Assembly (NCBI GenBank): GCA_902500825.1
Contig: CABVRX010000029.1
Location: 1 to 52,777, forward strand
Source: an uncultured Nitrospira sp.
GTDB lineage: Bacteria; Nitrospirota; Nitrospiria; Nitrospirales; Nitrospiraceae
DNA: 52,777 nucleotides
Direction: 5' to 3'
Part shown: piece after piece, positions 1-52,777 of the stretch
Layout: each line of letters starts with the position of its first letter
Numbering within the stretch: the first letter of the stretch is position 1
Notes under the pieces: generated by a model
Databases searched by the model: none
Seen by the model: the letters and a program-made list of their open reading frames with translations, nothing else
What the model was told of the DNA's origin: nothing
Program-made: the position numbers and the translations under genes

Positions 1-1
1 G

Positions 2-1918
2 CAACACATTCGACGGGAGAAGGCCACCAGTAACATCTGTACGGCTCAAGTCTTGTTGGCCGTCATGGCCGCCATGTATGCGGTGTACCACGGGCCGGAG
101 GGATTGCGCCGGATTGCCGAACGTGTACACGGCCTCACGCTGCTGCTGGCAGAAGGCCTGCGTCGACTTGGGTTCGACGTCTTACCGAAAGTCTTCTTCG
201 ATACAATTCGGGTACCGGTATCCAAGGTTCAAGCAGCTCCAATAGCAACGAGGGCGAAGGAACAGGGGATCAATTTCCGGTCCTATGAGGATGGCTCGAT
301 CGGCATCTCACTCGACGAACTCAGCTCCGAAGAGGAAGTACAGCGTTTACTGCAGATATTTGTCGGTCATGATCACTTGCCGTTCGGTCTCTCCGACCTC
401 ACTGCCTCCATCGATCTCAACTACTCATCCACCCTAGCGAGGTCGAGTAAATACCTGACGCACGAGGTCTTTCATCGATATCGTTCCGAGCACGAGATGC
501 TCCGCTATCTCCATAGATTGCAGACCAAAGACCTGTCACTCGTCCATTCGATGATTCCGTTGGGCTCCTGCACGATGAAGCTGAATGCCACCGCTGAAAT
601 GCTGCCGGTAACCTGGCCGGAGTTCGCTCGGCTGCATCCCTTCGCACCGGCTGAGCAGACGCTGGGCTACCGGACCTTGATCGGACAGCTTGAATCGTGG
701 CTGGCGGAAATTGCCGGGTTTGCGGCCTTCTCGCTTCAACCGAACGCCGGATCTCAGGGCGAATATTCTGGCCTGATGATGATCCGAGCCTACCATCGAT
801 CGAAGGGAGAAACACATCGCGACGTCTGCCTGATTCCCGTATCGGCCCATGGTACGAACCCTGCCAGCGCCGCCATGGTCGGCATGGAGGTTGTCGCCGT
901 CGCCTGCGATCGGAACGGAAATGTGGATGTCGTCGATCTGGAGGCCAAGGCAGTTCAATATCGAGACCGATTGTCGGCCCTGATGCTCACGTATCCGTCG
1001 ACTCACGGGGTATTTGAGGCAAGTGTGCGACGCATTTGCCAAATCGTCCATACCCATGGCGGTCAAGTCTATATCGATGGGGCCAATATGAATGCCATGG
1101 TGGGCCTCTGCCGCCTGGGCGACATCGGGGCGGATGTCTGCCACCTCAATCTCCATAAGACGTTTTGTATTCCCCATGGAGGTGGAGGGCCTGGTGTGGG
1201 ACCGATTGGAGTGGCACGGCACCTCGTGCCGTTTCTACCGGGACATCCTGTGGTCAAACTCGGTGGGCCTCAATCCATCGGTCCGGTGGCAGCAGCCCCG
1301 TTCGGCAGTCCGAGCATTCTTCCGATCTCCTGGGCGTACATCGCCTTGATGGGTCGTGACGGATTGACCAAAGCCACACAGGTGGCCATCCTCAATGCCA
1401 ACTACATGGCCAAGCGGCTGGAGAAGCATTATTCGATTCTCTACAAGGGGGACTCCGGACTGGTGGCCCATGAGTTCATCCTGGATCTGCGTGAATTCAA
1501 GGAAAGCGCCGGCGTCGAAGCGATGGATGTGGCCAAGCGATTGATGGACTACGGCTTCCATGCGCCGACCGTGTCGTTCCCGGTGGCAGGCACACTCATG
1601 ATCGAGCCGACGGAAAGTGAGGCCAAGAGCGAGCTCGATCGGTTCTGCGAAGCACTCATCCTGATTCGTGCCGAGATTCAGGAGATCGCTGACGGACGCC
1701 AACCGCGAACGACCAATGTGCTGAAGAATGCCCCGCATACCGCCGCGATCGTGACGGCAACGGAGTGGAATCGTCCCTATAGCCGGGAACAGGCGGCATT
1801 TCCGGCTCCCTGGCTGAAGAACAGCAAGTTCTGGCCGAGCGTCAGCCGTATCGACGAGGCCTACGGCGATCGTCACCTCGTCTGCAGCTGTCCTCCCATG
1901 GAGAGCTATCAATCCTAA
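2..1918 (+). CDS. gcvP: Glycine dehydrogenase (decarboxylating), P protein, 5'-truncated by the window edge
   Basis: This is the P protein of the glycine cleavage system, which decarboxylates glycine with PLP and passes the aminomethyl group to lipoylated H protein. The reading frame is open from base 2 ([11 protein letters not shown] is read before the first in-window Met at 53), so the true start lies outside the window and about 638 codons remain. The PLP-lysine region [18 protein letters not shown] is intact near base 1157, as are the typical [11 protein letters not shown] and AHGTNPASA motifs of the C-terminal half. The ending [12 protein letters not shown] is the usual GcvP terminus. 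Family full length is about 950 aa, so roughly the C-terminal two thirds is present. The identity is very secure; whether it is a fused or split (PA/PB) P protein depends on sequence outside the window, though the amount of N-terminal sequence favours the fused form. Confidence 0.96.
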
Positions 1919-1976
1919 GCTTGATCTCTTTCACTCGTCATTCCCACAGGCTTTCGGTCCTGCTCCGTTGGCGTCC

Positions 1977-2004
1977 CTGCTTGCCCGACTTCCCAGGCAA
2001 GCAG
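1977..2004 (+). terminator. Hairpin downstream of gcvP
   Basis: A perfect 9-bp inverted repeat, CTGCTTGCC and GGCAAGCAG, with a 10-nt loop lies between gcvP and the next gene. No T-tract follows, so it may be a weak terminator or just mRNA structure in front of the aminotransferase. Confidence 0.35.
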
Positions 2005-2039
2005 TAGAGTAACACTCCGATTCTCATCAGGAGGTTCCT

Positions 2040-3374
2040 ATGAACGACATCGGACGCCGAGGTTTCCTTGTGCGGACGGGGCTGGCCTTGGGCTCGGCAG
2101 TTCTGGCAGACGCCTGCCCTCCAGCGTTTGCCGACCAACTGCTCCCACAAAGCGGATCACGAAAGAGCCAATTCGGAAATTGGGATGCAATCAAGGCACA
2201 GTTTCCATTGTCCCCGCAACTTATCCATCTCGCAGCGTTCTTCCTTGCGTCCCATCCCATACCGGTGCGTGAAGCGATCGAGCGGCATCGCGCCGGTCTC
2301 GATGCCGATCCCATAGGCTATTGGTATGAGCACGAAAAGAAACAAGAAGCAAAGGTCCTCCAGGCAGCCGCCGATTATCTAGGCGTGTCACCTACCGACA
2401 TTGCATTGACCGACAGCACGACCATGGGTTTGGGGTTACTCTATGGCGGGCTGCAACTTCGCCAAGGGCAGGAAATTCTGACGACGACGCACGATCATTA
2501 TTCGACAGAGATTTCTCTGCGCCTTCGAGCAGAACGGATGGGCGCGACGGTCCGTCGGATTCCCCTCTACCGTTCACTCAAGGCTGTGTCGCGCGACCAG
2601 TTGGTCGATTCTCTACAAAAGAGCATCTCCTCCGCAACACGCATTGTGGCCGTCACGTGGGTTCATTCCAGCACGGGACTGAAGCTGCCGATCCACGAGA
2701 TGGCTGAAGCCATTCAATCCATCAATCGCTCTCGAAGTGAGCAGGATCGCATCATCTTCTGTGTGGATGGCGTTCACGCGTTGGGAGTTGAGGACTTCCA
2801 CCTCAGCCAACTCGGCTGCGACTTTTTGATCGCCGGGACTCATAAATGGATGTTCGGCCCGCGCGGAACCGGCCTCGTCTGGGGCCATCCCAAGGCATGG
2901 CCGATCGCCCAGGCAACCATCCCGACTTTCAATATACAAGCCTATGATCTGTGGATAGAGAACCGTTCGGCGCGCGATCTCCCTCCTTCTATCCACATGA
3001 CCCCTGGCGGGTTCCACTCATTCGAACATCGCTGGGCGCTTGATGAAGCGTTCAAGCTCCATCAAGCTATCGGGAAAGCTAACGTGACGCAGCGCATCTA
3101 CGAACTGAATCAGCAGCTGAAGCATGGCTTAGCTGCCATGCCCCATGTCACCCTGCACACACCGATATCGCAGGACCTTTCGGCCGGGATCGTCTGCTTC
3201 GAGGTGGCTGGAATGACTCCTCGTCAGATCGTGGAGAAGCTGCGGCAGCGTAAGATCGTCGGCAGCGTGACACCGTACGCGACGCAGTATGCCAGGCTCG
3301 CGCCGAGCCTCCTCAACTCACCTGTTGAGATTGAAAAAACGCTGGGAGAGATCAGAAATCTCCGGTCGTCTTAA
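2040..3374 (+). CDS. Tat-exported class V aminotransferase-like PLP enzyme (isopenicillin N epimerase/cysteine desulfurase fold)
   Basis: The 444-aa protein starts with a twin-arginine signal (GRRGFLVRTGLALGS, followed by a hydrophobic stretch ending near ADACPPAFA), so the enzyme is predicted to be exported folded with its cofactor. The body is a fold-type I, class V aminotransferase. The PLP lysine is in AGTHKWMFGPRGTG at about residue 270, preceded by the cofactor aspartate region FCVDGVHALG, and a substrate-loop Arg/Thr region follows. The start is fixed by an AGGAGG ribosome site 6 nt upstream. Isopenicillin N epimerase-like or cysteine lyase-like proteins are the closest families I recognise; the reaction cannot be read from sequence. 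It stands alone between gcvP and a convergent secreted repeat protein. Confidence 0.85.
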   Translation: MNDIGRRGFLVRTGLALGSAVLADACPPAFADQLLPQSGSRKSQFGNWDAIKAQFPLSPQLIHLAAFFLASHPIPVREAIERHRAGLDADPIGYWYEHEKKQEAKVLQAAADYLGVSPTDIALTDSTTMGLGLLYGGLQLRQGQEILTTTHDHYSTEISLRLRAERMGATVRRIPLYRSLKAVSRDQLVDSLQKSISSATRIVAVTWVHSSTGLKLPIHEMAEAIQSINRSRSEQDRIIFCVDGVHALGVEDFHLSQLGCDFLIAGTHKWMFGPRGTGLVWGHPKAWPIAQATIPTFNIQAYDLWIENRSARDLPPSIHMTPGGFHSFEHRWALDEAFKLHQAIGKANVTQRIYELNQQLKHGLAAMPHVTLHTPISQDLSAGIVCFEVAGMTPRQIVEKLRQRKIVGSVTPYATQYARLAPSLLNSPVEIEKTLGEIRNLRSS

Positions 3375-3385
3375 CGGGTCGCTAT

Positions 3386-5647
3386 TCAACGGCGGTGGTA
3401 CGGCACACACAGGCTGTTGGAGCAGTGCGCCACTTTCAGATCCCCGTTCGTCACATCGTAGTAACTGATCAAGCCTCGACCATCCGTCCCGATGGTAATC
3501 GTCGTGAACTGACCGACGTCGTCCTGGCTTTGAACGGCAGTGGTGGTCGCCGAGTTACAGTCAACATCGGCGCAGTGAGCGACTCGTAAGTCTCCGTTCG
3601 TCGTATCGTAATAGCTGATCAGGCCGCGGCCATCGAGACCAATGGTGATGGAAGTAAATTCGCCGACGTTGTCCTTGCTGTGAAGCGTGTTCACATTGGC
3701 AGAGCTGCACACAAGGTCGATGCAGTGAGCCACTTTCAGATCGCCATTCGTGGCATCGTAGTAGCTGATCAGCGCGAATCCGTCGGACCCGATCGCCACG
3801 GAATTATACTGGCCGACATCACCCCTACTATCCACCGTGCTTTCTGTCGCAGAACCACAGGCAACATCAACACAATGTGCGACTTTCAGGTCCCGGTTTG
3901 TGACGTCATAGTAGCTGATAAGCGCTAGGCCGTCAGCGCCGATCGTAATCGAGCTGAACTGACCGACGTCGCCCTTGCTGACCAAGGTGGTAATCTTGGC
4001 CGAGCCACAAACGACATCCTCACAATGGGCTACTTTCAGATCGTCGTTTGTCGCGTCGTAATAGCTGATGAGGCCTCGGCCATCCGTCCCGATCGTCATC
4101 GCCGTAAACTGCCCGACCTGACCCGCCTGGTCTAACGTAAAGGCGGTCGCGGTGGTGCAGGCGACATCGGTACAGTGCGCGACCCGCAGATCCCTATTCG
4201 TGGCATCATAGTAACTCATGAGGGGAAACCCATCTGTGCCGATCGTCACGGAACTGTATTGACCGATGTTGTCCTCACTTTGAACGGTCGTCAGCGTGGC
4301 AGAGGCGCAGGCGAGGTCAGCACAGTGAACCACCTTGAGATCCCCGTTCGTCGCATCGTAATAGCTGATCAATGCCTTGCCGTCAGCTCCCAGCACCATC
4401 GAAGAGTGCGCGCCGACATTAATGGCTGCTCCGTCCAATGGGGTCACGATCGCGTCGGTGCAACCGACGTCGCCACAGTGAGCAACCCTAAGATCGCCGT
4501 TGGTGACGTCGTAGTAACTGATGATGGGCAACCCATCCGTCCCTATGGCGACGGACGTGTGCTCACCGACATTGCCGATACTGTCCGGCGTAGCGAGCAT
4601 GGCAGAGGTACAGGCGACATCGCCACAGTGGGCCACTTTCAAATCTCCGTTCGTCACGTCGTAGTAGCTGATGAGGCCCAGGCCATCGGCTCCGATCACA
4701 ATGGACGTGTACTGGCCGACATTGCCTTCGCTCTCAAGAACGGTGCGCGTCGGGGAGACGCACACCACCTCCTCGCAGTGGATGACTTTGAGGTCGCCGT
4801 TCGTGGCATCGTAATAGCTGATGAGGGGACGACTATCCATCCCGATCGTCACCGAGCTGTATTGGCCTACATCGCCGGTTTTATCGGGAGTCGTGGTGAG
4901 AGTCGGTTCCGTACAGGGCAAATCGGGGCAGAGGGCTGATTTCAGGTAGTGATCGGTCGCGTCGTAATAACTGATGACGCCCTGGCCCATAGCGATAGCA
5001 ACCGAAGTGTATTGGCCAACGTTTCCCTCTGCCTGCAGAAATGTGAGGACGGTAATGGTCGCGGCCTCACAGGCCACATCGGTGCAGTGCACAATCTTCA
5101 GGTCGCCGTTGGTGACGTCGTAGTAGGTGATGAGGGGAAGCTTGTCGATGCCGATGGTCAAGGAACTGTACTGACCGACGTTCCCAGCATGGTCGAGCGT
5201 CTTGAGTGTGGCCGACGTACAGGCAATATCAACGCAGTGGGCGACTTTCAGATCTCTGTTCGTCGCGTCGTAGTAACTAATGAGGGCTAGATCGTCGCTT
5301 CCAAGCGCGACAGAGGTATACTGGCCGACGTCACCGCTGCGGTCCAGAGAGCTGATCGTCGCGGAGGTGCACATCTGGTTCGAACAGTGCGCCACTTTCA
5401 GATCCCGGTTGGTCGCATCATAGTAACTGATGAGGGCCAAACCGTCGGCCCCGACGGCGACCGAGCTATACTGACCGGCATCGCCCGAGCCGTCTCGAGT
5501 CACAAGCGAGAATCCAGGGCGCTCCAGCGCTGTATCGTCAGCTTCGGCACCGAGATCCTGTGGCAGGGCCGCACAAAACGCCATTCCCGCAATCAGAACA
5601 GTACCCCTCCACCTTGGGAGTCTCATACTGACTCGAATCGCCTTCAT
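3386..5647 (-). CDS. Secreted protein built of fourteen tandem 50-aa repeats
   Basis: The chosen start is the ATG at 5647, preceded by GAGGTGC, giving 753 aa; the frame is open further upstream to 5788 but that part looks non-coding. An N-terminal signal peptide (RWRGTVLIAGMAFCAALPQDLGA) is followed by fourteen repeats of exactly or nearly 50 residues. The core of each repeat is G-x-VGQYSS-x-x-IG-x-DG, then LISYYDATNGDLKVAHC, then a second Cys five residues later (C-x4-C). The repeat is also obvious in the DNA with a 150-bp period. The repeats resemble beta-propeller or WD/NHL-like blades, probably folding as two seven-bladed units, but I do not recognise a named family. The paired cysteines in each unit suggest disulfides in an exported protein. 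Function unknown. Confidence 0.85.
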   Translation of the reverse strand: MKAIRVSMRLPRWRGTVLIAGMAFCAALPQDLGAEADDTALERPGFSLVTRDGSGDAGQYSSVAVGADGLALISYYDATNRDLKVAHCSNQMCTSATISSLDRSGDVGQYTSVALGSDDLALISYYDATNRDLKVAHCVDIACTSATLKTLDHAGNVGQYSSLTIGIDKLPLITYYDVTNGDLKIVHCTDVACEAATITVLTFLQAEGNVGQYTSVAIAMGQGVISYYDATDHYLKSALCPDLPCTEPTLTTTPDKTGDVGQYSSVTIGMDSRPLISYYDATNGDLKVIHCEEVVCVSPTRTVLESEGNVGQYTSIVIGADGLGLISYYDVTNGDLKVAHCGDVACTSAMLATPDSIGNVGEHTSVAIGTDGLPIISYYDVTNGDLRVAHCGDVGCTDAIVTPLDGAAINVGAHSSMVLGADGKALISYYDATNGDLKVVHCADLACASATLTTVQSEDNIGQYSSVTIGTDGFPLMSYYDATNRDLRVAHCTDVACTTATAFTLDQAGQVGQFTAMTIGTDGRGLISYYDATNDDLKVAHCEDVVCGSAKITTLVSKGDVGQFSSITIGADGLALISYYDVTNRDLKVAHCVDVACGSATESTVDSRGDVGQYNSVAIGSDGFALISYYDATNGDLKVAHCIDLVCSSANVNTLHSKDNVGEFTSITIGLDGRGLISYYDTTNGDLRVAHCADVDCNSATTTAVQSQDDVGQFTTITIGTDGRGLISYYDVTNGDLKVAHCSNSLCVPYHRR

Positions 5648-5907
5648 CGTGCACCTCATCTCAATGACTCTGAGCCAAAGAGACAAACGGGAGCACTCTG
5701 AGAATGGAGAATGCCTAACCGGAATTCCCTCTGCTCTGTAGTGTATACGCTGGCATGAAATGAAACCACTGGAGAGCCGACAGTTCAATGAGAAAGACGG
5801 GACATTCCTTCATAGGCCCAGAGACGAAAGTTCGGGGTCGCCTCGTTTCGTAATCACAAGTACTGGTGAATTCGGAGAAAAATGGTCAAAGCAAAGATGA
5901 TACAGGG

Positions 5908-5973
5908 CTATTCAATGTCCTGGGCACACCGGAAGCCGAAATCGTCGGTACGATCCGCAGGTGTGCCCACTAT
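5908..5973 (-). pseudogene. Relic of the C-terminus of a formylglycine-generating-enzyme (SUMF1/FGE)-like protein
   Basis: Read on the minus strand, the last codons before a TAG at 5908 spell GTPADRTDDFGFRCAQDIE. The ending GFRCA-x-D is the standard C-terminus of FGE-sulfatase domain proteins. Only about 20 codons are open before an in-frame stop, and no upstream FGE motifs (such as RGGSW) were found in any frame of the following 100 bp. This therefore looks like the surviving tail of a deleted gene in the 285-bp space between the repeat protein and the Sel1 gene. Confidence 0.45.
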
Positions 5974-6073
5974 AGGCTAGTGGGGTTAATCAGAAAAACA
6001 GCTGGATGCTTATGATGACGTCCGCTGCCGAAGGCTTTGCGCTTGGGGGTAATCTCAACCTGTGGTACGAGCC

Positions 6074-6676
6074 TTACCTCTCATCACACTTCTGGAACTT
6101 CGACTCTAAACAACGCTGGGCCATCTCCTCTGCTTTCTGGATCTGAGCCGGAGTCATATGTGACGCCACGTTGTCCCGATCCTTCGCCACCTGTTGCTTC
6201 GAACCCCCACTTAACAATTCCACCGTAGTGCTGAACCACATATGAGCACGAACGTAGTCCTGTAGAACGCCCTGCCCCTTGGCATACATCTGAGCTAATT
6301 CGCCTTGCGCTCCGGCATGGCCTTGTTTCGCGGCCATGCGATGCCATTTCAGTGCCGCCTGGTAATCGTGCGTCACACCCAGACCGCTGGCATATAGCAG
6401 TCCGAGATTGTACTGTGCTCGTGCATCACCCTTCTCCGCCAAGGGGTAAAAGAGTCCGGCCGCGAGCCTGAAGTCTCCACTTTTCAGCGCCTCGTACGGC
6501 TCCTCCCCGGACAGGGGTACCGACTTCTTCGCACCACCTTTCAACGATTCCGCAGCAACGATGGACCATACATACGCCCGCGCTTGATCCGGTTGAACAT
6601 CCCCCATCCCGGACATAGCTGCCCAGCCAGCCGTACTCGTCAAGACAAAAAAGGCCGTGCCTAAGAATAGCCTCAT
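6074..6676 (-). CDS. Secreted Sel1-repeat (TPR-like) protein
   Basis: This 200-aa protein has an N-terminal signal peptide (MRLFLGTAFFVLTSTAGWA) and at least two Sel1-like repeats: AQYNLGLLYASGLGVTHDY followed by AALKWHRMAAKQGHAGAQ, and AQGELAQMYAKGQGVLQDY followed by AHMWF. Sel1 repeats form alpha-helical solenoids used in protein-protein contacts in the periplasm. The region at residues 33-54 (RAYVWSIVAAESLKGG) resembles the end at RAHMWFSTTVELLSGG, which suggests an internally duplicated or decayed outer repeat. There is no enzymatic motif. It is a single gene with no clear partner, and the specific role is unknown. Confidence 0.8.
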   Translation of the reverse strand: MRLFLGTAFFVLTSTAGWAAMSGMGDVQPDQARAYVWSIVAAESLKGGAKKSVPLSGEEPYEALKSGDFRLAAGLFYPLAEKGDARAQYNLGLLYASGLGVTHDYQAALKWHRMAAKQGHAGAQGELAQMYAKGQGVLQDYVRAHMWFSTTVELLSGGSKQQVAKDRDNVASHMTPAQIQKAEEMAQRCLESKFQKCDER

Positions 6677-7070
6677 CGCTTACCTGCCTTTCTGCACCGT
6701 AAATAGCCTCGTGACTCAGAGTGCTCTAGGCTCCGTTACAATACAATCATTGCCTGCATTTCCGCTACCCCTACAGCAGAGCGCCGCGCGGCCAACCTCA
6801 TTGTTCTTGAGCAACGGCGAGATGCCATCAGAGATAGTCGTGACACTGGCCTCGGAGACCATAATTATTATGTGTGACGTAAAGCCCCCGGCTCGCCCGC
6901 TTGCGCACTCCTATGGACTCCAAAGTACAGACATCTTGCTCGATGCCCCCTACTATGGCATGAGGCCTTTTGAGTTGTAGCAACCGGCTTACTCTGATAA
7001 GTAAACCGATCAAACAAGCCCGGGCGCAGTCGAAGAAACCATGTTCGGGAGCCGGCAATCGAGGTGAGCT
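6677..7070. other. Intergenic stretch of 394 bp without a recognisable gene
   Basis: This space separates the divergent Sel1 gene (minus) and methyltransferase gene (plus) and must carry both promoters. A 107-codon frame on the plus strand (6657-6980) crosses it but has no family motif or ribosome site. I see no repeat or RNA gene here. Confidence 0.4.
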
Positions 7071-7904
7071 ATGCCGACGACGTACCAAGAACGATTCGGG
7101 AATAACGACGACCTTATCCATGCCTACGCAAATGATAATTCTCCCCGCGCGTCGGAGATTCAATATCTCTATGACACGGTAACGCGTCTCAAAGCGCGAA
7201 GGATCCTCAATGTTCCCTTCGAAGGCAGCCTGATCAAAAGCGTCGCGACACATGAGCAGGTCACGTTCGCGGATTTCGTTGTGCCGGCTACGTTGCATAG
7301 GTGGAATATTCTCAAAACAGACTTCGGCTTGACCGGAATACGACGGAACTATTTCAACGCAGTGATATCCATTGCAGGGATACATCATCTTACAGATCAG
7401 GAACAGTTTGAGTTCCTAGCAGCAACCCGAAAGACGCTCAGGATCGGCGGACGGCTGTTAATGGTAGAAGTGACAACTGATTCGCCCTCGAGCCGTTTCC
7501 TTGACGGGTTTGTGGGACGGCATACTCCAACAGGACATGTCGGGAACTACCTCAAAAATGACTTTGTCCAGCTGGTGAAGCTGGCCGGGTATCAAAAGAT
7601 CCAGAGGGAGACCGTGATCCATGAATGGGTGTTTCGGGACAAAGAGCACATCTATACCTGGATGACCAAGTTTTTTGGTATCTCCGTCCCCCAAAAGGAT
7701 CTCATCGCCCAGGTCAACAGCATCTTGGGGATCAACAAGCGAAACGAGTGTTTGACGGTAAATTGGCCGTTGGACTTTGTCAGCGCACAGGCCGAAAGAA
7801 GACCTTTGAAAAGACCTCCTCCCCATCGGCGGGATAAAATCGGCCAATCCCGCCTGCGGGCAAATTCGTCAGCTCACCGTAAAGCACCCGCTTTGTATCG
7901 GTAA
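7071..7904 (+). CDS. Probable class I SAM-dependent methyltransferase, C-terminus overlapping the convergent gene
   Basis: The 277-aa protein has the later motifs of a class I methyltransferase: YFNAVISIAGIHHLTD (motif IV-like acidic/His region) and LRIGGRLLMVEV (post-strand 5). The expected glycine-rich SAM motif I is poor (ARRILNVPFEGSLIKSV), so activity is uncertain. The ATG at 7071 follows GAGGTGAGCT. The last 40 residues or so (rich in Arg, Pro and Lys, from 7780 on) are read antisense to the C-terminus of the convergent ATP-grasp gene and look like run-through rather than a folded domain. The original stop may have been lost, or the 125-bp tail overlap may be genuine. Confidence 0.6.
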   Translation: MPTTYQERFGNNDDLIHAYANDNSPRASEIQYLYDTVTRLKARRILNVPFEGSLIKSVATHEQVTFADFVVPATLHRWNILKTDFGLTGIRRNYFNAVISIAGIHHLTDQEQFEFLAATRKTLRIGGRLLMVEVTTDSPSSRFLDGFVGRHTPTGHVGNYLKNDFVQLVKLAGYQKIQRETVIHEWVFRDKEHIYTWMTKFFGISVPQKDLIAQVNSILGINKRNECLTVNWPLDFVSAQAERRPLKRPPPHRRDKIGQSRLRANSSAHRKAPALYR

Positions 7905-8694
7905 AAAAGTCTACTCTTATATAGGTGAACTCAGCCGAAAGAATTCGTGATCGACTCAACAGGCCCGGCAAGAACTCCCAGCTAGCCGGTTCGAATTCTT
8001 GTAGGGGATAATACAAGCTGACTCCTAAAGGCGTTCCATCTATGTCAAAAGTCTGCCGCGCCTTGGTGTACCGATCGATCAGGCTGACGAGCCTGGGTTC
8101 GCCCCTCAGACAGTGAACTGATCCTTCGAGCGAAAAAGAGTCGTCGACGTATTCCTCAAAGATGACTTTCCGTTCAAGGGTGGCGTAGTTCTTTTCCAGG
8201 TCAAACAGAAAATAGTCCTCGTGAAACCAATTCTTAATCCTGGGCAAGGCTGCGGTATATTCATTTTCTGAGCGTGCGATGATCACCCTTCCCGAGCTAT
8301 TCGTCGGCTTAATCACGCAAGGAAACACCCGCGGCCTATACCGCTCAACTTCATCTTCAGTCCGCAAGACGCAGGTCGTTGGAGTGGTTATTCCGGCACC
8401 GAGCCTCGCTTCCGTGTACAGCTTGCTGTATTCCTTGTCAGTCACACGTCTTCGTAACGAGCTTTCCAGTTCCGCCCCTGACTTCACTTGAAAGAGAAAA
8501 TCATTAAACAACCGAGTCGGTCTTATCGGAAGCCTGTGATGTGCCGCCACAAACTGAAAGAGATACGTCGGGTACAGGACGACATTGAGTATTGAAAGCG
8601 GAACGTTTCTTCTGTAGAGCGCCAGCGAGGCTCCACGAAAGCGTTTATAGAGAAGCGTGGAGAATTTCACCAGAACGGCGGAGGATTGCCTCAT
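7780..8694 (-). CDS. TupA-like ATP-grasp family protein
   Basis: The 304-aa protein matches the TupA-like ATP-grasp family often found in polysaccharide, capsule or teichuronopeptide loci. It has the central CVIKPTNSSGRVIIA stretch (ATP-binding lysine and glycine loop), FEEYVDDSFS, and the metal-binding C-terminal pair YIRVDFF and LYGELTNLPAGGIGRF. Family members are thought to ligate amino acids or other carboxylates to a surface polymer, but the substrate here is unknown. The gene ends inside the 3' end of the convergent methyltransferase gene. The conserved GELT...PAGG motif lies within the overlap, so this strand carries the genuinely constrained sequence there. The start is the ATG at 8694. 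Confidence 0.75.
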   Translation of the reverse strand: MRQSSAVLVKFSTLLYKRFRGASLALYRRNVPLSILNVVLYPTYLFQFVAAHHRLPIRPTRLFNDFLFQVKSGAELESSLRRRVTDKEYSKLYTEARLGAGITTPTTCVLRTEDEVERYRPRVFPCVIKPTNSSGRVIIARSENEYTAALPRIKNWFHEDYFLFDLEKNYATLERKVIFEEYVDDSFSLEGSVHCLRGEPRLVSLIDRYTKARQTFDIDGTPLGVSLYYPLQEFEPASWEFLPGLLSRSRILSAEFTYIRVDFFTDTKRVLYGELTNLPAGGIGRFYPADGEEVFSKVFFRPVR

Positions 8695-8831
8695 TTATAT
8701 TTTGGTGCATTTTCGATCATGTGTTGCAGCTTTCCTGGGACCGCGCAGCCACTTGACACCTCAGTCCGAAAAGACGTTGGAACAGGTGTCGGCAGATGCT
8801 GGAAAGTCTTGAGACACAAGGAAAAGAAGTT

Positions 8832-8918
8832 TGGTGCCGAAGCCGGGATTTGAACCCGGACACCCTTGCGGGCGCTAGACCCTGAATCTAGTGCGTCTGC
8901 CAGTTCCGCCACTTCGGC
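8832..8918 (-). tRNA. tRNA-Leu, anticodon CAG
   Basis: The minus strand folds as an 87-nt type II tRNA. The acceptor stem GCCGAAG pairs with CTTCGGC, followed by discriminator A and an encoded CCA (8832-8834). The anticodon stem is CTAGA/TCTAG around the loop TTCAGGG, giving anticodon CAG. There is a long variable arm (CGCCCGCAAGGGTG) and a T arm with GGTTCAAATCC. All are standard for leucine tRNA. Confidence 0.96.
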
Positions 8919-8922
8919 ATAA

Positions 8923-9043
8923 AGGCTGCTGAAAATGTCTTCCAGCGGCGTTCTCAGTCGCCCATCCCCCTCAACGTACCAACAGTGTACGCCTCGGGGT
9001 CTAGGCTCCTTGCGGCCTTGCTCGAATCCATTTTGAGCAGCCT
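8923..9043. repeat. Palindromic ~120-bp repeat, copy 1 (MITE/REP-like)
   Basis: Terminal inverted repeats AGGCTGCTGAAAA and TTTTGAGCAGCCT (12 of 13 matching) bound a 121-bp element directly downstream of nothing but the tRNA-Leu 5' side. The interior contains GCGGCGTTCTC, CTCAACGTACC, GTACGCCTCGGG and CTTGCGGCCTTGCT, which recur in the copies at 11769-11888 and 50534-50660. I recall this consensus from other Nitrospira genomes. It carries no ORF and can fold as one long hairpin. Confidence 0.75.
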
Positions 9044-9132
9044 CAAGTCCGGAGCCAGACTGACGAACAACCGGGAAGCCGGATTATCCTGAATTCTCCT
9101 CATCCGCGTCAAGCAAGTGCCGGCCCGACCGT

Positions 9133-10629
9133 TCATTGTGCGGCACGAATGGCCGGCTGCCGCATGGTCCATTCCACGACGGTAGCGATCTCACGTGGAT
9201 CGCCGCTGACGATAATGCGCTCACGCACGAGTCCTGCTGCAGCCAGAAGTGCCGGCGCCGCGATCCTCGGAGTTTCATCGACCATGAGAACATCGAAGCG
9301 CACCCGACTGAACAAGGGATCGCTCACGACTCGCGTGGGGGTGGCCGCAACGACTCGCCGATTCTGAATGAAGGCCTGGCGGTTCGGATTCTCTTCAGCC
9401 GCCAGTAACTCTCGGACCTTTTTGGTTCCCCCCAATTTCGTCATGTGCTCTTTGAGTTCCTCAAACTCGGCCCGAGCCCCCCTGGGAACGGCCGCCTCCG
9501 GAGCGAGCTCTTGAATGCGGTTTTTGGCAACATCAAGTTCTTTGTCCAGCTGGTCTAGTTGGCCTTGATACAGTGCGCGGTACTGTTTGAGAGATTCCGC
9601 ATTCTTCCCGACCGCCTGCATCCTCAACCGCTGAAACAAGGGTAGGCTCTCGAATTCCTCGCGCAGCTTCCGGATATCGGCCATCCTCACTTGAAGATCT
9701 CGCAATTGTGTGACGAGGCGCCATTCCAATAGGCGGACTTCGTCGAGATCCTTCTGTTTCGCTTCTTTCTGAGACAAAAAAGGGGCAAGCTCCCGGAAGC
9801 GGTCGTACTTATGTTTCAAGGACGCCTTGTCGCCTTGGGACTTGGCATAGAATTGATGCATTTGCGCTTCGAACCCCAATTCGTGAAGATCGACGCCGCC
9901 GGCTTGTGAAGCAAGCGGGAGTTCATACCGAGTGATCCACGTTTTGTGGTTCAGTCCGCCGGCCTTCATGATACGCCCCACCGTTCCCACAATCTCATCG
10001 CACTCTTGGTGATCGGGGCTGATCAAGAGGATACGTTTGTTGGCGCGAATGAGTTCCATTGCCAGATTCCCGAGCTTCTGACGACGGATTGACCGATCAT
10101 CCGACCACACTGTTGTGAAGACGGATGAGGCGGAGGGGATTGTTACGGCCTCGACTTCCTGCGCTTGTAACAGCGAAGCTAACCGCTCGGCCGGCCCGAG
10201 GTGATACAGGTCCGGCTTCGCCAGCATATCTTTCAGACGGAAGGCCGATGTGCTGACCAGGCCTGCCTGATCCGGAACAAGGGTAACAGAAGGAACTTCG
10301 CGTCCGATGGCATCGACCAGTTGGACGGATAGGCTGTTCCCCGCCTGCCGAAGGACAATTCCTTCCGTCGTGTCGGCCTCATCGGCCGGGACGACAGACA
10401 CCGGAAGGTCGACTGGCAGGTGGACGTCAGGAGGCACGATAAATTCGTACAGGTAGAGCCCGCCGGTTGTTTGCACCAGGCGCCCTTGTGATGCGACCAC
10501 AGAGGTATCATGCCCGGTTTCAATCAGTCGAGCCTGCTCGGCTTCGAGGCGAGCGATCCACCATTCAATGAGTTCTGTTGCCGTCATGAGGATCGATCTC
10601 ATCCGCATCTCTGGAGAAGGAGCGGCCAT
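9133..10629 (-). CDS. Degenerate superfamily 1 helicase-like protein lacking Walker A
   Basis: This 498-aa protein ends with a recognisable SF1 (DNA2/NAM7/UPF1-like) segment: RVVAATPTRVV, then FDVLMVDETPRIAAPALLAAAG (Walker B, DE) and RIIVSGDPREIA (motif III, GDPxE). The expected upstream P-loop GxxGxGKT is absent; the equivalent place reads VTIPSASSVFTTVWSDDRS. The middle (about residues 260-400) is long charged helix, probably coiled coil. The N-terminal half has no motif I know. It may be a non-ATPase scaffold, or a half-helicase whose motor was lost. The start is uncertain: an ATG at 10587 (MTATELIEWW) is an alternative, and neither has a strong ribosome site. It is divergent from the small gene at 10735. 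Confidence 0.6.
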   Translation of the reverse strand: MAAPSPEMRMRSILMTATELIEWWIARLEAEQARLIETGHDTSVVASQGRLVQTTGGLYLYEFIVPPDVHLPVDLPVSVVPADEADTTEGIVLRQAGNSLSVQLVDAIGREVPSVTLVPDQAGLVSTSAFRLKDMLAKPDLYHLGPAERLASLLQAQEVEAVTIPSASSVFTTVWSDDRSIRRQKLGNLAMELIRANKRILLISPDHQECDEIVGTVGRIMKAGGLNHKTWITRYELPLASQAGGVDLHELGFEAQMHQFYAKSQGDKASLKHKYDRFRELAPFLSQKEAKQKDLDEVRLLEWRLVTQLRDLQVRMADIRKLREEFESLPLFQRLRMQAVGKNAESLKQYRALYQGQLDQLDKELDVAKNRIQELAPEAAVPRGARAEFEELKEHMTKLGGTKKVRELLAAEENPNRQAFIQNRRVVAATPTRVVSDPLFSRVRFDVLMVDETPRIAAPALLAAAGLVRERIIVSGDPREIATVVEWTMRQPAIRAAQ

Positions 10630-10734
10630 GATAAATGCCCGCCGCGATACCTGTCCACCACAGGACCGAGAGAGGTTGCCCTTGTCTTCACGACCAGATC
10701 TTGTCTAGAATGAGCGCCTTCTGTGGAGGAACCT

Positions 10735-11004
10735 GTGAAGGGTCTACGGTTTGAGCGGATCGCGACTGGACGTCACTACAATGTTGTCTTCCACATCGGC
10801 AGTACGTATGTGCCGGTGAGTGACGACACGGTAATAGAGCTCAAGGAACAAAGCCTGCTGTCGGCTGAACGATTTTTGGATCTCCTCATCGACCGCATAG
10901 GCTATTCATCCTACCTGAAGGATCAGATCCGCAACGAACTAAAAGCGACCGGCGACCCCACCACGCAGATCACGGTGCTGCAGGGCGCGATCAGAGAACT
11001 GTAG
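10735..11004 (+). CDS. Small conserved-looking hypothetical protein (89 aa)
   Basis: The start is GTG at 10735 because GGAGGA lies 4 nt upstream; a GTG 12 nt earlier would put the ribosome site inside the gene. The product (MKGLRFERIATGRHYNVV...) has a short beta-rich N-terminus followed by the helical ELKEQSLLSAERFLDLLIDRIG segment. No family is recognised. It has no signal peptide, membrane segment or catalytic motif, and appears to be monocistronic. Confidence 0.6.
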   Translation: MKGLRFERIATGRHYNVVFHIGSTYVPVSDDTVIELKEQSLLSAERFLDLLIDRIGYSSYLKDQIRNELKATGDPTTQITVLQGAIREL

Positions 11005-11071
11005 ACTCACCTCTCATTCGAGGGTTTAAGGTCTCATCCTGCTTTTGGTGTCTTCGCGGCCTTGCGAGAAC

Positions 11072-11728
11072 TCATTCGGTGTTCCCTTTGCCAAAATTGC
11101 ATTTTGAGCAGAGAGTTTCGAGATTGTCTTCTGAGGTTTTACCTCCCTTGGACCATGGCTTCATATGGTCGACGTGAAGTATAACCGTTGGATCAGTCGC
11201 AGGAGATCTACCGCACTTTTGGCACTTGAAGTGGTCGCGCTTCATAATTCGAAAGCGAAGTCGGTCAGATACTCCGCGTGGGCTTCTCGTACCATCAGAC
11301 TCTTGCGGTATGACTTGACCACTCGTGGAGTTTTCAGGAACATTGATGTACCTGGCGAAGGCTCTTAGTGCTGCGTTCCATGTCTTGAACCTGTAGTCGT
11401 ATGCACTGCCGCTGTACCTGGAATTCGATTTCGACATCTCTTTGCGTCTCGGTTGGCGACCGAGCCGAATCCAAATGTCTTCCAAATTCTTGAAGAGCTC
11501 TTCATCGGAAATTCGGTATTGATGAACCTTGGTCAACCCAGCCAATTCCAGGGCTTTATTCCAACCTCCGAATCGCCGCATGACGGTATTAGGTGAAAAC
11601 TTCCCTTGGGATTTGTATTCGCGGTATCGGAGCGACGCCCCTCCAAGAGCTTTGGCAACGCGCTGCATGTCAGCAATTAGTGCCTCGCTGCTGATGGGTT
11701 CGTTCTTAAGGTCTAGCTCGAATTTCAT
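11072..11728 (-). CDS. HNH endonuclease with N-terminal homing-endonuclease-associated repeats
   Basis: Two copies of the HNH-associated DNA-binding repeat are followed by an HNH nuclease. The first repeat has MQRVAKALGGASLRYREY and FGGWNKALELAGL; the second has LFKNLEDIWIRLGRQPRRKEM and FKTWNAALRAFARY. The nuclease contains FKCQKCGRSP, VILHVDHMKPWSKGG and NLETLCSKCNFGKGN, with both zinc-knuckle Cys pairs and the catalytic His. The frame is open to 11794, but that extension lies inside repeat copy 2, so I place the start at the ATG at 11728 (MKFELDLKNEP). Such proteins occur as free-standing homing or defence nucleases and in mobile islands. No intron or partner methylase is seen. Confidence 0.8.
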   Translation of the reverse strand: MKFELDLKNEPISSEALIADMQRVAKALGGASLRYREYKSQGKFSPNTVMRRFGGWNKALELAGLTKVHQYRISDEELFKNLEDIWIRLGRQPRRKEMSKSNSRYSGSAYDYRFKTWNAALRAFARYINVPENSTSGQVIPQESDGTRSPRGVSDRLRFRIMKRDHFKCQKCGRSPATDPTVILHVDHMKPWSKGGKTSEDNLETLCSKCNFGKGNTE

Positions 11729-11768
11729 TTCTTGTGTTCGCGAATCCGAAAACTCACTTCGTATTGCG

Positions 11769-11888
11769 GGATGTTCAAACGGGCCGTTCAGCAAGGCCGC
11801 AGCAAGTGAGGGCCCGAGGCGTACGTTTGCTGGTACGTTGAGGGCTTGAACGATGCGAGAACGACGCTGGCGGACTGTTTCAGGATCC
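11769..11888. repeat. Palindromic ~120-bp repeat, copy 2
   Basis: This copy is in the opposite orientation to the one beside tRNA-Leu. The ends GGATGTTCAAAC and GTTTCAGGATCC form inverted repeats (9 of 12). The interior on the minus strand again reads GCGTCGTTCTC, CCTCAACGTACC, GTACGCCTCGGG and GCGGCCTTGCTG. It sits between the TPR gene stop and the HNH gene and supplies a false upstream start for the latter. Confidence 0.75.
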
Positions 11889-11890
11889 TG

Positions 11891-12922
11891 TTAATCCCCC
11901 ACCTGCCCTTGCTGGAACAGCTGGTTCATGATCTGATTCTTTTTCTCGGGATCGCGATAGTACTTCAAGGCCTTGGTGTAGTTGTCCATCGCGCTCTGAT
12001 GCTTGCCACGCAAGGCATAGATTTCAGCAATGCCGTGATAGGCCCGCGCATCTTCTTCATTGCACTTGAGCGCGCGGCTGAAGATATCCGCCGCCTCTTG
12101 CAGCCGATGCTTGCCTAACGCAAGCCAACCGAGCGCGGAATGGGCGGCGCCGAAGTCCGGATCGGCGGTGAGTGCGTCTTGATAACTCTTGTGCGCCAGG
12201 TCCAGGCGCCCGCGCATTTCGTAGAGTCCGCCCAGCGCGAAGTGGACTTCCGCGTCCTGTGGGTTCAGTTTCAAGGCAGTTTTGTAGGATTGCAACGCCG
12301 GTTCCATCTTTCCCTGTTCTGCGAGAGCACAGGCGAGATTGGAGTGCGCTGCCGAATCATTAGGGGTGAGCTTGACCACCTCTCGATATTCTTTGATGGC
12401 CATCTCCAGGCGCCCTTGATCTTGATACGCGACTCCCAGATTCATTCGTGCCGGTGCAAAGTCAGGCGCCAGCCGGATGGCTTCGCGATACTCCTTGATC
12501 GCCATTTCAAGGTGCCCGGCGCGTTCGTGAATCTGCGCCAGAAAGTAATGCGGGTAGGTAGAGTGCGGGAGTAATCGAGCCGCTTCCGCGTATGGTCTCA
12601 TGGATTGCTCCGATCGACCCGATTGCGCCAGAAAAAGACCCATCACCAAATGGCTATAGCCGTTGTCCGTATGCCGATCGAGCAGATCCTTCACCCATGT
12701 TCCCACGGCCGCGATGTCCTTCTCAGCTTCCAGGCAGAGCGCATGGGTTTTCCAGGCATCGGCAAACCGACCCTGTACGAGATACACGACGTTTCGCGCG
12801 AAGAGCGGACGTGGATCCTTTGCCCCGTCCGGATCCAGGCTCCAAGCCAATGACTCGGCAAACACGTCGTCCCATGCTCCCGCCACGATCGCGGCTTCAC
12901 ATGCTTGCTGATGGGTGTTCAT
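11891..12922 (-). CDS. Tetratricopeptide-repeat protein
   Basis: The 343-aa soluble protein consists from about residue 105 on of consecutive 34-aa TPR units, for example AIKEYREAIRLAPDFAPARM, AIKEYREVVKLTPNDSAAHS, ALQSYKTALKLNPQDAEVHF and AHKSYQDALTADPDFGAAHS. The first 100 residues (MNTHQQACEAAIVAGAWDDVF) look like more degenerate TPR helices. It has no signal peptide. TPR arrays mediate protein contacts and the partner is unknown. The gene starts 16 bp downstream of the ThyX-like gene on the same strand, so the two are probably co-transcribed. Confidence 0.85.
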   Translation of the reverse strand: MNTHQQACEAAIVAGAWDDVFAESLAWSLDPDGAKDPRPLFARNVVYLVQGRFADAWKTHALCLEAEKDIAAVGTWVKDLLDRHTDNGYSHLVMGLFLAQSGRSEQSMRPYAEAARLLPHSTYPHYFLAQIHERAGHLEMAIKEYREAIRLAPDFAPARMNLGVAYQDQGRLEMAIKEYREVVKLTPNDSAAHSNLACALAEQGKMEPALQSYKTALKLNPQDAEVHFALGGLYEMRGRLDLAHKSYQDALTADPDFGAAHSALGWLALGKHRLQEAADIFSRALKCNEEDARAYHGIAEIYALRGKHQSAMDNYTKALKYYRDPEKKNQIMNQLFQQGQVGD

Positions 12923-12938
12923 GCGCGATGCGAGGATC

Positions 12939-14426
12939 TTATCGAGTCAGTGCGTCTTCGACATCAGGTGGTGTCGCCTGGATGGCTTCGCCGAGGAACG
13001 GAAATTTCTTCGCGAGTTGTTGCTTCATCTGCCAGGCGACCGTTCGGTACGACCAATGGCCTTTCACGCCGGACCGGAGCTTGGCAATATACTCCGCCTC
13101 GGCATAATCCATCTTGAATAAACAGCGCACCTTGAAACCGAACGGAATCGCGTAGAGCGAGGCTTCCTGGTCTTTTTTCTTGAGCAGTTCGATATCCTGA
13201 CGTACCGCATCCATCGCCTGTCGATACTCCTGATCCAGCCCTGCCTCAATAAGCGGCAGCGGGACATCATAGCCGTGAAGAGTCGTGAAATTTTGCTGCA
13301 CTTGCTGACAGCGTCGATGGCGATGCATATCTCGCCAGGCGCCGATGTCCATGAGGATATCGAAGTTGAATGCATAGCCGCTGCGGAACTCTTTGATGAG
13401 TTCATCGTATGGCCCGCGCTGTCTTGTGGCCACTTCGATGGTCGCGTGTTTCTCCTTCTCAGACCACTCTTTCACGACCTCGAGTATCCTCCGGTACGGG
13501 GCCTGCGACACGCGATAGAGGAGTGTCGTGACGATTTCATCGAGCGGGGGATGGGGGTCAATCAGCTCGACCGACTCCACCGCACCCCACGTACCAGGCT
13601 GATCCAACCCCGCGTCGCGTAATGCTTCTTTCGCATGGCGAGCCAAATCGGAGTACACCGATTCTTGATAAGGATTCGCCTTGGCATGCCGTGCCAGTGT
13701 CGGCGCCAGGGGATCGTTCACGCCTGAGGTCTGACCGCAGAGTTCGCTCCACAGGTTCACCGGCGGCCGCTGGCAGGCCTCTTTCAAATCCTCACCGATC
13801 GCCCGCAGTTCCGGCAATTGCGACGACAACAGGCGCGTAATCTGTTTTTCCAACGTCCGGATACTGACGACCTGCCCGACGTTGGTCTTGGCCGCGAGAG
13901 GAAGCAGGTAGCGGGTGACATCAAAGGCGCGTGCCGCGATCGTCCGCTGATAATCAGCCTGTTTCATGGTCTCCGGACAGGGGTCCCGTTCCGAGAGGTA
14001 CGCGATCAAAGGATCGTGCAGTAATCGATAAATTTCAGACAGGCTGCGGAGAATGCCTTCATAGATGGCCTCGGTTTCGCTCCCGCGAATCTGGCCCGGC
14101 ACAAACCACCGGCTCGAGGCGAAATTTTGATAACGGCTCGACTTCGCTTGGCCGTCCCAGAGCGGCTCGTCTTCCAAGCGGACAGCGGCGAGTTCCGAGA
14201 TCTCCTCAAAACAGACGATGACGTGGCCGAGATCGGCGATCGACGCATGACCATAATCGAAATAAAACTGCTCCCAGAACTTTTCCGAGGAATGTCCATG
14301 AACCCACCGAATGCTTTGTTCGATGGAGTCCGGTGATCGGCTGTAACGCGCCAGTGCGTATGCAGATTTCTCCGGCGGCATGGGAGCGATGGCCACGACC
14401 CGGCGACCTGATTGATCCTGACTCAT
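12939..14426 (-). CDS. Double-length ThyX-like (FAD-dependent thymidylate synthase family) protein
   Basis: At 495 aa this is twice the usual ThyX length and reads as two ThyX-type halves. The first has FWEQFYFDYGHASIADLGHV and DGQAKSSRYQNF. The second has GYAFNFDILMDIGAWRDMHRHRRCQQVQQNF. Canonical ThyX carries RHRxxSxNExSxRY; here the RHR is kept (about residue 367) but the following Ser and Asn-Glu positions are replaced by RCQQVQQNF. Known homologues are usually annotated as FAD-dependent thymidylate synthase, but catalysis by this degenerate version is not assured. It is divergent from hisS and probably co-transcribed with the TPR gene downstream. Confidence 0.75.
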   Translation of the reverse strand: MSQDQSGRRVVAIAPMPPEKSAYALARYSRSPDSIEQSIRWVHGHSSEKFWEQFYFDYGHASIADLGHVIVCFEEISELAAVRLEDEPLWDGQAKSSRYQNFASSRWFVPGQIRGSETEAIYEGILRSLSEIYRLLHDPLIAYLSERDPCPETMKQADYQRTIAARAFDVTRYLLPLAAKTNVGQVVSIRTLEKQITRLLSSQLPELRAIGEDLKEACQRPPVNLWSELCGQTSGVNDPLAPTLARHAKANPYQESVYSDLARHAKEALRDAGLDQPGTWGAVESVELIDPHPPLDEIVTTLLYRVSQAPYRRILEVVKEWSEKEKHATIEVATRQRGPYDELIKEFRSGYAFNFDILMDIGAWRDMHRHRRCQQVQQNFTTLHGYDVPLPLIEAGLDQEYRQAMDAVRQDIELLKKKDQEASLYAIPFGFKVRCLFKMDYAEAEYIAKLRSGVKGHWSYRTVAWQMKQQLAKKFPFLGEAIQATPPDVEDALTR

Positions 14427-14505
14427 AGGAGGTCTTTCATGTCGTATCGAACCATAGGTCGCGCACTATACCTCTCACATCAATATGGCGCAAGCTGCCG
14501 GTCCG

Positions 14506-14535
14506 TTGACTTGCCGCAGAAGCCGCCGCTATAGT
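14506..14535 (+). promoter_or_regulatory. Sigma-70-type promoter of hisS
   Basis: TTGACT (14506-14511) and TATAGT (14530-14535) are 18 bp apart and lie about 50 bp upstream of the hisS start codon. This is a near-consensus vegetative promoter. Confidence 0.6.
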
Positions 14536-14584
14536 CCGCGCGAACTGTGCAGCATGAAACACACTTTCCTAAGGAGATGACCGG

Positions 14585-15853
14585 GTGTCCGTGATCAAGA
14601 GCATTAAAGGTGTCAAAGATCTGTTGCCGGAAGAGACGCCTCGTTGGCGCCTCATCGAAGAGACTGCAAGAAGGTGGGCTGGCCGGTATGGATTTCATGA
14701 AATCCGCATTCCGATCTTTGAAGTGACGACTTTGTTTGCGCGAAGCATCGGTACATCGACCGATATTGTTGAGAAGGAAATGTACACGTTCCAAGACCGA
14801 GACGGTAGCTCGCTGACTCTTCGACCTGAAGGAACCGCCGGGACGGTCCGGGCCTACATCGAGCACAACCGTGGCGCGATCCCTGTCCCTCAGAAATTTT
14901 TCTATTTCGGCCCCATGTTTCGTCATGAGCGGCCGCAAGCAGGCCGCCTGCGGCAGTTTCATCAGTTCGGCGTCGAGTCGCTTGGTATGGCTGATCCCCA
15001 AGCCGATGTCGAGGTCATTGCCCTCCTCTGGCGAATCCTGTCCGACCTCGATCTACCAGGTCTCACCTTAGAGATTAACAACCTCGGCTATACCGCTGAT
15101 CGAGACACCTTTCGGCCCCAGCTCGTGAGTTACCTCAAGCAGCATGAAGCCGGCCTTTGTGCGAATTGCCGACATCGCATCGAGGCCAATCCTCTGCGAG
15201 TCTTGGATTGCAAAGTCCCTGAGTGTCGCGCGATTACCGATACCGCTCCACGCTTGAGTGACTCACTTTCCGAGGTAGCTCATTCGTACTTTACACGAGT
15301 CTTATCTGGTCTTGATGTTGTTAAGATTCCGTACTCGTTGAATCATCGGCTCGTTCGAGGTCTTGATTATTATAATCTCACCACCTTCGAGGTTACTGCG
15401 ACCGACTTGGGCGCACAGAATGCCGTGGGAGCAGGCGGACGCTACGATGGATTGGTTGAAACTCTCGGAGGGCCGTCTACCCCGGCCGTTGGTTTCGCCC
15501 TAGGACTTGAGAGAATGTCGATGTTGCTGCCGGAATCCACAGTAAGAAAAATACCTAAAGATATGACTGTTTATGTCGCCGGCTTTGGCGGTCACGGTGT
15601 TGTAGCTGGTTTCACGGCCCTTGAAGAGCTCCGCCTTGCTGGACTCCAAGCAGTCTCAGATTTTCGATCTACAACTTTGAAGGCCCACTTGCGACAAGCT
15701 GATCGCCTTGGGTGTCGATTCACTCTCATTATTGGGGATGATGAAGTAGTGAAAGGGTCAGGAGTGCTTCGCGATATGGTGACTAAAGTGCAACATGATA
15801 TTAATCTCTCCACCGTGAGTGCTCAGATTCACTCTCATTTTCACGCCTCCTAG
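14585..15853 (+). CDS. hisS: Histidyl-tRNA synthetase
   Basis: The 422-aa class II aminoacyl-tRNA synthetase attaches histidine to tRNA-His in the cytoplasm. Motif 2 reads FYFGPMFRHERPQAGR, motif 3 reads AVGFALGLERMSM, and the histidine-specific motifs LVRGLDYYN and GGRYDGLV are present, as is RPEGTAGTVRAYIEH. The length is typical. The GTG at 14585 is chosen as start because AAGGAG lies 8 nt upstream. It is followed, after an AT-rich gap, by the sulfur-relay trio. Confidence 0.96.
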   Translation: MSVIKSIKGVKDLLPEETPRWRLIEETARRWAGRYGFHEIRIPIFEVTTLFARSIGTSTDIVEKEMYTFQDRDGSSLTLRPEGTAGTVRAYIEHNRGAIPVPQKFFYFGPMFRHERPQAGRLRQFHQFGVESLGMADPQADVEVIALLWRILSDLDLPGLTLEINNLGYTADRDTFRPQLVSYLKQHEAGLCANCRHRIEANPLRVLDCKVPECRAITDTAPRLSDSLSEVAHSYFTRVLSGLDVVKIPYSLNHRLVRGLDYYNLTTFEVTATDLGAQNAVGAGGRYDGLVETLGGPSTPAVGFALGLERMSMLLPESTVRKIPKDMTVYVAGFGGHGVVAGFTALEELRLAGLQAVSDFRSTTLKAHLRQADRLGCRFTLIIGDDEVVKGSGVLRDMVTKVQHDINLSTVSAQIHSHFHAS

Positions 15854-15869
15854 AACGCACTTTTTTAGG

Positions 15870-15898
15870 TTGACTTTCTCCTAAAAACCTCATAATCT
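15870..15898 (+). promoter_or_regulatory. Probable promoter of the DsrEFH-like operon
   Basis: TTGACT (15870-15875) and TAATCT (15893-15898) are separated by 17 bp in the strongly AT-rich 93-bp gap after hisS. A second AT-rich run (TTTTATTATATAACTAT) follows at about 15908-15924 and could hold an alternative -10. Confidence 0.4.
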
Positions 15899-15946
15899 TT
15901 GGTGGTATTTTATTATATAACTATTTAAAATTAATAATAAATTCCT

Positions 15947-16267
15947 GTGGATTCAAAAAAAATAGGTCTTCTCCTGGCACTTCCTCCATCACACACCAGT
16001 GCTGAGACCGTCCACGGCCTTGCACGCGCGGCTCTTACTGCCGGGCATGAGGTCTATCTCTACCTCATTGATGAAGGAGTGAAGAATATCCACACCGATA
16101 ACTACCGAAATCTCGCACAAGCGGGGGCCCGTATTTTCGCATGTGCGTATGGGTGTCAACAACATCACGTTCCAACGGCAACCATTGATCCGAAGATGTC
16201 GCTCTGTGGCCTCGTCGTTCTGTCTGGAATTATTGATGCCTGTGACCCGTTTTTGCCGTTTACCTGA
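15947..16267 (+). CDS. DsrE/TusD-like sulfur-relay protein
   Basis: The 106-aa protein begins at a GTG at 15947. It has the DsrE fold pattern: the strand KKIGLLLALPPS, then ETVHGLARAALTAGHEVYLYLIDEGV, then ARIFACAYGCQQ. The cysteines at about residues 66 and 70 fall where the persulfide-carrying Cys of TusD/DsrE sits. It is the first of three tightly spaced small genes in the order DsrE-, DsrF-, DsrH-like, the same order as tusD-tusC-tusB. The trio may serve tRNA 2-thiouridine formation or another sulfur transfer. No dsrC or tusE partner is in the window. Confidence 0.75.
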   Translation: MDSKKIGLLLALPPSHTSAETVHGLARAALTAGHEVYLYLIDEGVKNIHTDNYRNLAQAGARIFACAYGCQQHHVPTATIDPKMSLCGLVVLSGIIDACDPFLPFT

Positions 16268-16276
16268 TCATCTTTC

Positions 16277-16618
16277 ATGTCAAAAAATATAGCCGTTGTT
16301 ATTCAAGAGGATCCTCGAAAGACTCATCGGCCTGTTGAAGCTCTCCGTATTGCTCTTGGCCTTGCATCGGGATCTCATACGACCACCGTTGTTCTCCTTG
16401 GTGAGGCTGTCCGTCTTCTGGGGAATGAGATCGACGACATCCTCGATGTAGAGATTCTTGAAAAATACCTACCCACGATTGAACACCTGGGGATTCCCTT
16501 TATTCTCCAAGATGCACCGGATCCCTTATCAGTTCGAGACGAGTTCTCCATTAAACGAGAAAATGACGCAACGATCAGCTCCTTTGTTCGATCCATGGAT
16601 TGCGTACTCGTTTTTTGA
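16277..16618 (+). CDS. DsrF/TusC-like sulfur-relay protein
   Basis: The 113-aa protein shows the DsrE/F fold (KNIAVVIQEDPRK, then VEALRIALGLASGSHTTTVVLLGEAV) and ends with MDCVLVF, as TusC/DsrF proteins often do. There is no cysteine at the TusD active position, consistent with a structural subunit of the hetero-hexamer. It lies 9 bp after the DsrE-like gene and 15 bp before the DsrH-like gene. Assignment rests on fold pattern and context. Confidence 0.65.
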   Translation: MSKNIAVVIQEDPRKTHRPVEALRIALGLASGSHTTTVVLLGEAVRLLGNEIDDILDVEILEKYLPTIEHLGIPFILQDAPDPLSVRDEFSIKRENDATISSFVRSMDCVLVF

Positions 16619-16633
16619 TTCGGGAGTCTTTTT

Positions 16634-16855
16634 ATGCTGTCGGTTGTCTACGTTGTTCGTTCCCCGCTTCATACCCTGTCCCCTGCACTCTTTTCTGGGG
16701 ACAGTTCCGAACTAGTTCTGTCTCTTGAAGACCCGCTACTTCCAGGAGAAGTGTTGCGGAGTACAAATGAACTCGGGTTGAAAGCTGGTGAGAGGTTATC
16801 CTATGACGGGCTACTGGCAATATTACTTGATACCAGGAAAGTCCTAACTCTATAA
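16634..16855 (+). CDS. DsrH/TusB-like small protein
   Basis: The 73-aa protein (MLSVVYVVRSPLHTLSPALF...) resembles TusB/DsrH in size and in its opening strand followed by a short Ser-Pro turn. It is shorter and more divergent than usual (about 95 aa) and lacks the Cys near the start of typical DsrH. Assignment depends largely on being third in the trio. It ends 5 bp before the probable origin region. Confidence 0.55.
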   Translation: MLSVVYVVRSPLHTLSPALFSGDSSELVLSLEDPLLPGEVLRSTNELGLKAGERLSYDGLLAILLDTRKVLTL

Positions 16856-16860
16856 CTCCG

Positions 16861-17166
16861 GTCTCTCTTAACTGAAGAAAAATAGTAGGAGTGGTAGTCG
16901 TAGTAGGAAAGTGAATTGAGAGTATAATTTATATATATTTGTTTTTATTGGTTAAATATTCTTCTTAAGAGAAGGATAACATTGGGGATTGGTTCTCTAT
17001 GAAATAGCGAAAACCTGTGAAGAGTCTGTGAAAGTACGAGAGAAGCTATGAGAGGCTTTGTCATACAGCTCGACATCAGGTGGGGAGACATGGTATTCAC
17101 CGTCGCTTTTGGAAGCCGGTTGTCCACAAGTGTGAATAATCCTGTGTATAGTGATTTTGACATGTT
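16861..17166. other. Probable chromosomal replication origin (oriC) upstream of dnaA
   Basis: The 311-bp gap before dnaA has three origin hallmarks. Near dnaA lie DnaA-box-like 9-mers: TTGTCCACA (17120-17128), TTATTCACA on the minus strand (17131-17139) and CTATACACA on the minus strand (17143-17151). A very AT-rich segment at about 16916-16975 could be the unwinding element. Between 16883 and 16906 a phased run of triplets reads TAG TAG GAG TGG TAG TCG TAG TAG, resembling the DnaA-trio motif that guides DnaA onto single strands. The dnaA-dnaN-gyrB-gyrA order downstream is the classic origin neighbourhood. Cumulative GC skew would be the decisive test. Confidence 0.7.
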
Positions 17167-18510
17167 ATGAGCATTGATACTGTTTGGCAGGACGTACTGC
17201 ACTATATCCAAGGGAAGGTTCCGAAGCAGGTATATGATACCTGGTTCATACCGGTTCACCTGGATCGGATTGAAAACTCGACGGCGCACATTGGAGTTCC
17301 GAACAAATTCTTTGGAGAATGGTTAGACGCACATTATGGACCTTTGCTGGTAGAAGCTATGGCTATGGCTCGGGGTGGAGAGTTGGTAGCGGTCGCATTT
17401 GCCGTTCGTGAGAAGAAAGTTGCGGTATTAGGCGAGCCTCAAACCTCCCTGAATGGGCCTCGGAGTGTCGTACAGTCCAAGCCTCGACGGGGCATCCAGC
17501 TGAACCCCAAATATACATTCAAAAACTTTGTCGTTGGTGCTGGGAATCAATTCGCCCATGCGGCCTGTATGGCAGTGGCTGAGCAGCCAGGGCACACGTA
17601 TAACCCGCTCTTTATTTACGGTGGCGTGGGACTAGGAAAAACTCACCTCTTAAACGCCATAGGAAATCACGTGGCCGAAAAGAGCGATCTGCGCATCGCC
17701 TACCTGACCACTGAGCAATTTACCAACGAGGTGATCAACTCCATTCGCTATGACAAGATGATGGATCTGCGGAAGCGGTATCGGCACATCGATATGCTCA
17801 TGATCGACGACATCCAATTCCTTGTGGGGAAAGAACGGACGCAGGAAGAGTTTTTCCATACCTTCAATGCCTTGTACGAGGGGCATAAACAGATTGTCCT
17901 CTCAAGCGATCGGTTTCCCAAAGATATGCCGGATATCGAAGAGCGTCTGCGGTCTCGCTTCGAATGGGGACTGATTGCGGACTTGCAGCCGCCCGATGTG
18001 GAGACTCGCATCGCCATCCTGCGAAAGAAATCAGAGGACGAAGGACTCAAACTTCCGGAAGACGTCATCCAGTTTCTGGCGATCACGATGAAGAACAATA
18101 TCCGCGAACTGGAAGGGAGCCTAGTTCGATTAGGCGCTTATGCCTCGTTGACGGGGCAAGTGATCACTCTCGATCTTGCCAAGAACGTCCTCCGCGATGT
18201 CATAGGAGACAAGAAAAAGATCGTTGCGATGGATGATATTCAAGAGGTGGTCTGTACACAATTCCACGTGAAGCTGACCGAGCTCAAATCTCGTCGTCGG
18301 AGCAAGACGCTGGTGCATCCCCGACAGATCGCGATGTATCTGTGTCGCGAGCTGACCGATGCCTCATACCCTGAAATCGGGCGCCAATTCGGCGGCAAGG
18401 ACCATACGACCATCATTCACGCCTGTCGTCAGGTCGCGAAGGCCAAGGAGACCGACACGACGTTGCAGACGACGATCGACACGTTGAAAGAGCAAATCCT
18501 TCGAAACTAA
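17167..18510 (+). CDS. dnaA: Chromosomal replication initiator protein DnaA
   Basis: The 447-aa AAA+ initiator has the usual four domains. Domain I begins at VWQDVLHYIQGKVPKQVYDTWF. A short linker is followed by the ATPase (NPLFIYGGVGLGKTHLLNA with the Walker A at about 153-160, and HIDMLMIDDIQFLVGKERTQEEFFHTFN). The C-terminal DNA-binding domain carries the signature GGKDHTTIIHACRQV. The length is typical. It is the first gene after the predicted origin and is likely autoregulated by the upstream DnaA boxes. dnaN follows after 23 bp. Confidence 0.98.
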   Translation: MSIDTVWQDVLHYIQGKVPKQVYDTWFIPVHLDRIENSTAHIGVPNKFFGEWLDAHYGPLLVEAMAMARGGELVAVAFAVREKKVAVLGEPQTSLNGPRSVVQSKPRRGIQLNPKYTFKNFVVGAGNQFAHAACMAVAEQPGHTYNPLFIYGGVGLGKTHLLNAIGNHVAEKSDLRIAYLTTEQFTNEVINSIRYDKMMDLRKRYRHIDMLMIDDIQFLVGKERTQEEFFHTFNALYEGHKQIVLSSDRFPKDMPDIEERLRSRFEWGLIADLQPPDVETRIAILRKKSEDEGLKLPEDVIQFLAITMKNNIRELEGSLVRLGAYASLTGQVITLDLAKNVLRDVIGDKKKIVAMDDIQEVVCTQFHVKLTELKSRRRSKTLVHPRQIAMYLCRELTDASYPEIGRQFGGKDHTTIIHACRQVAKAKETDTTLQTTIDTLKEQILRN

Positions 18511-18533
18511 GAGCCTGACCAGGAGACATCTCC

Positions 18534-19661
18534 ATGAAAGTACGTATTGGACGCGACGAATTGTTGATGGGACTCCAGCGGGTGCAGGGTGTCGTGGAGA
18601 AACGGAACACGATGCCGATTCTGTCGAACATTTTGTTGGAAGCCAAGCAGGATGGGGTGGAGATTGTCGCGACGGACCTCGAAATCGGCTTGCGAGGCCT
18701 GTACAAAGCGACCGTTCTTTCGACCGGTGGTGTCACCATCTCAGCCCGAAAGCTCTTCGAGATCGTCAAAGAGTTACCACCCGGCGATATCGAGCTGACG
18801 GCAACTGACAATAACTGGACGACCATCCAGGCCGGGAAAAGCCAGTTCAAGGTCGTAGGCCTCCCCAGCAGCGAGTACCCCGCATTGCCGGCGATTGAGC
18901 GTGAGGGGTTGACGCCTCTTTCGGGAGAAGGACTTCTGGAATTGATCCGGAAGACACTCTTTGCCGCCGGAGATAACGATGCTCGGTATATCCTGAACGG
19001 CCTCCTGGTCACCCTTCTTGCGACAGAGAAGAAGACCTCTCTTCGATTAGTCGGCACCGATGGCCATCGTTTGGCGGTGGCGGAGCAGGAAGTCGGCAAG
19101 GCCGGCAACAAGGGTGTGCCGCAAGAAATGAAAGCCATCATCCCCAAGAAGGCTGCGCACGAAATCCGCCGTCTGTTGGAGGAGGGCGGAGACACCGAAC
19201 CACTCATCGGTTTCTCGAAGAATCTCATGATCTTCCGCAAAAGCGGTTTGCTGCTGACGTCGCGGTTGATGGAAGGCAACTACCCCAACTACCAACAGGT
19301 CATTCCAAAAGAAAGCGGCAAGAAGATCAGCGTGAGTCGAAGTGAATTGGAGAGCGCGCTGCGTCGCGTGTCGGTGTTGGCCAAGGACAAGGCCAGCGCG
19401 GTAAAGGTGTCATTTGCATCCGGTATGATGACCTTGTTTTCCAGTAGCCCGGATTATGGGGAGGCCACGGAAGAGTTGCCCGCCCGGTATGAGGGTGAGA
19501 CCATTAATACGGGGTTCAATGCCCGTTATCTTTTGGATGTCTTCAGTGTGATGGATGGGGATTCCATATCGCTACAGATGGAAACCCCGCTGAGTCCCTG
19601 TTTGATTCAGGAGACGGAAAGCCCGGGGTTCAAGTGCGTGGTTATGCCCATTAAGATTTAG
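18534..19661 (+). CDS. dnaN: DNA polymerase III beta sliding clamp
   Basis: The 375-aa clamp subunit has the expected three repeated domains, beginning KVRIGRDELLMGLQRVQGVVEKRNTMPIL and ending in the C-terminal CVVMPIKI (MPI/MPM-type terminus). The motif RYILNGLLV and GTDGHRLAV are standard. A GGAGAC ribosome site precedes the ATG. It sits 23 bp after dnaA and is probably co-transcribed with it. recF, which usually follows dnaN, is absent here and gyrB comes next. Confidence 0.98.
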   Translation: MKVRIGRDELLMGLQRVQGVVEKRNTMPILSNILLEAKQDGVEIVATDLEIGLRGLYKATVLSTGGVTISARKLFEIVKELPPGDIELTATDNNWTTIQAGKSQFKVVGLPSSEYPALPAIEREGLTPLSGEGLLELIRKTLFAAGDNDARYILNGLLVTLLATEKKTSLRLVGTDGHRLAVAEQEVGKAGNKGVPQEMKAIIPKKAAHEIRRLLEEGGDTEPLIGFSKNLMIFRKSGLLLTSRLMEGNYPNYQQVIPKESGKKISVSRSELESALRRVSVLAKDKASAVKVSFASGMMTLFSSSPDYGEATEELPARYEGETINTGFNARYLLDVFSVMDGDSISLQMETPLSPCLIQETESPGFKCVVMPIKI

Positions 19662-22175
<2,514 letters not shown>

Positions 22176-22255
22176 CTCGTTTATGAAGCGCAGGCAGAAC
22201 AAGATTTCTGATCCTTGCGGTTCACGTTTCAGGAAATACCCTTCACGAGGACAGC

Positions 22256-24733
22256 ATGCCCCCTGATGAACGTCTTGGCCATATCGCAATAGAAGACGAG
22301 ATGAAATCGTCGTACCTCGATTATGCGATGAGCGTCATCGTAGGACGAGCGCTGCCCGACGTCCGCGATGGGCTCAAGCCGGTCCATCGCCGTATCCTGT
22401 TCGGCATGAACGAAATGGGCCTCGCCTCCAATCGGGCCTACCGCAAGTCGGCCAAGATCGTGGGCGATATCATGGGCAATTATCATCCTCATGGCGATTC
22501 AGCCATTTACGACACCCTCGTACGAATGGCGCAGGACTTCAACATGCGCTATCTCCTCGTCGACGGCCAGGGGAATTATGGGTCGATGGACGGGGATTCA
22601 GCGGCTGCGATGCGCTACACCGAAGCGCGCATGACCAAACTCGCAGAAGAGATGTTGGCCGATATCGACAAGGACACCGTCGACTTCGGACCGAACTACG
22701 ACGAATCACGACAAGAACCGCTGGTTTTGCCGACCAGGGTGCCGAATCTCCTCATTAACGGAGCAGGCGGCATTGCCGTCGGCTATGCCACGAACATCCC
22801 GACGCACAACATCACCGAGATCATCGATGGATTGCTTCTGCTGTTGGAAAGTCCGGAGAGCACGATCGCTCAGTTGATGAAGAAGATTCCAGGGCCTGAT
22901 TTCCCGACGGCTGGGTTCATCTACGGCATGAGTGGGATCAAGGAGGCCTATGAGACCGGTCGGGGCCTTTTGACGTTGCGCGCAAAAGTCATTGTAGAGA
23001 CCGATCAACGCACCGATCGAGAACGGCTCATCGTGACGGAGATTCCGTATCAAGTCAACAAGGTGTCATTGATCAAGAAGATTGCCGAATTGGTTCAGGA
23101 AGACCGGATCAAAGGCATCTCCGACCTGCGAGATGAGTCATCGGATCGTGAAGGGGTCCGGGTAGTCATCGAACTCAAGCGAGGTGAAATCCCGTTGGTG
23201 GTATTGAACAATTTGTACAAACACACGCCACTTGAAACAACCTTCGGCGTCATCATGTTGGCGCTGGTGAACAATCGCCCAGAGATTCTGAATCTCAAGC
23301 AGATCCTCCATCATTTTCTTGAGCATCGACGCGAAGTCGTGGTGCGGCGGACAGCGTTCGACCTCAGAAAAGCGGAGGAGCGGGCGCACATCTTGGAAGG
23401 ACTCAAGATCGCGCTCGACAATCTCGATGCCGTCATCATGCTCATCCGCGGGTCACAATCACCGGACGAAGCGAGAGCCGGTCTGATACGTCAGTTCAGC
23501 CTCACCGAGATCCAGGCCAACGCGATTCTCGACATGCGGCTTCAGCGTTTGACACAGCTCGAACGGACCAAACTCGTCGAAGAATACCAGGACGTGCTCA
23601 AGCAGATCGAATATCTGAAGTCGGTGCTCGCGAGCGAGGCACTGGTTCGGACCATCATTAAGGACGAGCTCACCGAAATTCGTGAAGCCTATAAGGACGA
23701 GCGGCGGACGCAGATCGTGAAGGAAGAGGCGGAAATCAGCCTTGAAGATCTGATTGCAGCCGAGGAAGTGATCGTGACCATCTCTCACACCGGATACATC
23801 AAACGAAATGCCGTGTCCCTCTATCGCGCTCAACGACGAGGAGGAAAAGGCAAGATCGGGATGGGTATCAAGGAAGAAGATTTTGTCGTGAATCTCTTTA
23901 CCGCCTCCACGCATGATTCACTCCTCTTTTTCACGGATGCGGGAAAGGTCTATTGGTTGAAAGTCCATGAAATCCCCGAGGCCAGCCGGGCCGCGAAGGG
24001 CAAAGCTCTTGTCAATCTGCTCGCCCTGGCAGGCAGTGAAAAAGTCACCGCGACGTTGCCGGTCAAAGAGTTCCGAGAGGACCGATATATCGTGATGGCC
24101 ACCAAGAAGGGCGTCATCAAGAAGACGGAACTGTCCGCGTTCAGCAATCCACGGCAAGGCGGGATCATCGCCTTGGGACTCGAGGGCGGTGACAGACTGA
24201 TCGGCGTGCAACTGACCGATGGACAACGTGAAATTCTACTCGGGACTAGACAGGGTATCACCATTCGGTTCAAAGAAGAAGAAGTGAGATCAATGGGCCG
24301 GACTGCGTATGGCGTGAAAGGGATCACGCTCGAAGAAGGCAATGAAGTCATCGGCATGGAAACCATCACCCCCGATTCTACGACATCGATTTTGACCGTC
24401 ACGGAAGGGGGCTACGGCAAAAGGACCACCGTGGGCGAATATCGAGTTCAGGGCCGCGGCGGCAAGGGCATTATCAGCGTCAAGACGACGGAGCGAAACG
24501 GCTTGGCTGTCGGATTCCTGCAAGTACGAGACGGCGACGAAATCATGCTGATCGCTGCCCAGGGTAAAGTGCTCCGATGTAAGGTAGACGACATCCGCGA
24601 AATCGGCCGCAACACCCAAGGGGTTCGTATTCTCGACCTTGATGGTGAAGGAGACCGAGTCGTGGGCGTCGCCAGACTGGCAGAAACGGTTGAACGAGAG
24701 GATGCGGCGTCCGAGGATGCCCCCAAAATCTAA
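22256..24733 (+). CDS. gyrA: DNA gyrase subunit A
   Basis: The 825-aa subunit carries the catalytic tyrosine in AAAMRYTEARM (about Tyr121) and the quinolone-determining loop YHPHGDSAIYDTLVRMAQ with the wild-type Ser and Asp. The C-terminal beta-pinwheel begins with the GyrA box QRRGGKGK, which marks gyrase rather than topoisomerase IV. A second related stretch, QGRGGKGI, follows later in the pinwheel. Cytoplasmic, pairs with the GyrB upstream. The end overlaps no other plausible gene once the next start is set at 24756. Confidence 0.98.
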   Translation: MPPDERLGHIAIEDEMKSSYLDYAMSVIVGRALPDVRDGLKPVHRRILFGMNEMGLASNRAYRKSAKIVGDIMGNYHPHGDSAIYDTLVRMAQDFNMRYLLVDGQGNYGSMDGDSAAAMRYTEARMTKLAEEMLADIDKDTVDFGPNYDESRQEPLVLPTRVPNLLINGAGGIAVGYATNIPTHNITEIIDGLLLLLESPESTIAQLMKKIPGPDFPTAGFIYGMSGIKEAYETGRGLLTLRAKVIVETDQRTDRERLIVTEIPYQVNKVSLIKKIAELVQEDRIKGISDLRDESSDREGVRVVIELKRGEIPLVVLNNLYKHTPLETTFGVIMLALVNNRPEILNLKQILHHFLEHRREVVVRRTAFDLRKAEERAHILEGLKIALDNLDAVIMLIRGSQSPDEARAGLIRQFSLTEIQANAILDMRLQRLTQLERTKLVEEYQDVLKQIEYLKSVLASEALVRTIIKDELTEIREAYKDERRTQIVKEEAEISLEDLIAAEEVIVTISHTGYIKRNAVSLYRAQRRGGKGKIGMGIKEEDFVVNLFTASTHDSLLFFTDAGKVYWLKVHEIPEASRAAKGKALVNLLALAGSEKVTATLPVKEFREDRYIVMATKKGVIKKTELSAFSNPRQGGIIALGLEGGDRLIGVQLTDGQREILLGTRQGITIRFKEEEVRSMGRTAYGVKGITLEEGNEVIGMETITPDSTTSILTVTEGGYGKRTTVGEYRVQGRGGKGIISVKTTERNGLAVGFLQVRDGDEIMLIAAQGKVLRCKVDDIREIGRNTQGVRILDLDGEGDRVVGVARLAETVEREDAASEDAPKI

Positions 24734-24755
24734 CCTGCGTCTGCATAGTCGTTCA

Positions 24756-25367
24756 ATGCAGCAGCAGATATCTTCTTCCATGCCTCCCGCCGGTGCCAAG
24801 ACGAAGAAGCCGCTTGATGTCGTCGTCAAATTCGCGCTCGCCGTCTTCGTGGGATCTTTTGCCTTGATCTGGGGAGGCATGTATCTCAGCCGTCCCGATC
24901 GATCGATTCCTCCCTATACGGTCGGTGCGCAATCAGGCCATATCGTCACAACGGACGTTCCGCGAGGAACAACTGATGAGGAAATTGAATCGCTGGTGAA
25001 GCGTTTTCGAAAGGTCGGCCACCAAACACACGATTTCGCTCGGATGAAGATCTATCCCACTACTCCGGGCGATCCCGGTGGTCCGTACAGACAGATCATG
25101 ATCTACGTGTTCGACGACCATGGATGGACCGACCCGGAAGTACTGGCCAAATACATGGCCGGAGAAACGGTGATCATCAAGGACTATGAACGATCCATGC
25201 GCGGATACTATCGATTGCACGACCAAGATGAAGAAGGAGGAATAGGCCCTCTCTCCAAGAATGGGCAAGTTACTCGTGACACGCGGATCCTCTTCAAGGG
25301 GCTTGTGACGGACCCCTTGCCGGTCGAGGCGGAAGGCGAGCAGGGTATCTCGATATCACCTCTCTAA
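24756..25367 (+). CDS. Membrane-anchored hypothetical protein
   Basis: The frame is open from within gyrA, but the first start clear of gyrA is the ATG at 24756, giving about 203 aa; an ATG at 24780 is equally possible. One transmembrane helix (VVVKFALAVFVGSFALIWGG) near residue 30 anchors a C-terminal soluble domain with YRQIMIYVFDDHGWTDPEVLAKYM and DTRILFKGLVTDP. I do not recognise the family. Its 3' end overlaps the convergent DciA-like gene by 74 bp. Confidence 0.6.
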   Translation: MQQQISSSMPPAGAKTKKPLDVVVKFALAVFVGSFALIWGGMYLSRPDRSIPPYTVGAQSGHIVTTDVPRGTTDEEIESLVKRFRKVGHQTHDFARMKIYPTTPGDPGGPYRQIMIYVFDDHGWTDPEVLAKYMAGETVIIKDYERSMRGYYRLHDQDEEGGIGPLSKNGQVTRDTRILFKGLVTDPLPVEAEGEQGISISPL

Positions 25368-25797
25368 GCCGCTCACGGATGGACGGGTCTTGGATCATCG
25401 CGGTATGTACTACCAGTTCAGCCAAGGATTGCTCCGATTGAGCCGACCGGAGATCGGTAGCGGGACTTGCGGGAATAGTTCCCGTTTCATCGGGAATCTC
25501 TCCGACGCGAAACGCAATGTCCGTGACAGATCCCGGTCCTGATTCCGCCTGCAGCTTTGTCAAGAGCGCCGGTTTGAGGAATGTCAGCTGTTGCAGCCAG
25601 ACGGGATTTCTGACGAGCAGGTAGAGTTTTTTGAAGCGAATCTGGGCCGGCCAGGTATGCGAAGCCATGGGCTCGCCCACAATGTCGCGCCAGCGATGTC
25701 GCAAACGAAGCTCCAGCAACCTCGATTCGAGCCCAAGCCGCTTAGAAAGACCTGAGAGGATATTGCCGAACGAATCGAACGGGCCGGGGCCAGTCAT
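25294..25797 (-). CDS. DUF721/DciA-family protein
   Basis: The 167-aa protein has the DUF721 core: LSKRLGLESRLLELRLRHRW, RDIVGEPMASHTWPAQIR, LYLLVRNPVWLQQLTFLK and LLTKLQAESG. DciA (DUF721) is the ancestral loader or operator of the replicative helicase DnaB in bacteria that lack DnaC or DnaI, and its gene often lies near dnaA and gyrase genes, as here. The C-terminal half (PSIRERLREVISRYPAR) is a charged, probably flexible tail. Family assignment is good; the helicase role is inferred. Confidence 0.75.
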   Translation of the reverse strand: MTGPGPFDSFGNILSGLSKRLGLESRLLELRLRHRWRDIVGEPMASHTWPAQIRFKKLYLLVRNPVWLQQLTFLKPALLTKLQAESGPGSVTDIAFRVGEIPDETGTIPASPATDLRSAQSEQSLAELVVHTAMIQDPSIRERLREVISRYPARLPPRPARGPSQAP

Positions 25798-25843
25798 GTG
25801 GCATCATAGGCGGTAGCGGAGAACGAGATCAAGAGATCGAGTC

Positions 25844-26317
25844 ATGGCTAAAGAGACGGAAGATCATCCGAAGGTCGTGGCCACCAATCGCAAGGCCTAT
25901 CACGATTATTTTATCGAAGAGAAGTTCGAGGCTGGGATTGTACTCAGGGGCACCGAAGTGAAATCTCTTCGGGACAGGCGGGTGAACTTACAAGACAGTT
26001 ATGCGGGCGTCAAAGACGGCGAGGTCTTTCTCCATCATTGCCACATCAGCCCCTATAGTCACGGCAACATCATGAACCATGATCCGATCAGGACGCGCAA
26101 GTTGCTCCTTCATCGAAAAGAGATCAACAAGCTTCTCGGGAAAACCCAACAGAAGGGTCTCACACTGATCCCGCTTCGAATCTATTTTTCTGAACGTGGC
26201 CAGGCCAAAATCGAACTAGGATTAGCCAAAGGGAAGAAGCAGCATGATCGCCGGGAATCGATCAAGGCTCGGGAAGCCGGCAGAGAAGTGGAACGGGCGA
26301 TCAAGGAACGGAAATAG
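25844..26317 (+). CDS. smpB: SsrA-binding protein SmpB
   Basis: The 157-aa protein binds tmRNA and delivers it to stalled ribosomes. Diagnostic stretches are [43 protein letters not shown] (with SHG), KLLLHRKEI and the basic [20 protein letters not shown] tail. The length is typical. I looked for the tmRNA gene in the flanking sequence and did not find it. Confidence 0.96.
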
Positions 26318-26411
26318 GGTGGAAGGTCATTATTCGTTCACAGTGCGGTAACGATCGAGAACCTCCCTCCGCGTCGATCTCTACGAACTAAACCGACATC
26401 ACAGGGAAATC

Positions 26412-26455
26412 GCGCCGTGTCGCTATCCTTGGTCAGCGGATGCCAGACACGGCGC
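26412..26455. terminator. Hairpin between convergent smpB and micro-protein 2
   Basis: A perfect 10-bp inverted repeat, GCGCCGTGTC and GACACGGCGC, with a 24-nt loop lies in the 218-bp space between two convergent transcription units. It is a candidate bidirectional terminator, though no T-tract adjoins it. Confidence 0.4.
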
Positions 26456-26535
26456 TTGTCAGATATATCCGTATGCCTGGGATACCCCTACCGAGCAACC
26501 GCCGCCTCTCCATGAGGGGGAGGCCGATCCTACTT

Positions 26536-26619
26536 TTACTCCCCGTCAATGAACACGACCTTATACATCGCTCCAAAAACAGCGGTCAGCGCAAGCAACG
26601 CCAAGAATAACGTCGTCAT
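26536..26619 (-). CDS. Single-helix membrane micro-protein 2 (27 aa), bd-oxidase locus
   Basis: A perfect ribosome site (AAGGAGGTG, 7 nt spacing) precedes an ATG that opens a 27-codon frame ending with GYxF-like sequence. The product, MTTLFLALLALTAVFG followed by AMYKVVFIDGE, is one hydrophobic helix with a short polar tail. It shares the pattern FG-x-x-Y-x-x-x-F with micro-protein 1 upstream, and both have the same tandem-repeat promoter element, so the pair looks like a tandem duplication. Position downstream of a bd-like oxidase suggests an accessory subunit comparable in size and topology to CydX or similar small oxidase subunits; this is inference. Confidence 0.65.
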   Translation of the reverse strand: MTTLFLALLALTAVFGAMYKVVFIDGE

Positions 26620-26643
26620 AGTTCTTCACCTCCTTCGCCACTA

Positions 26644-26697
26644 AGGATAAGGCTCAAATATGAATGGTGCATAATGGGATCGTGAAGAAATCTTCAT
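26644..26697 (-). promoter_or_regulatory. Tandem TTCAT-type promoter box B (micro-protein 2)
   Basis: On the minus strand the half-sites are TTCAC (26682-26686), ATTAT (26671-26675) and TTCAT (26660-26664), each 11 bp apart, with an inverted ATGAA 11 bp further upstream (26693-26697). Ten nt after the last half-site is the -10 hexamer TATCCT (26644-26649). The start codon of micro-protein 2 is 25 bp downstream of the -10. About 40 of 52 positions agree with box A. Confidence 0.65.
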
Positions 26698-26780
26698 AAT
26701 TCAACCGCCCTACTTAGGAAGTTCAACTGCTGCCGAACGCTGGACAGCATTGACCCAGGACTCAGCCAGGTCCAACCACG

Positions 26781-26861
26781 TCACTTACTGGCGAACTGCA
26801 ACATGGCGTACGATATTCCGAATATGGAGACCAATATGAACACTTCGATGAAGGAAATCAT
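26781..26861 (-). CDS. Single-helix membrane micro-protein 1 (26 aa), bd-oxidase locus
   Basis: The ATG at 26861 is preceded by AAAGGGGGTGACC, a strong ribosome site. The 26-residue product begins MISFIEVFILVSIFG and ends ISYAMLQFASK. It is a single predicted transmembrane helix with one acidic residue near the N-terminus and a Lys at the C-terminus. It lies 168 bp after the bd-like oxidase stop, with its own promoter box between, so it may be transcribed both with the oxidase and separately. The shared FG-x-x-Y pattern links it to micro-protein 2. Too short for ordinary gene callers. Confidence 0.65.
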   Translation of the reverse strand: MISFIEVFILVSIFGISYAMLQFASK

Positions 26862-26898
26862 GATGGTTTGGTCACCCCCTTTCACTTTCCTACCTATA

Positions 26899-26952
26899 TA
26901 CATACGCTCAGAAGATGAAGCCTCCATGATGAGATCGTGAAGAATGCTTCAT
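26899..26952 (-). promoter_or_regulatory. Tandem TTCAT-type promoter box A (micro-protein 1)
   Basis: Minus-strand half-sites TTCAC (26937-26941), ATCAT (26926-26930) and TTCAT (26915-26919) are spaced exactly 11 bp. An inverted ATGAA (26948-26952) lies one further period upstream. After 10 nt comes TATGTA (26899-26904), overlapping a longer TATATA run. The start codon follows 38 bp downstream of the -10. Confidence 0.65.
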
Positions 26953-27029
26953 AATTCGCGCCTGAATGCTAGGTTCCAGCAGTGGAGGCTTGGCGCTGAA
27001 CATGATCCAGTGATCGCCCTCGGACCCGC

Positions 27030-28949
27030 TTAGCGCTGTATGGCTGGGACCATAGCGGGAACCGAGACTGCTGTGTCCTGTGGGACGGTCTTGGCGCCGA
27101 GCGACGCCAGCCAGAAGACGAACAGAATGCTTATCCAGAAGAACAGGACGTTCAACGAAATCATGTTGGCGGCAAAGCCCACCGTATGGGTGTAAGCCCA
27201 AGGTGAGTTGTCGCGCATAATCTCGTTGACATGCCAGAACAAGCGCACCGAGGAGCGGATATAGCCCATCAAGGCCATCATCCATGTGAACTCCGTCGCC
27301 AACATGATGAGCGCGTACTGAGACCGCACCGTCATCTTGCCCCATTCCACCGGCCCAGCCTGGTTAGCGCCCTTCAGCATGGCGAGGTTGAGGGCCGTCA
27401 TGAAGATCAGGCACGACAGCGTCGTGGCGACCTGCGGGACGGACAATCCGACTCGCACGTTAGCGGGGATGTAATACCCATACACGGCCAGCCAGATGAT
27501 GTTGACAAAGGCCACCGTGAAAAAGGTCCCCATGAAGATGTTTCCGAACTTCGCCCAGGATACCGTCGGGATCTTGTTGCCGCGCTGGTACCAGATGAAG
27601 CTCAAGATCGTCACGACGATCATGACGTTGATGCCGCCGTTCTTCGCCGACATGACACCGAAGTTGCCGATCACCGGATGCTGCTGGCCGCCCATGGCCT
27701 TCAGCTCGGCCGGTGTCATGACCATCGTGTGCGGTGTGATGAAGACCAAGAAACCGACGATCATCAGGAACAACAGATATTTCACGTAGCGCATATACTT
27801 TTCGGCCCCGCGCATGCGTTCCATGCACTGCCAGAGGTAATAACTGGTGGTGAGGAAGAGAGCGCCGATCATCGTCGCCTGGATGATGAAGAGCCAGGCC
27901 AGCAGGCCGCCCATCAGCGTGATCCCCATCTGTTGCCGATAGGCATAGATCTCGCGCATCAGCCAGTAGCCGGCGAACGGGAGCGGAATGAGAAACAATA
28001 CCGCGATGAACATGGCGACATAGCCCATCCAGTCATAGTGCGCCCGCTCGTCGTTCGTCTTCGCCGCCAAAAACCGATAGGCGGCGTAGGCGGCGACGAC
28101 GCTCCCGCCGAACGCCATGTTCCCCAGCATCCGGTGGAGGTTCAGCGGATTCCAGAGCGCCGTGTGGATCACATGCCAGATGTTGCCGAGGTAGCGGCCT
28201 TCCTCGTCCACCCCGGCCGGGGACATCATGAACGCGATCCAGCTGTTGGCGAGGAACATGAGCACCGTCCCGACCACGTTCAACACCACCGACATGCTCA
28301 GGTGAATCCATTTCAGGAACCCTTCACTCATCTTCTCCCACCCGTAATAATAGATGTACAGAATGCCGCTCTCCGCGACGAACAGGAGCGCGTAGAGATG
28401 CATGACGGGCCGGAAGATGCTGGAGAGATAACCGAAGAACGACGGATAGAGGGTCAGAAACGTGAACAAGAGGATGCCGCCGAGAATCGCGGTCAGCGAG
28501 TATGCGGTCAAGCTGATCTTGATGAAGTCGTAGGCCAACCGGTCGTAGCGTTTGCCGAGGGTTCGATCCTTGGTCACCATGCCGAGAAACTCGATGATCA
28601 TGCAGAAAATCGGGACCGCCAGCACGAAGCTCCCGTAGTACAGGTGCTGCTGGTTTGCGAACCAGATCAGCACCCGGCTCTCGAAGTTGTACCGAGGATA
28701 GTGCTGCTGGTCATCGGCTGTCTTGGGCGCCGGCAGCCCGCTCACGATCCCCTCGGTCTTGTAGTACACATCCCGCCCCTTCTCGACATTCGACTCGGTG
28801 GCAGTCAGGGCTGAATCGGGCTCCGCTGCCCAGACCTGCATGCCTACGATCACAGGTTGCGCCAGCAAAGACGCCAAGGCCAAGAGCAAGCAGAATATAG
28901 TGGTCCATGTTGTTATCCTCCTCAATGATCGGCTCAACAAACTTTCCAT
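27030..28949 (-). CDS. Cytochrome bd-like oxidase membrane protein of the Nitrospira type
   Basis: The start is the ATG at 28949 (MESLLSRSLRR), 8 nt after AGGAGG; upstream in-frame ATGs overlap that ribosome site. The 639-aa protein has a signal/anchor segment (FCLLLALASLLAQPVIVGM), a periplasmic stretch, and about 13-14 transmembrane helices. FESRVLIWFANQQHLYYGSF is the bd-type first helix with a candidate haem-ligand His, and ANSWIAFMMSPAGVDEEG recalls the CydA core. Proteins of this kind occur in several copies in Nitrospira and have been proposed as terminal oxidases of nitrite oxidation. Whether this copy is the main oxidase cannot be told. The neighbours are a sigma-54 activator upstream and two micro-proteins downstream, all on the minus strand. 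Confidence 0.82.
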   Translation of the reverse strand: MESLLSRSLRRITTWTTIFCLLLALASLLAQPVIVGMQVWAAEPDSALTATESNVEKGRDVYYKTEGIVSGLPAPKTADDQQHYPRYNFESRVLIWFANQQHLYYGSFVLAVPIFCMIIEFLGMVTKDRTLGKRYDRLAYDFIKISLTAYSLTAILGGILLFTFLTLYPSFFGYLSSIFRPVMHLYALLFVAESGILYIYYYGWEKMSEGFLKWIHLSMSVVLNVVGTVLMFLANSWIAFMMSPAGVDEEGRYLGNIWHVIHTALWNPLNLHRMLGNMAFGGSVVAAYAAYRFLAAKTNDERAHYDWMGYVAMFIAVLFLIPLPFAGYWLMREIYAYRQQMGITLMGGLLAWLFIIQATMIGALFLTTSYYLWQCMERMRGAEKYMRYVKYLLFLMIVGFLVFITPHTMVMTPAELKAMGGQQHPVIGNFGVMSAKNGGINVMIVVTILSFIWYQRGNKIPTVSWAKFGNIFMGTFFTVAFVNIIWLAVYGYYIPANVRVGLSVPQVATTLSCLIFMTALNLAMLKGANQAGPVEWGKMTVRSQYALIMLATEFTWMMALMGYIRSSVRLFWHVNEIMRDNSPWAYTHTVGFAANMISLNVLFFWISILFVFWLASLGAKTVPQDTAVSVPAMVPAIQR

Positions 28950-28984
28950 ACCCTGTCCCTCCTGCATCGTCTTTCTTCGAAGTT

Positions 28985-29005
28985 GCACAGCTATTTTGGC
29001 TGTGC
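28985..29005. promoter_or_regulatory. Inverted repeat upstream of the bd-like oxidase
   Basis: GCACAGC and GCTGTGC form a perfect 7-bp inverted repeat around a 7-nt loop, ending 36 bp before the oxidase start. It could be an operator, or an mRNA leader hairpin near the ribosome site. No sigma-54 -24/-12 element is evident in this 280-bp gap despite the sigma-54 activator gene upstream. Confidence 0.4.
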
Positions 29006-29229
29006 TGACGGGCTTATTTACCGTTGATCCGCTGTCCTAATCACAGCATTGAGCAAGCCCTATGCCGCTCGATCAGTGTGAGCCTCATGACAACAATCGC
29101 TTGAGTTATCGAGGAGAAAAGAGGATCGAGTCGGTGATCACATCCACACATCGTGCGTCGTCGACCGCGAAGGATCGCGAAAACAGTGAAATGTCACGGT
29201 GGAAAGTTGGAAGCGGACGGAGATTACAG

Positions 29230-30789
29230 TTAGCGATGAGAGAAGGGATGTGAGGAATGTTGAGCACTGAAATCAGCCGGACGACTGATCTCCAGTTTCT
29301 TCATGCGACTTCTCAGCGTGCTGGGATTGAGACCAAGCTGGGTTGCAGCGCCATAGGGACCGTAGATCCGCCAGTGGGTCTTCTCAAGCACGCGCGTGAT
29401 ATGCTCACGCTCTAGTTCTTGAAGGTTGAGGGCTGGGACCGCTTGCCCCATTGACGTGGAAGAGGCGAGGAACTGATCGTCGATCTCGATGACCGCAGAG
29501 CCTGCCAGAATGACCCCTCGCTCGATCAGATTCTGAAGCTCACGTACATTGCCGGGCCACGAGTAACGCAACAGCCGCTCGATGGTGTTGTCGCTCAGCT
29601 CGAGGGGCGGTCGTTTCAATTTCACTCGGTACTGTTCGAGAAAATGACGCGCTAAGCGAGGAATATCCTCTGGTCGTTCACGCAGAGAAGGCAGGGCGAG
29701 CGGGAATACGCGCAGTCTGTAGTACAGATCCGATCGGAATCGACCCTCTCCGATCGCCGAAAGAAGATCGGCATTCGTGGCCGCGACAATACGCACGTTC
29801 ACCGGTACTGAACGGGTTCCGCCGACTCGATCGACCTCGCCGTCTTCCAGCACCCGCAACAACTTGACCTGGGCTTCCAACGGCATTTCGCCGATCTCAT
29901 CGAGAAAGAGAGTCCCGCCGTCTGCCAGCTCGAACCGGCCGGGCCGCCGCTGGTCGGCTCCCGTGAACGCCCCTCGCTCATGACCGAACAGTTCGCTCTC
30001 CACCAGTCCCATCGGAATGGCCGCGCAATTGACGCGGATGAAGGGCTTGTTTCTGCGCGGGCTCAACTCGTGGATCGCCCTTGCGAGCAGTTCCTTGCCG
30101 GTTCCCGTCTCTCCCGTGATCAGCACCGTCGCCGTGGTCGGACCGACGGCCTCGGCTTGTGTCAGGGTCTTCCGTAAGGCTGGGCTTTCTCCCACCATCG
30201 TTCCGAAGTTGTGAGTGAGCTTGATCTCCTCGACCAGGTATTCATTCTCCTGTGCCAATCGCCGTCGCAACACGTCAATCTCTTCATAAGCCTGCACATG
30301 CGCGATCGCATAGGCGATCTGCGTCGCGACCTGGCGCAGAAATTCCATATCATCCGGGTCCGGCTCGCCCGATTGGACGCTCCCGATGTTCAAGGTACCC
30401 AGGCACCGTTCGCCGGCCAGCAGCGGAAGGTTGATCATCCGCCCCAGCCTTTCTTTTAGGTAAAAGTCATCCTCGATGAATGTCCGTTCCCGTCTCAGAT
30501 CAGAGCGAACGTGGAAACGATGATGCTCATAGACCCAGCCCACGGCGGTGCCGGCCCGAGGAATCACAGCGTCGCGCTGCAATACAAGGGCTGGCAGGCT
30601 GGTCTCGACTGCGTAAAAGCGGAAGGAGTCCGTGTCCGGACGATACAGGGTGATACCGGCCCGATCCCACGGCACCACTTGTTTGATCTGTTCGGCGATG
30701 GCCCGCCAGAGACTGTCCGTATCCCGCTGCGAATTGAGGACATTGGTCACTTCGAGAAGGGCTCGATAGTTGAGATCAGCGTGACGCAT
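29230..30789 (-). CDS. GAF-domain sigma-54-dependent transcriptional activator
   Basis: The start is placed at the ATG at 30789 ([12 protein letters not shown]), giving 519 aa; ten more codons are open upstream without a better ribosome site. An N-terminal GAF sensor domain (about 15-165) is followed by the AAA+ sigma-54 activator domain. Walker A is GETGTGKE, the sigma-54 contact loop is GAFTGA (about 273-278), and Walker B is [13 protein letters not shown] Fis-type helix-turn-helix ([20 protein letters not shown]) closes the protein. The architecture is FhlA/NorR-like, so the signal is probably a small molecule or redox ligand bound by GAF. It lies between the NmrA-type gene and the oxidase on the same strand. 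Confidence 0.92.
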
Positions 30790-30831
30790 GGAACAGTTCC
30801 CCTTTGGAGATCGGGTCATTCATCAGTTACC

Positions 30832-31725
30832 TTACCCCACCTTCGCATATTCGCGAGCCCCATCGCGCTCCCATTCCGTGACCGTCTCTCTGACGAACGT
30901 GTGGAAGGAACGGGGAAGATGACCGAGCACCTTCTCCTGTAAGGCAAAATCTTCATCGCTCGCCCGGAGTCCATGGCGTTGAAAGAACTCGTAGAGGAGT
31001 TTCAGATCGTGGACCAACCAGCCCGGCACTGTGCGCGTAGCCTCTTTTCCCCAAACCTCCAGATCATTTCCCCCGTAACGAATTTCTCGCCCGAGTGAGC
31101 GGCTGTAGATGTCCGCTACGACCAGACCAGTCAAAATTTCCACACCTATCAATGGATAACAGAGGAATTCATGCCCTGCTTGGGTGAGGGTCGTGACCGC
31201 GGCATCCGCGATATCACGCACGTCCACCCGATTCAGACCGATGTCTCCAATGGGGTGGGGATAAATCCCTTCCCCCAGAAGCGACTCGCGATACAAGAGA
31301 TCGTTCTGGAAAAAATCATTGGCCATGATCAGGGTGAACGGCATCCCCGAATCTCTGAGAGCCTTATGGATCTCCACCTTCGATTTGAGCTGCAGAATGT
31401 GTGGAGCCCGCTCCGCGTGATGGACCGATAGATAGACAAGGTGCCGTACTCCAGCCAGGTTCGCAGCAGCCACGGCCGCCAGCCCTTCCTCAGTCTCCAT
31501 CGGGCTGAGCGCTGTGACCAGAAACACACGATCGACACCCATCATTGCCCATCGCAGGGTCTCCGGCTTGCGAAGATCTCCCATGATGGCGCGTGCTCCA
31601 AATGGAAGGGCATCGGCTCTGTCCGCCGAGCGGGTCAGGACACGCACCTGTTCTCCCTTTGTGAGGAGGCTTCGTACCACGTGACTGCCTACTGTTCCAG
31701 TCCCACCAACGACTAAAATGCTCAT
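30832..31725 (-). CDS. NmrA-type NAD(P)-binding protein
   Basis: The 297-aa Rossmann-fold protein opens with SILVVGGTGTVGSHVVRSLL (GGTGxxG nucleotide motif) and continues with VRVLTRSADRA, GDLRKPETLRWAMMGVDRVFLV and LVYLSVHHAERAP, all typical of atypical short-chain dehydrogenases of the NmrA/HSCARG group. These often sense the NADPH/NADP ratio or reduce quinones, and lack a firm YxxxK catalytic pair, as here. It lies 42 bp before the sigma-54 activator gene and 46 bp after the Rnk-like gene, so it is likely part of one minus-strand operon. Confidence 0.82.
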   Translation of the reverse strand: MSILVVGGTGTVGSHVVRSLLTKGEQVRVLTRSADRADALPFGARAIMGDLRKPETLRWAMMGVDRVFLVTALSPMETEEGLAAVAAANLAGVRHLVYLSVHHAERAPHILQLKSKVEIHKALRDSGMPFTLIMANDFFQNDLLYRESLLGEGIYPHPIGDIGLNRVDVRDIADAAVTTLTQAGHEFLCYPLIGVEILTGLVVADIYSRSLGREIRYGGNDLEVWGKEATRTVPGWLVHDLKLLYEFFQRHGLRASDEDFALQEKVLGHLPRSFHTFVRETVTEWERDGAREYAKVG

Positions 31726-31771
31726 ATTGTGTCTCCGTTCGTTACCTGTTCCGGCTTACCCACAACAGCGC

Positions 31772-32188
31772 TTAGAGGTCATAATGGCCGGCGGCTTCAG
31801 GCTGATAGAGAATTTCGTGGATTCGGACCCTCCGTTTTCCGGCCGGTACGAGCCAGTCCACCCTGTCACCGGCCCGGTACCCAAGGATTGCCGTGCCGAT
31901 CGGGGCCAGAATCGAGATCTTGTTCTGCTCGATATCCGCATCGGACGGGAACACGAGGGTATAGATGTTCTCCTCGCCCGTCTCCATATCTTGAAGGCGA
32001 ACACGAGAATTCATGGTCACCAGATTATGAGGAATTGCTGTGGGGTCCACGACATGCGCCCGGTCCAGCTCATGCTGCAGGCTCTCCAGGTGGTCGCGAT
32101 CTCGTTCTTTAAAGCTGATGCCGACCTGCAAAAGTTCCTTCAGGCGAACGAAGTCGAACTTGGTGATGTAAATGTCGCGCGGGTTCAT
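31772..32188 (-). CDS. GreA/GreB C-terminal-domain protein, Rnk-like
   Basis: The 138-aa protein has a short N-terminal helical region (KFDFVRLKELLQVG, then HLESLQHELDRAHVV) and the GreA/GreB C-terminal fold: NSRVRLQDMETGEENIYTLVFP and ISILAPIGTAILGYRAGDRVDWLVPAG. The length and composition match Rnk (regulator of nucleoside diphosphate kinase), which binds RNA polymerase like a short Gre factor without the full coiled-coil. Such genes are common in stress-response clusters, and here the tandem UspA gene lies 16 bp upstream. Confidence 0.85.
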   Translation of the reverse strand: MNPRDIYITKFDFVRLKELLQVGISFKERDRDHLESLQHELDRAHVVDPTAIPHNLVTMNSRVRLQDMETGEENIYTLVFPSDADIEQNKISILAPIGTAILGYRAGDRVDWLVPAGKRRVRIHEILYQPEAAGHYDL

Positions 32189-32204
32189 GATCGTGTTCCT
32201 CTCC

Positions 32205-33164
32205 TTAAGTTGCTATGGCTGTCTCGAAAATCACGCGGCGATGGCCGGGACTGAACTTCGGGGTTCGGATGGTCAGCACGGGGCACATTGTCTGACGCAG
32301 CACCGCCTCCGCCACGCTTCCGAAGCGCCCGTTCGACAGACCCCGCCGCCCATGAGTTCCCATGACGATCAGATCGCATTGTCGCTGCAACGCGCAGGCG
32401 AGAATCGAATGTGACGGGATTCCTCCGCAGACCACGGAATCTGCCGGGAGCCCGAATGATCTGACGAACGTCGCAAGTTCCGACAAGTGGGCTTCCCAAT
32501 GCGCCCGTTTCACCGGTTCCTGTTCGATCTGCCCCAAGCCCAACCCGAGATCGTGGAACACAGGCTCGAGCACGTGCAGAAGCGTCAATTTCGCTCCTAC
32601 TCGGTTGGCGAATTGAATGGCGTACTCGAGGGACGCCAGAGAAGGACTCGAGAAATCGACCGGCGTCAGGATATGTTGAATGAGGATGGGTGATTCGACG
32701 GCCGTGACGTGCCGGACGGCTCCTTCGCGAAGGCTCGGGACCGCCAGGACCGGACAGGGTGCTGTTTTCGTCACCCGTTCGGCCGTCCTGCCGGGAAGTC
32801 TATAATCCCTTCCGGTTCTGCCTTCGGTTCCCAGCACCACCAAATCGATGCCGCGATCTTTCGCGATCTGGTTGATCTGCTCGCTCGGAATGCCCCTCAC
32901 CTGGCGTACGGTCGCTGCCACTCCTCTGCGCGCAATCTGTTTCTGCATCTCATCGAGTTGCGGAGTCACATCCTCGTGAATCTGCTCGAGGGACGAGCTG
33001 CTGGCTGTGTGCGATGGCATCCATGCAGGACCTTCCAGGACGTGCAGAAGGTCCAAGCCTGCGTCCCACGCCAAGGCAAGTGAAGTCGCATACTCCTGAG
33101 CTCGTGCGGCACCATCAGAAAAGTCCGTCGCGAAGAGGATTCGTGTCGTCAATTGAATGTTCAT
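32205..33164 (-). CDS. Tandem universal stress protein (UspA family)
   Basis: The 319-aa protein has two Usp domains. Each ends with the ATP-binding signature G-2x-G-9x-G-(S/T): LGTEGRTGRDYRLPGRTAE in the first and MGTHGRRGLSNGRFGSVAE in the second. The first begins TRILFATDFSDGAARAQEYA, the second HILTPVDFSSPSLASLEYA. Intact motifs suggest an ATP-binding type. It is the first gene after amoC, 124 bp downstream on the same strand, and followed closely by the Rnk-like gene, which gives this locus a stress-response flavour. Confidence 0.92.
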   Translation of the reverse strand: MNIQLTTRILFATDFSDGAARAQEYATSLALAWDAGLDLLHVLEGPAWMPSHTASSSSLEQIHEDVTPQLDEMQKQIARRGVAATVRQVRGIPSEQINQIAKDRGIDLVVLGTEGRTGRDYRLPGRTAERVTKTAPCPVLAVPSLREGAVRHVTAVESPILIQHILTPVDFSSPSLASLEYAIQFANRVGAKLTLLHVLEPVFHDLGLGLGQIEQEPVKRAHWEAHLSELATFVRSFGLPADSVVCGGIPSHSILACALQRQCDLIVMGTHGRRGLSNGRFGSVAEAVLRQTMCPVLTIRTPKFSPGHRRVIFETAIAT

Positions 33165-33288
33165 CGGTTCTCCTTTGAGCGAGACTCTGTCGGTCTAGTC
33201 TTACGGGAATTCGTACGCCTATACCCGTGGACCGGCCCGAGCTCCATTCATGTGGAGTCCCAGGCCGATCCCTTGGTGACCTGTCGAG

Positions 33289-34116
33289 TCAGTAGCCGCT
33301 ACGTGCGGTCGAACGGGCTATTTGGCGGGAAAATGGATCGAGGATGCTCTTGGGTGCGTCGTTCCAGATCACGTCCGCCAGGTTCGACATGCGCGACACG
33401 GTCTGCGCTGCTACGCCACCCGCGGCGCCGAACAGCCCGCACCAGCCTAACGCTACGAAGCCCCAATGTAATGGGGCGGCGAACATTTCATCGACGAACC
33501 AGAACGCATGCCCCCACTCGTTCAACCCCACGTTCGGCAGGATGAACATTGGCCCCACCACCGCCGCCACTAATGGAAACGATGTGGCTTGCGCATACAA
33601 GGGCAGCCTGGTCTGCGCGTACAGATAGCTGGCCACCGCGCAGGTAATGTACAGCGGGAACGTGCCGTAGAACGCCACGATGTGGCTTGCTGTGAAGCTC
33701 GTGTCTCGAATGATCACTTGGTGCCACGCCGCATCCTGCTCCAGCGTCAAGCTGCCGGCGAAGTACACGCCGAACATGTAGCAGGAGAGCCAGCCCATCC
33801 AGTAAAAATACCGCTTCAATTCCAGTTTCGGATCCAAGTCGGCTAGCGTGCGGTCACGCGTGACCCAGATCCACCCGATTGCGACCGCAAAGAAGGTTGC
33901 GTTGGCCAGAATGTTAAACCGCCACAGCCCCATCCACACTGAGTCAAACTCAGGTGTCATGGAGTCCAAGCCGTGCGAGTAGCCATAAGTCCGCTGGTAC
34001 AGAAGCCAGAACGTGATGACCCCCAGCATCGCGAGCCAACCGATTTTGGCCGGCCTGGAGTCATACCACTGAGAGATATCGTATTCTCGTCCGCTAGAAA
34101 TACGAGTTGATGCCAT
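33289..34116 (-). CDS. amoC: Ammonia monooxygenase subunit C, orphan copy
   Basis: The 275-aa membrane protein is AmoC/PmoC throughout: [67 protein letters not shown] and [18 protein letters not shown]. The copper-site residues of the CuC/CuD region in the methane enzyme, Asp-x3-His-x12-His, are present as D128, H132 and H145. An AAGGAGAT ribosome site precedes the ATG. No amoA or amoB is adjacent, so this is a singleton amoC; orphan amoC copies are known in ammonia oxidisers, where at least one is stress-induced. The promoter box 182 bp upstream and the UspA and Rnk genes downstream point to regulated, stress-linked expression (inference). Confidence 0.93.
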
Positions 34117-34159
34117 GTCCAGATCTCCTTCCTACTGACGGTGAATCAAGAGAAGTATG

Positions 34160-34240
34160 TTAGGAAGCTGAGGGGGTCTGGTTGTGGACATCGAAGACGA
34201 GCGCCGTGCGATGCCTGCCATATTGAGACAACGTCATCAT
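34160..34240 (-). CDS. Possible 26-codon leader ORF upstream of amoC
   Basis: GGAAGGAGACC precedes ATGATG and a 26-codon frame (MMTLSQYGRHRTALVFDV...) that ends 43 bp before amoC. It is polar, not membranous. It starts about 42 bp after the predicted -10 of box C, the same layout as the micro-protein promoters. It may be a translated leader of the amoC mRNA, a small protein, or a chance ribosome site. No homologue is known to me. Confidence 0.35.
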   Translation of the reverse strand: MMTLSQYGRHRTALVFDVHNQTPSAS

Positions 34241-34281
34241 GGTCTCCTTCCGCTACATGCCTGCTACGGATCGACATCCGT

Positions 34282-34335
34282 AGAATAACGAGCCATCATG
34301 AAATCAGCGTGAAGGTCTCATGAAGATCTACTCAT
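34282..34335 (-). promoter_or_regulatory. Tandem TTCAT-type promoter box C (amoC leader)
   Basis: Minus-strand half-sites TTCAT (34320-34324), TTCAC (34309-34313) and TTCAT (34298-34302) are 11 bp apart. One period further upstream is an imperfect inverted half-site, ATGAG (34331-34335). Ten nt after the last half-site is the -10 hexamer TATTCT (34282-34287). This is the cleanest triple repeat of the set and the only promoter-like signal upstream of amoC. Confidence 0.65.
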
Positions 34336-34421
34336 TTCCGCCACCGATGCTTGAAGGCACGATGCACCGACAGCGAAAGTGCGGCACGGCTTCAAGACAT
34401 TGGAATGGACGAAATGGGGTG

Positions 34422-34600
34422 CTAAGCAAGAGCTGGTAACCGGAGTGTAAAGACGGAACCTTTATTGACTTTGCTGGTGACGGAAATACTTCCGCTGTGA
34501 GCTTCCATGATTTCCTTCAGCATGTGCAGTCCAGCCCGCCACAGACTGCATCCTTCGACTGCACCCAAGTCCTCGAAGCGTCTCGGCATGTCTTTCATGA
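34422..34600 (-). pseudogene. Relic of a histidine kinase C-terminus, paralogous to the kinase at 35952-37388
   Basis: The frame ends with LKEIMEAHSGSISVTSKVNK then GSVFTLRLPALA, almost identical to the end of the intact kinase (VKEIMDAHGGSISVTSDVNK then GSVFTLRLPALA). The DNA is also clearly similar. Just upstream the GxGLGLPIV glycine box is replaced by LWRAGLHML, and there is no kinase core beyond that. It is a deleted duplicate; the unusual surviving end implies an earlier second copy of the two-component locus. Confidence 0.75.
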
Positions 34601-34622
34601 GCATGTAATCCAGAACCAGCAA

Positions 34623-35002
34623 ACTGTTGCTGATACTCTTCTACAGAGATCAGAATTCATACGAGTTACTCTCCTGGATTACTCTTGCCCACAGACAATC
34701 CTTAAGATCTTTCGGAATCTTGAGTATCTTCCAAAAAAGCGAACAGAACTTTGTGCCTGCATGGATCAAGCTGAATCCTCCTAGGAATAAAGCTACGTCC
34801 GAACCTTGCGTGAGCAGGCGAGGGTAGATGTACGACGTTCTAGAGAACATCCCGGTCTACCGACAAGCACCAGGACCCATCAGGGCACGTGATGATACGT
34901 ACAGGATCTCAAGCTGCAGAAGTGAATAATGCTTTTGTGACCGTTTGACTTTTGACTGAGGAAGACAATGCGTCCTCCTCAGTCTTGGGCCAGCCGCCGT
35001 TA
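34623..35002. other. Gene-free stretch between the kinase relic and the small secreted protein
   Basis: This 380-bp stretch has no frame with a convincing ribosome site or family motif. A 66-codon minus-strand frame (34650-34850) exists but looks random. It probably derives from the deleted paralogous kinase locus. The only structure is the hairpin at 34954-34984. Confidence 0.4.
34954..34984 (-). terminator. Hairpin downstream of the small secreted repeat protein
   Basis: GACTGAGGA and TCCTCAGTC form a perfect 9-bp inverted repeat about 20 bp after the stop codon of the gene at 35003-35320. No clear T-tract follows on the minus strand, so termination is only probable. Confidence 0.4.
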
Positions 35003-35320
35003 TCAATGGCTGATTGGGTTCGTGTAGGGATACCGTGCGCCTCCAGTCACCAGGCTATCGATGACGTCTACTCTCCCTTTACGCCTCTCGTCGGTGTCCA
35101 ACTGCATCACCATCCCCTGAGTGTTCTCGTTCACATCTACCAGGCGAGCATCGGCATAGGTATTGTGTGGAACAGTGCTGTCCAATTGCGTCACAATTCC
35201 TTTTGTGTTCTCGATGACGTCCACCCGCCGGGTATCGGCAAAACTATTGGGAGCATTTACAGCTCCGGTTACCGCCATCACAGCCAGGAATCCGACTTTC
35301 AATATGCATTTCCTTTGCAT
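35003..35320 (-). CDS. Small secreted protein with ~28-aa internal repeats
   Basis: A 105-aa protein with a strong AGGAGG ribosome site and a signal peptide (MQRKCILKVGFLAVMAVTGA, cleavage near SFA-D). The mature part has two and a half repeats of about 28 residues: ADTRRVDVIENTKGIVTQLD, ADARLVDVNENTQGMVMQLD, and a final RVDVIDS. I do not know the family. It is predicted to be periplasmic or outer-surface. It lies between the two-component system and the kinase relic, with a weaker version of the tandem promoter box 66 bp upstream. Confidence 0.7.
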   Translation of the reverse strand: MQRKCILKVGFLAVMAVTGAVNAPNSFADTRRVDVIENTKGIVTQLDSTVPHNTYADARLVDVNENTQGMVMQLDTDERRKGRVDVIDSLVTGGARYPYTNPISH

Positions 35321-35385
35321 GACACCCTCCTGAACGTTAGAAATTGTTAGGTGATGCTCCGTGCCCTACGTAGCCGAGCCTTGCC

Positions 35386-35401
35386 TTGAATGATCCATGA
35401 A
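35386..35401 (-). promoter_or_regulatory. Weak two-half-site version of the tandem TTCAT box (box E)
   Basis: Minus-strand TTCAT (35397-35401) and TTCAA (35386-35390) are 11 bp apart, 66 bp upstream of the secreted repeat protein. The third half-site and a good -10 at the 10-nt position (GGCTAC) are missing. Possibly a low-affinity member of the set or coincidence. Confidence 0.3.
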
Positions 35402-35442
35402 GAATTCGCGTATGGATCGCCCACACGGTTCTTTGAAAGTCC

Positions 35443-35670
35443 TCAACGTGGCGCAAACACCGTACACCCAGGAATGAAACAAACCTTGCACTGTCTATCT
35501 TCTCTGCGTGATGTCTTGAGCCTTCCATCAAATGTCACGAAAGGGACCCTGGCCTCGGCCTTGTCGCGGGCTGTTCTTCCGGCCTGGTGCGCCCCCATTA
35601 TGATTGCTTGTCCGAGTCCCACCATGACATACGGAAAACACACCATTGAAGCTGTGATTATATTTGCCAT
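35443..35670 (-). CDS. Membrane micro-protein of 75 aa under box D
   Basis: The frame is open to a TTG at 35742, but that start would lie inside the promoter box, and the ATG at 35670 has GAGGTGG at the right distance. The product begins MANIITASMVCFPYVMVGLG followed by QAIIMGAHQAGR, giving one hydrophobic helix at about residues 4-27. A basic soluble tail follows with four cysteines or so in the last 20 residues (QCKVCFIPGCTVF), a possible metal or redox site. I recognise no family. It lies between the kinase and the secreted repeat protein on the same strand. Confidence 0.5.
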   Translation of the reverse strand: MANIITASMVCFPYVMVGLGQAIIMGAHQAGRTARDKAEARVPFVTFDGRLKTSRREDRQCKVCFIPGCTVFAPR

Positions 35671-35716
35671 GTGTTCCACCTCGTCCTTTCTCTCAAGCAT
35701 GATTGCCGATAGAAGC

Positions 35717-35770
35717 AATATAGCGACGAGGTATGAAGTCAAAATGAATCCGAGGTGAAGATCTCTTCAC
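35717..35770 (-). promoter_or_regulatory. Tandem TTCAT-type promoter box D (75-aa micro-protein)
   Basis: Minus-strand half-sites TTCAC (35755-35759), TTCAT (35744-35748) and TTCAT (35733-35737) repeat every 11 bp, with an inverted GTGAA (35766-35770) one period upstream. After 10 nt comes TATATT (35717-35722), a near-consensus -10. The start codon at 35670 follows about 47 bp later. Confidence 0.65.
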
Positions 35771-35827
35771 CTCTCGTAAGAAACACAGCTGCTGGATGTT
35801 CCATGTGGCGGCAATTGAGCAGTCGTG

Positions 35828-35847
35828 ATCATGCTCATTGGCATGAT
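35828..35847 (-). terminator. Small hairpin downstream of the two-component operon
   Basis: ATCATGC and GCATGAT form a 7-bp inverted repeat with a 6-nt loop, about 105 bp beyond the histidine kinase stop. Weak candidate for the end of the response regulator-kinase transcript. Confidence 0.25.
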
Positions 35848-35951
35848 GCCATGCCTATTGGGAGATCATTCTGTGCCGGTTACGGTCGTGCGAATTTTGT
35901 GTGACGAGCGTAGGCGTTAAACTGGAGGAGCCAAAAGTGGTTCGAAAACCG

Positions 35952-37388
35952 TTAGGCAGGAACCATTTGCTGAGCGAGGGCCGGTAAACGAAGGGTAAAG
36001 ACGGAACCTTTGTTGACGTCGCTTGTAACGGAAATGCTCCCGCCATGGGCATCCATGATTTCCTTCACGATCGGAAGCCCAAGCCCGGTACCGGCGGAAT
36101 CTTTCGCGCGGGCCCAATCGGTGCGGTAGAATCGCTCGAACAGGTGGGGAATGTTCTCCGGCTCGATTCCGTGGCCTGTATCCTCGACCGATACCGCCAC
36201 TTGTTGATCCACGGTCTCTAGGCAGATAGAGACTACTCCACCGGACGGAGTGTAGCGCAGCGCGTTATCGAGGAGATTGATCAACGCTTGTTTGAGCCAT
36301 TGCGCATCACCGAGAACGGATGGAACTGGTTGGGGTTCGAAGCTCAACGTAATCTGGTGGTCATCTGCCAGCAAGGTCAGCTCGTCCACGATTTCCTGAA
36401 TAAGAGGCTCCAGAGCGAGAGGCACAAGATTGACCGGAGGTTTGCTACTGGTGAACTTGGCGAGCGTCAACAGAGGGCGGGTCAAGGCGATAAGCCGATC
36501 CACTTGCTGGAGGTTGTTGAGCAGCACTTCGCGATATTCGTCGGTGGTCCTCGCTTTCATGAGCGCGACCTCCAGGTTGCCTTGTAGGATGGTCAGGGGG
36601 GTCTTCATCTCATGAGCCGCGATCTCGCAGAAGTTCCGTTGGACCTCGCTGCTTCGTTGGAACTGATCCAACATGGAATTGACCGCCTGGGTGAGTCGCC
36701 GAAATTCGCGATAGGGTGAATCCATCGTCAGTCGTTTCCCAAGGTCGGCTTCCGACATAGTTTCGGCGCCCGTACACAAAGCGTCGATCGGGGCCATCAC
36801 TTTCTTTGCCAGCCCGAGGCTGCCGACCCATGCCAGGATAAGAGTGGCCCCGGATCCGAGGGTGAGCAGAAACACGAGGCCATTCAGCGTTTCCTGGTAA
36901 TGGAGTAATGAGGCTTCCGCTTGCAGAATATACCGCTTATGGCTTTTGCCTAGGAGGAAGAGAAACAGGTGCCGCGCGGGCGTCCCATCAGGCGCGTCGA
37001 GTGTCTCGAACAGGATCGTCTTAAGACGGACCTGTTCCAGCACATGAGGGGGGAGCGGCCCTTGCACGGTTGCGTGAGGATTTCTCCACAAAAGCGAGCC
37101 GTCGGTTGAAAAGACGCGAAGGGCATGGGTCACGTCGGGCAGTACGCGCGGTTCCGTGATGCTTCGGGTCAGTTCGTTGGTCGGAGCGGCGTCCTTGCCG
37201 CTCTGCTCAAAGAATTCAGGATGCCTATCCACAAACTCGGCCAGGGTTTCCGCCAACACGAGCAGCCGTCCATCCACAAAACGCTGCAGCAAGATCTCGC
37301 TCGCGGCATACACGAGCGCAGAAAACACGAGGAGTCCTGCCATCAAGACGATGGCGGACCAGCTGATCAAGCTGCGCAGGGATTTCAT
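35952..37388 (-). CDS. Sensor histidine kinase, heavy-metal-sensor-like architecture
   Basis: The 478-aa kinase has TM1 at about 9-31, a periplasmic sensor region of about 135 residues, TM2 at about 169-191, then HAMP, HisKA with the phospho-accepting His259 in AAHEMKTPLTILQG, and a HATPase domain (N box INLLDNALRYTPSGG, then VEDTGHGIEPENIPHLFERF and GTGLGLPIVKEIM). The layout resembles CusS/CopS-type sensors, but no metal-binding cluster is obvious in the periplasmic part. Its ATG overlaps the stop of the response regulator gene by 4 bp, indicating translational coupling. A C-terminal relic of a paralogue remains at 34422-34600. Confidence 0.93.
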   Translation of the reverse strand: MKSLRSLISWSAIVLMAGLLVFSALVYAASEILLQRFVDGRLLVLAETLAEFVDRHPEFFEQSGKDAAPTNELTRSITEPRVLPDVTHALRVFSTDGSLLWRNPHATVQGPLPPHVLEQVRLKTILFETLDAPDGTPARHLFLFLLGKSHKRYILQAEASLLHYQETLNGLVFLLTLGSGATLILAWVGSLGLAKKVMAPIDALCTGAETMSEADLGKRLTMDSPYREFRRLTQAVNSMLDQFQRSSEVQRNFCEIAAHEMKTPLTILQGNLEVALMKARTTDEYREVLLNNLQQVDRLIALTRPLLTLAKFTSSKPPVNLVPLALEPLIQEIVDELTLLADDHQITLSFEPQPVPSVLGDAQWLKQALINLLDNALRYTPSGGVVSICLETVDQQVAVSVEDTGHGIEPENIPHLFERFYRTDWARAKDSAGTGLGLPIVKEIMDAHGGSISVTSDVNKGSVFTLRLPALAQQMVPA

Positions 37389-38068
37389 GTAGAGACGTCC
37401 GGCTCTTCGAGCATATACCCGGCTCCGCGCACCGTGGCAATCAAGGGCGGCGAAAAGTCCCGGTCGATCTTCGCGCGGAGGGCTCGAATGTGCGCATCGA
37501 CGATATTCGTCATGGGGTCATAACTGATGTCCCACACATGTTCAATGATTGCGGTTCGGGTGAGCACGCGATTCTTGTTCCGCAGGAGAAACTCGAGCAG
37601 GGCATACTCCTTGTTCGTCAGGGAGATTTCATGTCCTGCGCGCCAGACACGGTGAGAAGCCGGGTCTAACCGGAGGTCGGCCGCTTGAAGATGAGCAATT
37701 TGCTGGGAGCTCCCGCGGCGCAAGAGCGCCCTGATTCGGGCCAGCAATTCAGCGAAAGCGAACGGCTTCGCTAAAAATTGATCCGCGCCGGTATCGAAGC
37801 CGGAGACCTTGGTTTCCACTGTATTGCGCGCCGTTAAGAGAAGCACCGGCGTCATGATCTGCCTGTCACGAACGCGGCGGCAGAGGGTCAGGCCGTCAAG
37901 CTTGGGCAACATGACGTCCAGGATCATCAGGTCATAGGAATTGTCCAGAGCCAACGCCAAGCCCTCCTCGCCGTCTGCGGCCACGTCCACCGCATAGTGC
38001 TCTTCTTTCAATCCTTTTCTGATGAATTGAGCCAGATCCGCATCGTCTTCAACGAGCAGAATTCTCAT
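37385..38068 (-). CDS. OmpR/PhoB-family response regulator
   Basis: The 227-aa regulator has a receiver domain with the acidic pair EDDAD, phospho-accepting Asp51 in MILDVMLPKLDG, the Thr in LLLTARN and the Lys in FLAKPFAF. A winged-helix DNA-binding domain follows (about 130-222), with HRVWRAGHEISLTNKEYALLE and TRTAIIEHVWD. OmpR-family dimers bind direct repeats with about 11-bp spacing, which matches the tandem boxes found at four promoters in this block. It is co-transcribed with the histidine kinase. The link to the boxes is inferred from geometry and proximity. Confidence 0.93.
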   Translation of the reverse strand: MRILLVEDDADLAQFIRKGLKEEHYAVDVAADGEEGLALALDNSYDLMILDVMLPKLDGLTLCRRVRDRQIMTPVLLLTARNTVETKVSGFDTGADQFLAKPFAFAELLARIRALLRRGSSQQIAHLQAADLRLDPASHRVWRAGHEISLTNKEYALLEFLLRNKNRVLTRTAIIEHVWDISYDPMTNIVDAHIRALRAKIDRDFSPPLIATVRGAGYMLEEPDVST

Positions 38069-38114
38069 GCTTTACCTCATGACCGGACCACACAGGCCGC
38101 AAAAAGACGCGTGG

Positions 38115-38720
38115 TCAACACAGGCTACTTCTGCAATCCGTGACCACCAGATTGGTTGCTTTTTCCTCAGCATCAAGGTCAAGGGTCAGCCAGGCCATGC
38201 CCACCGCTCGCTCATCCTGGTGGGCTCCGCCGCTCCCTTCTAAGGGGCTGACGACATAATAGCGGCCAGCAGGAACTTTTGTGAACCAAAAGTGACCGGT
38301 TGGGTTGGCTCTCGTCATACGAAGATAGGGAATGAGGCGTTTATCACTCAGCAGTTGAGCCATGACTGCGCGAAGGCATTCCGTGGGCGACTCCTGAGTC
38401 ATGGGAGGCTCCGAGGACTTTGAGGGGCAGGAATACTCTCTCACATATTTGTCGAACCAAGAGCGCGTATAGGAAACCATTGGGATCAAGTAGATCGACG
38501 CCCCGGCCTGAGTCACGGCTTTTCCGGAGGATGCGCGCAAGAACACCTGTCCAGCCGCGCTTCCCCGACCTTTCGCCCTGTAAGCGAAGAGTTCTTTCTC
38601 ATTGAAGATCGGCGGAGTCGATGAGCCCGATACCGCCGCCTGTACCGGCGCCACGGAGAAGCAGGTAATCAGCACCAATCCGGCAAGCCAGCACCTAAGT
38701 TGCCTGTCACGCCGCATCAT
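38115..38720 (-). CDS. Secreted hypothetical protein with a carboxypeptidase-regulatory-like fold pattern
   Basis: The 201-aa protein has a signal peptide (LRCWLAGLVLITCFSVAPVQA). The mature part contains GQVFLRASSGKAVTQAGASIYLIP and GHFWFTKVPAGRYYVVSPL, the strand pattern of a carboxypeptidase-regulatory-like or transthyretin-like beta sandwich. No enzyme motif is seen. Its start overlaps the FTR gene end by 4 bp, so the two are coupled, and the response regulator gene follows after 46 bp. The role is unknown; an envelope sensor or adhesin is possible. Confidence 0.7.
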   Translation of the reverse strand: MMRRDRQLRCWLAGLVLITCFSVAPVQAAVSGSSTPPIFNEKELFAYRAKGRGSAAGQVFLRASSGKAVTQAGASIYLIPMVSYTRSWFDKYVREYSCPSKSSEPPMTQESPTECLRAVMAQLLSDKRLIPYLRMTRANPTGHFWFTKVPAGRYYVVSPLEGSGGAHQDERAVGMAWLTLDLDAEEKATNLVVTDCRSSLC

Positions 38721-39157
38721 GTCGAGGGAGCCGACGCCGCGGCGGACTCGTCCGTCACGGTTGGAGAGGGGACGGCCTTGTGTTTGAGGGCGCGGCCTTT
38801 GTCGGGGGTCGGATCGGTGACCAAACCATACACTTCACGACCTTCATGGCCGTCCGGCAAATATTCCGTAATCGGCATCCCGTCGTCGCGAACAAAAAGG
38901 AGACAATGACAGTATTTGTAGATCTGCATTTCATCGCACGCGCAGATCCACCGTCGGAGCTTGGCTTCGGCTTCTTTGTCCTTGTAAAAGTTGCAAGGGC
39001 AGAGCGGTTTCCCGAGTTCGTCGATATGGGACGCCAATCCCTTGACCACGGCCTCCGTCACAGCCGTATTGGGATGCATCGCCGTTCCACTTTTCTCGGC
39101 GAAACCCTGCACGAACTTCCGGATCTTATCGAGGCTTTCCTGCGTCGGTTCGGCCAT
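38717..39157 (-). CDS. Ferredoxin-thioredoxin reductase catalytic (beta) chain
   Basis: The 146-aa protein carries the FTR beta-chain cysteine pattern exactly: C53-P-C55, 16 residues, C72-A-C74, 8 residues, C83-H-C85. These ligate a [4Fe-4S] cluster next to the redox-active disulfide that reduces thioredoxin with electrons from ferredoxin. The middle pair is CAC rather than the plant CPC. The last 35 residues are Ala/Pro/Ser-rich and look disordered. An excellent GGAGGAGG ribosome site precedes the ATG. No variable (alpha) chain is nearby, as is usual outside phototrophs. It heads the minus-strand block and is divergent from the NorD-like gene. Confidence 0.9.
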   Translation of the reverse strand: MAEPTQESLDKIRKFVQGFAEKSGTAMHPNTAVTEAVVKGLASHIDELGKPLCPCNFYKDKEAEAKLRRWICACDEMQIYKYCHCLLFVRDDGMPITEYLPDGHEGREVYGLVTDPTPDKGRALKHKAVPSPTVTDESAAASAPST

Positions 39158-39254
39158 GGGCTTCCTCCTCCAGCGATGGCGACAGAATCGCTAGTTTACA
39201 AGGATAATTCGCTGCTTTACAATCCGTCCCTTCAGCTGATTTTCATACTAACCC

Positions 39255-42251
39255 ATGATGGACATGTCGAGTCGACAGATCTTACTACAGCGGCTGAGCC
39301 CTGAGTTGAGTCCGGCGGTCGCTGAGACGCTGGTGGCTGGTTTGCCGCAGGTCACCGGCAAGCCGGATGCCGAAGCACGGGTAGTGACCCTGCTGGATGA
39401 GCTCCAGGAGTTGTCTGAAAAAGCAGCCGGCTCAGCGGTGACGGCATTGCCTGAGCTCGACCGGCGAGCCGGCCTCGCGCATGTCATTTTGTGGCTCGAT
39501 CTCGGAGTGGCACTGGCTCAGTCCTCCGGGGCATCCGCGCTCAAATATTTCAAAGATAGTCCCTTGGTCCTTGGGCTCATCGAACCGGTCGAAGCGCGCA
39601 CGGAAGTGTTAACGATCGGTCTCGAAATCGCTGAGCAAGATGCCAATGTTGCGCTCGAGTACATTCGATACGCCCCGCAGATTCTTTCCGTTGTTCCTCC
39701 CGCACAGCTGCGACCTTGGCTCGATCTCGGCATGGAACTGACTGAGGTCAATGTCGTCGTCGGGCTTGAGTTCATCCGACAAATTTCCAAGCTGGCCCCC
39801 GTGTTGCCTTGGGAGTCGGTGCGCAGCTGGGCCACGGTTGGCATGAGATTGATTGTACCGAATAGCCTCGGGAAGCCCGACTATGTGGCAACCATGGAGT
39901 TTCTCAGGACCAGCCCGTCGATCCTTGGACATATCGAAGACCCTCCCGTTCGGGAAAAGGTGATATCCCTGTGTCTCCTGCTGGCTGAACATTCCCCCGA
40001 GTCCAGCATAACCTGGCTAGTAGAGTCCCCCGGCCTCTTGGAAATGTTGCCGTCGATGGAATGGCGGATCCGGTTATTGCAGTACGGTTCCTTGCTTGCT
40101 GAGAAGCACGCTGACGTGACACTTGAGTACCTGCGTCGTGCCTCCGAACTCGTCGGACTTATCGGAAATGGGCCAGAAGCGCTCACGCGATTTGAACATT
40201 GGTTTATGGCTGGGATGGAAGTAGCGGCCTACAACCCAGACGGCGCGCGCGCGTACTTTTCCGTGGAGTCGCGGAAGGCATTGGCTTCGGTCGAACAAGC
40301 CTTGAGCGGGGTACCGTTTAGAAAGATCGCGCGACGAGTCAAATTGTTCGTCCAGGGACTCTGTGGAGCCGACGTCGCCGTGACGGCGCTCCCTGACTCT
40401 GTGACTTCCCCGGCTCGCGCGACGGTCAGCGGCGAAGGGAGAACCATTTCGTTGCCGGCGCTGCTCCGTCGGTATCCCACGGCCGCGGAGAACGAGCGTC
40501 TCTATCTCGTGATGGCGGCGCATGAAGCCGGACATGTGGAGTTCGGCACTTATCGCCTTCGGCTTGAATCCCTCGCCGATTTGATTGAAATCGTACGACG
40601 CCGGTATGGTCCATCCATTGAAGCATTGCCGGACACATTGGCTGCCTTTTTTCAGATGTATCCGAACCCCGCGCTGGTGCGGGACCTCTGGACCGTGCTG
40701 GAAGATGCGCGTATCGAGTTCTTGCTGCAAACCGAATATCCGGGCCTCAGGTTCGATCTGGCGCGATTGGCGGAAGAAAACGTCACCCCGCGCGATCCGG
40801 CTCAAGGAGTGACGCCTGAAGAACTGATCGTCGATGGTCTCCTGAGACTCTCCACCGGTGAACCGGAAGATTCTGCGGTGCCCAAGGCCGTTAGGGAAGA
40901 AGTCTCTCTCCTCTGGAGCATGTGCCGTTCCATTCTCACGGCTACGGTCACAGCAGAAGAAACGGTTCGTATGGTCGATCAAGTGTATGCCCGGCTGGAA
41001 GAACTGCTGACGGCTCGCGGCGAGATGATATGCGCAGAGCGGCGCGAGGAGCCGAAAGATGCAGAAACGGGACAGATGAAACCGGAGCAACCGGGTGACC
41101 AGTACCGTACAGTGACCGATGTGGCCTATCGTGGCTCGATGAATCCGGAGTTCATCACGTGGAGCCAGGAACAACTCGACCAACAACACGGGCCTTCGAC
41201 ACAATCGGACGGTCGAACGAAGGAGCATGTTCGGAGGGGCGAGCAAAATTCCGAACGCGGAGATATGCTGAGCGAGGGGCGTTCCTTGCCATCTATTGTG
41301 GAAGAGTGCCTCGCGCTTGAGGTGGAAACGCAACCGATTCGAGAGATCGCCGCTCATGATAGCCAAACGACGCTCTACCCTGAATGGGACTATCGGATTG
41401 AGGATTACCGGATGAATTGGTGTCGCGTGGTTGAACGACCAGCGGACCCAGGGTCTGACGAATTTGTTACGGAGACCTTGGGCACCCAGCAGAGTGCCGT
41501 CAAGTCGCTGCGCCGATTTTTTGAAGGTCTGCGCCCACCAGCGTTTCGCCGCGTCGCAGGGCAACTCGACGGGGAAGAGGTGGATTTGGATGCCGTTGTC
41601 CGACGAACGGTGGAACAGCGGGTAGGCATGGAGGGCGACGATCGGCTCTACATCCGACGAGAAAAACGAGAACGCGACGTGGCGGTGGCCTTCCTCATCG
41701 ATATCAGTGGATCCACAAGCCGAGACCTCGGAACCGTTCGGCGGGTGATCGATATTGAGAAGGAAGGGCTGGTGCTGCTCTGTGAAGCGCTGGATGCCGT
41801 CGGCGATCAGTATGGACTCTATGCCTACTCGGGCCAAGGACGAGCGAAGGTCGAGTTTCTCACGATCAAAGACTTTGACGATCGACTTGGAGCGACGACG
41901 GCTCATCGGCTTGGTGGCTTGGCTCCTCGTCATCAGAATCGCGACGGTGCGGCGATCCGGCACGCGACGGCGAAACTATTGGCGCGGGAAGCCAAAACCC
42001 GTGTCCTCGTGCTGTTGAGCGACGGAAGACCCTTGGACGGCCAGTACAAGGACGACTACGCGTTGGAAGATACGAAGGCGGCACTCCGCGAAGCAAAACA
42101 ACGGGGAGTCGAGACATTTTGTATCACGATCGATCGGGAAGCCGACAATTATCTATATCGCATGTATGCCGATGCACGGTACTGCGTCATAGACCATGTC
42201 GAAGCGCTTCCGACGAAGTTGCCTAGGATTTACAGACAGTTGACGGCGTGA
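39255..42251 (+). CDS. NorD/CbbO-like von Willebrand factor A protein
   Basis: The 998-aa protein has three parts. Residues 1-350 are helical repeats (HEAT-like, e.g. ALEYIRYAPQILSVVPPAQL). The middle carries HEAGHVEFG at about 423 and LEDARIEFLLQTEYPG, a metallopeptidase-like HExxH plus a downstream acidic motif found in NorD-type proteins. The C-terminus (about 805-998) is a VWA domain with MIDAS motif DISGSTSRD and LLSDGRPLDGQYKDDYALEDT. NorD/CbbO work with a MoxR-type AAA+ ATPase (NorQ/CbbQ) to insert metals or activate enzymes. No such ATPase gene is in the window. The following small gene (12 bp) is probably co-transcribed. Confidence 0.85.
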   Translation: MMDMSSRQILLQRLSPELSPAVAETLVAGLPQVTGKPDAEARVVTLLDELQELSEKAAGSAVTALPELDRRAGLAHVILWLDLGVALAQSSGASALKYFKDSPLVLGLIEPVEARTEVLTIGLEIAEQDANVALEYIRYAPQILSVVPPAQLRPWLDLGMELTEVNVVVGLEFIRQISKLAPVLPWESVRSWATVGMRLIVPNSLGKPDYVATMEFLRTSPSILGHIEDPPVREKVISLCLLLAEHSPESSITWLVESPGLLEMLPSMEWRIRLLQYGSLLAEKHADVTLEYLRRASELVGLIGNGPEALTRFEHWFMAGMEVAAYNPDGARAYFSVESRKALASVEQALSGVPFRKIARRVKLFVQGLCGADVAVTALPDSVTSPARATVSGEGRTISLPALLRRYPTAAENERLYLVMAAHEAGHVEFGTYRLRLESLADLIEIVRRRYGPSIEALPDTLAAFFQMYPNPALVRDLWTVLEDARIEFLLQTEYPGLRFDLARLAEENVTPRDPAQGVTPEELIVDGLLRLSTGEPEDSAVPKAVREEVSLLWSMCRSILTATVTAEETVRMVDQVYARLEELLTARGEMICAERREEPKDAETGQMKPEQPGDQYRTVTDVAYRGSMNPEFITWSQEQLDQQHGPSTQSDGRTKEHVRRGEQNSERGDMLSEGRSLPSIVEECLALEVETQPIREIAAHDSQTTLYPEWDYRIEDYRMNWCRVVERPADPGSDEFVTETLGTQQSAVKSLRRFFEGLRPPAFRRVAGQLDGEEVDLDAVVRRTVEQRVGMEGDDRLYIRREKRERDVAVAFLIDISGSTSRDLGTVRRVIDIEKEGLVLLCEALDAVGDQYGLYAYSGQGRAKVEFLTIKDFDDRLGATTAHRLGGLAPRHQNRDGAAIRHATAKLLAREAKTRVLVLLSDGRPLDGQYKDDYALEDTKAALREAKQRGVETFCITIDREADNYLYRMYADARYCVIDHVEALPTKLPRIYRQLTA

Positions 42252-42263
42252 GAACTCAAAAAC

Positions 42264-42668
42264 ATGACCAACTCAATCGAAAAGCCGACTGTTCCTCCAT
42301 GGTTGTATAAGCTCTTCACGGGGCATCAGTATCCCTACGTTCGTCGATTAGCCAAGTTCGGACAGACGGTGAAACCGGGTGAGGACCGTCCGGAACCGAC
42401 GAAGGACATGATCGAGGCCAAGTTCTGGGAAGTCTATCCTCGTTGCCGAGTGAAAGTGCTGCAGGAAGTCAAAGAAGGGATGATCGTGGTCTTTCATGAC
42501 CTGGGTGAGTATCCTTCGGGAGGCTTTCAGGAACTCGTCGACAATCCGGAGGAGTTTCTGGCAAACACATTCGGTAAGAAGAAGATCAAAGTCAATTTCT
42601 ATGACGGAGATAATTTCGTCTGCACGATCAACTTCAAAGTTGCGGGCTGGACAGAACACGAACATTAG
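42264..42668 (+). CDS. Hypothetical protein linked to the NorD-like gene
   Basis: The 134-aa soluble protein (TNSIEKPTVPPWLYKLFTG...) has no signal peptide. It contains VKVLQEVKEGMIVVFHDLGEYPSGGFQELVDNPEEFL and ends with a beta-rich NFYDGDNFVCTINFKVAGW segment. I do not recognise the family. It begins 12 bp after the NorD-like stop, so it probably functions with that protein. Confidence 0.7.
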   Translation: MTNSIEKPTVPPWLYKLFTGHQYPYVRRLAKFGQTVKPGEDRPEPTKDMIEAKFWEVYPRCRVKVLQEVKEGMIVVFHDLGEYPSGGFQELVDNPEEFLANTFGKKKIKVNFYDGDNFVCTINFKVAGWTEHEH

Positions 42669-42674
42669 GCCAAG

Positions 42675-42738
42675 ACTGAGGGCGAAGTGCTGAGGACTGA
42701 GGCGGTAAACTCAAATTACTCAGTCCTCGGCCCTCAGT
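42675..42738. repeat. Nested inverted repeat between the hypothetical gene and mdh
   Basis: An inner 10-bp perfect pair, GAGGACTGAG (42692-42701) and CTCAGTCCTC (42719-42728), is enclosed by an outer 9-bp pair, ACTGAGGGC (42675-42683) and GCCCTCAGT (42730-42738). The ACTGAG word is used four times, so it may be a decayed repeat unit rather than a purpose-built terminator. It occupies the whole 85-bp gap. Confidence 0.55.
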
Positions 42739-42753
42739 CCTTAAAGTGAGGAC

Positions 42754-43695
42754 ATGATGACGCGACAGAAGATCACGGTAGTAGGTGCGGGAAACGTCGG
42801 AGGGACGACGGCGCAGCGGTTGGCCGAGAAGAATCTCTACGACGTGGTACTGGTCGATATAGCCCAAGGGGTTCCACAGGGCAAGGCGCTCGATATTTCA
42901 CAGGCGGGGCCGGTCTGTGGGTACAGCACGCAGGTGGTCGGCACCAACGAGTATAAGGAAACCGCCGGGTCGTCGATCGCCGTGATCACGTCTGGCATTC
43001 CGAGAAAGCCCGGCATGAGTCGAGATGAGTTGTTGGCGACAAATGCGAAAATCGTGAAATCCGTCGTCACGGAATTAGTCTCTCGCTCTCCGGACATCAT
43101 CCTGATCCTCGTCACCAATCCATTGGATGCCATGGTCCATGTGGCGCGCTCTGTCAGCGGTCTTCCTAAATCGAAAATCATCGGGATGGCCGGAGTGTTG
43201 GACTCAGCAAGAATGCGGACGTTCATTGCTGCTGAATTGAACGTACCGGCCACGGAGGTGCAGGCAATGGTGTTGGGGGGGCATGGCGATACGATGGTGC
43301 CGCTGCCGCGCTATACAACCGTGAGGGGTAGGCCTGTGTCGGAACTGATGTCGAAGGAGAAACTGGACGCTATCGTCAAACGAACGCGGGATGGTGGAGC
43401 AGAAATCGTGGGCCTCTTGAAAACGGGCAGCGCCTTCTATGCTCCGTCCGCCTCGGCAGTGGCGATGGTTGAATCAATCCATAAGGATGAAAAGCAGGTG
43501 ATGCCCTGCGCGGTGCTGTGTGACGGAGAGTACGGACTCAAAAACGTCGTCGTCGGGGTGCCGGTGAAGATCGGACGTGGAGGGGCCGAACAGATCCTGG
43601 AGTATGAACTGACCAGCGATGAACGGGCGGCGTTGGAAACATCGGCCTACGCGGTGCGGGAACTCTGTCGCACCGTGGATCGGCTGATGGCCTAA
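42754..43695 (+). CDS. mdh: Malate dehydrogenase (LDH-like type)
   Basis: The 313-aa enzyme oxidises malate to oxaloacetate with NAD in the (reverse) TCA cycle. It shows [20 protein letters not shown], an Asp for NAD at [17 protein letters not shown], the [17 protein letters not shown] loop with Arg for malate specificity, NPLDAMV and the catalytic [11 protein letters not shown]. The length is typical of the lactate-dehydrogenase-like tetrameric MDH. It appears monocistronic. Confidence 0.96.
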
Positions 43696-43728
43696 AGAAA
43701 CCTCCTAACCATCATCTGAATTGCCCAT

Positions 43729-43751
43729 CAGCGGCGAGCGGTGCGCCGCTG
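43729..43751 (+). terminator. Hairpin downstream of mdh
   Basis: CAGCGGCG and CGCCGCTG form an 8-bp GC-rich stem with a 7-nt loop, about 35 bp after the mdh stop. No T-tract follows. Confidence 0.4.
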
Positions 43752-43837
43752 AAAGCCCGTGCGTGCGCTTGACATTCGGAGAAACACTGAAGTACAGACA
43801 TCAGGTTGGACAGTCAACCGTTTGATGAGAGGGAGCT

Positions 43838-44425
43838 ATGAAATTTCTTGAAGATCCGATGCAGACGATGTGGGCAGGATTTGCGCTGTCCATCGTGCTG
43901 ATCGTCATATATTTAGGTTTAACCGGAATCGGCGCGGGTGAAGCCGAGTGGGCCTCGCTGATCCTTCGCTGGGTGCACTTCCTGGCTGGGATCACGTGGA
44001 TCGGGCTCTTATATTTCTTCAACATTATCAATACCGCCTTCTTGAAAAGCCTGGATGGCCCTACCAAGAATATTGTGATTCCAAAGCTCATGCCGGCTGC
44101 CCTTAATTGGTTTCGGCACGGAGCGACCGTGACCGTGCTGGCGGGGGTGTTGTTGTATGGCCATATGTATCACAAGGGCGGAACCGGAGCGGTGGCTCTG
44201 GCAATCGGTGGGCTGCTCGGGATCATCATGATGGGCAACGTCCATGGGATTATTTGGCCGAACCAGAAGAAGATTATTGCTGCAGTGACCGCGGCAGCAC
44301 AGGGCACTCCTGCGCCGCCGGAAATGGCTCAATGGGGGCGGACAGCATTATTGGCATCTCGTGTGAATTTCATGCTCTCGATTCCCATGTTGTTTTTCAT
44401 GGGAGCCGGCAGCCACTTTAGATAA
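43838..44425 (+). CDS. Membrane protein resembling the N-terminal domain of PuuD (urate hydroxylase)
   Basis: The 195-aa protein has about five transmembrane helices, with the motifs WVHFLAGITWIGLLYFFN, RHGATVTVLAGVLLYG and GNVHGIIWPNQKKII. These resemble the membrane domain that PuuD uses to bind haem and that also occurs as a free-standing protein. The C-terminal cytochrome c domain of true PuuD is absent, so urate oxidation should not be assumed. It is probably a haem-binding membrane protein of unknown role. It stands alone between mdh and the NuoF-like gene. Confidence 0.7.
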   Translation: MKFLEDPMQTMWAGFALSIVLIVIYLGLTGIGAGEAEWASLILRWVHFLAGITWIGLLYFFNIINTAFLKSLDGPTKNIVIPKLMPAALNWFRHGATVTVLAGVLLYGHMYHKGGTGAVALAIGGLLGIIMMGNVHGIIWPNQKKIIAAVTAAAQGTPAPPEMAQWGRTALLASRVNFMLSIPMLFFMGAGSHFR

Positions 44426-44440
44426 AGCCTGTACCTTTCT

Positions 44441-44467
44441 TGGCCGGTGGGGAGTTCCTACCGGCCA
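44441..44467 (+). terminator. Hairpin downstream of the PuuD-like gene
   Basis: TGGCCGGT and ACCGGCCA form an 8-bp stem with an 11-nt loop, 16 bp after the stop codon. There is no adjacent T-run. Confidence 0.4.
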
Positions 44468-44637
44468 GGATGTACATCTCGACCGTATTTCTCCTGCCCT
44501 CTATGCTCAGCCTCACGTAGGCCCCCTAGTCCTAACTGATTGAGATTCAGGCCCATTTAGCCTCCGTCGCCTTGACGGATGAAGATGTGGAGCCGTATAG
44601 TACGATCTTCATGTTGAGGACGTAGATCGGTACAAGT

Positions 44638-45942
44638 ATGTCTACGATCGCAGAGCCACGGCTTGTCCAGCAGACGGAGGGTGCTCCTTGGGAGATCGAG
44701 GGGTATCTCAAAATTGGCGGCTATGAAGCCTGGAAGCGTTGTGTGAAAGAACTGAAGGCGACCCAAGTGATTGATGAGCTGAAGAAGTCCGGCCTGCGAG
44801 GGCGGGGTGGAGCGGGATTTCCGACAGGAATCAAATGGGACAAAGTCCTCAATCATCGGGTGAAAGAGCGCTATTTCGTCTGCAACGCCGGCGAACACGA
44901 ACCGGGGACGTTTAAAGATCGTCATCTGTTGAAAACGTTGCCCCACCAGTTGATCGAAGGCTGTCTCATCGCGTCCCATACGGTGCAGGCGAAGGCTTCC
45001 TTCATCTATGTGAATCATGAGTATCATGAAGAGCGGCAGAATCTGAAGAAAGCCTTGGTTCAAGCGAAAGAACAGGGACTGCTCGGCAAAAATGTGCTGG
45101 GAAGCGGCTTCGATATTGAATTGGAAGTTTTTGAAGGCCATGGAAGCTACGTTGCCGGCGAAGAGACCGCTATGCTGGAGTCGATGCAGGGCCGTCCGGC
45201 GATGCCGCGTCAGAAACCGCCATTTTATCCCACCGATTTCGGTCTCTATGGCAAACCGACCTTAGTGAATAACGTTGAGACGCTGTGCAACATTCCGCGG
45301 ATTCTGCACAAAGGCGCCGCATGGTTCACCCAGACGGGGACGGAAAAGTGCCCAGGTACGATGATGTTCTCGCTGAGCGGAGCGATCAATCGGCCTGGTG
45401 TGTACGAGATGCCGATGGGCGTAACGATTCGCGATCTGATTGAGCAATGCGGCGGTGGAGTACCCAACGGCCGCAAGATCAAAGCGGTCTTTCCAGGTGG
45501 TCCGGCGTTTTCAATGGTGACGGCGGATCAACTCAACCTTCCCATGGACTTCGATTCGTTGAAAAAGGCCGGCACGGGGCTAGGATCGGCCGGTGTCATC
45601 GTCGTCGATGATGCAACCTGCATGGTGGCCAAGACGCTACACTTTTCCAATTTTTTCAAGGACGAGAGTTGCGGGCAATGTCCCCCATGCCGAATGGGGA
45701 CTATCAATTTAGCCACGCTGATGACAAAAATTGAATCGGGGCAGGGCACCCAGAAGGACCTCGACAGCATGCTGCAGCTCTGTGGTTTCGTCAAAGGGAC
45801 CGGGTACTGTACCCTCGTGACCGGAGCCTCGGTATTGGTGCAAAGCAGTTTGAAGCTGTTCCGTCACGAATACGAAGATCATATCCGGCTGCAGCGGTGT
45901 CCCTATCAGGAAACAGCGGCCGGGATTCCTGCTCATTCCTAG
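44638..45942 (+). CDS. NuoF-like NADH-binding flavo-iron-sulfur subunit
   Basis: The 434-aa protein matches the NADH/FMN subunit of complex I and related hydrogenases or formate dehydrogenases. The NADH loop is GLRGRGGAGFPTGIKWD, the FMN region EPGTFKDRHLL with VAGEETAMLESMQG, and the [4Fe-4S] ligands SCGQCPPCRMG plus a later Cys in GTGYCTLV. No other complex I gene is adjacent. The next genes encode a [2Fe-2S] ferredoxin and a HesB/IscA protein, so it may act as an NADH:ferredoxin-type module rather than in canonical Nuo. It could also be a displaced nuoF. The ribosome site upstream of the ATG is weak. Confidence 0.88.
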   Translation: MSTIAEPRLVQQTEGAPWEIEGYLKIGGYEAWKRCVKELKATQVIDELKKSGLRGRGGAGFPTGIKWDKVLNHRVKERYFVCNAGEHEPGTFKDRHLLKTLPHQLIEGCLIASHTVQAKASFIYVNHEYHEERQNLKKALVQAKEQGLLGKNVLGSGFDIELEVFEGHGSYVAGEETAMLESMQGRPAMPRQKPPFYPTDFGLYGKPTLVNNVETLCNIPRILHKGAAWFTQTGTEKCPGTMMFSLSGAINRPGVYEMPMGVTIRDLIEQCGGGVPNGRKIKAVFPGGPAFSMVTADQLNLPMDFDSLKKAGTGLGSAGVIVVDDATCMVAKTLHFSNFFKDESCGQCPPCRMGTINLATLMTKIESGQGTQKDLDSMLQLCGFVKGTGYCTLVTGASVLVQSSLKLFRHEYEDHIRLQRCPYQETAAGIPAHS

Positions 45943-45950
45943 GAGGAGTC

Positions 45951-46286
45951 ATGCCGCGGGTGACTTTTCTTCATTCGGACGGGCGAAGCGGGGAAGTGGA
46001 GGAGAACATTTCCCTTCTCGATGCCGCAAAGGAAGTGGGATTTCGGTTGAACCACGACTGTGGAGGAAATGCTTCCTGCACGACCTGCCGAGTGGAGGTC
46101 CAGATGGGGCATGAGCACCTTTCGGAAATCGATTTCGACGAGCAAGATTTACTGGATCGAGAAGCATTGACGGAGCCCTGGCATCGCCTCGCCTGTCAGG
46201 CACGTGTCTTGGGGGATGTCGTCGTGCGTGTGCCGGAAGCCAAATGGGGGGATCCAACAACAACGACAACGGAAGCATGGGGTTGA
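45951..46286 (+). CDS. [2Fe-2S] ferredoxin
   Basis: The start is the ATG at 45951, just after AGGAGGAG; the longer open frame runs into the NuoF-like gene and is not used. The 111-aa protein has the adrenodoxin/plant-type cluster motif: HDCGGNASCTTCRVEV (C-x5-C-x2-C) and the fourth ligand in RLACQARVLGD. It lies 8 bp after the NuoF-like stop and is surely co-transcribed, so it probably exchanges electrons with that flavoprotein. Confidence 0.9.
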   Translation: MPRVTFLHSDGRSGEVEENISLLDAAKEVGFRLNHDCGGNASCTTCRVEVQMGHEHLSEIDFDEQDLLDREALTEPWHRLACQARVLGDVVVRVPEAKWGDPTTTTTEAWG

Positions 46287-46358
46287 TATTCGAGAGAGAG
46301 ATGTTAGACTAACATTCGAACCCGTGAGTGCGGGACTGATCTATAGAGGAGGAAGACG

Positions 46359-46679
46359 ATGGTTACAATCACGCCGGTGGCGGAGCAAAAAATCAAGGAG
46401 TTGATGGCCGAGGAAAAAGACATCGTCGGATTGCGGGTGTACGTCCGCGGCGGCGGGTGTCATGGCTACCAGTATGGGATGGCCTTTGAATCTAAAATGG
46501 CCGAAGACGATACCATCATCGAAAAGGGTGATGTAAAGCTCATTATGGATTCTCAGAGTGCGCCGTTGCTTCAAGGCGCGGAAGTCGATTACGTCGACAG
46601 CGTGCAGGGCTCCGGCTTTTCGATCAAGAATCCTCAGGCCAAGACCACGTGCGGCTGCGGGAGCTCGTTCAGCGCGTAA
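46359..46679 (+). CDS. HesB/IscA-family iron-sulfur carrier (ErpA-like)
   Basis: The 106-aa A-type carrier has the three conserved cysteines: GGGCHGYQYGM and the C-terminal TTCGCGSSFS (C-x-C). These deliver iron-sulfur clusters to target proteins, likely including the cluster proteins encoded just upstream. A GAGGAGGAAG ribosome site precedes the ATG. A strong terminator follows, closing the NuoF-ferredoxin-IscA unit. Confidence 0.9.
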   Translation: MVTITPVAEQKIKELMAEEKDIVGLRVYVRGGGCHGYQYGMAFESKMAEDDTIIEKGDVKLIMDSQSAPLLQGAEVDYVDSVQGSGFSIKNPQAKTTCGCGSSFSA

Positions 46680-46726
46680 GCGTCGATACGGACCGCCGTA
46701 CGAAAGCTGATAGAAAGACCTCCACG

Positions 46727-46763
46727 CCGGGACCGCTCAGGCACGAGCGGTCCCGGATTTTGA
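46727..46763 (+). terminator. Rho-independent terminator after the iron-sulfur carrier gene
   Basis: A 12-bp perfect stem, CCGGGACCGCTC and GAGCGGTCCCGG, with a 6-nt loop is followed by ATTTTG. This is the clearest intrinsic terminator in the window. Confidence 0.8.
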
Positions 46764-46788
46764 TTCCACTCCAGAGACACGCGATCGA

Positions 46789-47193
46789 ATGTCACAAGTT
46801 TATGTGACAAGGCGCTATCGGTTTTGCGCAGCACACCGGCTTCACACGGACCAGCTGTCGCCTGAGGAGAACTGGGCGGCGTTCGGAAAATGTAATAATC
46901 CGAACGGGCACGGGCACAACTATGTCGTGCTGGTCACGGTAAAGAGCGGAGGAACACAAGAGACTTGCGACCTCAACCGTCTTGACGAGCTGGTCAACAA
47001 GAGAATTATTGAGCGATTCGATCATCGTGACCTCAATAGCGACCCGGCGCTTACCGGACTCACGACCACCGGGGAGAATATCGTCAAATTGATTTGGGAC
47101 ATTTTGGAACCCCAATGGCCGGCGGGACGTCTGCGCAAGGTAGGCGTCATCGAGACGAGAGACAACTACTTCGAATATGCGGGCGTCGCGTGA
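46789..47193 (+). CDS. queD: 6-pyruvoyl-tetrahydropterin synthase/QueD-family protein
   Basis: The 134-aa enzyme converts dihydroneopterin triphosphate to 6-carboxy- or 6-pyruvoyl-tetrahydropterin. Zinc ligands are His16 (CAAHRL), His41 and His43 (GHGHNY), and the catalytic Cys is Cys35 in FGKCNNPNG. The C-terminal TRDNYFEY carries the pterin-anchoring Glu. folE follows immediately, supplying its substrate, so queuosine biosynthesis is the likely pathway, with a biopterin role possible. queC and queE are not in the window. Confidence 0.88.
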
Positions 47194-47209
47194 AACCCGG
47201 GGGAACGTA

Positions 47210-47857
47210 GTGAAGAAACCACAGAAGAGAGAAAAAGGACGAGAACCGGTTGAGGACACCAGCGGGAGCGGGAAACCGGCGGACTTATCAGTGTTGCAGT
47301 CACTGGTCACCGAAATGCTGCTCGCCCTGGGGGAAAGACCGGGTCGCAATGGGTTGCTGAAAACGCCCGAGCGCGTGGCTAAAGCGCTGGCTTTCATGAC
47401 ACAGGGCTATCAGCGTGATATCGACCATCTCCTGAACGGTGCGCTGTTTCCGATCGAATACGACGAGATGGTCATCGTTAAGGACATCGATTTCTTCAGC
47501 ATGTGTGAGCACCACCTGCTCCCGTTTTTCGGCAGAGTCCATGTCGGCTACTTGCCGAACAAGAAAGTCGTCGGCCTCAGCAAGATTCCACGGATCGTCG
47601 ATACTTTTTCAAGGCGACTGCAAGTACAGGAACGGTTGACGGTTCAAATCGCCGAAACTCTGAGCAACAAGTTGAACGCGCACGGTGTCGGAGTCGTCGT
47701 CGAAGCGAGACATCTCTGCATGATGATGCGCGGAGTGGAAAAACAGAACACGATCGCCGTCACCAGCTCCATGTTGGGAGCATTTCGCAGCCAATCACAG
47801 ACTCGCCTGGAATTCTTAAAATTAATCCGACACGGCAGCGTCGGCGATCCGGACTGA
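47210..47857 (+). CDS. folE: GTP cyclohydrolase I
   Basis: The start is the GTG at 47210 after GGGGGAA; an ATG 33 nt upstream would overlap queD. The 215-aa enzyme converts GTP to dihydroneopterin triphosphate for folate and queuosine. The zinc site is [11 protein letters not shown] and the later Cys in [33 protein letters not shown] is the signature second motif. The pair queD-folE is 16 bp apart and likely co-transcribed. Confidence 0.95.
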
Positions 47858-47888
47858 GTTCCGACAATAGCTCTCTCGGGTTCTCTGC

Positions 47889-48713
47889 TTATCTCGTGAC
47901 ATTCGCGATAAAAGAGCGGACCGTTTCGTTGAACAGGTCGGGCTGTTCCAAGTTCGAAAGATGGGCTGCTCCTGGAATAATGGCCAGGTTGGTGTTGGGG
48001 ATTTTGTCAGCCATAAATTTTGCGTCAGAAGGCGGGGTGGGGAGATCCAGTTCACCGACGATAATTTGGACGGGACAGGTCATCCGTTTTAGGAGGGCGA
48101 TGGAATCGGACCTCTCCGCCATTGCCATTAAGTCCCCCGCTATGCCGCTGACTTGGTTGCCCTCGATCATCGTACGCACTCGTTGAACCAACTCCGATCT
48201 CGTCTGGATCGTTGCGGGACTTAGCAGCTTGGGAATCAGGATGTCAGCGATCGCCTTCGCCCCTTGTTTATACGCAATCTGAGCCATCTCAAACCTCGCT
48301 TGTTTCCCTTCATCCGCATCCGCTTGGGCTCTCGTATCGGCCAATACCAGCCCTTTAACATACTTGGCATACTTTCGATAGAACGCAAACAGGATATACC
48401 CTCCCATGGACAGTCCGACGAAGATCGCTTGCCGGATCGATAGGTGATCAAGCAGACCACGAACATCGCCGGCCGCTTGGTCGAGAGAGTAGTGCCAGAG
48501 CGGCGCATCGGATTCACCATGCCCGCGCAGATCGATCGTAATAACTCTGAACTGTGACGAAAGCGCTTTCTCTTGGTCCGTCCACATAGTTCGATTGAGT
48601 GGAAAGGCATGGAGAAAGACGATGGGAAGGCCTATCCCTTGATCATTGAATGCAAGGGTGATGTCATTGATCTGAGCTTGCACCTCTCCTCCGAAGTGCG
48701 GTGTTCGTACCAT
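47889..48713 (-). CDS. Alpha/beta-hydrolase fold protein
   Basis: The 274-aa protein has the oxyanion motif VFLHAFPLN, the nucleophile elbow FVGLSMGGYI (Ser), an acid in VGELDLPTPP and the terminal His in PGAAHLSNLEQP, a complete Ser-Asp-His triad. It looks like the 3-oxoadipate enol-lactonase/esterase branch, but the substrate cannot be assigned. There is no signal peptide. It is convergent with folE and divergent from rarA. Confidence 0.88.
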   Translation of the reverse strand: MVRTPHFGGEVQAQINDITLAFNDQGIGLPIVFLHAFPLNRTMWTDQEKALSSQFRVITIDLRGHGESDAPLWHYSLDQAAGDVRGLLDHLSIRQAIFVGLSMGGYILFAFYRKYAKYVKGLVLADTRAQADADEGKQARFEMAQIAYKQGAKAIADILIPKLLSPATIQTRSELVQRVRTMIEGNQVSGIAGDLMAMAERSDSIALLKRMTCPVQIIVGELDLPTPPSDAKFMADKIPNTNLAIIPGAAHLSNLEQPDLFNETVRSFIANVTR

Positions 48714-48792
48714 CGGCTGTCTGTAGGGTCAAGAGGCCATTTGCGATCCTAGGGAGCGACGTATAAAATCTTCGCTATTCCCGAGGAATGCG

Positions 48793-50091
48793 ATGACCCG
48801 CTCTCGCGATCAGATGCCTGATCTGTTCACCACCCCAGAAGGCCCACAAAATACGGTTGAGGGTCCGCTCGCCGAACGGATGCGACCGCGTGAGTTCGCC
48901 GATTTCGTCGGCCAAGACGAGATTGTCGGCCCGGATTGTCCCTTGCGAAAGGCGATTGAAGCGGACCGGCTTTCTTCCGTCATCTTCTGGGGACCGCCCG
49001 GTTCGGGGAAGACGACTCTGGCCCATCTCATTGCCCGGCATACGAAGGCCCAGTTTATTCACTTCTCGGCCGTGACCAGCGGTGTGCCTGAATTGCGTAT
49101 GATCATCAAAGCAGCCGAGCAACGCCGAGCGAGTAACGGTCAACGGACCATTCTGTTTGTGGATGAAATCCACCGCTTCAACAAGGCTCAGCAAGATGCC
49201 TTTCTCCCCCATGTCGAACGAGGCACCATCATTCTGGTCGGTGCGACCACGGAGAATCCTTCCTTTGAGATCATCAGCCCGCTGCTGTCGCGGTCTTTGG
49301 TTGTTGTACTCAAGCCGCTGACTGAGGACGCGTTGGGCCAGATTCTTGATCGTGCGCTCAATGATGTCGAGCAGGGGCTGGGAACATGGAAGGCGCGCTT
49401 CTTACCGGATGCTCGACAACGATTGATCTCATTCGGCAATGGTGACGCGCGGGCGCTCCTCACATCGCTGGAATTTGTGGTGACGCAAGCGCCGGCTGGA
49501 CCCGATGGTGTGCGTGTGATGGATGGACCGATGCTGGAAGCGGCGCTGGGTAAGAAGGCACTGCGGTACGACAAGACAGGCGAAGAACACTACAATGTCA
49601 TCTCGGCTTACATCAAAAGCCTTCGTGATTCTGATGCGAACGGGGCGCTCTACTGGCTGGCCCGGATGCTGGATGCCGGCGAAGATCCCAAATTCATCGC
49701 CAGACGGATGGTGATTTTCGCGTCGGAGGATATCGGCAATGCCGATCCGTTGGCCCTGCTCGTGGCTACTTCCGTGGCGCACGCTGTCCAGTTTGTGGGA
49801 CTTCCAGAGGCGCAGATCAATCTGGCTCAAGCCACCACCTACCTGGCATCACGGCCCAAGGACAACGCGTCCTACGTCGGTCTTTTGGAAGCCCTGAAAG
49901 ATGTGAAAACTCACGGGAATCTGGCTGTTCCGCTCCATCTCCGAAATGCCGTGACGTCCCTGCTGAGGGATCTAGGCTATGGAACCGACTATCGCTATGT
50001 CCATGACGACTCACGGGCACGAACCGAACAAACTCACCTGCCGCCAGTACTGAAGGATCGACGATATTACCGCCCTAAGCCGCCGGAATAG
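48793..50091 (+). CDS. rarA: Replication-associated recombination protein RarA (MgsA)
   Basis: The 432-aa AAA+ ATPase acts at stalled replication forks. Walker A is WGPPGSGKTTLAHL, Walker B is LFVDEIHRFNKAQQDAFLPHVE, sensor 1 is GATTENPSFE and the C-terminal domain contains RRMVIFASEDIGNADP and the typical tail LPPVLKDRRYY. A GAGGAA ribosome site precedes the ATG. Length fits the family. Confidence 0.94.
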   Translation: MTRSRDQMPDLFTTPEGPQNTVEGPLAERMRPREFADFVGQDEIVGPDCPLRKAIEADRLSSVIFWGPPGSGKTTLAHLIARHTKAQFIHFSAVTSGVPELRMIIKAAEQRRASNGQRTILFVDEIHRFNKAQQDAFLPHVERGTIILVGATTENPSFEIISPLLSRSLVVVLKPLTEDALGQILDRALNDVEQGLGTWKARFLPDARQRLISFGNGDARALLTSLEFVVTQAPAGPDGVRVMDGPMLEAALGKKALRYDKTGEEHYNVISAYIKSLRDSDANGALYWLARMLDAGEDPKFIARRMVIFASEDIGNADPLALLVATSVAHAVQFVGLPEAQINLAQATTYLASRPKDNASYVGLLEALKDVKTHGNLAVPLHLRNAVTSLLRDLGYGTDYRYVHDDSRARTEQTHLPPVLKDRRYYRPKPPE

Positions 50092-50141
50092 GGCCAATTA
50101 TCCTAGTTTACTTTCTTGTCTAATCGGTTATACTTAGAGTA

Positions 50142-50534
50142 ATGAAGCGAGGGGAAGGAAAACCGTCAGCCAGCGTCGTTGCACTGAGTGAGCGGAGGAA
50201 ATTTGTCCGAGCCACTTTGGTCGGCTCGGCCTTGGTGTCGCCGAAGAGCGGCGGGCGCGCCTGCACTGCAGTCCTAGATAATGTGAACAAGATCGGGGCC
50301 GGGCTTCACACCAAAGAGCGCTTCCCATCAAACGAGAGAGTCACCGTCTCGCTCGCCTTCCTCGATTCCGATCGCGTCGAGCAACAGGAAAAGCTCGATG
50401 GGGCCGTCGCCTGGGTCAGGCCCTGGGAAAAGAAGGGATTCTTGATCGGGGTTGTTTGGGATGAATTGGTGACGAAAGAGAAGAACCGCTGGTTGTACTA
50501 CTATCTAGAAGAAACGCTCAAAGCCTCCGTCTAG
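50142..50534 (+). CDS. PilZ-domain protein
   Basis: The 130-aa protein has the PilZ pattern: the N-terminal arginine motif ERRKFVRA, then a beta barrel with AVLDNVNKIGAGLHT (equivalent to the D/NxSxxG motif, here degenerate) and RVTVSLAFLD. The second half of the c-di-GMP motif is altered (DNVNKIGAG), so binding is uncertain. It has no other domain. It lies downstream of rarA by 50 bp with only a weak ribosome site. Confidence 0.7.
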   Translation: MKRGEGKPSASVVALSERRKFVRATLVGSALVSPKSGGRACTAVLDNVNKIGAGLHTKERFPSNERVTVSLAFLDSDRVEQQEKLDGAVAWVRPWEKKGFLIGVVWDELVTKEKNRWLYYYLEETLKASV

Positions 50535-50660
50535 TAGGGCGTTAAAAACCCCCATTAGCGTCGTTCTCGTTTCGCTTAGATTCTTTGACGTACCTAGAGA
50601 CAGTACGTCTGGTCTCCTCGTTCACTGCGGCCTTGCTGCTGAGTCTTTTGAACGCCCTAC
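50534..50660. repeat. Palindromic ~120-bp repeat, copy 3
   Basis: Terminal inverted repeats GTAGGGCGTTAAAAA and TTTTGAACGCCCTAC enclose 127 bp with GCGTCGTTCTCG, GACGTACC, GTACGTC and GCGGCCTTGCTG. These are the same internal words, in the same order, as copy 1 beside tRNA-Leu. It fills the gap between the convergent PilZ and ABC-F genes exactly, and overlaps the last base of the PilZ stop codon. It may serve as a bidirectional terminator. Confidence 0.75.
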
Positions 50661-50665
50661 AAGAG

Positions 50666-52507
50666 TTAGCACAATGCTCCCAGTTTTTGTTTCACCTCTT
50701 CTAGTTCCGCGGACAGCGATTCCCAGCGCGAGGTCAGTCGTTCAAGATCGCGTTTCCAGTCCTCCTGTTCTTGATGCAGGAGGTTCCAACGGTCGAACTC
50801 GGCGTAGAGTTTCGGATCGGCCAACTCCGCTTCGCGCGTCTTGACCTTGGACTCCGCCTCGGTTATGTCGGCTTCCGCTCGGGACACCTGCTTTTCCAAT
50901 CGCGCCTGAGTTTTGGTCAGGTCGCGTCGCTCTCCTCCTCGCGCTTTCGGTTGAACTTGTTGTGCCATCGCACGGGTAGGGCCGGAAGACACGGGATGCC
51001 CTGCTCCCTCGAGTTCTTCGCTCGTTTCCTTGATCGATTCAAACTCCTGAGCTTTCTTCCACAGGTAGTACTCATAATCACCGATGTAGTTTCGGGCCTG
51101 TCCCTCCTCGATCTCAACGACCCGGGTGGCGATGCGCGCCAGAAACGTCGGGTCATGAGAAATGAAGATGATGGTCCCGGGGAATTCAGCCAATGAATCG
51201 GTGAGCACATCCACTGAGGCCGGATCCAAATGGTTTGTTGGCTCGTCGAGGAGTAAAGTATTGGCCGGTTCGACCAGCATGCGGGCTAAGGCGACCCGGT
51301 TCCGCTCACCGCCGCTCAAAGCCTTGATCGGTTTTTTCTGATCCTGTCCGGAAAACAAGAACGCGCCTGCGATCCCACGCAGAAAATTCATCTCCGCATG
51401 TTTAGTGACCTCTTCGAGCGATTCGAGAATCGAGTGCTCAGGGTTCAAGGTTTCCGCCTGATGCTGAGCGAAGTAGTGTAAACTCACCCCATGCCCCACG
51501 GTTCTGGTGCCGGTATCAAGAGGGAGCACACCGGCGAGCATCTTCAAGAGTGTGCTTTTTCCTGCTCCATTTTCACCGACCAGCGCGACACGTTGGCCAC
51601 GCTCCATGGAAAAATCGAGGGTCTTATAGACAACCTTTTCACCATAGCGTTTGCTCGCCCCAGCCAAATCGAGCACCTGACGACCGCTGGTTGAAGGAAG
51701 GGGAAATCGAAACTTGACTCGTTTTGCATCTCGCTGGATTTCAATCCGCTTGACCTTTTCCAGCTGCTTGAGACGCGATTGAACCTGACTGGCCTTGTTG
51801 GCCTGATACCGGAAGCGATCGACGAACTTTTGAACGCGGGCGATCTCTTTGGACTGTCGAGCCGCCGAGGCATGTAGCTGAGCATCCTTTTCCGCTTTCA
51901 ACTTGCAGAAGAGCGAGTAGTTGCCTCGGTATTCCTCGATCTTGTGATGTCGTAATTCCCAGATATGCGTGACCACGCGGTCCAGAAAAGCAGTGTCGTG
52001 GCTGATGATCAGGAGCGTCATGCCGGATTGGAGCAAGAACTGTTCGAACCAACGCTGGGTCGGCTTATCCAAATGGTTGGTCGGCTCGTCGAGCATCAAC
52101 ACATCGGGGTTCGATAAGAGCAGATGCGCCAGCGCGACCCGCATCCGATAGCCTCCGGACAGTTTCTCGACATGACGATCAAAATCGACCTCGGTAAACC
52201 CAAGCCCCATCAAGATGCGCTTGGCTTCGTGCTCAGGGTACTCATCGCGATGCGCGGCATCGAGGACGGTCTTGCCGGTAATCGTTTCGAGTTCCTGTGG
52301 GAGGTAGCCGATCCGAAGGCGAGGCCGTTTGCGGATTGAGCCCTCGTCCGGCGACTCTTCGCCAAGGACCATGCGAAAGAGCGTCGTTTTCCCGGCGCCG
52401 TTCGGTCCCACTAAACCGACTCGTGAATTCGGGCGAAGATGCGCGGAGGCCTCAGTGAGCAGCACCTTCGTGGAATATTGCTTGCTGATGGATTCAATTT
52501 GGAGCAT
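50666..52507 (-). CDS. ABC-F family ATPase (Uup/EttA-like)
   Basis: The 613-aa protein has two ABC ATPase domains and no membrane segment. The first has GPNGAGKTTLF and LSGGYRMRVALAHLLLSNPDVLMLDEPTNHLD (in parts), the second GENGAGKSTLLK and LSGGERNRVALARM. A linker between them and a C-terminal coiled-coil (from about 540, RLEKQVSRAEADITEAESKV) match Uup/YdiF-type ABC-F proteins, which act on the ribosome or at branched DNA. The start is taken at the ATG at 52507 (MLQIESISKQYS) with GGAAGG upstream; a GTG two codons earlier is possible. Confidence 0.93.
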   Translation of the reverse strand: MLQIESISKQYSTKVLLTEASAHLRPNSRVGLVGPNGAGKTTLFRMVLGEESPDEGSIRKRPRLRIGYLPQELETITGKTVLDAAHRDEYPEHEAKRILMGLGFTEVDFDRHVEKLSGGYRMRVALAHLLLSNPDVLMLDEPTNHLDKPTQRWFEQFLLQSGMTLLIISHDTAFLDRVVTHIWELRHHKIEEYRGNYSLFCKLKAEKDAQLHASAARQSKEIARVQKFVDRFRYQANKASQVQSRLKQLEKVKRIEIQRDAKRVKFRFPLPSTSGRQVLDLAGASKRYGEKVVYKTLDFSMERGQRVALVGENGAGKSTLLKMLAGVLPLDTGTRTVGHGVSLHYFAQHQAETLNPEHSILESLEEVTKHAEMNFLRGIAGAFLFSGQDQKKPIKALSGGERNRVALARMLVEPANTLLLDEPTNHLDPASVDVLTDSLAEFPGTIIFISHDPTFLARIATRVVEIEEGQARNYIGDYEYYLWKKAQEFESIKETSEELEGAGHPVSSGPTRAMAQQVQPKARGGERRDLTKTQARLEKQVSRAEADITEAESKVKTREAELADPKLYAEFDRWNLLHQEQEDWKRDLERLTSRWESLSAELEEVKQKLGALC

Positions 52508-52722
52508 CGGCACAAACCTTCCGTGTAAAATGGGATGTCTGGGTCACCCGAGATAAACTCGAACGAAGTGAACGGTTAGGAGGTTGGGAGGCGAGGCAAT
52601 GTGAGGAAATTAAACACGGCAAACATTCTAGAATCCGATATCTTAAGACACTTGCGGTGTCTATCCGGCTGCGCCGATTACGATACGACGAAACGTAGCG
52701 ATCGGCTCAACAAAGGTTGGTA

Positions 52723-52777
52723 TGGTGGAGCTGGCCGGGATTGAACCGGCGACCTCGTGAATGCCATTCACGCGCGC
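52723..52777 (-). tRNA. tRNA-Ala, anticodon GGC, 5' part beyond the window
   Basis: The minus strand reads the 3' part of a tRNA ending in an encoded CCA. It has the T arm (GCCGG, TTCAATC, CCGGC) and an anticodon stem GTGA/TCAC around loop ATGGCAT, giving anticodon GGC. The acceptor 3' strand is CAGCTCC with discriminator A. The D arm and acceptor 5' strand lie past base 52777. Confidence 0.92.

Follow-up and report, generated by a model that had tools for sequence, protein, structure and literature searches.

The window analysed here, a stretch of 52,777 nt, is contig C29 of a Nitrospira genome of 3.79 Mb that is 99.8% complete. Three AmoC-family genes are present in this genome, which makes it likely that the source organism is a complete ammonia oxidiser (comammox). 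Two frames of 27 and 26 codons, designated microgenes A and B, lie downstream of a bd-like oxidase gene on the same strand, and each is preceded by a predicted operator/promoter box (Table 1). Between B and a sensor histidine kinase gene lies an island that includes the oxidase, a sigma-54 activator, a universal stress protein and a lone amoC. The comparison set comprised 79 genomes of the genus, mostly metagenome-assembled, and all results derive from sequence; coding status, cassette structure, the linkage of box and kinase and the presence of the box at amo genes were computed directly.

Table 1. Features of the window discussed in the text
Feature	Coordinates	Strand	Remarks
Microgene A, 27 aa, single membrane helix	26536..26619	-	Relatives in about 24 genus genomes; in-frame dN/dS 0.20 (19 sequences)
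Predicted operator/promoter box of A (TGAAGATTTCTTCACGATCCCATTATGCACCATTCAT)	26660..26696	-	77 nt upstream of start codon
Microgene B, 26 aa, single membrane helix	26781..26861	-	Strong profile matches in 43 of 79 genomes; in-frame dN/dS 0.21 (52 sequences)
Predicted operator/promoter box of B (TGAAGCATTCTTCACGATCTCATCATGGAGGCTTCAT)	26915..26951	-	90 nt upstream of start codon
bd-like oxidase	27030..28949	-	Pfam PF01654; lineage-specific second copy, near B in four genomes
Lone amoC (ammonia monooxygenase subunit C)	33289..34116	-	Pfam PF04896, 339 bits
Non-hydrophobic 26-codon frame (MMTLSQYGRHRTALVFDVHNQTPSAS)	34160-34240	-	After degenerate box, ahead of lone amoC
Degenerate box, 3 mismatches	34298..34334	-	Upstream of lone amoC
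Predicted box-driven small gene (gene 3), 75 aa (MANIITASMVCFPYVMVGLGQAIIMGAHQAG... / MANIITASMVCFPYVMVGLGQAII...)	35443..35670	-	Box-preceded relatives in several further genomes
Third box	35733..35769	-	About 180 nt downstream of kinase stop codon; zero mismatches to pattern
Sensor histidine kinase	35952..37388	-	Catalytic core most similar to CusS
OmpR-family response regulator, proposed binder of box	37385..38068	-	Regulator-kinase operon
Conserved secreted protein	38115..38720	-	In regulator-kinase operon

Coding status and spread of the microgenes

The protein encoded by A is MTTLFLALLALTAVFGAMYKVVFIDGE, with the ribosome site GGAGGTGAAGAACT-ATG, and that encoded by B is MISFIEVFILVSIFGISYAMLQFASK, with the ribosome site GGGGGTGACCAAACCATC-ATG. 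B sits within a longer nominal ORF (26781-26927), and its start was placed at the ATG at 26861 according to its relatives. Each protein contains one hydrophobic stretch (best 19-residue Kyte-Doolittle mean 2.14 for A and 2.06 for B), from which a membrane helix was called by hydropathy only, and both carry FG-x-x-Y (FGAMY, FGISY), as the original prediction had described. Its further claim that each frame has its own copy of the promoter box was confirmed by a 46-nt repeat that is 80% identical between A and B.

The original prediction had proposed a search of other Nitrospira genomes for the same frames. At the DNA level, relatives were detected in 46 of the 79 genomes, and the alignments ran from the box and broke off at the stop codons. 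In 97 aligned cassettes, information was confined to the box, the ribosome site and the ORF, and the upstream and 3' flanks were essentially information-free. The in-frame dN/dS was about 0.2 for both genes, against 0.78-1.87 in shifted frames; these ratios and the sharp limits of conservation exclude chance ORFs. The data do not support a small RNA in place of a protein: variation is highest at third codon positions, and the shifted frames are unconstrained. The conserved residues are I5, E6, I13 and Q22 in B and K20 and D25 in A. The case that had been named as a refutation, a broken frame behind a retained promoter, occurs at a third cassette of the same genome (C2:24233), a relic with an intact box, and does not occur at A and B. 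A and B are genuine protein-coding genes, previously unannotated, that encode products of fewer than 50 aa under selection as proteins, each with a single helix as judged by hydropathy.

Neither protein reached the cut-off of any Pfam or NCBIfam family. The alignment of A with B by hhalign gave an E value of 2.5e-5 and a probability of 75%, scores that membrane helices make lenient, and the two genes are probably paralogous. The family also takes in divergent members, among them MVALIVGVLAGSAVLVVMYTALVYTVSHVHNK and MPALIILVLAVTVVLGIAYKVLSMEE. When the B profile was run across the phylum, matches were obtained in 1 of 169 genera and in none of the 168 others, so a wider origin of the family was not found. 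By these comparisons, A and B represent a previously unnamed family of very short membrane proteins of Nitrospira, an environmentally central genus, which gene callers probably missed because of its short length.

The view of A and B as a duplicated promoter-plus-gene cassette was borne out by extra, decayed and fused copies elsewhere. Extra B copies lie far from the kinase, beside transporters, and capture, duplication, decay and fusion of the cassette together would make a clear case of regulatory cassettes spreading within a genome. Several of the extra B cassettes are flanked on one side by an SDF symporter and a MarR regulator and on the other by a Na+-dependent nucleoside transporter (L182, L183, L184, L185, L189, L190, L191 and L079). 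A third micro-family, C (MATWIVEVFLVSAIVGLMYTVFSLGRE), which is boxless, was observed in the genome of the window at C20:47605 (L155, L175), in tandem with another hydrophobic ORF of 32 aa; its relatives elsewhere adjoin CHAD/CYTH, CBS, CorA-like and probable polyphosphate kinase genes.

The predicted operator and the neighbouring two-component system

The box follows the pattern ATGAAG-N4-CTTCAT-N5-NNTCAT-N5-NTTCAT, plus a -10, and the consensus of the 97 aligned cassettes is ATGAAGAa.TCTTCAtGaTctCaTCATgGa..cTTCAT.ttggaGg.GTAta. It comprises one inverted ATGAAG followed by the direct half-sites CTTCAT, NNTCAT and NTTCAT at an 11-bp period, and a TATA-like -10 lies about 10 nt past the last repeat, both in the aligned cassettes and at another target. 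The box core occurred twice in the window against 0.00 expected from shuffles, and the full pattern with up to 2 mismatches was found in 67 of the 79 genomes, against 0 of 79 for the reversed pattern.

With direct half-sites every 11 bp or so ahead of a -10, the box has the arrangement of OmpR/PhoB-family operators. The operators of ArcA, PhoB and OmpR likewise contain 11-bp direct repeats in three or more copies, whereas the Nitrospira box has an extra inverted half-site and the half-site CTTCAT. The box of CusR and HprR is a palindrome, and the palindromic core of the CusR box is similar in size to the core of the Nitrospira box, to which 11-bp direct repeats are added. For ArcA, the repeats are 11 bp apart centre to centre and often present in three or more copies (PMC3798270), and HprR and CusR of E. 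coli recognise the same DNA sequence (PMC8249747). The repeat described as a 'tandem promoter box' in the original prediction is real, and it is better read as an operator array of the kind bound by OmpR/PhoB-family regulators.

A candidate regulator is encoded nearby. The best NCBIfam models for the response regulator, scored with its orthologue in L055, were cztR_silR_copR, CusR, RppA and HprR, all below their curated cut-offs, and the kinase core shares 39% identity with CusS. The structure model of the kinase was of moderate confidence (pLDDT 68), and the PDB matches, which included CusS and HprS, mostly covered the catalytic core in the cytoplasm. No match to the sensor domain was present among the listed PDB matches, so the stimulus, by analogy copper or peroxide, is a guess.

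A kinase orthologue was found in 59 of the 79 genomes. With divergent types counted, a box with a microgene was present in 58 of these 59 genomes and in 2 of the 20 that lack the kinase (G036 and G029). The divergent microgenes were sought mainly beside the kinase, and the unbiased figure is therefore that of the profile matches only, 46 of 59 against 1 of 20 (Fisher p = 6e-9, uncorrected for shared ancestry). Across 63 named records, the distance from the kinase stop codon to the box is in most cases about 50-400 nt. In three genomes that have only a distant kinase (G011, G014 and G023), the box precedes the operon of a related regulator itself. Boxes also occur in G006, G029 and G036, which have no kinase orthologue, suggesting that a paralogous regulator may use the box as well. 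In related genera and lineages, the gene behind the box that follows the kinase encodes a secreted or lipoprotein-like protein of about 211 aa instead of a microprotein. The microprotein is thus not the universal output of the box, and the tie between box and kinase appears deeper than that between box and microprotein. Taken with the likeness to CusRS/HprRS, this distribution strongly suggests that A and B are switched on by the neighbouring two-component system.

For regulator binding, activation rather than repression, membrane insertion and the partner, all of which we infer, the following course is proposed. The adjacent CusRS/HprRS-like system would sense an envelope signal, and the phosphorylated OmpR-family regulator would bind the array, which takes the place of a -35, and activate transcription of the cassette. 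Each A or B cassette, comprising operator array, -10, strong ribosome site and ORF, is autonomous. The proteins would insert into the membrane and act on a membrane partner by helix-helix contact, the leading candidates being the kinase itself, as feedback, or a transporter or enzyme in the membrane that takes part in the same response. The same predicted operator would also govern further genes, including amoC and amo operons. The core of this scheme, a dedicated regulator inducing single-helix inner-membrane proteins that act on a partner in the membrane, perhaps the kinase, is in our judgement quite probable.

Candidate partners and alternative roles

The usual gene order is secreted protein, response regulator, histidine kinase, box-B, box-A, SmpB, DUF721 protein, gyrA and gyrB; it was conserved in most of about 35 loci, with DUF721, gyrA and gyrB assigned by visual inspection of the sequence. 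In nearly every genome, relatives of A and B adjoin the two-component system and SmpB.

The most economical proposal for the partner is the kinase, whose transmembrane helices A and B might bind so as to damp it, and we advance this specific form of the scheme tentatively. MgrB, a protein of 47 aa, binds PhoQ (PMC2789325), which provides a precedent. MgrB is a small one-helix membrane protein under a two-component system with a sensor kinase, as is predicted for A and B, whereas the family described here is shorter (26-32 aa), with no sequence similarity to MgrB noted, and A and B lack cysteines; the kinase near them is CusS/HprS-like, not PhoQ, and its contact with A or B is hypothetical. The adjacent kinase gene, the apparent induction by its regulator, the single membrane helix and the nearly complete pairing of kinase and microgene in the genus argue for this proposal. 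Against it, the extra B copies are distant from the kinase, no sequence likeness to MgrB was seen, and regulation alone could explain the adjacency.

The original prediction had compared A and B with the CydX-type subunits of bd oxidases, while finding no resemblance to CydX in sequence. The latter point stood, as no Pfam or NCBIfam family reached its cut-off, and a role linked to the oxidase did not, the oxidase being absent from 65 of the 68 microgene loci. It lies near B in four genomes, namely that of the window, G033 (ACE_NIT12), G034 (ACE_NIT13, partial) and G007 (UW-LDO-01), and orthologues of the adjacent gene (about 90-96% identity) were found only in the last three (partial in G034). 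The main copy (about 80%) is located at other loci in most genomes of the genus, including some with no match to A or B. On sequence comparison, the oxidase beside B is a recent, lineage-specific second copy. With so few orthologues, and the main copy elsewhere, a CydX-like role tied to the oxidase is unlikely. The main copy (C3) is preceded by two single-helix ORFs of about 40 aa (L002:1044-1380).

A role as CydX/CydS-type accessory subunits, the helices of which pack against a bd-like oxidase and stabilise it, was accordingly rejected as the main explanation by synteny and family searches, and we regard it as improbable. CydX and CydS share with A and B a single helix and a length of about 30 aa, and the oxidase gene of the window ends about 80 nt ahead of the box of B. 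In G009, a box and a gene-3 relative stand ahead of the N-terminus of the same oxidase type, and nearly all of these genomes encode bd-like oxidases in trans. Nevertheless, A and B carry their own promoters and match no CydX family, the linkage to an oxidase is not conserved beyond a few genomes, the main oxidase persists where A and B give no match, and it has small membrane ORFs of its own upstream.

It is similarly improbable that the box is the functional unit and the microORFs are leader peptides or baggage of a mobile promoter. Boxes also stand before other genes, the frame at C2:24233 is broken behind a retained box, as is probably the case before the lone amoC, and an A-like start appears fused to a protein of about 220 aa ahead of amoC. 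However, the A and B proteins are under purifying selection, and the gene that follows the cassettes at the main locus, SmpB, is convergent, leaving nothing downstream for a leader to control. Least probable of all is a small hydrophobic type I toxin that depolarises the membrane and is held in check by an antisense RNA: the 26-32 hydrophobic residues and the tandem, multicopy and partly decayed cassettes would suit it, but the ribosome sites are strong, specific residues are conserved in both proteins, and conservation does not go past the stop codon, the 97 cassettes sharing no 3' neighbour that could be an antitoxin gene.

Further predicted targets of the box

The box was also found upstream of ammonia oxidation genes. 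In 12 other genomes (G001, G004, G005, G006, G007, G017, G031, G036, G052, G064, G065 and G075), amoC or the amo operon is preceded by a box at a spacing of about 130-770 nt. In most of these, an ORF of about 220 aa lies between the box and amoC and starts 70-90 nt past the box; its first 20 residues are A-like and are followed by an apparent signal peptide. We read this ORF as an A cassette that has lost its stop codon and become fused to the gene that opens the amo operon, mainly from the common box and spacing and not from the A-likeness of the starts, which is weak alone (profile E about 0.04-0.08). The protein of about 220 aa belongs to no known family; it was observed behind the box, in most cases with an A-like N-terminus and, on contigs that extend far enough, ahead of amoC, at L259-L261, L264, L267-L270, L273-L275 and L278.

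In the window, the frame at 34160-34240 with its degenerate box is probably a relic cassette, and a similar arrangement of degenerate box, micro-frame and lone amoC was observed in G033. The two other amoC copies of the genome had no box within the stretch examined. Singleton amoC genes of nitrifiers are under stress-type control, for which sigma-32 is cited in the case of amoC3 of Nitrosomonas europaea (PMC6311188); the lone amoC studied here has a predicted two-component operator instead.

These findings provide a specific candidate operator and regulator for the ammonia monooxygenase genes of comammox Nitrospira, and no description of such a regulator was found in a limited literature search. 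One operator of a dedicated CusRS-like system may link ammonia oxidation to the state of the membrane in these organisms, acting on amoCAB, singleton amoC and the radiating microproteins, with an A cassette captured by and fused to the first amo gene; we consider this a serious possibility, if somewhat short of an even one.

Two minor observations concern other genes behind the box. A relative of the 75-aa box-driven protein lies directly ahead of a bd-like oxidase in G009 (L227). In the genome of the window (G000), a conserved box is located upstream of a 106-aa protein (MKEATKGLTVSTSLIPAPVKQG...) at C1:222103 (L256), and boxes like this one were also detected in G004, G006, G015-G018 and G027.
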